From a virus, in IMG/VR virus record IMGVR_UViG_3300030104_000004, positions 1 through 25,946 of that record: a stretch of DNA of 25,946 bases, one strand, 5' to 3'. The position numbers and the translations under genes are program-made. Position 1 is the first letter of the stretch. Every line of letters begins with the position of its first letter. The notes under the pieces are model-generated. The model was not told the origin of the DNA. It did no database searches and worked only from the letters and a program-made list of their open reading frames with translations. Shown piece by piece: positions 1 to 25,946 of this stretch.

Positions 1-408
1 CCTGCTAAGCAACACTTTAAAATAATTGAAAACAAGTTGTTAAGTTATTTCAATACTAGTTGTAAAGAAAGTGCAAAACTAGTTGTTAAAAAAACGCAAA
101 CTATTAATAATAATAACAATAATAATAACAATAACAATAATATATCTAATAGGCGTGACAAATTTGTTTTTGAGGTTTTAACTTTTGATTATGAAGAAAG
201 CATTTTAAATAGCTTCATAGACTACTGGACTGAGCCTAACAAGTCTAATACCAAAATGAAATATGAATTAAATAAAACTTGGGAAACAAAAAGAAGACTA
301 AAGACTTGGGCTAACAATCAAAAGAAATGGGATAAGCCTAAAACAAAAACAATGTCTAAAATAGATATGCAATTAAATGAATACTTAAAAGGAAAAGAAT
401 ATTTATGA
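1..408 (+). CDS. C-terminal part of a probable phage replication-type protein (5' partial)
   Basis: The reading frame is open from base 1, so the gene starts before the window; the TTG at 37 is only an internal codon. The visible 135 residues have three parts. First is a short Lys-rich stretch, then 12 consecutive Asn residues encoded by AAT/AAC codons at 106-141. Last is a Trp- and Lys-rich tail with FIDYWTEPNKS followed by KTWETKRRLKTWANNQ. I recognise that tail from C-termini of proteins in replication regions of Bacteroidota phages, where the missing N-terminal part usually carries a helix-turn-helix domain. The Asn run would then be a flexible linker. The ATGA overlap with the next gene implies coupled translation. 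The role is inferred from family resemblance and position, not from a catalytic motif. Confidence 0.6.
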   Translation, partial: PAKQHFKIIENKLLSYFNTSCKESAKLVVKKTQTINNNNNNNNNNNNISNRRDKFVFEVLTFDYEESILNSFIDYWTEPNKSNTKMKYELNKTWETKRRLKTWANNQKKWDKPKTKTMSKIDMQLNEYLKGKEYL

Positions 409-773
409 AACCATTAAAACAAGAAAACTTAAAAGAACTGACTGAAAAAGTTTATGAGCTTATAGCCAAAACTTCAATAGAAATAGGTCATAAAACTGAT
501 GGAAAATCTATGGCAAGTCTTAGTAAAATATTTGCAGCAGACTTAATACAAGAAAAGCGTTTTGGTAATATGACCTTTAACCAAATACAAGACGCATTTA
601 GGCAGGGTGTAAGATTTGGAAAGGACGAACCTTTTTTAAATATAAGAACCTTTTACAAATGGACTTATGCTCAAAAGAAAGTAATTGACAACGCTTACTA
701 TCAAGTGCATACTTTAGGGCAGCCAAAAGAAAAAGTTTTATTTTATCAAGAACCTTTAAAACTATTAAAATGA
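405..773 (+). CDS. Hypothetical protein of the replication region
   Basis: A 122-residue, Lys-rich, mostly helical soluble protein. The ATG overlaps the stop of the preceding gene (ATGA), so the two are probably translated together. The middle part (about residues 28-95), with FNQIQDAFRQGVRFGKDEPF and a following RTFYKWTYAQKK, looks conserved. I recall similar proteins beside replication genes in Bacteroidota phages. A helicase-loader or replication-accessory role would fit the position, but no catalytic or metal-binding motif supports it. Its last codons overlap the tiny membrane-protein ORF that begins at 770. Confidence 0.75.
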   Translation: MKPLKQENLKELTEKVYELIAKTSIEIGHKTDGKSMASLSKIFAADLIQEKRFGNMTFNQIQDAFRQGVRFGKDEPFLNIRTFYKWTYAQKKVIDNAYYQVHTLGQPKEKVLFYQEPLKLLK

Positions 774-865
774 AGATATTAACAATCGTATGGGGAATAA
801 TAATTTTACTTTGTATTATAGAGGCTTATTTCTGTACTAAATTTGACAACTATGAAAACAATTAA
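770..865 (+). CDS. Tiny single-pass membrane protein (31 aa)
   Basis: An ATG at 770 overlaps the stop of the previous gene and opens a 31-codon frame. The product is almost entirely one hydrophobic helix (ILTIVWGIIILLCIIEAYF) followed by a short polar tail. It fills the otherwise empty gap between two genes and overlaps the start of the next one at 852. Overlaps on both sides and a credible membrane helix favour a real microprotein. Function is unknown. A lone hydrophobic ORF in AT-rich DNA can also arise by chance. Confidence 0.4.
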   Translation: MKILTIVWGIIILLCIIEAYFCTKFDNYENN

Positions 866-1130
866 AATTACAGAAAAAGAAGTAAAGAGCCAATCAGATG
901 CAGTTCTTTGGCACTTAAAAACTTACGGAAGTATTACAAGTTATGAAGCTATAAAAGAATACGGAGCAACTAGACTTTCAGCTATTATCTTTAATCATAG
1001 AAAAGAAGGCTATAATATAGATAGTATGCCTTTGACTAAAAAAACTAGATTTGGAAGAAATACAACTATTGCTAAATATATCTATACTGCACCAGCTCAA
1101 GAGCTGATTCAAGAAATGCTATGGCATTAA
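852..1130 (+). CDS. Small helix-turn-helix protein
   Basis: A 92-residue protein. The segment SDAVLWHLKTYGSITSYEAI followed by KEYGATRLSAIIFNHRKEG (about residues 15-53) reads as a winged-helix/HTH DNA-binding domain of the small phage HTH type (Pfam PF14090-like). It would bind DNA as a regulator or replication accessory factor; the target cannot be seen. I chose the ATG at 852 over the TTG at 843 because ATG is preferred and little N-terminal sequence is lost. It overlaps the membrane ORF upstream by 14 nt and the NinG-like gene downstream by 10 nt, so it belongs to one translationally coupled run. Confidence 0.8.
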   Translation: MKTIKITEKEVKSQSDAVLWHLKTYGSITSYEAIKEYGATRLSAIIFNHRKEGYNIDSMPLTKKTRFGRNTTIAKYIYTAPAQELIQEMLWH

Positions 1131-1537
1131 AAACTATAAGCAAATTAAAAAAAGAACTAGACAAGTGGTTTAGTCTTTACATTAGACTTAGAGATGCTAA
1201 CGAGTACGGAATGTGCCAATGCTTCACTTGTGGAGTAGTCAGGCACTATAAAGATGGTATGCAAAACGGACACTTTCAAAGCCGAAAGCACCTAGCAACA
1301 AGATTTTCAGAAGATGGAAATTGTGAGGTACAGTGTGTAAAATGCAATGTCTATGCTTGGGGAGAACAGTACAAGTTCGCTTTAGCTATAGACTCTAAGT
1401 ACGGAGAAGGTAGAGCGCAGGAATTACAACACTTAGCTAGAACAACTTTAAAAATTTCTAGGATAGAATATGAAGAAAAAATAAGTTATTATAAATCACT
1501 TGTTGATAAGTTAAAAAAAGAAAAAGGAATTGAGTAA
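1121..1537 (+). CDS. ninG: NinG-like (Rap-type) recombination protein
   Basis: A 138-residue protein matching the lambda NinG family, whose members act on branched recombination intermediates. A Cys cluster (C32, C34, C37; CQCFTCG) is followed by NGHFQSRKHLATRF and a second cluster (C68, C72, C75; CEVQCVKCN). Together these make a zinc-binding, HNH-like core in the usual order. The N-terminus is basic and the C-terminal third is a Lys/Glu-rich helix, as in the family. It overlaps the upstream HTH gene by 10 nt. The position in an early region with replication-type genes agrees with a role in phage recombination. Confidence 0.88.
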   Translation: MALKTISKLKKELDKWFSLYIRLRDANEYGMCQCFTCGVVRHYKDGMQNGHFQSRKHLATRFSEDGNCEVQCVKCNVYAWGEQYKFALAIDSKYGEGRAQELQHLARTTLKISRIEYEEKISYYKSLVDKLKKEKGIE

Positions 1538-1546
1538 CAATTTTTA

Positions 1547-1554
1547 TATCTTTG
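1547..1554 (+). promoter_or_regulatory. Candidate host-type -7 promoter element
   Basis: TATCTTTG in the 21-nt gap before the gene at 1559 matches the Bacteroidota -7 consensus TAnnTTTG exactly. There is no TTG at the usual upstream distance: the nearest ones are 14 and about 41 nt away. The predicted start of transcription would fall almost on the ATG, giving a leaderless or nearly leaderless mRNA for the operon that includes the sigma-like gene. Tentative. Confidence 0.35.
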
Positions 1555-1558
1555 GCGT

Positions 1559-1915
1559 ATGATAAAGCCGATTTACGCAAGTGAAGAACACAAGCAAATA
1601 ATTGAAACTTATTTAACTATGTGTATAGAGTTTGCAAAAGACGTAAGCACAAAATCAAGATACAATAATTTTTTAGATGTAGTAGATGTAGTTTTAGAAT
1701 ATCATAATAACTATGGCAAAGGAGTAAAAGAAAATAACTGGTATGATTGGTTAATGATAATTCCTATTAATATGTCAGTTGCTACTAATGGTTTTTTTGC
1801 TGGGCTAGAAACTAAAACAAACGCTTCAGTAATTAGAGCTTATAAGGTTGTTCTTAGCGACATGGTTTTTGATGTAGTAAATAAGATAGAATCTTTAGAA
1901 CAAATAAATGACTGA
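1559..1915 (+). CDS. Hypothetical phage protein (118 aa)
   Basis: A 118-residue protein I do not recognise. It is acidic to neutral and helical, with aromatic patches (NNWYDWLMIIPINMS at about residues 59-73). The hydrophobicity there is too short and broken for a clear membrane span. No Cys pairs or nucleotide-binding motif are visible. A TATCTTTG promoter-like element lies just upstream, and the gene overlaps the sigma-like gene by 8 nt, so it is probably the first gene of that transcription unit. A regulatory or accessory role is possible but not shown. Confidence 0.8.
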   Translation: MIKPIYASEEHKQIIETYLTMCIEFAKDVSTKSRYNNFLDVVDVVLEYHNNYGKGVKENNWYDWLMIIPINMSVATNGFFAGLETKTNASVIRAYKVVLSDMVFDVVNKIESLEQIND

Positions 1916-2447
1916 GATTTACGCAGAAATATCAAGCCTTAGTTCTAAGTTTAGGGAAATGTGCTTTGGGCTTACGCAAGATGAAGAAGCAATTAATGAC
2001 GCAGTACAGGAACTTATGCTTTATTTTCTACAGATGAACCCTGACACCTTAAAAGGTATTTGGGAAAAAGACGGACAAGAAGGTTTAATAAGGTATGGTG
2101 CAGTAGTATTGAGAAGAAGTTTAACAAGCACAAGAAGTCCTTTTTATTATAAGTATAATAAATACTACACGCATATACATAACTATTATGATACAAATGT
2201 TACTGAAGGACACACCAGAAGTATATATAATATACCTGAAGTAATAGAAGAATACAAATGGACTAAGCTAGAAGAAATTGACAAAGTTTTAGATAAACAA
2301 AGTTGGTACGATAAGAAAGTGTTTGAGCTTTACTACTCAGGCGAAACTTTAGATAGTCTAGCTAAGAAAACAGGAATAAGCAGAAACAGTCTTTTTACTA
2401 CAATAGATAAAGTAAGGGAAATACTTAAAAAGGAATTGAATGAATAA
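1908..2447 (+). CDS. Sigma-70-like transcription factor
   Basis: A 179-residue protein built like a small RNA polymerase sigma factor. The N-terminal helical part (residues 10-75) includes INDAVQELMLYFLQM and RYGAVVLRRSLTST, in place of region 2. A Tyr-rich linker follows. The C-terminal region-4-like HTH (about 133-172) reads YDKKVFELYYSGETLDSLAK then KTGISRNSLFTTIDKVREIL. Proteins of this kind occur in Bacteroidota phages. Known sigma factors recruit RNA polymerase to specific promoters, so this is the best candidate for reading the TCTATTATATA motif found before four later genes. That link is inference. Overlaps of 8 nt with both neighbours place it in one operon. Confidence 0.72.
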   Translation: MTEIYAEISSLSSKFREMCFGLTQDEEAINDAVQELMLYFLQMNPDTLKGIWEKDGQEGLIRYGAVVLRRSLTSTRSPFYYKYNKYYTHIHNYYDTNVTEGHTRSIYNIPEVIEEYKWTKLEEIDKVLDKQSWYDKKVFELYYSGETLDSLAKKTGISRNSLFTTIDKVREILKKELNE

Positions 2448-2844
2448 GTTTTTTGTGCCTAACGAAGTCTATCAAGATAGAATAGCTATCTGTAGGAGTT
2501 GTGTTTATTATTTTAAACCTACAGGAACTTGCAAAGATTGTGGTTGTTTTATGAAAATAAAAGCTAGACTTGCAACAATGGGGTGCAGCCAAAAGAAATG
2601 GCAAAAAACAACTAAAATAGAAACCCCTGAAAGTTTGCCTCAAGAAATAGTAGACGAAATATTAGATATGTGGCAAGACTTAAAAACAGGTAGAGCAAAA
2701 GACCAAGCAGCTAAAAAAAGAATGATTGAGACATATAATACAATATACAATACTAAATACAATGTAAGAACAAATTGCGGTTCATGTATTTCAACTTGCT
2801 TTGATGGAATAAAAAAACTATATAATGAATATGCTAAGGGCTAA
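2440..2844 (+). CDS. Zinc-ribbon-like hypothetical protein
   Basis: A 134-residue protein with many paired cysteines. The N-terminal half has ICRSCVYY, CKDCGCFMKIKARL and a following MGCSQKKW, an arrangement expected to bind zinc. A second Cys group lies near the C-terminus (NCGSCISTCFDG). The N-terminal pattern is familiar from small uncharacterised phage proteins. The middle is charged and helical. It overlaps the sigma-like gene by 8 nt, and its stop lies inside the structured region that forms a candidate terminator, so it is likely the last gene of this operon. Nucleic-acid binding is plausible from the Cys pattern only. Confidence 0.8.
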   Translation: MNKFFVPNEVYQDRIAICRSCVYYFKPTGTCKDCGCFMKIKARLATMGCSQKKWQKTTKIETPESLPQEIVDEILDMWQDLKTGRAKDQAAKKRMIETYNTIYNTKYNVRTNCGSCISTCFDGIKKLYNEYAKG

Positions 2845-2853
2845 ACTTAACTT

Positions 2854-2886
2854 AAATAACAAAGCAGTTATTTCTTTATTTTTTTT
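2854..2886 (+). terminator. Candidate intrinsic terminator
   Basis: AAATAAC (2854-2860), a 6-nt loop and GTTATTT (2867-2873) form a 7-bp hairpin, followed by a T-rich run (CTTTATTTTTTTT). An outer pair, GCTAAGGG (2833-2840) with CCCTTAGC (2891-2898), encloses it and could form an alternative longer stem. It closes the sigma-factor operon. The inner stem is AT-rich, so termination may be partial. Confidence 0.55.
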
Positions 2887-2923
2887 CAAACCCTTAGCGT
2901 ATTTTAAACTTAAATAAATAGAA

Positions 2924-3115
2924 ATGAAAAGAACTTACAAATCAATTAAATGGGTGTTAAATAGCCACATTAAAAAGAATGTTAAAAGCCTTTGGACTTG
3001 GGAAAACGACAACTTTACTTGTATCTTTGAAAATTACTCAGGCGATAGCAGAATTTACACACCACACCAACTTTTAAAACTTTTAAATAATGACACAAAA
3101 CGAGAAACTAATTAA
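2924..3115 (+). CDS. Hypothetical protein (63 aa)
   Basis: A 63-residue basic protein starting 80 nt after the previous gene, beyond the candidate terminator. It has several Trp and Lys residues and a short patch (YTPHQLLKLLNN) that could form a C-terminal helix. I recognise no family. It overlaps the DUF3310 gene by 26 nt, and its position in a compact run of small genes supports it being expressed. Confidence 0.65.
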   Translation: MKRTYKSIKWVLNSHIKKNVKSLWTWENDNFTCIFENYSGDSRIYTPHQLLKLLNNDTKRETN

Positions 3116-3374
3116 AAACTTAGAAAATATGACAATTGAAGTAGATTATAAAACAACACCAGAACCAAGTTACTACTCAGGTAAGAAGTACGGTTATTCA
3201 GCAAGAAAAGTAGTAGAGGACTTTCAACCTGATAGCTACAACTTAGGAACTGCAATCAGTTATCTTTTAAGAGCTGGTAAAAAAGAAGGAAACCCAGCTG
3301 AACAAGATATACAAAAAGCAATTAATCACTTACACTTTGAGTTAGACAGATTACATAATGAGTCCAAAAGCTAA
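3090..3374 (+). CDS. DUF3310 family protein
   Basis: A 94-residue protein with the DUF3310 signature in its C-terminal half: VVEDFQPDSYNLGTAISYLL, then RAGKK, then EQDIQKAINHLHFELDRL (residues 41-88). This family is widespread in tailed phages, often beside nucleotide metabolism or replication genes. Its biochemical role is not established. The N-terminal 35 residues look variable and disordered. The frame overlaps both the preceding gene (26 nt) and the tiny membrane ORF at 3358. Confidence 0.82.
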   Translation: MTQNEKLIKNLENMTIEVDYKTTPEPSYYSGKKYGYSARKVVEDFQPDSYNLGTAISYLLRAGKKEGNPAEQDIQKAINHLHFELDRLHNESKS

Positions 3375-3438
3375 AATATTTTTATTTTACATATTTATTA
3401 TTGTAATGATTTTAATTTTAGGCATTTATTATAACTAA
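3358..3438 (+). CDS. Tiny hydrophobic membrane protein (26 aa)
   Basis: An ATG at 3358, inside the end of the DUF3310 gene, opens a 26-codon frame. After a short basic start (MSPKAK) it is a continuous hydrophobic helix (IFLFYIFIIVMILILGIYY). It fills the gap before the next gene at 3447. Length and composition suit a single-pass membrane microprotein, like the one at 770. Function is unknown, and chance occurrence in AT-rich DNA cannot be excluded. Confidence 0.35.
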   Translation: MSPKAKIFLFYIFIIVMILILGIYYN

Positions 3439-3446
3439 AAAATATT

Positions 3447-3695
3447 ATGACTTTATATACTTGCGAATGCGGAAACACAATGGAAATAGGGAAAGCTACA
3501 ATAGTCCTAATAGATAAGAAATGGGTAACTAAGGAAGCACTATGCGAATGCGGTAAATATATGGATAGCAAACCAACTGACGGAATGCCTAACCTTAAAA
3601 GAACAGAACCTAGTTTAAGTAAACAAAGAGACAAGCTATGGGCTGGAGCAAAAGAAAAACTAATCGGCACAAGAGGAATAAACGAAGACTACTAA
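3447..3695 (+). CDS. Small Cys-containing hypothetical protein
   Basis: An 82-residue protein with two matched Cys motifs, CECGNTM near residue 6 and CECGKYM near residue 33. The spacing suggests a small zinc ribbon formed by two knuckles. The C-terminal half is charged (SLSKQRDKLWAGAKEKL) and probably helical. I know no specific function. It is the last gene before the promoter-like motif at 3711 and so probably ends the early block. Confidence 0.75.
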   Translation: MTLYTCECGNTMEIGKATIVLIDKKWVTKEALCECGKYMDSKPTDGMPNLKRTEPSLSKQRDKLWAGAKEKLIGTRGINEDY

Positions 3696-3710
3696 ATAAA
3701 TTAATTAAAA

Positions 3711-3724
3711 TTCTATTATATACT
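3711..3724 (+). promoter_or_regulatory. Phage promoter-like motif, copy 1
   Basis: TTCTATTATATACT, containing the 11-nt core TCTATTATATA (3712-3722) that recurs before the genes at 7762, 17947 and 20352. Here it abuts the ATG at 3725. If it acts as a -10 element the mRNA would be leaderless or would start inside the gene; a role in translation is the alternative. No clear -35 element was found. Confidence 0.55.
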
Positions 3725-4285
3725 ATGAAACTAAAAATCAACGAATTAAAACCAAACGAAAGCAATCCTAGAATAATTAAGGAAGCTAAATTTAAAAAAC
3801 TTGTAAAGTCAATTAAGGACTTCCCTGAGATGTTAGAACTAAGACCTATAATAATTGACGAGAACAATGTCATTTTAGGCGGCAATATGAGATACAAAGC
3901 GTGTATAGAAGCTGGTTTAAAAGAAGTGCCAGTTAAAATAGCAAAGGGCTTGACAGAAGAGCAGAAAGAGGAATTTATAGTTAAAGATAATGTAGGGTTT
4001 GGTGAATGGGATTGGGATATTCTAGGAAACCAATGGGATAACGCAAAGCTAGGCGAATGGGGTATGGATGTTTGGCAACCTGAAGAAGCAGTAGACTATT
4101 CTGTATTAGAAGACCTAGACTTAGGCTCAACATTACAAGACAAAGAAGCAGGGGTAAAAAGAGCAATACAAATAGAGTTCGAACCTGAGCATTATGACGA
4201 AGCCGTATTACTGATTAACACGGCAAGAAAGGAAGGGAAGAATGTAGGATTAATTGTTTTAAATGCTTTTAAGAATGACGCATAA
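3725..4285 (+). CDS. ParB-like nuclease-domain protein of the modification cassette
   Basis: A 186-residue protein whose first ~105 residues form a ParB/Srx-like domain. It opens with LKPNESNPRIIKEAKFKKLV, then LRPIIIDENN and the ParB box GGNMRYKACIEAG (52-64), and ends with FGEWDWDIL. In many phage proteins this domain precedes a DNA methyltransferase; here no methyltransferase follows. The rest is an acidic linker and a small alpha/beta C-terminus. The frame could extend upstream to 3638, but the ATG at 3725 aligns with family starts and directly follows the promoter-like motif. The downstream glycosyltransferase-like and TET/JBP-like genes point to a role in DNA base hypermodification, for example DNA recognition. 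That role is inferred. Confidence 0.82.
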   Translation: MKLKINELKPNESNPRIIKEAKFKKLVKSIKDFPEMLELRPIIIDENNVILGGNMRYKACIEAGLKEVPVKIAKGLTEEQKEEFIVKDNVGFGEWDWDILGNQWDNAKLGEWGMDVWQPEEAVDYSVLEDLDLGSTLQDKEAGVKRAIQIEFEPEHYDEAVLLINTARKEGKNVGLIVLNAFKNDA

Positions 4286-4955
4286 TGTATATGTAATATC
4301 AGCAGGGAGATATGATAAACTTCCATTCAACGAAGAACAAAAGAAGAAATATATCTTTTGCGTTAAAAATGGAGAAGGAGAATTATACAAAGAGAACGGA
4401 TGCTTGAATGTTTATGAAACAGGAAATTTGATGGATAGTAGAAACTATGCACTAGAACACGCTTTTAAACAAAAAAAGATATGCGTACAGTTAAGTGATG
4501 ATATAAAAAAAGTAGTAGTCAATAAGAATTTTGGTTGTCCTGCTAAAGTAGAACTTGACTTTGCTATTGAAGATATAGTTAAAAGGTTCAATGAGGTGAA
4601 AGGGGTTAAGTTATTAGGAATACCACCGACAGACAATTATTTCTTTGCCAATAAGATTGTAAGCGTTAATACTTTTTGTATTGGAGATATGTTATTTGTA
4701 AAACCTTCAGAAATTAGATTTGATACTCAGCTTACTCTTAAAGAAGATTACGACTTCACTTTACAACATAGGGAGAGGGGAGATGTTATAAGGTATCAGA
4801 AATACTTATTTACTTTTGAGCATTATTCAAACAAAGGTGGGGCAGTTGATGTTAGAGATGATAAAGAAGAACAGAAAAACATAAGAATACTAAAATCAAA
4901 GTGGGGAGATAAGGTAAGATTAAATTCTAAACGCAAAAATGAAATACTAATATGA
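4263..4955 (+). CDS. TET-associated glycosyltransferase-like protein
   Basis: A 230-residue protein resembling the TAGT group of small GT-A-like glycosyltransferases found beside phage TET/JBP enzymes. The N-terminal strand VYVISAGRYDKLPF is followed by NLMDSRNYALEHA (56-68) and KICVQLSDDIKKV (72-84). The SDD replaces the DxD motif that binds metal and sugar nucleotide. It would be expected to add a sugar to hydroxymethylated pyrimidines in DNA; the sugar and base cannot be read from sequence. An ATG at 4275 (MTHNVYV) is an equally plausible start with less overlap of the upstream gene. An ATGA overlap ties it to the dioxygenase gene. Confidence 0.78.
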   Translation: MLLRMTHNVYVISAGRYDKLPFNEEQKKKYIFCVKNGEGELYKENGCLNVYETGNLMDSRNYALEHAFKQKKICVQLSDDIKKVVVNKNFGCPAKVELDFAIEDIVKRFNEVKGVKLLGIPPTDNYFFANKIVSVNTFCIGDMLFVKPSEIRFDTQLTLKEDYDFTLQHRERGDVIRYQKYLFTFEHYSNKGGAVDVRDDKEEQKNIRILKSKWGDKVRLNSKRKNEILI

Positions 4956-5755
4956 AAACAATAAAACTGCAACAAGTAGAACACAATATTAAGATAGGTA
5001 AAGAATGCCCTTACTATGAACCAAACATAAAAGAAGATTGCTTATTAGAACTTGATGGGGAGATAATAGGGTTTTATATTAAAGATGTAACAAAGTACAG
5101 TAAAAAGCTGCAACAATTGATAGCAATAGCTAATAAAGAATTTAGAAGTGATAATGTGCCTAAAGCGGAAATGAGCAGAGGTCCGCAAGGAAACAAGCAA
5201 GATAAATTAAAAAGACAAAGAGAGGGTAAGAATTTAGTAACTCAGTTTAGTACTATTTTAGGAAGCAGGGCTCCTAAACCTCATATGAGAATGCCATACC
5301 CAAGTATCACTCCTGTACATAGAGAGCCAAAAGCTCAAACATTTATTAAGGCAATGTGGGGTGCTTGTTTAGAAGCAGAACAAATTATTAAGGAACTAAC
5401 TCCACATATTTATAAAAGACAAACAGAATTATTTGAAGATGTAAAAAAAGAATGGAGATTTGGTAATATGTACACTAGCAGCATATCTAATTTTAATATA
5501 GCAGCAGCTTTTCACAGAGATACAGGAAACATAGTAGGAACAGTAAACACAATCCTGACTAAAAGAAACAATGCTAATGGGGGTTGCTTAAATGTGCCTG
5601 ATTATGACGTAACATTTGAACAGGCAGACAACTCAATGTTAGTTTACCCAGCTTGGAAGAATGTACATGGAGTAACACCAATAAAACCAATAGCAGAAAA
5701 TGGTTACAGAAACAGTTTAATCTTCTATCCATTGAAAGCATTTAAAGGAATATAA
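4952..5755 (+). CDS. TET/JBP-like 2OG-Fe(II) DNA dioxygenase
   Basis: A 267-residue protein with the conserved core of the TET/JBP family, which oxidises 5-methyl groups of pyrimidines in DNA using Fe(II) and 2-oxoglutarate. The iron ligands are visible: H188 and D190 (AAAFHRDTGN) and H239 (WKNVHGVTPI). R253 (YRNSLIFYP) is the expected 2-oxoglutarate-binding residue. A family-type N-terminal segment, AEMSRGPQGNKQDK, lies at 72-85. All key residues are present, so the enzyme looks intact. It shares an ATGA overlap with the glycosyltransferase-like gene, which supports a two-step oxidise-then-glycosylate pathway. No cytosine-C5 methyltransferase or thymine-modifying partner is in the window, so the source of the substrate base is unknown. 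Confidence 0.85.
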   Translation: MKTIKLQQVEHNIKIGKECPYYEPNIKEDCLLELDGEIIGFYIKDVTKYSKKLQQLIAIANKEFRSDNVPKAEMSRGPQGNKQDKLKRQREGKNLVTQFSTILGSRAPKPHMRMPYPSITPVHREPKAQTFIKAMWGACLEAEQIIKELTPHIYKRQTELFEDVKKEWRFGNMYTSSISNFNIAAAFHRDTGNIVGTVNTILTKRNNANGGCLNVPDYDVTFEQADNSMLVYPAWKNVHGVTPIKPIAENGYRNSLIFYPLKAFKGI

Positions 5756-5756
5756 T

Positions 5757-6116
5757 ATGGACGAAAGTAGACACATAAAAAAGGAAAGCATTTTGAAGGC
5801 TTTAGAAAAGAGTTTAGGAGTGGTAACAGTTGCCTGTAAGTCAGCAGACGTTCCACGTTCAACATACTATAAATGGCTAAACGAAGATGAGGAATTTGCT
5901 AAACAAGTTCAGGACATTGAAAACATTGCACTAGACTTTGGAGAAAGCCAATTACACAAACAAATAGGAGAAGGCTCAACATCAGCTACAATTTTTTTCT
6001 TAAAGACAAAAGGAAAGCGTAGGGGATATGTAGAGAAGTCCGAGTTAGATATAACTTCAGGTGATAAGGTTATCAATATGCCTGTTATAACATTTGTTGA
6101 AACTGATACTGAATAA
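5757..6116 (+). CDS. terS: Terminase small subunit
   Basis: A 119-residue protein with an N-terminal HTH of the phBC6A51/terminase-small type: ILKALEKSLGVVTVACKSAD then VPRSTYYKWLNEDEEFA. A helical oligomerisation region follows, with GESQLHKQIGEGSTSATIFF and LKTKGKRRGY (about 61-91). The second part is characteristic of small terminases of this group. The protein would recognise phage DNA and load it on the large subunit. It starts 1 nt after the dioxygenase gene and overlaps the terminase large subunit by 23 nt, as expected for this pair. Confidence 0.85.
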   Translation: MDESRHIKKESILKALEKSLGVVTVACKSADVPRSTYYKWLNEDEEFAKQVQDIENIALDFGESQLHKQIGEGSTSATIFFLKTKGKRRGYVEKSELDITSGDKVINMPVITFVETDTE

Positions 6117-7305
6117 GAAATATAACCCCTTATTCAAGTCTGATGCTCGTTACTTTATAATTACAGGCGGTAGAGGTTCAGGAAAGTCTTTTGCTGTAAC
6201 AGTATTTTTAACTTTACTTACAATGACTAAAGGGATAAGAATACTCTTTACTCGTTTCACAATGACTTCAGCACATCTTTCAATTATTCCAGAGTTCTTA
6301 GAAAAGATAGGGCTGCTAGGGTTTGATGAAGTGTTTAGTATTAATAAAGCAGAAGTAGTTAATACAAGCAATAAATCAGATATATTATTTAGAGGTATAA
6401 GAACATCAGCTGGTAACCAAACCGCTAGTCTAAAATCTTTACAGGGTATATCAACTTGGGTACTTGACGAAGCAGAAGAATTAGTTGACGAAAATATCTT
6501 TGATACTATTGACCTAAGTATAAGAGAAAAGAACATACATAATAGAGTAGTATTAATATTAAACCCTGTTACTAAAGAACATTGGATATATAAACGCTTT
6601 TTTGAAGACAAAGGCGTAGAAGGCGGTTTTAACGGTTCTAAGGACAATATATGCTATATACATACTAGTTACCTAGATAATATTAAAAACCTCTCACAGA
6701 GCTTCCTAGAGCGTATTAAGAGCATAAAGCATAGAAACTTTAAAAAGTACCAGCATAAAATACTTGGGGGTTGGTTAGATAAAGCAGAAGGAGTAGTCTT
6801 TGAGAATTGGTCAATAGGTGAATTTAATCCTGATGGACTTCAGACATCTTGCGGTATGGACTTTGGTTTTAGTGTTGACCCAGATAGCCTTACAGAAGTG
6901 GCTATTGATAAAAGAAAACGAAAGATATATTTAAAAGAACATATTTATAAGAATGGCTTAAAGTCAAACGAACTAGCTAAAATCATATTAGACAAAGTAG
7001 ATAATAAACTTATCATTGCTGACTCAGCAGAACCAAGACTAATTGCAGACCTTAGACATTTAGGAGTAAACATCAAACCTGTAAAAAAAGGAACTATTGA
7101 AAGCGGGATAACTCGTATGCAAGATTATGAGATTATCATAACTCCAGAAAGTACTAATATAGCTAAAGAATTAAACAATTATATATACGCAGACAAAGGT
7201 TCTAAACTTTATGTAGACAACTACAATCACGCAATTGACGGGGTTAGATATAATGTAATATACCACCTAGACAACCCAAACGCAGGAAAGTATTACGTAC
7301 AGTAA
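6094..7305 (+). CDS. terL: Terminase large subunit (PBSX-like)
   Basis: A 403-residue packaging motor and nuclease. The ATPase half has Walker A GGRGSGKS (25-32), Walker B WVLDEAEE (122-129, with D125 and E126) and a coupling motif LILNPVT. The nuclease half has the RNase H-like acidic residues D256 (CGMDFGFS), D310 (IIADSAEP) and D382 (HAIDGVRY). The length and the motif set fit the PBSX/Terminase_3 group. No ATG lies near the expected N-terminus. The TTG at 6094 is the best start, inside the end of the small subunit gene. The protein appears complete and functional. Confidence 0.93.
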   Translation: MLKLILNKKYNPLFKSDARYFIITGGRGSGKSFAVTVFLTLLTMTKGIRILFTRFTMTSAHLSIIPEFLEKIGLLGFDEVFSINKAEVVNTSNKSDILFRGIRTSAGNQTASLKSLQGISTWVLDEAEELVDENIFDTIDLSIREKNIHNRVVLILNPVTKEHWIYKRFFEDKGVEGGFNGSKDNICYIHTSYLDNIKNLSQSFLERIKSIKHRNFKKYQHKILGGWLDKAEGVVFENWSIGEFNPDGLQTSCGMDFGFSVDPDSLTEVAIDKRKRKIYLKEHIYKNGLKSNELAKIILDKVDNKLIIADSAEPRLIADLRHLGVNIKPVKKGTIESGITRMQDYEIIITPESTNIAKELNNYIYADKGSKLYVDNYNHAIDGVRYNVIYHLDNPNAGKYYVQ

Positions 7306-7309
7306 GTTT

Positions 7310-7650
7310 ATTAGAATAAAATTGTTCTTAAAATAGTAGTGTCTGTCCAAAGTACTTCGTTTGCTAGCTCGTCCGCATACGGGATTACGATTTATTACCA
7401 ACCTTTTGAGTGTTTACATCAAACCTTTATTTGATGTGATAATACCACTTGCTTCGCTTCAGTATATATGCCTTCACAGAGCCTAATCCCACCGTTTAAT
7501 CAAGTTTAATACTTCGCCAAGTATTAAAATAATATTGCTATCATTTTATTTTATAAAGCGTCTAACTTTTTTAACTCTCGTCGCTAGGGTGCGCGTCTAG
7601 TTTCCTATATATCAGATTTCGTTTTCTACTATTTCAATGAACAATTATAG
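7310..7650 (-). ncRNA. Candidate structured non-coding RNA (~330 nt), family unknown
   Basis: No protein frame of credible length occupies 7306-7761 on either strand. Across 7321-7645 the ends are complementary: 7321-7327 pairs with 7639-7645 (ATTGTTC/GAACAAT) and 7331-7339 pairs with 7626-7634 (AAATAGTAG/CTACTATTT). Together these make a 16-bp closing stem with one small internal loop. Inside are a 10-bp hairpin (7505-7514 with 7519-7528), an 8-bp hairpin (7416-7423 with 7430-7437) and a long-range GGGATTA/TAATCCC helix (7381-7387 with 7484-7490). A Bacteroidota promoter on the minus strand points exactly at the 5' end of this structure. On that strand the closing stem is followed by a U-rich run. 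It lacks the tag-peptide and T-arm features of tmRNA. Function is unknown. The endpoints are estimates. Confidence 0.5.
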
Positions 7651-7652
7651 TG

Positions 7653-7683
7653 CAAAGATACACTTTTTTTTTAATTGTAACAA
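7653..7683 (-). promoter_or_regulatory. Bacteroidota-type promoter for the minus-strand RNA
   Basis: Read on the minus strand, TTG (7683-7681), a 20-nt spacer and TATCTTTG (7660-7653) fit the Bacteroidota housekeeping promoter (TTG at -33, TAnnTTTG at -7). Transcription should start near 7646-7650, the outer end of the closing stem of the candidate RNA. Confidence 0.6.
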
Positions 7684-7745
7684 TTATAAACAGAATTATT
7701 ACCAAAGTTATTAACAATTGAGGTGTTAAACTAAAAACAACAAAT

Positions 7746-7759
7746 TTCTATTATATATA
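7746..7759 (+). promoter_or_regulatory. Phage promoter-like motif, copy 2
   Basis: TTCTATTATATATA with the shared 11-nt core at 7747-7757. It ends 2 nt before the ATG at 7762, the first gene of the tail module. It lies back to back with the minus-strand promoter at 7653-7683, so this gap would be divergently transcribed by two promoter types. Confidence 0.55.
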
Positions 7760-7761
7760 AG

Positions 7762-8361
7762 ATGAAAGTAAATATTAAAAAAGAAGGTAAGGTAAAAAAG
7801 TTTAAACTTATTAGTAGTTGGAAAGAAGTAACTTTACAGAAGTGGCTGAAACTTATTGATTTTGAAACAGGTACAAAGACTGAAGAAGCAACAGAAACAA
7901 TAGCAGCGTTATCTAATATTCCTAAGCAGTTAGTAAAGGAATTAGCTTTAAAAGATGTAGCAGTATTAATGAGTAAAATTGCAGAGCTACAACAAAAGCA
8001 AGATACAAAGCTTAAAAGGATTATTGAAATAGATGGTATTGAGTATGGTTTTCATCCTGATTTAGATAGTATAACGTTAGGCGAGTATGCGGATATTGAA
8101 ACATTTATAAAGAACGGAATAGAAAAGCATTTAGCTGAATTGATGGCGGTATTGTATAGACCAATAAAAGAAAAGAAAAATGACATTTATATTATTGATG
8201 CTTATGATGGAAATATTCGGCTTAGGACGGAAGAAATGAAAAAGATGTCAGCAGAACAAGTGCAAAGTGCATTGGTTTTTTTTTACAATTTAGGGAGAGA
8301 ATTGTCAGCGATTTTGCCATTATATTTGATGGAGCGGCTGACGGAAATGCAGACGCAATAG
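7762..8361 (+). CDS. Tail assembly chaperone, zero-frame product
   Basis: A 199-residue protein of mixed charge and mostly helical. It opens SSWKEVTLQKWLKLIDFETG and contains a 'domain then short beta segment' layout (EIDGIEYGFHPDLDSITLGE), which I associate with tail-assembly chaperones of Bacteroidota siphophages. It has no enzyme motif. These chaperones coat the tape measure protein before the tail tube forms. The frame runs across a run of nine T residues at 8276-8284. A long conserved-looking frame continues in -1 from that point, so this protein is probably one of two products, as with lambda gpG and gpGT. It is the first gene behind promoter motif copy 2. Confidence 0.68.
   Translation: MKVNIKKEGKVKKFKLISSWKEVTLQKWLKLIDFETGTKTEEATETIAALSNIPKQLVKELALKDVAVLMSKIAELQQKQDTKLKRIIEIDGIEYGFHPDLDSITLGEYADIETFIKNGIEKHLAELMAVLYRPIKEKKNDIYIIDAYDGNIRLRTEEMKKMSAEQVQSALVFFYNLGRELSAILPLYLMERLTEMQTQ
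8276..8305 (+). promoter_or_regulatory. Probable -1 ribosomal frameshift site
   Basis: Nine T residues (8276-8284) place T TTT TTT in the correct register (8277-8283) for a canonical X_XXY_YYZ slip relative to the zero frame. One nucleotide later ACAATT (8285-8290) and AATTGT (8300-8305) can form a 6-bp hairpin with a 9-nt loop. The spacer is shorter than usual. A homopolymer length error in the assembly would be the alternative explanation. Confidence 0.6.
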
Positions 8362-8540
8362 CAACTGAAAGCTTTGCAGAAAAATGGTCGTGGTTTGGGG
8401 TCATGTATCGCTTGTGTAATGCTGAAATAGTAAACTTAGAACGGATAACGAATTTAGGTTTGTTAGAGTGCTTAACTTGGTTAAGTTATGAAACAGATTT
8501 AAACTCACAAAATAAAGTAAAAAGAAATGGTCAACAATAA
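8283..8540 (+). CDS. Tail assembly chaperone, -1 frame C-terminal extension
   Basis: After a -1 slip in the T run, the frame continues for 85 codons to a TAA at 8538-8540. The full fusion would be about 259 residues from the ATG at 7762. The extension includes ESFAEKWSWFGVMYRLCN and ERITNLGLLECLTWLSYETD. This W-W-x-x-Y...L...LT-L-YE pattern resembles the second domain of phage tail chaperones, which binds the tape measure. It has no useful start codon of its own near the 5' end, so frameshifting is the simplest route to expression. It fills the gap that would otherwise exist between 8361 and 8527 and overlaps the next gene by 14 nt. Confidence 0.66.
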   Translation, partial: LQFRERIVSDFAIIFDGAADGNADAIATESFAEKWSWFGVMYRLCNAEIVNLERITNLGLLECLTWLSYETDLNSQNKVKRNGQQ

Positions 8541-9072
8541 ATCTTATAACAATGTAGTAAACACTTTGCTAAGACTAGGAGAGTTCCACGAACAAATAAG
8601 CACAATTTCAGTTGGTGATATTTATGACCTCAATCTTGAAAAGATGGAGAAGTTTCCTTTAATGCACATTAACCCAACTTCAGTTGAAACAGGAGACAGT
8701 CAATTAACTTATAACTTTCAAGTGTTTATTATGGATATGGTAGGCGAGAAATCAGACTGGCAAACTAAACAACATTCAGAATTGACTAAGCTAGTAAATA
8801 CAGATAATAACGAACAAGAAGTATTTAATCAAACTTTAGCTATTTGTACAGATATTATAGGAATGTTAAGGCATAGTTCTAGACAATCTTTAAACGGAGT
8901 AAATGATATAAACGAACCTATCTACTTTACACAAGACCAATTTACAATAGAGCCTTTTCAAGAACGATTTGATAACTTATGTTGTGGCTATGTGTTTACT
9001 ATAGGGGTATTAGTTCAAAACGATTTTCAAACTTGTAATATTCCTGTAAATATTAGAGGTGCAGGTTACTAA
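8527..9072 (+). CDS. Putative tail-terminator or neck protein
   Basis: A 181-residue protein of mixed alpha/beta character without enzyme motifs. The segment ISVGDIYDLNLEKMEKFPLM then HINPTSVE, and a later stretch LTYNFQVFIMDMVGEK, look like the fold of small tail-completion proteins. Proteins of this kind are common in structural regions of Bacteroidota phages. A tail-terminator or head-tail joining role is inferred from position between the tail chaperone and the gp10-like gene. It overlaps the chaperone extension at the 5' end and a 24-codon ORF at the 3' end. Confidence 0.6.
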   Translation: MVNNKSYNNVVNTLLRLGEFHEQISTISVGDIYDLNLEKMEKFPLMHINPTSVETGDSQLTYNFQVFIMDMVGEKSDWQTKQHSELTKLVNTDNNEQEVFNQTLAICTDIIGMLRHSSRQSLNGVNDINEPIYFTQDQFTIEPFQERFDNLCCGYVFTIGVLVQNDFQTCNIPVNIRGAGY

Positions 9073-9146
9073 TGATAAAATTTAATATAGGAAGATTAAT
9101 AGTTCAAATAGGGTGGAAGAAATTTAAAATAACAGTAAAGCTATGA
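9072..9146 (+). CDS. Very small basic ORF (24 aa)
   Basis: An ATG at 9072 overlaps the previous stop (TAATG) and opens a 24-codon frame ending at 9146, which overlaps the next ATG at 9143. The peptide is basic with alternating hydrophobic residues (MIKFNIGRLIVQIGWKKFKI), suggesting a beta hairpin or an amphipathic element. Its exact fit between two genes favours translation, perhaps only to couple ribosomes from one gene to the next. No family is recognised. Confidence 0.35.
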   Translation: MIKFNIGRLIVQIGWKKFKITVKL

Positions 9147-9493
9147 ATTACGAAGACATATTAGAAAAGCTAGAAGCAATAAGCATAGGACTAGAAAGTT
9201 ATAGCGACTATCCACAAGCAGCTAGTAATAATGCTAAAAGAGCAAGAAAGTATAAAGAAGAAAACGGAAGCAGTTGCGGTACTAGAGTAGGTTGGACTCG
9301 TTCAGCACAATTAGCAGACAGAAAACCTATCAGCAGAGACACAATAGCAAGAATGGCATCATTTAAAAGACATCAACAACATAAAGACGTGCCTTACTCA
9401 GAAGGGTGCGGTGGTTTAATGTGGGATGCTTGGGGCGGTTCGTCTGGTGTAAATTGGGCAATAAATAAACTTAAACAAATAGATAAAAAATAA
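9143..9493 (+). CDS. Small protein with phage GWTR...WGG domain
   Basis: A 116-residue protein. After a helical start (residues 1-20) it has RVGWTRSAQLADRKPISRDT then IARMASFKRH. Towards the end comes GGLMWDAWGGSSGVNWA. This combination forms a small domain that I recall in many phage structural modules, often fused to head or protease proteins. Its function is not established to my knowledge. Here it stands alone in the tail module, 24 nt after a tiny coupled ORF. Two Cys (SSCG and GCGG) might interact, but no metal site is clear. Confidence 0.7.
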   Translation: MNYEDILEKLEAISIGLESYSDYPQAASNNAKRARKYKEENGSSCGTRVGWTRSAQLADRKPISRDTIARMASFKRHQQHKDVPYSEGCGGLMWDAWGGSSGVNWAINKLKQIDKK

Positions 9494-9499
9494 AAAATT

Positions 9500-9952
9500 A
9501 TGGCAGCAGATTTAACAACAACAATTACAGAGAATGTCGTATTAAACGGCTCAGTCCGAGGTTCTACAAACACTTTAACAACTACAGGAATAGTAGATGT
9601 ATTTGAAAGAATATTAACTTGTACTCACTCGCAAACTACAACAGTAGCAGTATTTAATTCAACTCCTTATGGAGCAGATGGTGCTTTAGATGTAGAGAAT
9701 TGTAAATACCTAAGAGTTACAAATTTAAGTGATGACCAAGATATGAAAGTAGCTTTTGTAACTTCAGCAACTAACTATCAAGTAACAGTTAGGGCAGGGG
9801 GTTCGCATATCTTATACCAAGCAGAAGAAGCATTGATTGGTGAAGAAGACGCAAGTCCTGCATTCCCTACATTACAAGATTTAGTTACAGTAGAAGTAAG
9901 ACCTTCAGCAACAACTGATGTACAAGTAGAAGTCTTTGCAGCGTTAGTATAA
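9500..9952 (+). CDS. Beta-rich virion protein, unknown role
   Basis: A 150-residue protein rich in Thr, Val and Ala and poor in Lys, typical of beta-sandwich virion proteins. It starts MAADLTTTITENVVLNGSVR and ends in alternating hydrophobic strands (DVQVEVFAALV). No signal peptide or enzyme motif is present. An A-rich leader (TAAAAAATT) precedes the ATGGC start, as for other strongly expressed genes in this window. A minor tail or decoration role fits the position before the gp10-like gene. Its stop overlaps the next start (TAATG). Confidence 0.65.
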   Translation: MAADLTTTITENVVLNGSVRGSTNTLTTTGIVDVFERILTCTHSQTTTVAVFNSTPYGADGALDVENCKYLRVTNLSDDQDMKVAFVTSATNYQVTVRAGGSHILYQAEEALIGEEDASPAFPTLQDLVTVEVRPSATTDVQVEVFAALV

Positions 9953-10482
9953 TGAATTTACCTTCAGTTGAAAGATATCTAAATAGCTTTGGTAAACAAG
10001 TAGTAAACAGAGCAAAAGGAAATTTACAAAAAGCAAAAGGAGGAGGTACTGCTTTAGAAAACTCAATTAATTTTTCTGTTATAAAAAAAAGCGGTACATT
10101 AACAGTTAGATTTAAGATGGCTGCTTATGGTCAGTTTTTAGATAAGGGAGTATCAGGAACAGCAAAAAAAATAAGCTATAAAAATAGAGATGGTAAAGTA
10201 AAACCTAGTCCTTTTAAATATACAACAAAAGCACCTCCTATTGATATAATTTCAAAGTGGATAAAGAAAAAAGGAATAAAAGGTCATGGAGTAAAAAGAG
10301 GTAGGTCTACAAATACTGGGCAATTTGTTTCTGGGTTAGCTTACCTAATAAGTAAAAAAATAAAAAGAGAAGGTATAAAATCTTTGAGTTTTTTTCAAAA
10401 ACCTTTAATGCTTGGAATGAAACAGTTTACCAGTAAGTTCGGTAAAGCAATTGCAGAAGACATATTAAATAACATAAAATAA
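9952..10482 (+). CDS. HK97 gp10-like head-tail connector
   Basis: A 176-residue basic protein resembling the HK97 gp10/tail-completion family, which forms a ring at the head-tail joint. The family-type motif YGQFLDKGVSGTAKK lies near residues 60-74, preceded by a beta strand (LTVRFKMAAY). The rest is Lys-rich, with PIDIISKWIKKKGIKG and a C-terminal helix. TAATG overlaps on both sides put it in a coupled run with the neighbouring tail genes. Assignment rests on the motif and context. Confidence 0.75.
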   Translation: MNLPSVERYLNSFGKQVVNRAKGNLQKAKGGGTALENSINFSVIKKSGTLTVRFKMAAYGQFLDKGVSGTAKKISYKNRDGKVKPSPFKYTTKAPPIDIISKWIKKKGIKGHGVKRGRSTNTGQFVSGLAYLISKKIKREGIKSLSFFQKPLMLGMKQFTSKFGKAIAEDILNNIK

Positions 10483-11876
10483 TGGCAACAATAATAGAAC
10501 AGAAACCCTTATACCCTCAAGTACCAGTTGGGCAAGAAGTAATTTTTGTAGTATCTAATAATACGATAGTATCAGGCTTTACTAATGTTAGATTTATAGC
10601 TGATGTGTACATAAGTAACACAACTCCCAGCTCAATTAGTACATCAACAATTCCTGTAGCTACATTTAAAACAACACCTAACAATGCAGGAGTAGGAATA
10701 TTTGATTTTAAACAAGTAGTAGAAAATTATGTTAGTGCTGATAATATGGCGGCAAATATAAGCTCGTATAAAGGTAACCCTACAACAGATAACACACCGC
10801 ACCCTTTACACTTAATAGATAAATATTCAAGAAACAAAAAGGCTGCTAGATGGTTGACTATTCAATTTAAAACGCAATATACAGACGCAAATGGTGATAT
10901 TCAAATAGTAGATTTACAAAATTCAATTGACTACCTAATATTTAACGGCTACTTAAAATATTCTGATATTCTTACAATGGGTACAGGTACTACAGCTAAC
11001 GACTTTGGATATGATTTAAGTAGGTTTAATTTGTCAGCACAAACGGACAATTTCTTAACTAATGCGCCAGTTACTCAGTATGCTAATTTAGAAGATTACG
11101 GAACACTTGCTTTTTTATCGCCTAATGATAATTTAAGCTATATAAGGTTACAATATAACGACAGTTCAGGTAGTCAAATAGGTACAGAAAATATTGACCG
11201 AAACTATGGTAATGGAGCTTATACAAACTTCACTACAAGCGCTGTAATTAGTTTTCTATACTTTGGCTGCTTTCCTGCAAACTTACAAAATTGGAGTTCT
11301 ACTTTTCAAGCATTAGTTTCAGCAGGAACAATACAGGGCGGCTCAATAGTTGCACAGGCTTTTGGAAGTAGCGGCAACAGAATATCAACTCAATACACAA
11401 TTAATATAAATTGTCCTAATTTAAAAGGTTACGAAAGTATCAGACTTTGTTGGCTTAATCAATGGGGTGCTTGGGATTATTATACTTTTACTCAGAAGTC
11501 AATAAGAAGCATATCAACTAAAGGTTCTACATACGAGCAACTAGCAGGAACTTGGAACGAAGCAGCTTACAGAGTAGATAGTTATAAGGGCGGTAAGAAA
11601 TCTTTTAGAGTAAACGCTACAGAGAAAATTACAATGAATTCAGACTTTGTAAGCGAAAGCGAAAATGATATGTTTGAAGAATTAATAAATAGCCCTGAGG
11701 TTTATATCTTAGATGGTTACCAAACAGACGCAACATCTTCAGCACTTAACCAATATGTAAAACCTGTAAGGCTTACAACGTCTAGCTTTGTAAAAAAGAC
11801 AATAGCAAACGACAAATTAATACAGTACACTTTTGAAGTAGAAAAGAGTAAAACACTAAGAACACAATCAGTATAA
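10482..11876 (+). CDS. Minor tail / distal tail-type protein
   Basis: A 464-residue beta-rich protein. The N-terminal half consists of strands and Thr/Ser-rich loops. A well-conserved-looking centre has IRLCWLNQWGAWDYYTFTQK (from about residue 325), and the C-terminal part ends FEVEKSKTLRTQ. I know this combination from large minor tail proteins of Bacteroidota siphophages. It sits between the head-tail connector and the large baseplate-like protein with single-base overlaps, as expected for tail-tip genes. Whether it is the distal tail protein or another tip component cannot be decided here. Confidence 0.65.
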   Translation: MATIIEQKPLYPQVPVGQEVIFVVSNNTIVSGFTNVRFIADVYISNTTPSSISTSTIPVATFKTTPNNAGVGIFDFKQVVENYVSADNMAANISSYKGNPTTDNTPHPLHLIDKYSRNKKAARWLTIQFKTQYTDANGDIQIVDLQNSIDYLIFNGYLKYSDILTMGTGTTANDFGYDLSRFNLSAQTDNFLTNAPVTQYANLEDYGTLAFLSPNDNLSYIRLQYNDSSGSQIGTENIDRNYGNGAYTNFTTSAVISFLYFGCFPANLQNWSSTFQALVSAGTIQGGSIVAQAFGSSGNRISTQYTININCPNLKGYESIRLCWLNQWGAWDYYTFTQKSIRSISTKGSTYEQLAGTWNEAAYRVDSYKGGKKSFRVNATEKITMNSDFVSESENDMFEELINSPEVYILDGYQTDATSSALNQYVKPVRLTTSSFVKKTIANDKLIQYTFEVEKSKTLRTQSV

Positions 11877-14581
11877 TGTCAGTACAACTAATAGTATTCC
11901 CACAATATTTTGATGGCTCAACACCTTTAAGCTCACCATCTAATGAATTAGTAGTTGATGGTATTAATTTTAATCAAGTTAATACTTCTACTTCAACTCA
12001 AAGCGTTTCAGGTGCTTTGCCGCAAGCCTTTGTAAATACTTATTCTATTGGTTCATTTTCTCTTTTTGCTGTAAATACTTGGTATCGTTTTAGCGGTGTA
12101 GCTAGTGAAATAACGCAAAGTTCAGGTTCTTTAGCAATACCAATTAATACAGGTATAGTACAAAGATTATCTAACCTTATTTATGGAGCAACTTATGAAT
12201 TAACTATAAACGTAAATTCTAATACTACACAATTTACAGTTTACCAATATAAAGGCAGTCAGCTAATAAGCTCAAACGTAATAACAGGAACAGGCTTAAA
12301 GACTGTATCGTTTAATGCGAATTCAGTTGCTGATGTTATAGTAATTTATAGCGTAACTTCAGTTGTAGGAATAGCAGACGTTTCTTGTGTTTTATCTACA
12401 TCAACACCAAGCGGAATATTTACAGATTTAAGCAACGGACAAGTTATTTGCGACCTTTACGAAGATGAGGACATACCTCTAAGTCTTAGTGTAGATGACT
12501 TTAAAAATGTAGCAGAAAAAGTACAGTCTTATTCAAAGGCTTTTAACTTACCAGCTACAAAAAGAAACAATCAAATCTTTGACAATATTTTTGAAATAAC
12601 GAGAACTGATACAGGGCTTAATTTTAACCCTTATAAAAGAACTAAAGCTATTCTAAAACAAGATGGCTTTTTATTATTTGAAGGCTATTTAAGAATGCTT
12701 GATATATCAGACAAGTCAGGAGAAATAAGCTACAATGTAAACTTATATTCTGAAGTAGTTGCACTAGCTGATGTCTTAGGAGATAGAGCATTTTCTGAAT
12801 TAGATTTTTCAGAATTATCGCACGACTATAACAAGACTAATATAAAAAATAGTTGGAATGACTCAGGAACAGGAATAACTTATCTTAACGCTAGTACATC
12901 AGGTTTTAGAAATGCTTACAGTACTGTTAAATATCCTTTTGTAGATTGGACTCACGAACAACTTATAGGTGGTTCAACAGGAACAGGTGCTACAGTTGGA
13001 TATCCTGAATACACAGACTTAGGGCAAATCTTTAGACCTTTTATAAATATAAAGTATTTAATTGACAGAATATTTCAAGTAATACCTTTTACTTACGAAA
13101 GTGAATTTTTTAATACAGACGATTTTAAAAAATTGTATATGGACTTTAATTGGGGAGCTGAAGATTCTCCTGTAGAAATAGATAGCACACAATATACTGC
13201 AATTTATTGGTTTAATCAGGGTACAGGAGGAGTAGCAAATACAGCAACTACATCTTATAGTAATATGATATTAAATTCAAGCGCACCTTCTGGATTGAAT
13301 TTGATACCACCACCTAATTATGACACAAGTACGCATATAATAACCTCAACTGTAGTAAACGAAACTTATAATATAAATTATAGTTACCTAATAAAAAATA
13401 CAGATAGTTCGCCTAGAACAGTAGAATGTCAATGGCTGTATAATTCAACACCAATTAACTATTCAGGAGTTGTAACAATAGCAGCCGGTGACTTTTTTAA
13501 TTATACAGGGAATTTTACAAGAACAATGACAACTGTAGGAGATACTTTACAAGTACAGTTCAAAGCATCAGCAGGGAGTGTAGTAGAGCAAATGCAAACT
13601 AATATTGTAGCAGGTGCAGCTAATACAGGTGCTTGGGTTACTTTTAATGTAGGAGTAGCTGCTGTAACTAATAACACTATTTTACAAACGCTAAGAGGTG
13701 AACTTGGACAATGGGAGTTCTTAAAGGGATTAATGACAATGTTTAATTTAGTTACTTTGCCTGATGAAGATAATCCTAGTAATATAAAGATAGAACCTTA
13801 TTCAGATATATTTATAAATAACCCTAATAGTAAAGAGTTAGATTGGACAGAAAAAGTAGATGTTTCAGAAATGAAACTTGTACCTTTAACCGATTTAAAC
13901 AAAAAGACTATATTTAAGTTTGTAGAAGACGAAGACGACTATCCTTTTATGAATTACAAAAGACAAGTAGGCGGTCACTTATACGGAAGTAAACAATATG
14001 ACGCTTCAGAGTTTACAATCTTAGCAGGAGAAGACGAAATAATTGCAGAGCCTTTTGCAGCTACAGTTATAAAACCTTTAGAAACTATATACTCTGATTT
14101 AATAACACCAGCTCTTTATTCTATGAATGAAGACGAAACTACAGAAGGCTTTGAAAATAGCCCTAGAATAATGTTTAACAATGGAATAAAAACGATATTA
14201 GGTTCTTATTTTATTCCTGAACAAAACGGATTAGCTTCAGAAAACCTAGAAACCTTTTTGCAATTTAGTCATTTCTCTAACGTTTCACCACAAAGTGCGC
14301 CTAGTGTTAGAGACTTTCATTTTGGCGAATGCCAACTAATAGGAGGTATAGGTTCGCCTGTAAATAGTAATTTATTTAATCTATATTGGTTACCTTATTA
14401 CTCAGAGCTTTACAATCCTGATACTAGAATTATGACTCTTAAAGTAAATTTAAGTCCTTCTGATATTAATACGTTTAAATTTAACGATACAGTCTTTATC
14501 AAGAACAGAACATTCAGAGTTAACAAAATTGACTACAAACCTAACGACTTAGCAACTGTAGAATTTATACTTATACCGTAA
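11876..14581 (+). CDS. Large tail-tip / baseplate hub-like protein
   Basis: A 901-residue protein, the largest in the window. The first ~185 residues are a Ser/Thr-rich beta domain. The next part has DLYEDEDIPLSLSVDDFKNV and a following KAFNLPATKRNNQIFDNIFE, then FNPYKRTKAILKQDGFLLFE with GYLRMLDISDKSG. This resembles hub domains that fix the tail tip to the tube. The C-terminal ~250 residues include acidic segments and end in a small beta domain (TFKFNDTVFIKNRTFRVNKI). Size, position and fold type fit a Tal-like or tail-spike hub protein. TAATG-type overlaps join it to both neighbours. Confidence 0.68.
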   Translation: MSVQLIVFPQYFDGSTPLSSPSNELVVDGINFNQVNTSTSTQSVSGALPQAFVNTYSIGSFSLFAVNTWYRFSGVASEITQSSGSLAIPINTGIVQRLSNLIYGATYELTINVNSNTTQFTVYQYKGSQLISSNVITGTGLKTVSFNANSVADVIVIYSVTSVVGIADVSCVLSTSTPSGIFTDLSNGQVICDLYEDEDIPLSLSVDDFKNVAEKVQSYSKAFNLPATKRNNQIFDNIFEITRTDTGLNFNPYKRTKAILKQDGFLLFEGYLRMLDISDKSGEISYNVNLYSEVVALADVLGDRAFSELDFSELSHDYNKTNIKNSWNDSGTGITYLNASTSGFRNAYSTVKYPFVDWTHEQLIGGSTGTGATVGYPEYTDLGQIFRPFINIKYLIDRIFQVIPFTYESEFFNTDDFKKLYMDFNWGAEDSPVEIDSTQYTAIYWFNQGTGGVANTATTSYSNMILNSSAPSGLNLIPPPNYDTSTHIITSTVVNETYNINYSYLIKNTDSSPRTVECQWLYNSTPINYSGVVTIAAGDFFNYTGNFTRTMTTVGDTLQVQFKASAGSVVEQMQTNIVAGAANTGAWVTFNVGVAAVTNNTILQTLRGELGQWEFLKGLMTMFNLVTLPDEDNPSNIKIEPYSDIFINNPNSKELDWTEKVDVSEMKLVPLTDLNKKTIFKFVEDEDDYPFMNYKRQVGGHLYGSKQYDASEFTILAGEDEIIAEPFAATVIKPLETIYSDLITPALYSMNEDETTEGFENSPRIMFNNGIKTILGSYFIPEQNGLASENLETFLQFSHFSNVSPQSAPSVRDFHFGECQLIGGIGSPVNSNLFNLYWLPYYSELYNPDTRIMTLKVNLSPSDINTFKFNDTVFIKNRTFRVNKIDYKPNDLATVEFILIP

Positions 14582-15435
14582 TGAGCAAAATACCAACAAT
14601 ACCATATTTAACAGGCTTTGACGTAAAGCCATCTATCACTTCACCTACAGGGGTTGTAACTTTTACTGATGGGACAAATGAAATAATACCTAATCAATTA
14701 CAATGCGAGGCTTACGGATATACTTATAACAAAGCAGATGGAACTTGCTCAATATTTAGATTTAACTCAAATTTAGATAGAAGTTTTAGCAACGTAACTA
14801 ATAAACTACAGGGCGCAGGAAACACGACTGAAACAGGTACAAACAATACTTATATAATAGGTGAAAACAATACAGTAAAAGGTTTATCTAGAAATAACAT
14901 AGTAGTTGGAAATAATAACGAAATAGCAAACGGAGTAAATAATGCCAATGTCTATGGAACGAACGGAGAGGCTACAGCCGATAACTCTATAGTCTTAGGA
15001 GGTAACTTAGCTACAGACTTATTAGGCGAAAGGCAAAGCATACAAGTAATATACGGAATACAAACTACAAACGGAACAAATACTATAAGTTATCTTAACA
15101 ATACAACTGATAAACTCTTAGCAGTACCTGAAAACGCTATAATGTATTTTCACGCTGATGTAATAGCTGTAAGAGTAGGAGGAACAGGTACAGGGAATTT
15201 AGGTGATTATGCAAGTTGGGTAGAACGAGGAGTTATAATAAATGAAAGCGGCACGCTTAGTGTAAGTAGAGAGAGAGACGCAATAAAAAGCAACGGTACT
15301 GTTTCTAATTGGCAACCTACAGGAATAGCATCAGGAACTAACTTTGCTATGCGAGTAAGGGGAGCAACAAACGTGACAATAGAATGGTGCAGCAATATAA
15401 CATTCACACAAATTAAAACAGGGGTAGCACTTTAA
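14581..15435 (+). CDS. Tail fibre-like protein with YadA-type repeats
   Basis: A 284-residue protein immediately after the hub. The N-terminal ~80 residues should dock it; they contain a Cys pair (C42 and C56). Residues 88-141 carry about four irregular repeats of 14-17 residues (NNTYIIGENNTVKG, NNIVVGNNNEIANG, NNANVYGTNGEATA, DNSIVLGG). They match the left-handed roll of YadA-type trimeric adhesin heads. The C-terminal ~135 residues form a beta-rich domain, a likely receptor-binding tip. Trimeric fibre function is inferred from the repeats and position. An 11-nt A-rich gap separates it from the tape measure gene. Confidence 0.7.
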   Translation: MSKIPTIPYLTGFDVKPSITSPTGVVTFTDGTNEIIPNQLQCEAYGYTYNKADGTCSIFRFNSNLDRSFSNVTNKLQGAGNTTETGTNNTYIIGENNTVKGLSRNNIVVGNNNEIANGVNNANVYGTNGEATADNSIVLGGNLATDLLGERQSIQVIYGIQTTNGTNTISYLNNTTDKLLAVPENAIMYFHADVIAVRVGGTGTGNLGDYASWVERGVIINESGTLSVSRERDAIKSNGTVSNWQPTGIASGTNFAMRVRGATNVTIEWCSNITFTQIKTGVAL

Positions 15436-15446
15436 AAAATATAGTT

Positions 15447-17012
15447 ATGGCAAACATGAACGAAAATATAAATATAAACGTCAACTCTAATGTAGGAGAT
15501 GTAGCAAAAGACACAAAAAACGCAGCGGCTGAATTTAAAGTTATGGGCGTTTCCCTTAATGGAATAAAAAAAGGTTTTGCTTCAGCAGCAACAACTGCAA
15601 AAGGGATGTTCGGCTCAATCAAAGCTGGTATAATTTCTTCTGGAGTTGGCGCATTTGTACTTTTAGTTGGTACTTTGATTGCTTACTTTAAAAGTACTAA
15701 GGAAGGTGCTGAAAAGTTAGAAAGAGTTATGGCTGGGTTTGGCGCAGTAATTAGCGTTATTACTGATAGATTATCTGATTTCGGTAAAGTAATAGTTAGT
15801 GCTTTTGAAAACCCACAACAAGCAATAGCTGATTTATGGCAAGCTATAAAGACTAATTTACTTAATAGAGTTGAAGGAATAGTTGATGCCTTTAGCTATT
15901 TAGGTAAAACTATAAAGTCTGCATTATCTTTAGATTTTGACGAAATGAAGGAAAACGCTGCAGGGTTTGGCGAAAGTATAGTGCAAGTAGCAACAGGAGT
16001 AGATGACTTAACGGGAAAAATGGCTGAAGGGTTTAAGTCTTTAGGTGAGGAAATAAACAATGACGTAACTGCTATAATGGCATTAAAGAAAAGGACGCAA
16101 GAGTTAAGGCAAACAGAAAATGATTTTGCAAAAGATAGAGCAAAGACAAGACAAGAAATACAAAAGGCTAGACTAGAAGCGTTAGATGAAAGTAAAACAC
16201 AAGAAGAAAGACTTGCAGCTCTTCAAAAAGCAAACGACTTAGAATTAGAGACAACTGCTGCTGCTATAGAATTACAAAAAAAGAAGATAGCAATACAAGC
16301 GGAAACTATGGACTTGTCTAAAAATTTGCAAGAAGACGAAGACGCTTTAGTTGCACTAGAAGTTGAATTAATAAATTTAAAAACTCAATCTTTTCAAACT
16401 CAGAAACGACTTGCTACTGAAATGGAAACTCTGACAAATGAAATGAGGGCAAATGAAAAAGCAAAACTAAAAGAAGAAGCAGACGCTAGAAAAAAAGCAG
16501 CAGATGACGAGATAAAAGAAGCAAAAAGAGTAGCTAAGGAAAAAGAAGACATTGCAAAGGCAGTTGAAAGTGCAAAAGAAGCATTAATAAAGAAAGGGTT
16601 TGGAATAGCTGCTTCTTTGGCAGGAGAAAACACTGCATTGTCAAAAGGAGTAGCAGCCGCACAAGTTGTTTATAATACGCAACAAGCAGTAATGGCGGCA
16701 ATGGGAGCAACTTCTGTAGCTGACAAATTATTGCCTTACCCTTTAAGACTTGCAAACGCTATAGGTGCAGGGGTAATGGGAGCACAAGCATTAAGTAAGA
16801 TTATGTCTACAAACCCAAGCGGAGCAGGAGCTGGGGGCGGTTCTGTTTCAGCACCTGCAACACCTTCAACACCTGCACCACAAATGATGTCAGGAGCTTT
16901 TGATTTATCAGGCGGAATAGAACCTGAGCCAATGAAAGCGTTTGTAGTAACGGACGAAATGACTAATAGTCAGAACCAATTAGCCAATATTAGAAGAAGG
17001 GCTACAATATAG
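15447..17012 (+). CDS. Tail tape measure protein
   Basis: A 521-residue protein of tape-measure design. The N-terminal part has Ala/Lys-rich helices, then a hydrophobic stretch (GAFVLLVGTLIAYF, about residues 68-81) that could cross a membrane. Residues ~200-390 are a long, highly charged coiled coil (many Lys-Glu-Ala). Next is an Ala/Gly-rich region with hydrophobic helices, then a Pro/Ala linker. The C-terminal segment is FVVTDEMTNSQNQLANIRRR. I associate that ending with tape measure proteins of these phages. The protein sets tail length and aids DNA entry. It is short for the family, which would imply a short siphovirus tail. It is the last gene of the tail block. Confidence 0.78.
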   Translation: MANMNENININVNSNVGDVAKDTKNAAAEFKVMGVSLNGIKKGFASAATTAKGMFGSIKAGIISSGVGAFVLLVGTLIAYFKSTKEGAEKLERVMAGFGAVISVITDRLSDFGKVIVSAFENPQQAIADLWQAIKTNLLNRVEGIVDAFSYLGKTIKSALSLDFDEMKENAAGFGESIVQVATGVDDLTGKMAEGFKSLGEEINNDVTAIMALKKRTQELRQTENDFAKDRAKTRQEIQKARLEALDESKTQEERLAALQKANDLELETTAAAIELQKKKIAIQAETMDLSKNLQEDEDALVALEVELINLKTQSFQTQKRLATEMETLTNEMRANEKAKLKEEADARKKAADDEIKEAKRVAKEKEDIAKAVESAKEALIKKGFGIAASLAGENTALSKGVAAAQVVYNTQQAVMAAMGATSVADKLLPYPLRLANAIGAGVMGAQALSKIMSTNPSGAGAGGGSVSAPATPSTPAPQMMSGAFDLSGGIEPEPMKAFVVTDEMTNSQNQLANIRRRATI

Positions 17013-17059
17013 CTATTAAGTGTTTTAAAGCGTTCTAAGGCGTTTTTAATCACTTATAG
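17013..17059 (+). repeat. Imperfect hairpin after the tape measure gene
   Basis: Directly after the stop codon, CTA(T)TAAGTG pairs with CACTTATAG, with one bulged T. Inside it TTAAA pairs with TTTAA around a loop holding two copies of GCGTT. No T tract follows, so this may be an mRNA 3'-end or processing structure rather than an intrinsic terminator. Confidence 0.35.
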
Positions 17060-17170
17060 TATATTACTATTAAAAACAATATAAAATTAAAACACTAGAT
17101 ATAGCCTAGCAAACTTAAAAATATTATGTTAAATAACAAAAAAACAAAAATCAAACAAATACTAACTAAA

Positions 17171-17183
17171 TATATTATATAAT
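17171..17183 (+). promoter_or_regulatory. Weaker relative of the phage promoter-like motif
   Basis: TATATTATATAAT contains TATTATATA (17173-17181), nine of the 11 core bases, and ends 0-1 nt before the ATG at 17184. It lacks the leading TC. Its position before the head module matches the other copies, but AT-rich sequence could produce it by chance. Confidence 0.3.
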
Positions 17184-17897
17184 ATGCCATGCGAAAAATG
17201 TCAAAACGGGAAATATAAATGGGGAAAGACAGGAAGCTGCACTTACGACTCAGTTGCTGAATGTGAAGAAGCCAATAAAGACTATTACGAAAAAACTACA
17301 TCTATTGTTGAGCTGGTAATTTCTGACGATTCAGAAGAACTAGCTATTGACGCAATTAGTTTGGTTACTTCACCTGCAATAGAACAAGACTTTGTTTACT
17401 TTGGAAAAGAAAAGAACAACTTAACATTTGCAAAAGTAGACGAGGAGAAAAGAATGCTCGTTTCACCAGCTTTAATTCCTAACAAGCAAATATTCAGACA
17501 TAACCCAAACACAGACTCAGACTACTATGTTTACTTTAGCCCTGAAACAGTACGTAAGGCGTCTGAACTTTATTTAAAACACAACAACCACCATAAAGCT
17601 ACATACCAACATCAAGATAGAGTTAGCGGAGTTCTAACAGTTGAAAGTTGGATTAAGGAAGGTGATATGGACAAGTCTAAGTTATACGGTTACGACCTCC
17701 CTAACGGAACTTGGTTTGTAAAAATGAAAATAGAAAATGACGAGCTTTGGAATAAGATAAAAGAAGGCGAACTTAAAGGCTTATCAATTGAAGGCTACTT
17801 TACGGACAAGATGGAACAAATGTCACAAAAAGCACCAACAAACGAAGAAATCTTATCGGCACTAAACGAAATAATTAGACAAAATCAAACAAAGTAA
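17184..17897 (+). CDS. XkdF-like prohead serine protease
   Basis: A 237-residue protein of the XkdF-like phage protease group (Pfam PF14550-like), which trims capsid and scaffold during head maturation. The N-terminal ~35 residues form a separate Cys module (C3, C6, C19, C27; CEKCQNGKYKWGKTGSC) that may bind metal. The protease core starts near residue 40. It includes VSPALIPNKQIFRHNP (93-108), the His-rich HHKATYQHQDRVSG (136-149) and GLSIEGYF (199-206). H143 and S201 are the likely catalytic pair; this is inferred from family layout. The gene follows a 171-nt gap and begins the head module, upstream of scaffold-like and capsid genes as expected. Confidence 0.8.
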   Translation: MPCEKCQNGKYKWGKTGSCTYDSVAECEEANKDYYEKTTSIVELVISDDSEELAIDAISLVTSPAIEQDFVYFGKEKNNLTFAKVDEEKRMLVSPALIPNKQIFRHNPNTDSDYYVYFSPETVRKASELYLKHNNHHKATYQHQDRVSGVLTVESWIKEGDMDKSKLYGYDLPNGTWFVKMKIENDELWNKIKEGELKGLSIEGYFTDKMEQMSQKAPTNEEILSALNEIIRQNQTK

Positions 17898-17903
17898 TAG
17901 TTT

Positions 17904-17917
17904 ATCTATTATATAGT
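17904..17917 (+). promoter_or_regulatory. Phage promoter-like motif, copy 3
   Basis: ATCTATTATATAGT with the 11-nt core at 17905-17915, just after the protease stop and 29 nt before the scaffold-like gene at 17947. This spacing leaves room for a normal leader. The position would give the scaffold and capsid genes their own strong transcription. Confidence 0.55.
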
Positions 17918-17946
17918 ACAAACACTAATAAAACTAAAAAGAAATT

Positions 17947-18657
17947 ATGGACATTAAAGAACAAATCTTAGTAGCTCTAGGTCTTAACAAAGAATCTACA
18001 ATTAAGTTAGAGTGGCAAGCAAAAAGCGAGGATGGAACAATTTTCGTTTCAACTGCTGACGAATTAGAAGCAGGTGTAGACATTTCAGTTTTAACTGAAG
18101 ATGGAACTACAATTTTATTACCTGTTGGGACGTATAAGACTGATACAGGCGTATCTTTCAGGGTTGAGGAAGAAGGTATCGTAGCTGAAGTTATTGAATC
18201 TGAAACTGAAGAAGTAGATACAGTTGAAGAAGAAGATCTTGCAGAAGAAACAGTATTGGCAGACGAAGACGAAAAAGAAGATTATGACGAAGAAGCTGAC
18301 GTTGCAGATTGGAAGGGTATGGAGAAACGAATTGAAAACCTAGAAATTGCAGTAGCTAAACTTAAAGAAGAAAAAGTTGGAGGTGATGACGAAGTTGAAG
18401 AAATGTCTGAAGAAACAGAAGAACCATCTACAAACCCTAAGTCTATAAAAACTACAGAAGTAGTTGAGTTTTCAGCAGAAGATGAATTGACTAAATTAAA
18501 AGAAGAAAACGAAAGATTAAAAACTGAGTTAGCTTCACAACCAGCTTCAGCTCCTTTAGATGTAAATAAATTTAGCTCAGACAGAAAACCTGTATCTAGA
18601 GCGGAATACAATAAAATGACAAGAAGGGAAAAATTTTTACACGATTTAAATAAATAA
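17947..18657 (+). CDS. Capsid scaffold-like protein
   Basis: A 236-residue, strongly acidic protein. An N-terminal small domain (residues 1-80) with beta character is followed by a Glu/Asp-rich disordered stretch (about 80-120). Two coiled-coil segments come next (MEKRIENLEIAVAKLKEEK and EDELTKLKEENERLKTEL). The basic C-terminus (SRAEYNKMTRREKFLHDLNK) probably contacts the capsid protein. Size, acidity, coiled coils and position directly before the capsid gene fit a scaffold that the protease upstream removes. The first domain may also be a decoration-type fold. No family name is certain. Confidence 0.7.
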   Translation: MDIKEQILVALGLNKESTIKLEWQAKSEDGTIFVSTADELEAGVDISVLTEDGTTILLPVGTYKTDTGVSFRVEEEGIVAEVIESETEEVDTVEEEDLAEETVLADEDEKEDYDEEADVADWKGMEKRIENLEIAVAKLKEEKVGGDDEVEEMSEETEEPSTNPKSIKTTEVVEFSAEDELTKLKEENERLKTELASQPASAPLDVNKFSSDRKPVSRAEYNKMTRREKFLHDLNK

Positions 18658-18681
18658 AATAATAACTTAAAAAACAAAAAC

Positions 18682-19596
18682 ATGGCTTTTACAACGACAA
18701 GCAATTTTTCAGGAAAGGCGGCTGGATTCTACATTTCAGCAGCTTTAAAACAAGCAAATTCATTAGAATACTTAACTCTTATTGAGAACATTAAGTATAA
18801 GTCTAACATTCAAAGAATGGCAGGCTCAGGAGTAGTTGCTGACGCTACTTGCGACTTTACAGACGCAGGTACTTTAGCACTTACAGAAAAAGTATTAGAA
18901 CCTAAAAATCTACAAATTAATCTTGACTTATGTAAGTCTACTCTCTTAGACTCATGGGAGGCTTTACAAATGAGAGCAGGAGCAGGCGCACCACCTCCAG
19001 CATCTTTTGATGACTATGTAATTTCTTACATGGGTGAAATCATAGCACAAGCAACTGAGGAAAGTATTTGGGAGGGAACAGCAGTAGCAGGGAAATTCAA
19101 TGGTTTCTTAGGTGCAGCTACAGGTCTTTTATTACCAGGAGTTGACGCAACAGTTGTTCAATCTTCAGCATCAGCTGCTTATACAGCAGGTAACATCATC
19201 GCTAACTTACAAACTTTAACTTCTGACATGGCAGCTAACATTTCTGCTGTTTTAAGAAAAGAAGACTTACACATCTACATGAGTCCTAAGACTTACGCTC
19301 TATATGTATCAGCAGTATCTACTTTAGGATATGTTAACGCTTATAACATGAACGGAGACTATGCACCTGTATTTGAAGGGTACAAAATCGCTGTATGTAA
19401 CGGAATGGCCGACAATCAAGTAGTAGCAGCAGAAAAGTCTAACATGTTCTTCGGTACTGACCTTTTAAGTGACGCTACTAGAATCACTTTGATGGACATG
19501 GCTGCTTTAGACGGAAGCGACAATATGAGATTAGTAGCTCGTTATTCAGCAGGTGTTCAAACAGGAGTTGGAGCTGATATCGTAAGACAATCATAA
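18682..19596 (+). CDS. Major capsid protein (HK97-type fold likely)
   Basis: A 304-residue protein in the position and size of a major capsid protein. The N-terminal ~70 residues are helical with hydrophobic and polar alternation. A long P-domain-like region includes LQINLDLCKSTLLDSWEALQ and EIIAQATEESIWEGT. The C-terminal part reads RLVARYSAGVQTGVGADIVR. Base composition is less AT-extreme and the frame uses more codons such as GAC, GTA and GCT, as expected for a highly expressed gene. It is flanked by the scaffold-like gene upstream and a stable hairpin downstream. HK97 fold is inferred; no structure was computed. Confidence 0.82.
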   Translation: MAFTTTSNFSGKAAGFYISAALKQANSLEYLTLIENIKYKSNIQRMAGSGVVADATCDFTDAGTLALTEKVLEPKNLQINLDLCKSTLLDSWEALQMRAGAGAPPPASFDDYVISYMGEIIAQATEESIWEGTAVAGKFNGFLGAATGLLLPGVDATVVQSSASAAYTAGNIIANLQTLTSDMAANISAVLRKEDLHIYMSPKTYALYVSAVSTLGYVNAYNMNGDYAPVFEGYKIAVCNGMADNQVVAAEKSNMFFGTDLLSDATRITLMDMAALDGSDNMRLVARYSAGVQTGVGADIVRQS

Positions 19597-19611
19597 TAAA
19601 ATAAATTATAC

Positions 19612-19639
19612 GGAAGGAGGGGGTAAAACCCTTCCTCCC
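19612..19639 (+). terminator. GC-rich hairpin downstream of the capsid gene
   Basis: GGAGGGGG-TAAAA-CCC-TT-CCTCC forms a stable GC-rich hairpin with a 5-nt loop and a TT bulge. An alternative GGAAGG/CCTTCC pairing is also possible. It is the most GC-rich short element in an AT-rich gap of 65 nt. No real T tract follows, so it may be a partial terminator or protect the capsid mRNA 3' end. Confidence 0.6.
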
Positions 19640-19661
19640 TTAACCTAAAACATAAAATATC

Positions 19662-20246
19662 ATGGCTTGCATAGCACTTACGAAGGGGAGGGGACTCGAC
19701 TGCTCAAGAATCAGCGGCGGGATAAAAAATATTTATTTCGGAGTTTACGACCAATTTACAGCACCATTAACAACAGTAGGAATAGTCCAAGCAAATGGAG
19801 AAATTTCAGACATTGAAATGGCTTCATCAACAGGACTTTACAGATATACTACACCTCTAGGCGTAGCTAGTCTTTCAGAAACAATTACAGGAAGTAAAGA
19901 AAACGGAACTATTTTTTATACACCAACTGTAACAGTAATACTTAACAGACTAACAAAAGAAGACCAAAATCAAATTAAATTACTAGGTCAGACAAAACTT
20001 GTTATTTTCTGTGAATTAAATGCAACTTTAGCAAACGGACATAATGTAATTGTAGGGCTAGGAGTAACTAACGGAATGGAACTTAATGCAGGTACTATTG
20101 ATTCTGGAGCTGCTTTCGGAGACAGGAACGGTTACACTCTTACATTCGACGGAATGGAGCCAATTCCTTTCCCAATGGTCGCAGATTATACAACTAATCC
20201 TTTTGACAATGGGGCGTTTACAAATGTTTCAATAACTACATCTTAA
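19662..20246 (+). CDS. Probable major tail (tube) protein
   Basis: A 194-residue beta-rich protein with few charged residues. The C-terminal half includes LGVTNGMELNAGTIDSGAAF then GDRNGYTLTFDGMEPIPFPM, a pattern I associate with tail tube subunits of Bacteroidota siphophages. The N-terminus has two Cys (MACIALTKGRGLDC). Its size is right for a tube subunit. It stands alone between the capsid hairpin and a strong terminator, which suggests high and separately set expression. A head decoration or other virion role remains possible. Confidence 0.6.
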   Translation: MACIALTKGRGLDCSRISGGIKNIYFGVYDQFTAPLTTVGIVQANGEISDIEMASSTGLYRYTTPLGVASLSETITGSKENGTIFYTPTVTVILNRLTKEDQNQIKLLGQTKLVIFCELNATLANGHNVIVGLGVTNGMELNAGTIDSGAAFGDRNGYTLTFDGMEPIPFPMVADYTTNPFDNGAFTNVSITTS

Positions 20247-20271
20247 TTAGTTTTCTTATATATTCTTGATT

Positions 20272-20302
20272 GAGGGGTGCTTAGGCACTCCTTTTTCTTT
20301 TT
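20272..20302 (+). terminator. Rho-independent terminator
   Basis: GGGGTGC pairs with GCACTCC (7 bp, one G-U) around a TTAG loop (20281-20284), followed by TTTTTCTTTTT at 20292-20302. This is a textbook intrinsic terminator 26 nt after the stop of the probable tail tube gene. Promoter-like motif copy 4 follows within 25 nt. Confidence 0.85.
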
Positions 20303-20324
20303 AAAGCAAATAAATTCAAAGAAT

Positions 20325-20338
20325 TTCTATTATATACT
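20325..20338 (+). promoter_or_regulatory. Phage promoter-like motif, copy 4
   Basis: TTCTATTATATACT, identical to copy 1, with the core at 20326-20336. It lies between the terminator and the ATG at 20352 (13-nt gap). The terminator-then-motif order is the strongest positional argument that this motif is a promoter. Confidence 0.65.
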
Positions 20339-20351
20339 AGACAAACTAACT

Positions 20352-20831
20352 ATGATACAAGCAACAACAGAAACAGAGATAAAGATATATGTGCAAACTG
20401 AAGACAACCGCATAGACACTACTGTAGCTTCTACTCAAATAAGGCACTTAGTTAAATTCACTAATGACTTAGACAAATCTGTTTATTATGCTTACGGTAA
20501 TACAGAACTTATTAAGGATAGATATACTAATATAAATATTACTTACGCTACACCTAATATCTATACAGGAGCATTAAAGTTATTCCCTGCAGGATATTAT
20601 AAGTACGAAATTTACGAAGTTAGTTGGATAGGAACAGTAACTGTATCTTTAGGAAATGCACCTAAAAATGAAAATGACGTTTTAAGCCCTGCCGCTAACG
20701 ATAAAGGAGTAGTACAGGGTTTAGTTACTAAGGGTAAAATGTATCTAGCAGAAAAAGACGGAACGGAGCAAGTACAATACGTGCAAAGAGAATCAGCGAC
20801 AGAAACAAACTATATATATTACGGACAATAA
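20352..20831 (+). CDS. Hypothetical virion protein
   Basis: A 159-residue protein with beta-strand character, rich in Thr, Tyr and Val. It has RHLVKFTNDLDKSVYYAYG near residue 31 and YKYEIYEVSWIGTVTVSLG near 83. Similar proteins occur among structural genes of Bacteroidota phages; the exact role is unknown to me. An upstream in-frame ATG at 20277 would overlap the terminator. I therefore chose the ATG at 20352, which lies 13 nt after promoter motif copy 4. It heads the operon that contains the portal gene. Confidence 0.7.
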   Translation: MIQATTETEIKIYVQTEDNRIDTTVASTQIRHLVKFTNDLDKSVYYAYGNTELIKDRYTNINITYATPNIYTGALKLFPAGYYKYEIYEVSWIGTVTVSLGNAPKNENDVLSPAANDKGVVQGLVTKGKMYLAEKDGTEQVQYVQRESATETNYIYYGQ

Positions 20832-20842
20832 AATAAAATAAA

Positions 20843-21127
20843 ATGGCAATAGAAAACGTACAACAATTATTAACAGAGCAACTAGGGAAAAATAGATGTG
20901 ACGTTATTACAACTACAGCAATGACAGGAAAAGAATATTACGCAATTCACTTTGTTACTGAAAGTGTAATAGATTCAATAGCAGCTTCTAATATTCAAAC
21001 AGGTACAGGGTCAGCTGCATCAAGTCTTCATACGACTATTCCAGCAGGAACGACTTTATTTCTTCAATGTACAGCTATAACTTTGACAAGTGGTTTAGCT
21101 ATTTGTTATTACGAGCAAGTTATATAA
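20843..21127 (+). CDS. Small beta-rich virion protein
   Basis: A 94-residue protein. An N-terminal helix (MAIENVQQLLTEQLG) is followed by beta strands, ending in IPAGTTLFLQCTAITLTSGL. That last pattern resembles small beta-sandwich or fibre-associated proteins of phages. It has two Cys (C19 and C75) and no enzyme motif. An A-rich leader precedes ATGGC. Its stop overlaps the start of the LamG-like gene (TAATG), so the two are probably made together. Confidence 0.6.
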   Translation: MAIENVQQLLTEQLGKNRCDVITTTAMTGKEYYAIHFVTESVIDSIAASNIQTGTGSAASSLHTTIPAGTTLFLQCTAITLTSGLAICYYEQVI

Positions 21128-21810
21128 TGTTAGCACTTAAACAAGCATTAAGTTTAGTTACTATCAAAAAAGTTGGCGGAGCTTGGCAACCTTCTGACGA
21201 AACAGGTTTAGAAGCGTGGTACAAATTCAACACAGGAATCACTTTAAATGGTTCTGATGTTTCACGTTGGGCTGACAGTTCTTCTAATAGTTTTGATATG
21301 TCACAAGCTACTGCAAGCGAGCAGCCAGCTTACAATTCAGGTGCTATTGACTTTGACGCTTCAGCTACTCAAAATTTAGGCTCTGCAAGTGATATAACTT
21401 TAAGCGGTGCTTTTACAATAGGAATGAGGTTAAACCCTGATTTAAACAATGTAGTTGTACTAGGTGATAATACAGCAGGTCAAAACGAGTTTATTAAATT
21501 AACAAATAGTACAAAGTTAAGAATGAAAATTGACAATACTACAGCCGATATTACTGTTAATAGCGGTGACTTGACAGCAGACAATTATATAGTTATTACA
21601 AGAAACGCCTCTAACTTACTTACGCTTTATGTTAATGGTGTAGCACAAACTGATACAGAAACTTTAGGAGGAACTGCAAACATGGACGCAATAGGAGTAA
21701 GAGCAACAGACGCTAATCCTTATGACGGAACGATTAGCGAAATACAAATATATGATACAGAAAGCGCAGCACTTACCGCTAATGTAAATACTTATTTATC
21801 AAACTTATAA
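21127..21810 (+). CDS. LamG / concanavalin-like virion protein
   Basis: A 227-residue protein with a single laminin G/concanavalin A-like lectin domain. It opens with GLEAWYKFNTGITLNGSDVS then RWADSSSNSFDM, continues with GAIDFDASATQNL and SGAFTIGMRLNPD, and closes with YDGTISEIQIYD. This beta-jelly-roll often binds carbohydrate. It could decorate the capsid and help the phage stick to glycans; that use is inferred. The frame can be extended upstream to 21067, but the ATG at 21127 overlaps the previous stop and gives the natural start. It ends 1 nt before the portal gene. Confidence 0.72.
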   Translation: MLALKQALSLVTIKKVGGAWQPSDETGLEAWYKFNTGITLNGSDVSRWADSSSNSFDMSQATASEQPAYNSGAIDFDASATQNLGSASDITLSGAFTIGMRLNPDLNNVVVLGDNTAGQNEFIKLTNSTKLRMKIDNTTADITVNSGDLTADNYIVITRNASNLLTLYVNGVAQTDTETLGGTANMDAIGVRATDANPYDGTISEIQIYDTESAALTANVNTYLSNL

Positions 21811-21811
21811 A

Positions 21812-23860
21812 ATGGAAAACATACTTAGTATAAACTTAGAAACATCAACTGCACCTATCGTAAGAGAAGTAAGAGGGCGTGACTACATAGAATACGGAAC
21901 GGAAGACTGGAGGAACTTATATCCTCAGTTCTTAATTGACTTATATTACAATTCTAGCACCCATGCGGCAATCGTTAATCAGACTGCTGAAATGATAGCA
22001 GGAGAAGACTTAGTTTGTGAAGAAGAAGATGCTATAAATTTAGAAACTTATGTTAAATTAAAGAAGTTTTTAAGGCACGTAAATTATAATGAAAGTTTAC
22101 ACCAAGTAATTAAGAAAGTTGCTTTTGATTTTAAACTACAGGGAGCTTATGCAATACACGTTGTTTGGAATAGGGAACGAACAGAAATAGTAGAGCTTTA
22201 CCACGTACCAGTTGAACGAGTAAGAGCAGGACGACCTAACGAGCTAGGACAGATTGATACTTACTTTATTAGTGCTGATTGGGCTAATACTAGAACAAAT
22301 AAACCTTACCCTGTAGCAGCTTTTAATGTAAACGATAGAACTTCAGGAAGTCAATTGATTTACTCAGGTGCTTACAGTCCTAATATGGACGTATATCATA
22401 CACCAGATTACATAGCTGGTTGCAATTGGGCTTTAGTAGACCAAAAAGTAGCTGAGTTTCACTTAAACAATATTGAGAATGGTTTCGCAGGTTCTTATTT
22501 TATCAGTTTTGCGAATGGCATCCCGACACAAGAAGAAAGAAGACAGATAGAAAAAAGTTTAGTAGATAAATTTGTTTCTTCCTCTAACGCAGGTAAATTT
22601 ATTTTAACTTTTTCAGATGATAAGACTAGAACACCTGAAATAACACCTATAAGCGTATCAGATGCAGACAAACAATACCTAGCCCTACAAGAACTTTTAG
22701 TTTCGAATATTTGCGCAGCACACAGAATTACATCTAAAACTTTAATGGGTATTGATACAAATAACGGTTTTTCTAGTAATGCTGATGAATTAATAAACGC
22801 AGCAAATTTCTATCAAAATACTGTTGTTAGAGGTTTCCAACTCAACATCTTAAACACTTTACAAACTATATTCTCAGTAAACAATATAGACTTACCTGTT
22901 GAGTTTGTACAATTAAAACCTATAACAGTACAATTTGATTCTAAGACTATTAGAGAAGTTATGACGATTGACGAGATAAGGGCTGACTTAGGGCTTGAAC
23001 CTTTAGGGGAAGAAGATACAGTAGAGCAAGACGTTAAACTTGCTAAGGTAGGAAGTATGATAACTGACGGTAAAGAACTACCTTTATTCGATACTATAGA
23101 AGAAGCAGAAGAAGAAGCAAAAAGGATTGGTTGTAGTGGTACGCATATACATACACAAGATGGTAAAGAGTATTATATGCCATGTGAAAACCACGAGCAA
23201 ATAACATCTTTAAAAAAATGTAATTGTAAAAAAACAGAAAATGACTTTACAGAGTTAGAAAGTTTTATTGAAGAATTTGGAGAAGAAGTGCCTGAAGATT
23301 GGGAAATAGTAGATGAAGAAAAAGTTGAAGATGAACACGAAGATTTTGACTTTGAAGCAGAACTAAATAATATTGCTAATGGTAAAACAGAACTAGCATC
23401 AACAGGAACTGCTAGACCAAACGCAAGAAGTGTACAAGATGGAGTAAATAAGTCTTATAATGACTATTACAAAGTTAGATATATGTACACAAAGGATAAT
23501 GCTTTAAGCCAACAGGGTGAAACTAGAGAGTTTTGCAGACTTATGACTTCAGCTAGAAAAGTTTACAGGAAGGAAGATTTGTTAGCTTTAACAAATAAGC
23601 CTGTTAATGCAGGTTGGGGTGCAAGAGGTGCAGCAACTTACTCAATCTGGCTATACAAAGGTGGAGGCAATTGTCATCACTATTTCAAAAGAATCGTGTA
23701 TAAGACTTCATTAAGAAATGCTAAGTCTAATATTAAAAGCAGTCAAATAATATCAGATGTAAAAGCTATTAGTGAAGGGTTTACTTTAAGAAGAAATAGC
23801 GGACTAGTAGCTAAAGCACCTAAAAGAATGAAAAATAACGGCTTTTTAAAACCAAGATAA
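21812..23860 (+). CDS. Portal protein with C-terminal extension
   Basis: A 682-residue protein. Residues 1-420 read as a phage portal: RGRDYIEYGTEDWRNLYPQF near the N-terminus, HHV-type membrane-free helices, and AHRITSKTLMGIDTNNGFSS (303-322) in the clip/stem area. Portal proteins form the dodecameric DNA gate. After this comes an added part: GCSGTHIHTQDGKEYYMPC (440-458), two Cys in KKCNCKK, an acidic linker (475-520) and a separate domain at 553-632 (FCRLMTSARKVYRKEDLLAL, GWGARGAATYSIWLYKGG, CHHYFKRIV). That domain resembles minor head proteins of the MuF-like type. The fusion, or the late position after the capsid gene, is unusual for tailed phages. Confidence 0.82.
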   Translation: MENILSINLETSTAPIVREVRGRDYIEYGTEDWRNLYPQFLIDLYYNSSTHAAIVNQTAEMIAGEDLVCEEEDAINLETYVKLKKFLRHVNYNESLHQVIKKVAFDFKLQGAYAIHVVWNRERTEIVELYHVPVERVRAGRPNELGQIDTYFISADWANTRTNKPYPVAAFNVNDRTSGSQLIYSGAYSPNMDVYHTPDYIAGCNWALVDQKVAEFHLNNIENGFAGSYFISFANGIPTQEERRQIEKSLVDKFVSSSNAGKFILTFSDDKTRTPEITPISVSDADKQYLALQELLVSNICAAHRITSKTLMGIDTNNGFSSNADELINAANFYQNTVVRGFQLNILNTLQTIFSVNNIDLPVEFVQLKPITVQFDSKTIREVMTIDEIRADLGLEPLGEEDTVEQDVKLAKVGSMITDGKELPLFDTIEEAEEEAKRIGCSGTHIHTQDGKEYYMPCENHEQITSLKKCNCKKTENDFTELESFIEEFGEEVPEDWEIVDEEKVEDEHEDFDFEAELNNIANGKTELASTGTARPNARSVQDGVNKSYNDYYKVRYMYTKDNALSQQGETREFCRLMTSARKVYRKEDLLALTNKPVNAGWGARGAATYSIWLYKGGGNCHHYFKRIVYKTSLRNAKSNIKSSQIISDVKAISEGFTLRRNSGLVAKAPKRMKNNGFLKPR

Positions 23861-23862
23861 TT

Positions 23863-24438
23863 ATGGCATACGTATTATTTATATCAGAAGCAAAGCTAAA
23901 AGATAGCACTGCAATTAACTTAAATGTAAGTACAGACTTACTATTGCCTTATGTATTACAGGCACAAAAATTGTATGTAGAACCTAAGCTCGGAACTACA
24001 CTTTATAAAAAGCTAGAAAGTTTAATTACAGCAGGTACAATTGGTAATGTAGGGAACGAAGCGTACAAAACTTTAGTAGATGACTACATTGGAGACATGC
24101 TTCCTAACTGGGCATTTTATCACGCTATACCGTTTTTACGATTTAAGATAGAAAACGGCAATATCTATTCTAAGACTTCAGAAACAGGAACGGCTTTAAG
24201 CACAGAAGAAGCTCAACACCTTAGAGAAGAAGTTAGAAATACAGCAGAATATTATACAGAACGTCTAATTGACTATGTTACTAATAACACTACTAGCTTT
24301 CCTGAATACAATACGAATAGCGGTGCAGATGTAAACCCAGACCAAAATGCGTATTACAATGGGATGAATCTTGAAAGACCAATGCGACAGGGAACTAAAC
24401 TTACATTGAGAAACTTTTTAAACGCTTCTGACTACTAA
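23863..24438 (+). CDS. Head-tail adaptor-like protein
   Basis: A 191-residue, mainly helical protein starting 2 nt after the portal gene. It opens ISEAKLKDSTAINLNVSTDL then LLPYVLQAQKLYVEPKLG, the layout of gp6-like (HK97-type) head-tail adaptors that form a ring under the portal. The helices continue through SETGTALSTEEAQHLREEVR, and the C-terminal tail is polar. Position directly after the portal supports the call. Its stop overlaps the next ATG (TAATG). Confidence 0.72.
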   Translation: MAYVLFISEAKLKDSTAINLNVSTDLLLPYVLQAQKLYVEPKLGTTLYKKLESLITAGTIGNVGNEAYKTLVDDYIGDMLPNWAFYHAIPFLRFKIENGNIYSKTSETGTALSTEEAQHLREEVRNTAEYYTERLIDYVTNNTTSFPEYNTNSGADVNPDQNAYYNGMNLERPMRQGTKLTLRNFLNASDY

Positions 24439-24557
24439 TGAAGAAACATTATAAACCAAAAACTAAGAACGTAACTAAGCTAAAATCCTACTTAGATAAA
24501 AAAACAAAACAAAATGACAGAAGTAAAAGATACTCTACAAGTAGGGTTAGCCAATAG
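24438..24557 (+). CDS. Small basic protein (39 aa)
   Basis: An ATG overlapping the previous stop (TAATG) opens a 39-codon frame. The product is very rich in Lys, Arg, Ser and Thr (MKKHYKPKTKNVTKLKSYLD) with no hydrophobic core. It could bind nucleic acid or be a linker peptide. It overlaps the holin-like ORF at 24514 by 44 nt in another frame. Coupling to the adaptor gene supports translation; the function is unknown. Confidence 0.45.
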   Translation: MKKHYKPKTKNVTKLKSYLDKKTKQNDRSKRYSTSRVSQ

Positions 24558-24672
24558 TTCAGCAATAGCATTCAGCGTAACAGACTGTAACGAAATATTA
24601 ACGCTGGTTTCACTAGTTTTAGCAATAAGTTTTACTATATATAAATTCATTCAATTTGAAAAAAATAAATAA
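24514..24672 (+). CDS. Holin-like small membrane protein (52 aa)
   Basis: A 52-residue protein with a soluble N-terminus (MTEVKDTLQVGLANSSAIAF), one hydrophobic helix (ILTLVSLVLAISFTIYKFI, residues 28-46) and a short basic end (QFEKNK). Small proteins of this plan precede cell-wall enzymes in Bacteroidota phages. A role as a holin or pore-forming lysis protein is inferred from this and from the adjacent DUF5675 gene. It overlaps both neighbouring ORFs in other frames. Confidence 0.55.
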   Translation: MTEVKDTLQVGLANSSAIAFSVTDCNEILTLVSLVLAISFTIYKFIQFEKNK

Positions 24673-25195
24673 ATGGCTCGTAAAGTTATTACAAGCGCTT
24701 TTAAGAGCGTTAAAAGAAAACGAAAGGGTGTACACTCCAAAAACGCAAGTAAAGGACAGAGCGGCTACAAAAAAGCCTACAGAGGTCAGGGGCGTTAATC
24801 TTCTTTTAATTAGAGATACTTTTACAGAAAATTCTACTATTGGTCGTTTGTTTATCAATGGCGAAAGTTTTTGTGATACCTTAGAAAACCCTTATATTAA
24901 TAACGAAAGAAATATAAGCTGCATTCCAGAAGGGCAATACAAAGTTAGATTAAGGCTTCCTAGAGAATCAGCAACTAGAGATTACTTGCATTTATTAGTT
25001 CAGGACGTGCCTAATAGAAGTTATATCTTATTTCATGTCGGAAATAAACCATCACACACTAAAGGCTGTATATTAGTTGGTAATGGTCGTAAACAAGACA
25101 TTGTTCAAAACTCACGTTTAGCTATGGACTTACTTATCAAAGAAATACTTAGTTTAGGCGGCGAAAATATTAATTTAATAATCAAAAATAAATAA
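24656..25195 (+). CDS. DUF5675-like protein, possible cell-wall enzyme
   Basis: A 179-residue frame. From about residue 48 it matches DUF5675: LLLIRDTFTENSTIGRLF, FCDTLENPY and YILFHVGNKPSHTKGCILVG (123-142). H127 with S133, G137 and C138 recalls the H...SxGC centre of YkuD-type L,D-transpeptidases. A peptidoglycan role next to holin-like genes is therefore reasonable but unproven. The first 47 residues are Lys-rich and amphipathic. No ATG exists before the domain, so the TTG at 24656 is the best start. The same DNA encodes a second small protein in another frame (24673-24798), and part of this N-terminus may therefore be constrained by it. Confidence 0.7.
   Translation: MKKINKWLVKLLQALLRALKENERVYTPKTQVKDRAATKKPTEVRGVNLLLIRDTFTENSTIGRLFINGESFCDTLENPYINNERNISCIPEGQYKVRLRLPRESATRDYLHLLVQDVPNRSYILFHVGNKPSHTKGCILVGNGRKQDIVQNSRLAMDLLIKEILSLGGENINLIIKNK
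24673..24798 (+). CDS. Small basic protein overlapping DUF5675 gene
   Basis: An ATG at 24673 opens a 41-codon frame fully inside the 5' part of the DUF5675 frame. The product is Lys/Arg/Gly/Ser-rich, with KRKRKGVHSKNASKGQSGYK and a C-terminal AYRGQGR. I recognise this 'RKGVHSK...YRGQGR' pattern as that of a small conserved phage protein. Its composition differs from the alternative frame. The start overlaps the stop of the holin-like ORF. This makes it a strong candidate for a true overlapping gene; it probably binds nucleic acid. Confidence 0.6.
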   Translation: MARKVITSAFKSVKRKRKGVHSKNASKGQSGYKKAYRGQGR

Positions 25196-25197
25196 TC

Positions 25198-25392
25198 ATG
25201 AAAAATTTTTTACAGAAGTACCTTATCGGACAGATGCTAAAGTCAAAGAAATTTTGGTATGCAATCAGTTCAGTAGTAGTACCAGCTTTAGTTACTTATT
25301 TAGGAGTTGATGAAACAACTGCAAAAGATTTGTACTATGCAATCTTAACTTTAATTGTAGGTCAGGGAATTGCGGACGTTGCAAAGAAATAA
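25198..25392 (+). CDS. Small membrane protein, second holin candidate
   Basis: A 64-residue protein with a basic N-terminus (MKNFLQKYLIGQMLKSKKFW), a first hydrophobic segment (YAISSVVVPALVTYLGV) and a second (LYYAILTLIVGQGIADV), separated by a polar turn, then a basic end. Two short helices in a hairpin fit a class II-type holin or a related small membrane protein. It follows the DUF5675 gene by 2 nt and so closes the lysis cluster. A holin role is inferred from topology and position. Confidence 0.55.
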   Translation: MKNFLQKYLIGQMLKSKKFWYAISSVVVPALVTYLGVDETTAKDLYYAILTLIVGQGIADVAKK

Positions 25393-25946
25393 CAGATACA
25401 GATTAAAGCCACACGAAATTGTGGCACTAGAAAAGATGCGAGAAACCGAGACTAGAAATGTTCTAGTTATCGGTGACTTGCACGAACCTTTTTGTCTTGA
25501 AGGCTACTTAGACTTTTGCATAGAACAATACTATAACTATAATTGTACTGAAGTAGTCTTTATAGGTGACGTAATAGACAATCACTACTCTAGCTACCAT
25601 GAAGCTAGTGCTGATGGTATGGGCGGCTTAGATGAGCTAGAATTAGCTATTAAGAAAATAGGGCGTTGGCGTGATGCCTTCCCTATGGCTACTGTAATCA
25701 TTGGAAATCATGACAGAATAATAATGCGTAAAGCCCAAACCTCTAGCATTCCTTCTAAATGGATTAAGTCTTTTAAAGAAGTATTAGAAACACCTGACTG
25801 GAACTTTGTTGAACGATACGAGCTAGACGGTGTACAATATATACATGGAGAAGGCGGTACTGCTAGGACTAAGTGTAGAGCTGATATGATGAATACAGTA
25901 CAAGGACATTTACATACCCAATGTTATACAGAGCATTATGTCGGTA
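25379..25946 (+). CDS. Calcineurin-like metallophosphoesterase (3' partial)
   Basis: The frame continues past the window end; 189 complete codons are visible. The metallophosphoesterase motifs appear in order: VLVIGDLHEPF (GDxH), VVFIGDVIDNHYS (GDxxD), VIIGNHDRIIM (GNHD), HGEGG and GHLHTQ (GHxH). All metal ligands of the core are present, so it should be an active phosphodiesterase or phosphatase, perhaps on nucleic acid or nucleotides. The TTG at 25379 overlaps the preceding gene and keeps the family-like N-terminus RYRLKPHEIVALEKM. The ATG at 25436 would remove it. It lies after the lysis cluster and may begin another module. Confidence 0.85.
   Translation, partial: MQRNNRYRLKPHEIVALEKMRETETRNVLVIGDLHEPFCLEGYLDFCIEQYYNYNCTEVVFIGDVIDNHYSSYHEASADGMGGLDELELAIKKIGRWRDAFPMATVIIGNHDRIIMRKAQTSSIPSKWIKSFKEVLETPDWNFVERYELDGVQYIHGEGGTARTKCRADMMNTVQGHLHTQCYTEHYVG

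What the first reader, a model, noticed from the sequence alone, without database searches (positions are those of the whole stretch)
3725..5755. Compact DNA hypermodification cassette (ParB-like, glycosyltransferase-like, TET/JBP-like)
Three overlapping genes encode a ParB-domain protein, a TAGT-like glycosyltransferase and a TET/JBP dioxygenase with all iron and 2-oxoglutarate residues present. The expected result is oxidised and glycosylated pyrimidines in phage DNA, which can block restriction. The ParB domain has lost any methyltransferase partner, and no C5-methyltransferase lies in the window, so the starting base and final product are open. The cassette directly precedes the terminase.
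Basis: partly seen in the sequence, partly recalled or inferred. Interest (0 to 1): 0.66.

Follow-up and report, generated by a model that had tools for sequence, protein, structure and literature searches.

The report
Swappable DNA-hypermodification cassette in marine phages
These sea-water viruses carry a three-gene kit that probably chemically decorates their own DNA to hide it from bacterial defences, and the gene that adds the decoration is exchanged so often between close relatives that the DNA coat is likely to differ from virus to virus.

Summary
The third is a TET/JBP dioxygenase: its model matches TET2 (Z 19.4) and NgTet1 (18.8), and the Fe/2-oxoglutarate residues are invariant in 51 homologues. 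The middle one is a GT-A-fold, TAGT-like glycosyltransferase. The first is a stand-alone ParB_N protein.

The order ParB > X > TET > TerS > TerL is conserved in marine phages. X is a swap slot: 90 of 110 loci have TAGT-like glycosyltransferases (10 subtypes below 50% identity), 12 a small P-loop kinase-like protein and 8 an FkbM methyltransferase. The replacement ends at the gene's edges while the flanks stay about 90% identical in DNA.

Thirteen relatives whose ends overlap (complete genomes of 28-37 kb) have neither a C5-cytosine methyltransferase nor a thymidylate-synthase/hydroxymethylase homologue. Related TETs sit beside an amino-acid:DNA transferase and a P-loop kinase, the machinery of the ViI-type thymine pathway, also in cultured mycobacteriophage Mithril. 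I therefore think TET hydroxylates thymine after replication and the slot enzyme caps the hydroxyl; here, glycosyl-5hmU, like base J. The substrate is inferred, not shown. The kind of system is known. The swap slot and the thymine reading are the new parts.

The parts
3725..4285 (+). Stand-alone ParB N-terminal-domain protein, 186 aa; constant upstream partner of the cassette
   Evidence: PF02195 E 6e-7; phrog_620 E 6e-25. Conserved upstream of the slot in nearly all loci.
4263..4955 (+). Slot gene: TAGT-like GT-A glycosyltransferase, 230 aa from the first ATG; probable start 4275
   Evidence: PF20691 E 4e-5, phrog_842 E 2e-11. AF2 pLDDT 92.3; best PDB matches are GT-A enzymes (GalNAc-T2 Z 13.5, chondroitin polymerase 13.4). 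Metal-binding D79 and D80 and a C-terminal E161 conserved across subtypes.
4952..5755 (+). TET/JBP-family Fe(II)/2-oxoglutarate dioxygenase, 267 aa
   Evidence: PF12851 E 2e-8; AF2 pLDDT 92.8, pTM 0.90; TET2 Z 19.4, NgTet1 18.8, CcTet 17.5, CMD1 16.9, AlkB/FTO at most 14.8; HxD...H...R invariant.
4274..4936 (+). Exchanged segment: no DNA similarity to relatives with another slot gene, although both flanks match at about 89-91%
   Evidence: blastn of window against L001, L002, L005, L022-L024 and L040: matches stop at 4271-4278 and resume at 4937-4951.
5757..6116 (+). Terminase small subunit, constant downstream neighbour (landmark, not part of the chemistry)
   Evidence: phrog_4044 E 4e-8.
6094..7305 (+). 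Terminase large subunit (landmark)
   Evidence: PF04466 E 1e-30.

Best explanation
A compact post-replicative DNA-hypermodification cassette. ParB is the DNA-binding partner, either targeting or clamping. TET hydroxylates the 5-methyl group of a pyrimidine already in phage DNA, most likely thymine itself (giving 5-hydroxymethyluracil, as JBP does) rather than 5-methylcytosine. The product of the slot gene then caps the new hydroxyl, in this window with a sugar, giving a glycosyloxymethyluracil like base J. In relatives the same slot carries other sugar-transfer subtypes, a P-loop DNA kinase (alone or fused to an amino-acid:DNA transferase) or an FkbM methyltransferase, so the final decoration can be exchanged by recombination while the hydroxylation step is kept. 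The likely benefit is escape from restriction, including enzymes that recognise one particular modified base. Shown: gene identities, folds, catalytic residues, conserved order, clean slot replacement, and absence of C5-MTase and hydroxymethylase genes from complete relatives. Inferred: activity on DNA, thymine as substrate, the sugar, ParB's role, and the benefit.
For: Fold and catalytic residues of TET and GT. Conserved order ParB > X > TET > TerS > TerL. Slot contents among 110 loci: 90 TAGT-like in 10 subtypes, 12 P-loop, 8 FkbM. Exchange ends at the slot gene's edges. Of 238 locus pairs with ParB at least 95% identical, 168 carry a different slot subtype. PF00145 is found in only 8 of 123 IMG/VR records, and in none of the 13 records whose ends overlap by 95-256 bp; nor is PF00303 found in those 13. 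Two of the 13 (G030, G036) carry the window's own GT subtype. AADT (PF18724, E down to 4e-23), a PLP-like enzyme and the P-loop kinase lie beside this TET family, with AADT-kinase fusions in the slot itself. One such genome, G072, is complete and has neither PF00145 nor PF00303. Mycobacteriophage Mithril has ParB-TET-AADT-kinase-terminase and neither family. The same AADT family occurs in ViI-like phages, where SFP10 has a PF00303 homologue and no TET. The 5hmdU DNA kinase is known to act on 5hmU in DNA (PMC7653180, PMC6449724).
Against: Methylophilales phage Melnitz has a C5-MTase beside TET and a P-loop relative, and 8 IMG/VR records with a TET do carry a C5-MTase, so a 5mC route exists in the wider group. 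The published enzymology of phage TET is on cytosine. A host methyltransferase could supply 5mC, and a C5-MTase outside PF00145 would be missed. The window lacks about 3.3-3.9 kb of its own genome. Active-site residues do not tell T from 5mC: the Asn three residues after the HxD Asp also occurs in TET2, from memory. No biochemical data exist for this family.
Confidence: 0.6

Rival explanations
1. Cytosine route: TET oxidises 5-methylcytosine, made by a host (or unrecognised phage) methyltransferase, to 5hmC, and the TAGT-like enzyme glycosylates it, as in the characterised phage C5-MTase/TET/GT pathway.
For: The published phage pathway uses C5-MTase, TET and glycosyltransferases (summarised in PMC12730594). 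TAGT of T6 acts on glucosylated hmC (PMC13216743). Melnitz has C5-MTase-TET together. C5-MTase is present in 8 of 123 records.
Against: No PF00145 in 13 complete relatives, nor in complete phages MED4-184, Mithril and Cr30. Host methylation would give sparse, host-dependent substrate, a poor basis for so widespread a cassette. AADT and kinase partners belong to the thymine branch.
Confidence: 0.27
2. The cassette does not chiefly modify the phage's own genome for protection: for example it marks packaging sites or concatemers near the terminase (ParB as the site-specific element), or modifies host DNA or RNA.
For: Fixed position next to the terminase in marine phages and in the mycobacteriophages; ParB proteins can bind specific sites (general knowledge).
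Against: Frequent swapping of the final chemistry fits antagonistic selection better than a housekeeping packaging mark. Each slot class can modify a hydroxyl. AADT in the known pathway modifies phage genomic DNA.
Confidence: 0.08
3. TET makes 5hmU or 5hmC, but the slot enzymes act elsewhere (e.g. capsule, tRNA, capsid), and the neighbourhood reflects an accessory-gene hot spot only.
For: FkbM methyltransferases and GT2-like enzymes often modify sugars or surface polymers (general knowledge).
Against: The slot is always between the same two genes; the alternatives include a kinase fused to an amino-acid:DNA transferase, a DNA-modification enzyme; PF20691 is a family whose studied member T6 TAGT acts on DNA bases.
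Confidence: 0.05

Closest known systems
Phage C5-MTase / TET / glycosyltransferase cytosine hypermodification (Burke et al. 2021, PNAS; paper not held, known through PMC12730594 and PMC11404850)
   Same: TET/JBP dioxygenase followed by glycosyltransferase acting on DNA after replication.
   Different: No C5-MTase in the window or in 13 complete relatives; ParB instead; the transferase position is a swap slot.
Base J synthesis in kinetoplastids (JBP1/JBP2 thymine hydroxylase plus glucosyltransferase)
   Same: Predicted chemistry: TET/JBP-fold hydroxylation of T in DNA, then sugar on 5hmU.
   Different: Viral; ParB partner; GT-A TAGT-like enzyme; activity not shown.
Thymine hypermodification of ViI/M6-type phages (5hmdU, 5hmdU DNA kinase, amino-acid:DNA transferase; Lee et al. 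2018, cited in PMC9599517)
   Same: Relatives of the cassette carry the same AADT family and a P-loop kinase.
   Different: 5hmU there comes from a nucleotide hydroxymethylase (PF00303 relative) before replication; here no PF00303 and a TET instead. The window itself has no AADT or kinase.
TAGT (PF20691), T6 beta-glucosyl-HMC-alpha-glucosyltransferase
   Same: Same GT-A family by profile and fold.
   Different: T6 TAGT adds a second glucose to alpha-glucosyl-hmC; here it would be the first and only sugar.
Mycobacterium phages of Coopervirus (Mithril, Hydro, Apex)
   Same: ParB-TET directly before terminase; no C5-MTase in Mithril.
   Different: AADT and Ploopntkinase3 follow TET instead of a single enzyme between ParB and TET.
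Prochlorococcus phage MED4-184 / P-HS2
   Same: Complete cultured genome with ParB > X > TET (43.9% identical) > small gene > TerL, no C5-MTase.
   Different: Slot holds an FkbM methyltransferase (PF05050 E 4e-11) instead of a glycosyltransferase.

Membership tests
TET/JBP dioxygenases (PF12851) | Double-stranded beta-helix closest to TET rather than AlkB/FTO | tested here: met
   Z 19.4 TET2, 18.8 NgTet1, at most 14.8 for AlkB/FTO.
TET/JBP dioxygenases (PF12851) | HxD...H iron triad and 2OG-binding Arg | tested here: met
   H188, D190, H239 and R253 in 51 of 51.
TET/JBP dioxygenases (PF12851) | Pfam curated cut-off | tested here: inconclusive
   34.1 against 34.9 bits, E 2e-8.
TET/JBP dioxygenases (PF12851) | Oxidation of 5-methylpyrimidine in DNA | not testable with these tools
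   Needs enzyme assay.
TAGT glycosyltransferases (PF20691) | Family profile match | tested here: inconclusive
   Window protein 24.0 bits against a cut-off of 27.5, E 4e-5; phrog_842 E 2e-11; a 34%-identical slot homologue (L023) passes with 29.1 bits.
TAGT glycosyltransferases (PF20691) | GT-A fold with metal-binding Asp motif | tested here: met
   Model matches GT-A enzymes at Z up to 13.5; D79 in 18 of 18, D80 in 17 of 18.
ParB_N proteins (PF02195) | ParB N-terminal domain over cut-off | tested here: met
   29.8 bits, cut-off 26.3.
ParB-methyltransferase fusions | C-terminal DNA methyltransferase domain | tested here: not met
   186-aa protein; matches stop after the ParB part of phrog_498 and PDLC03229.
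Phage C5-MTase/TET/GT cytosine pathway | C5-cytosine methyltransferase in the genome | tested here: not met
   No PF00145 in the window (record incomplete), nor in 13 complete relatives.
Base J-type (JBP) pathway | Thymine as substrate, 5hmU as intermediate | not testable with these tools
   Supported only by genome context.
ViI/M6 thymine pathway | Nucleotide hydroxymethylase (PF00303 relative) | tested here: not met
   None in the window or in long relatives.
ViI/M6 thymine pathway | 5hmdU DNA kinase and AADT | tested here: not met
   Not seen among the window proteins scanned; present in relatives. Kinship of the slot kinase to the ViI kinase itself was not shown (no match in SFP10).

The most novel reading that the evidence does not exclude
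Abundant marine phages carry a modular post-replicative thymine-modification locus: one JBP-like TET makes 5-hydroxymethyluracil in DNA, and a single genomic slot is switched by recombination between enzymes of different chemistry (about ten sugar-transferase subtypes, phosphate, phosphate plus amino acid, methyl). A phage population then holds many alternative DNA coats, including a viral base J, much as bacteria switch surface serotypes.
Probability: 0.45. Interest if true: 0.82.

Novelty: new variant of a known kind. Interest (0 to 1): 0.62.

Why it matters
If TET in these phages acts on thymine, base-J-like chemistry exists in viruses and the family's substrate switch between T and 5mC can be studied. 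The slot would be a natural experiment in how phages change the chemical identity of their DNA to escape modification-specific restriction, and a source of new DNA-modifying enzymes. Cultured phages with the same logic (Mithril on M. smegmatis, MED4-184) make it testable now.

Tried and rejected
A 'queuine tRNA-ribosyltransferase' identity (label of phrog_6059) was rejected: the fold and residues are TET/JBP. 'Terminase small subunit' for the slot P-loop protein (label of phrog_800) was rejected: it shares that PHROG with Mithril gp4, a relative of Zenteno07 gp7, which is Ploopntkinase3 (E 2e-78), and the slot protein is fused to AADT in some loci. My expectation that TET and PF00303 exclude each other failed: Caulobacter phage Cr30 has TET, AADT, a kinase relative and PF00303. 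Direct sequence search of PDB with the TET protein gave nothing. I could not show that the slot kinase is related to the ViI 5hmdU kinase (SFP10 negative). The 309-aa slot protein of L132 matched no Pfam or PHROG family. The substrate could not be read from active-site residues. Key papers (Iyer 2013; Burke 2021) are not held, so how much of the slot diversity they already described is unchecked.

Full report
Observation. The three ORFs lie at 3725-4285, 4263-4955 and 4952-5755 and run into the terminase genes. Pfam, PHROGs and structure agree on ParB_N, a TAGT-like glycosyltransferase and a TET/JBP dioxygenase. The window is a linear 25,946-base IMG/VR record. Comparison with relatives shows that it lacks about 3.3-3.9 kb between its two ends.

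TET. An AlphaFold2 model from 51 homologues has mean pLDDT 92.8 and pTM 0.90. Foldseek and VIA-align place human TET2 (Z 19.4, 246 residues, 3.5 A), NgTet1 (18.8), CcTet (17.5) and CMD1 (16.9) well above AlkB and FTO (at most 14.8). H188, D190, H239 and R253, plus N180, N182, N193 and N254, are invariant. Residues about 71-100 are poorly modelled and hypervariable among relatives; this may be a DNA-contact loop (inference).

Glycosyltransferase. The model (pLDDT 92.3) is a GT-A fold; the best solved relatives are GalNAc-T2 and chondroitin polymerase (Z about 13.5). Two Asp of the metal motif and a C-terminal Glu are shared by subtypes only 17-34% identical. PF20691 is the family of T6 TAGT, a GT-A enzyme that glucosylates glucosyl-hmC in DNA (PMC13216743).

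Swap slot. A scan of viral contigs with the TET protein gave 122 relatives, and an alignment scan gave 587 or more. In 110 loci with a complete slot, the gene between ParB and TET is TAGT-like in 90 (10 subtypes under 50% identity), a 138-163-aa P-loop protein in 12 and an FkbM methyltransferase in 8. A few have none (L119, L134) or an unidentified gene (L132). Against L001, L005 and L022, blastn similarity stops at 4271-4273 and resumes at 4937-4951, although the flanks match at about 87-91%; against L026, which has the same GT subtype, similarity is continuous. Among 238 pairs with ParB at least 95% identical, 70 share the subtype, 135 carry another TAGT subtype and 33 another superfamily; the superfamily cases I listed all involve one locus, L005. 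On a FastTree of ParB the subtype changes at least 50 times (shuffled mean 68.6) and the superfamily 17 times (shuffled 18.4), so the slot follows its neighbours only weakly. Recombination inside ParB or TET makes these tree counts approximate.

Starting base. PF00145 is absent from the window and present in only 8 of 123 IMG/VR records. Most records are fragments, so the strong evidence is that 13 long records have overlapping ends (95-256 bp) and are therefore complete at 28.4-36.9 kb. None of the 13 has PF00145 or PF00303. They include two with the window's GT subtype (G030, G036), two with the kinase (G002, G007) and one with FkbM (G080). Cultured complete MED4-184 also has neither.

Kinase and AADT branch. 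A separate scan with the slot P-loop family found TET in the fetched DNA of 59 of 75 loci, in 31 of them directly downstream; some of these loci had already been found through TET. In others the order is TET > PLP-like enzyme > amino-acid:DNA transferase (PF18724, E 2e-18) > P-loop, and in L144, L146 and L154 AADT and P-loop are one polypeptide in the slot itself. The complete genome G072 has TET, AADT and P-loop without PF00145 or PF00303. The AADT family is that of ViI-like phages, whose hypermodification starts from 5hmdU, a DNA kinase then phosphorylating it (PMC6449724, PMC7653180). SFP10 has a PF00303 homologue and no TET; mycobacteriophage Mithril has ParB-TET-AADT-kinase-terminase and no PF00303 or PF00145. 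The simplest reading is that TET supplies 5hmU from thymine. Cr30, with TET, AADT, a kinase relative and PF00303 but no C5-MTase, fits but does not prove it. Melnitz, with C5-MTase, TET and a P-loop relative, shows that the cytosine route also exists in distant members.

ParB. A ParB protein directly precedes the slot or TET in marine, Gordonia and Mycobacterium phages, and two tandem copies occur in L118, L162, L168 and L172. So it is a constant part of the system, not a remnant of a methyltransferase. Its role as a DNA-guiding partner is inference.

Verdict. The system is a new variant of known phage TET/GT hypermodification. Its distinguishing features are the exchangeable capping enzyme and the likely thymine substrate, both testable in cultured phages.

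Noticed in passing
L144:6966-8459, L146:6942-8471, L154:6413-7921: Fusion of an amino-acid:DNA transferase (PF18724) with the P-loop kinase-like domain, directly upstream of TET.
   Followed up: partly
L162:2204-6795; L118:3058-8070; L168:3755-8489: Two tandem ParB genes, TET, PLP-like enzyme (PALP E 0.002 in L168), AADT (Pfam-tested in L162) and P-loop kinase: a five-component thymine-type operon fed by TET.
   Followed up: partly
NC_025422.1 (Cr30), 47,732-60,681: Cluster with TET (annotated SNF2 repair protein), AADT, a weak TAGT match, P-loop kinase relative, cysteine dioxygenase and the CBASS inhibitor Acb3.
   Followed up: partly
MZ577097.1 (Melnitz), 4,010-8,090: C5-MTase, TET, an unknown 427-aa protein and P-loop kinase relative in one operon: candidate kinase acting on a hydroxymethylcytosine.
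   Followed up: partly
phrog_6059 and phrog_800: PHROG labels 'queuine tRNA-ribosyltransferase' (really TET/JBP) and 'terminase small subunit' (includes the P-loop kinase family) look wrong and spread to RefSeq annotations.
   Followed up: yes
window:5168-5251 (TET residues about 73-100): Hypervariable, poorly modelled stretch of TET with several distinct allele types among close relatives; possible DNA-recognition loop.
   Followed up: no
L132:9075-10004: 309-aa slot protein with no Pfam or PHROG match in a contig binned with a beta-proteobacterium; another possible slot class.
   Followed up: partly
L171:7200-8486: GP88-family domain (PF17338 E 7e-45) in one open frame with the P-loop kinase domain, downstream of a TET.
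   Followed up: no
window:21812-23860: Portal protein lies about 14.5 kb after the terminase, behind tail genes; unusual order for a small phage.
   Followed up: no
window:37-408: ORF with a run of 12 asparagine codons.
   Followed up: no
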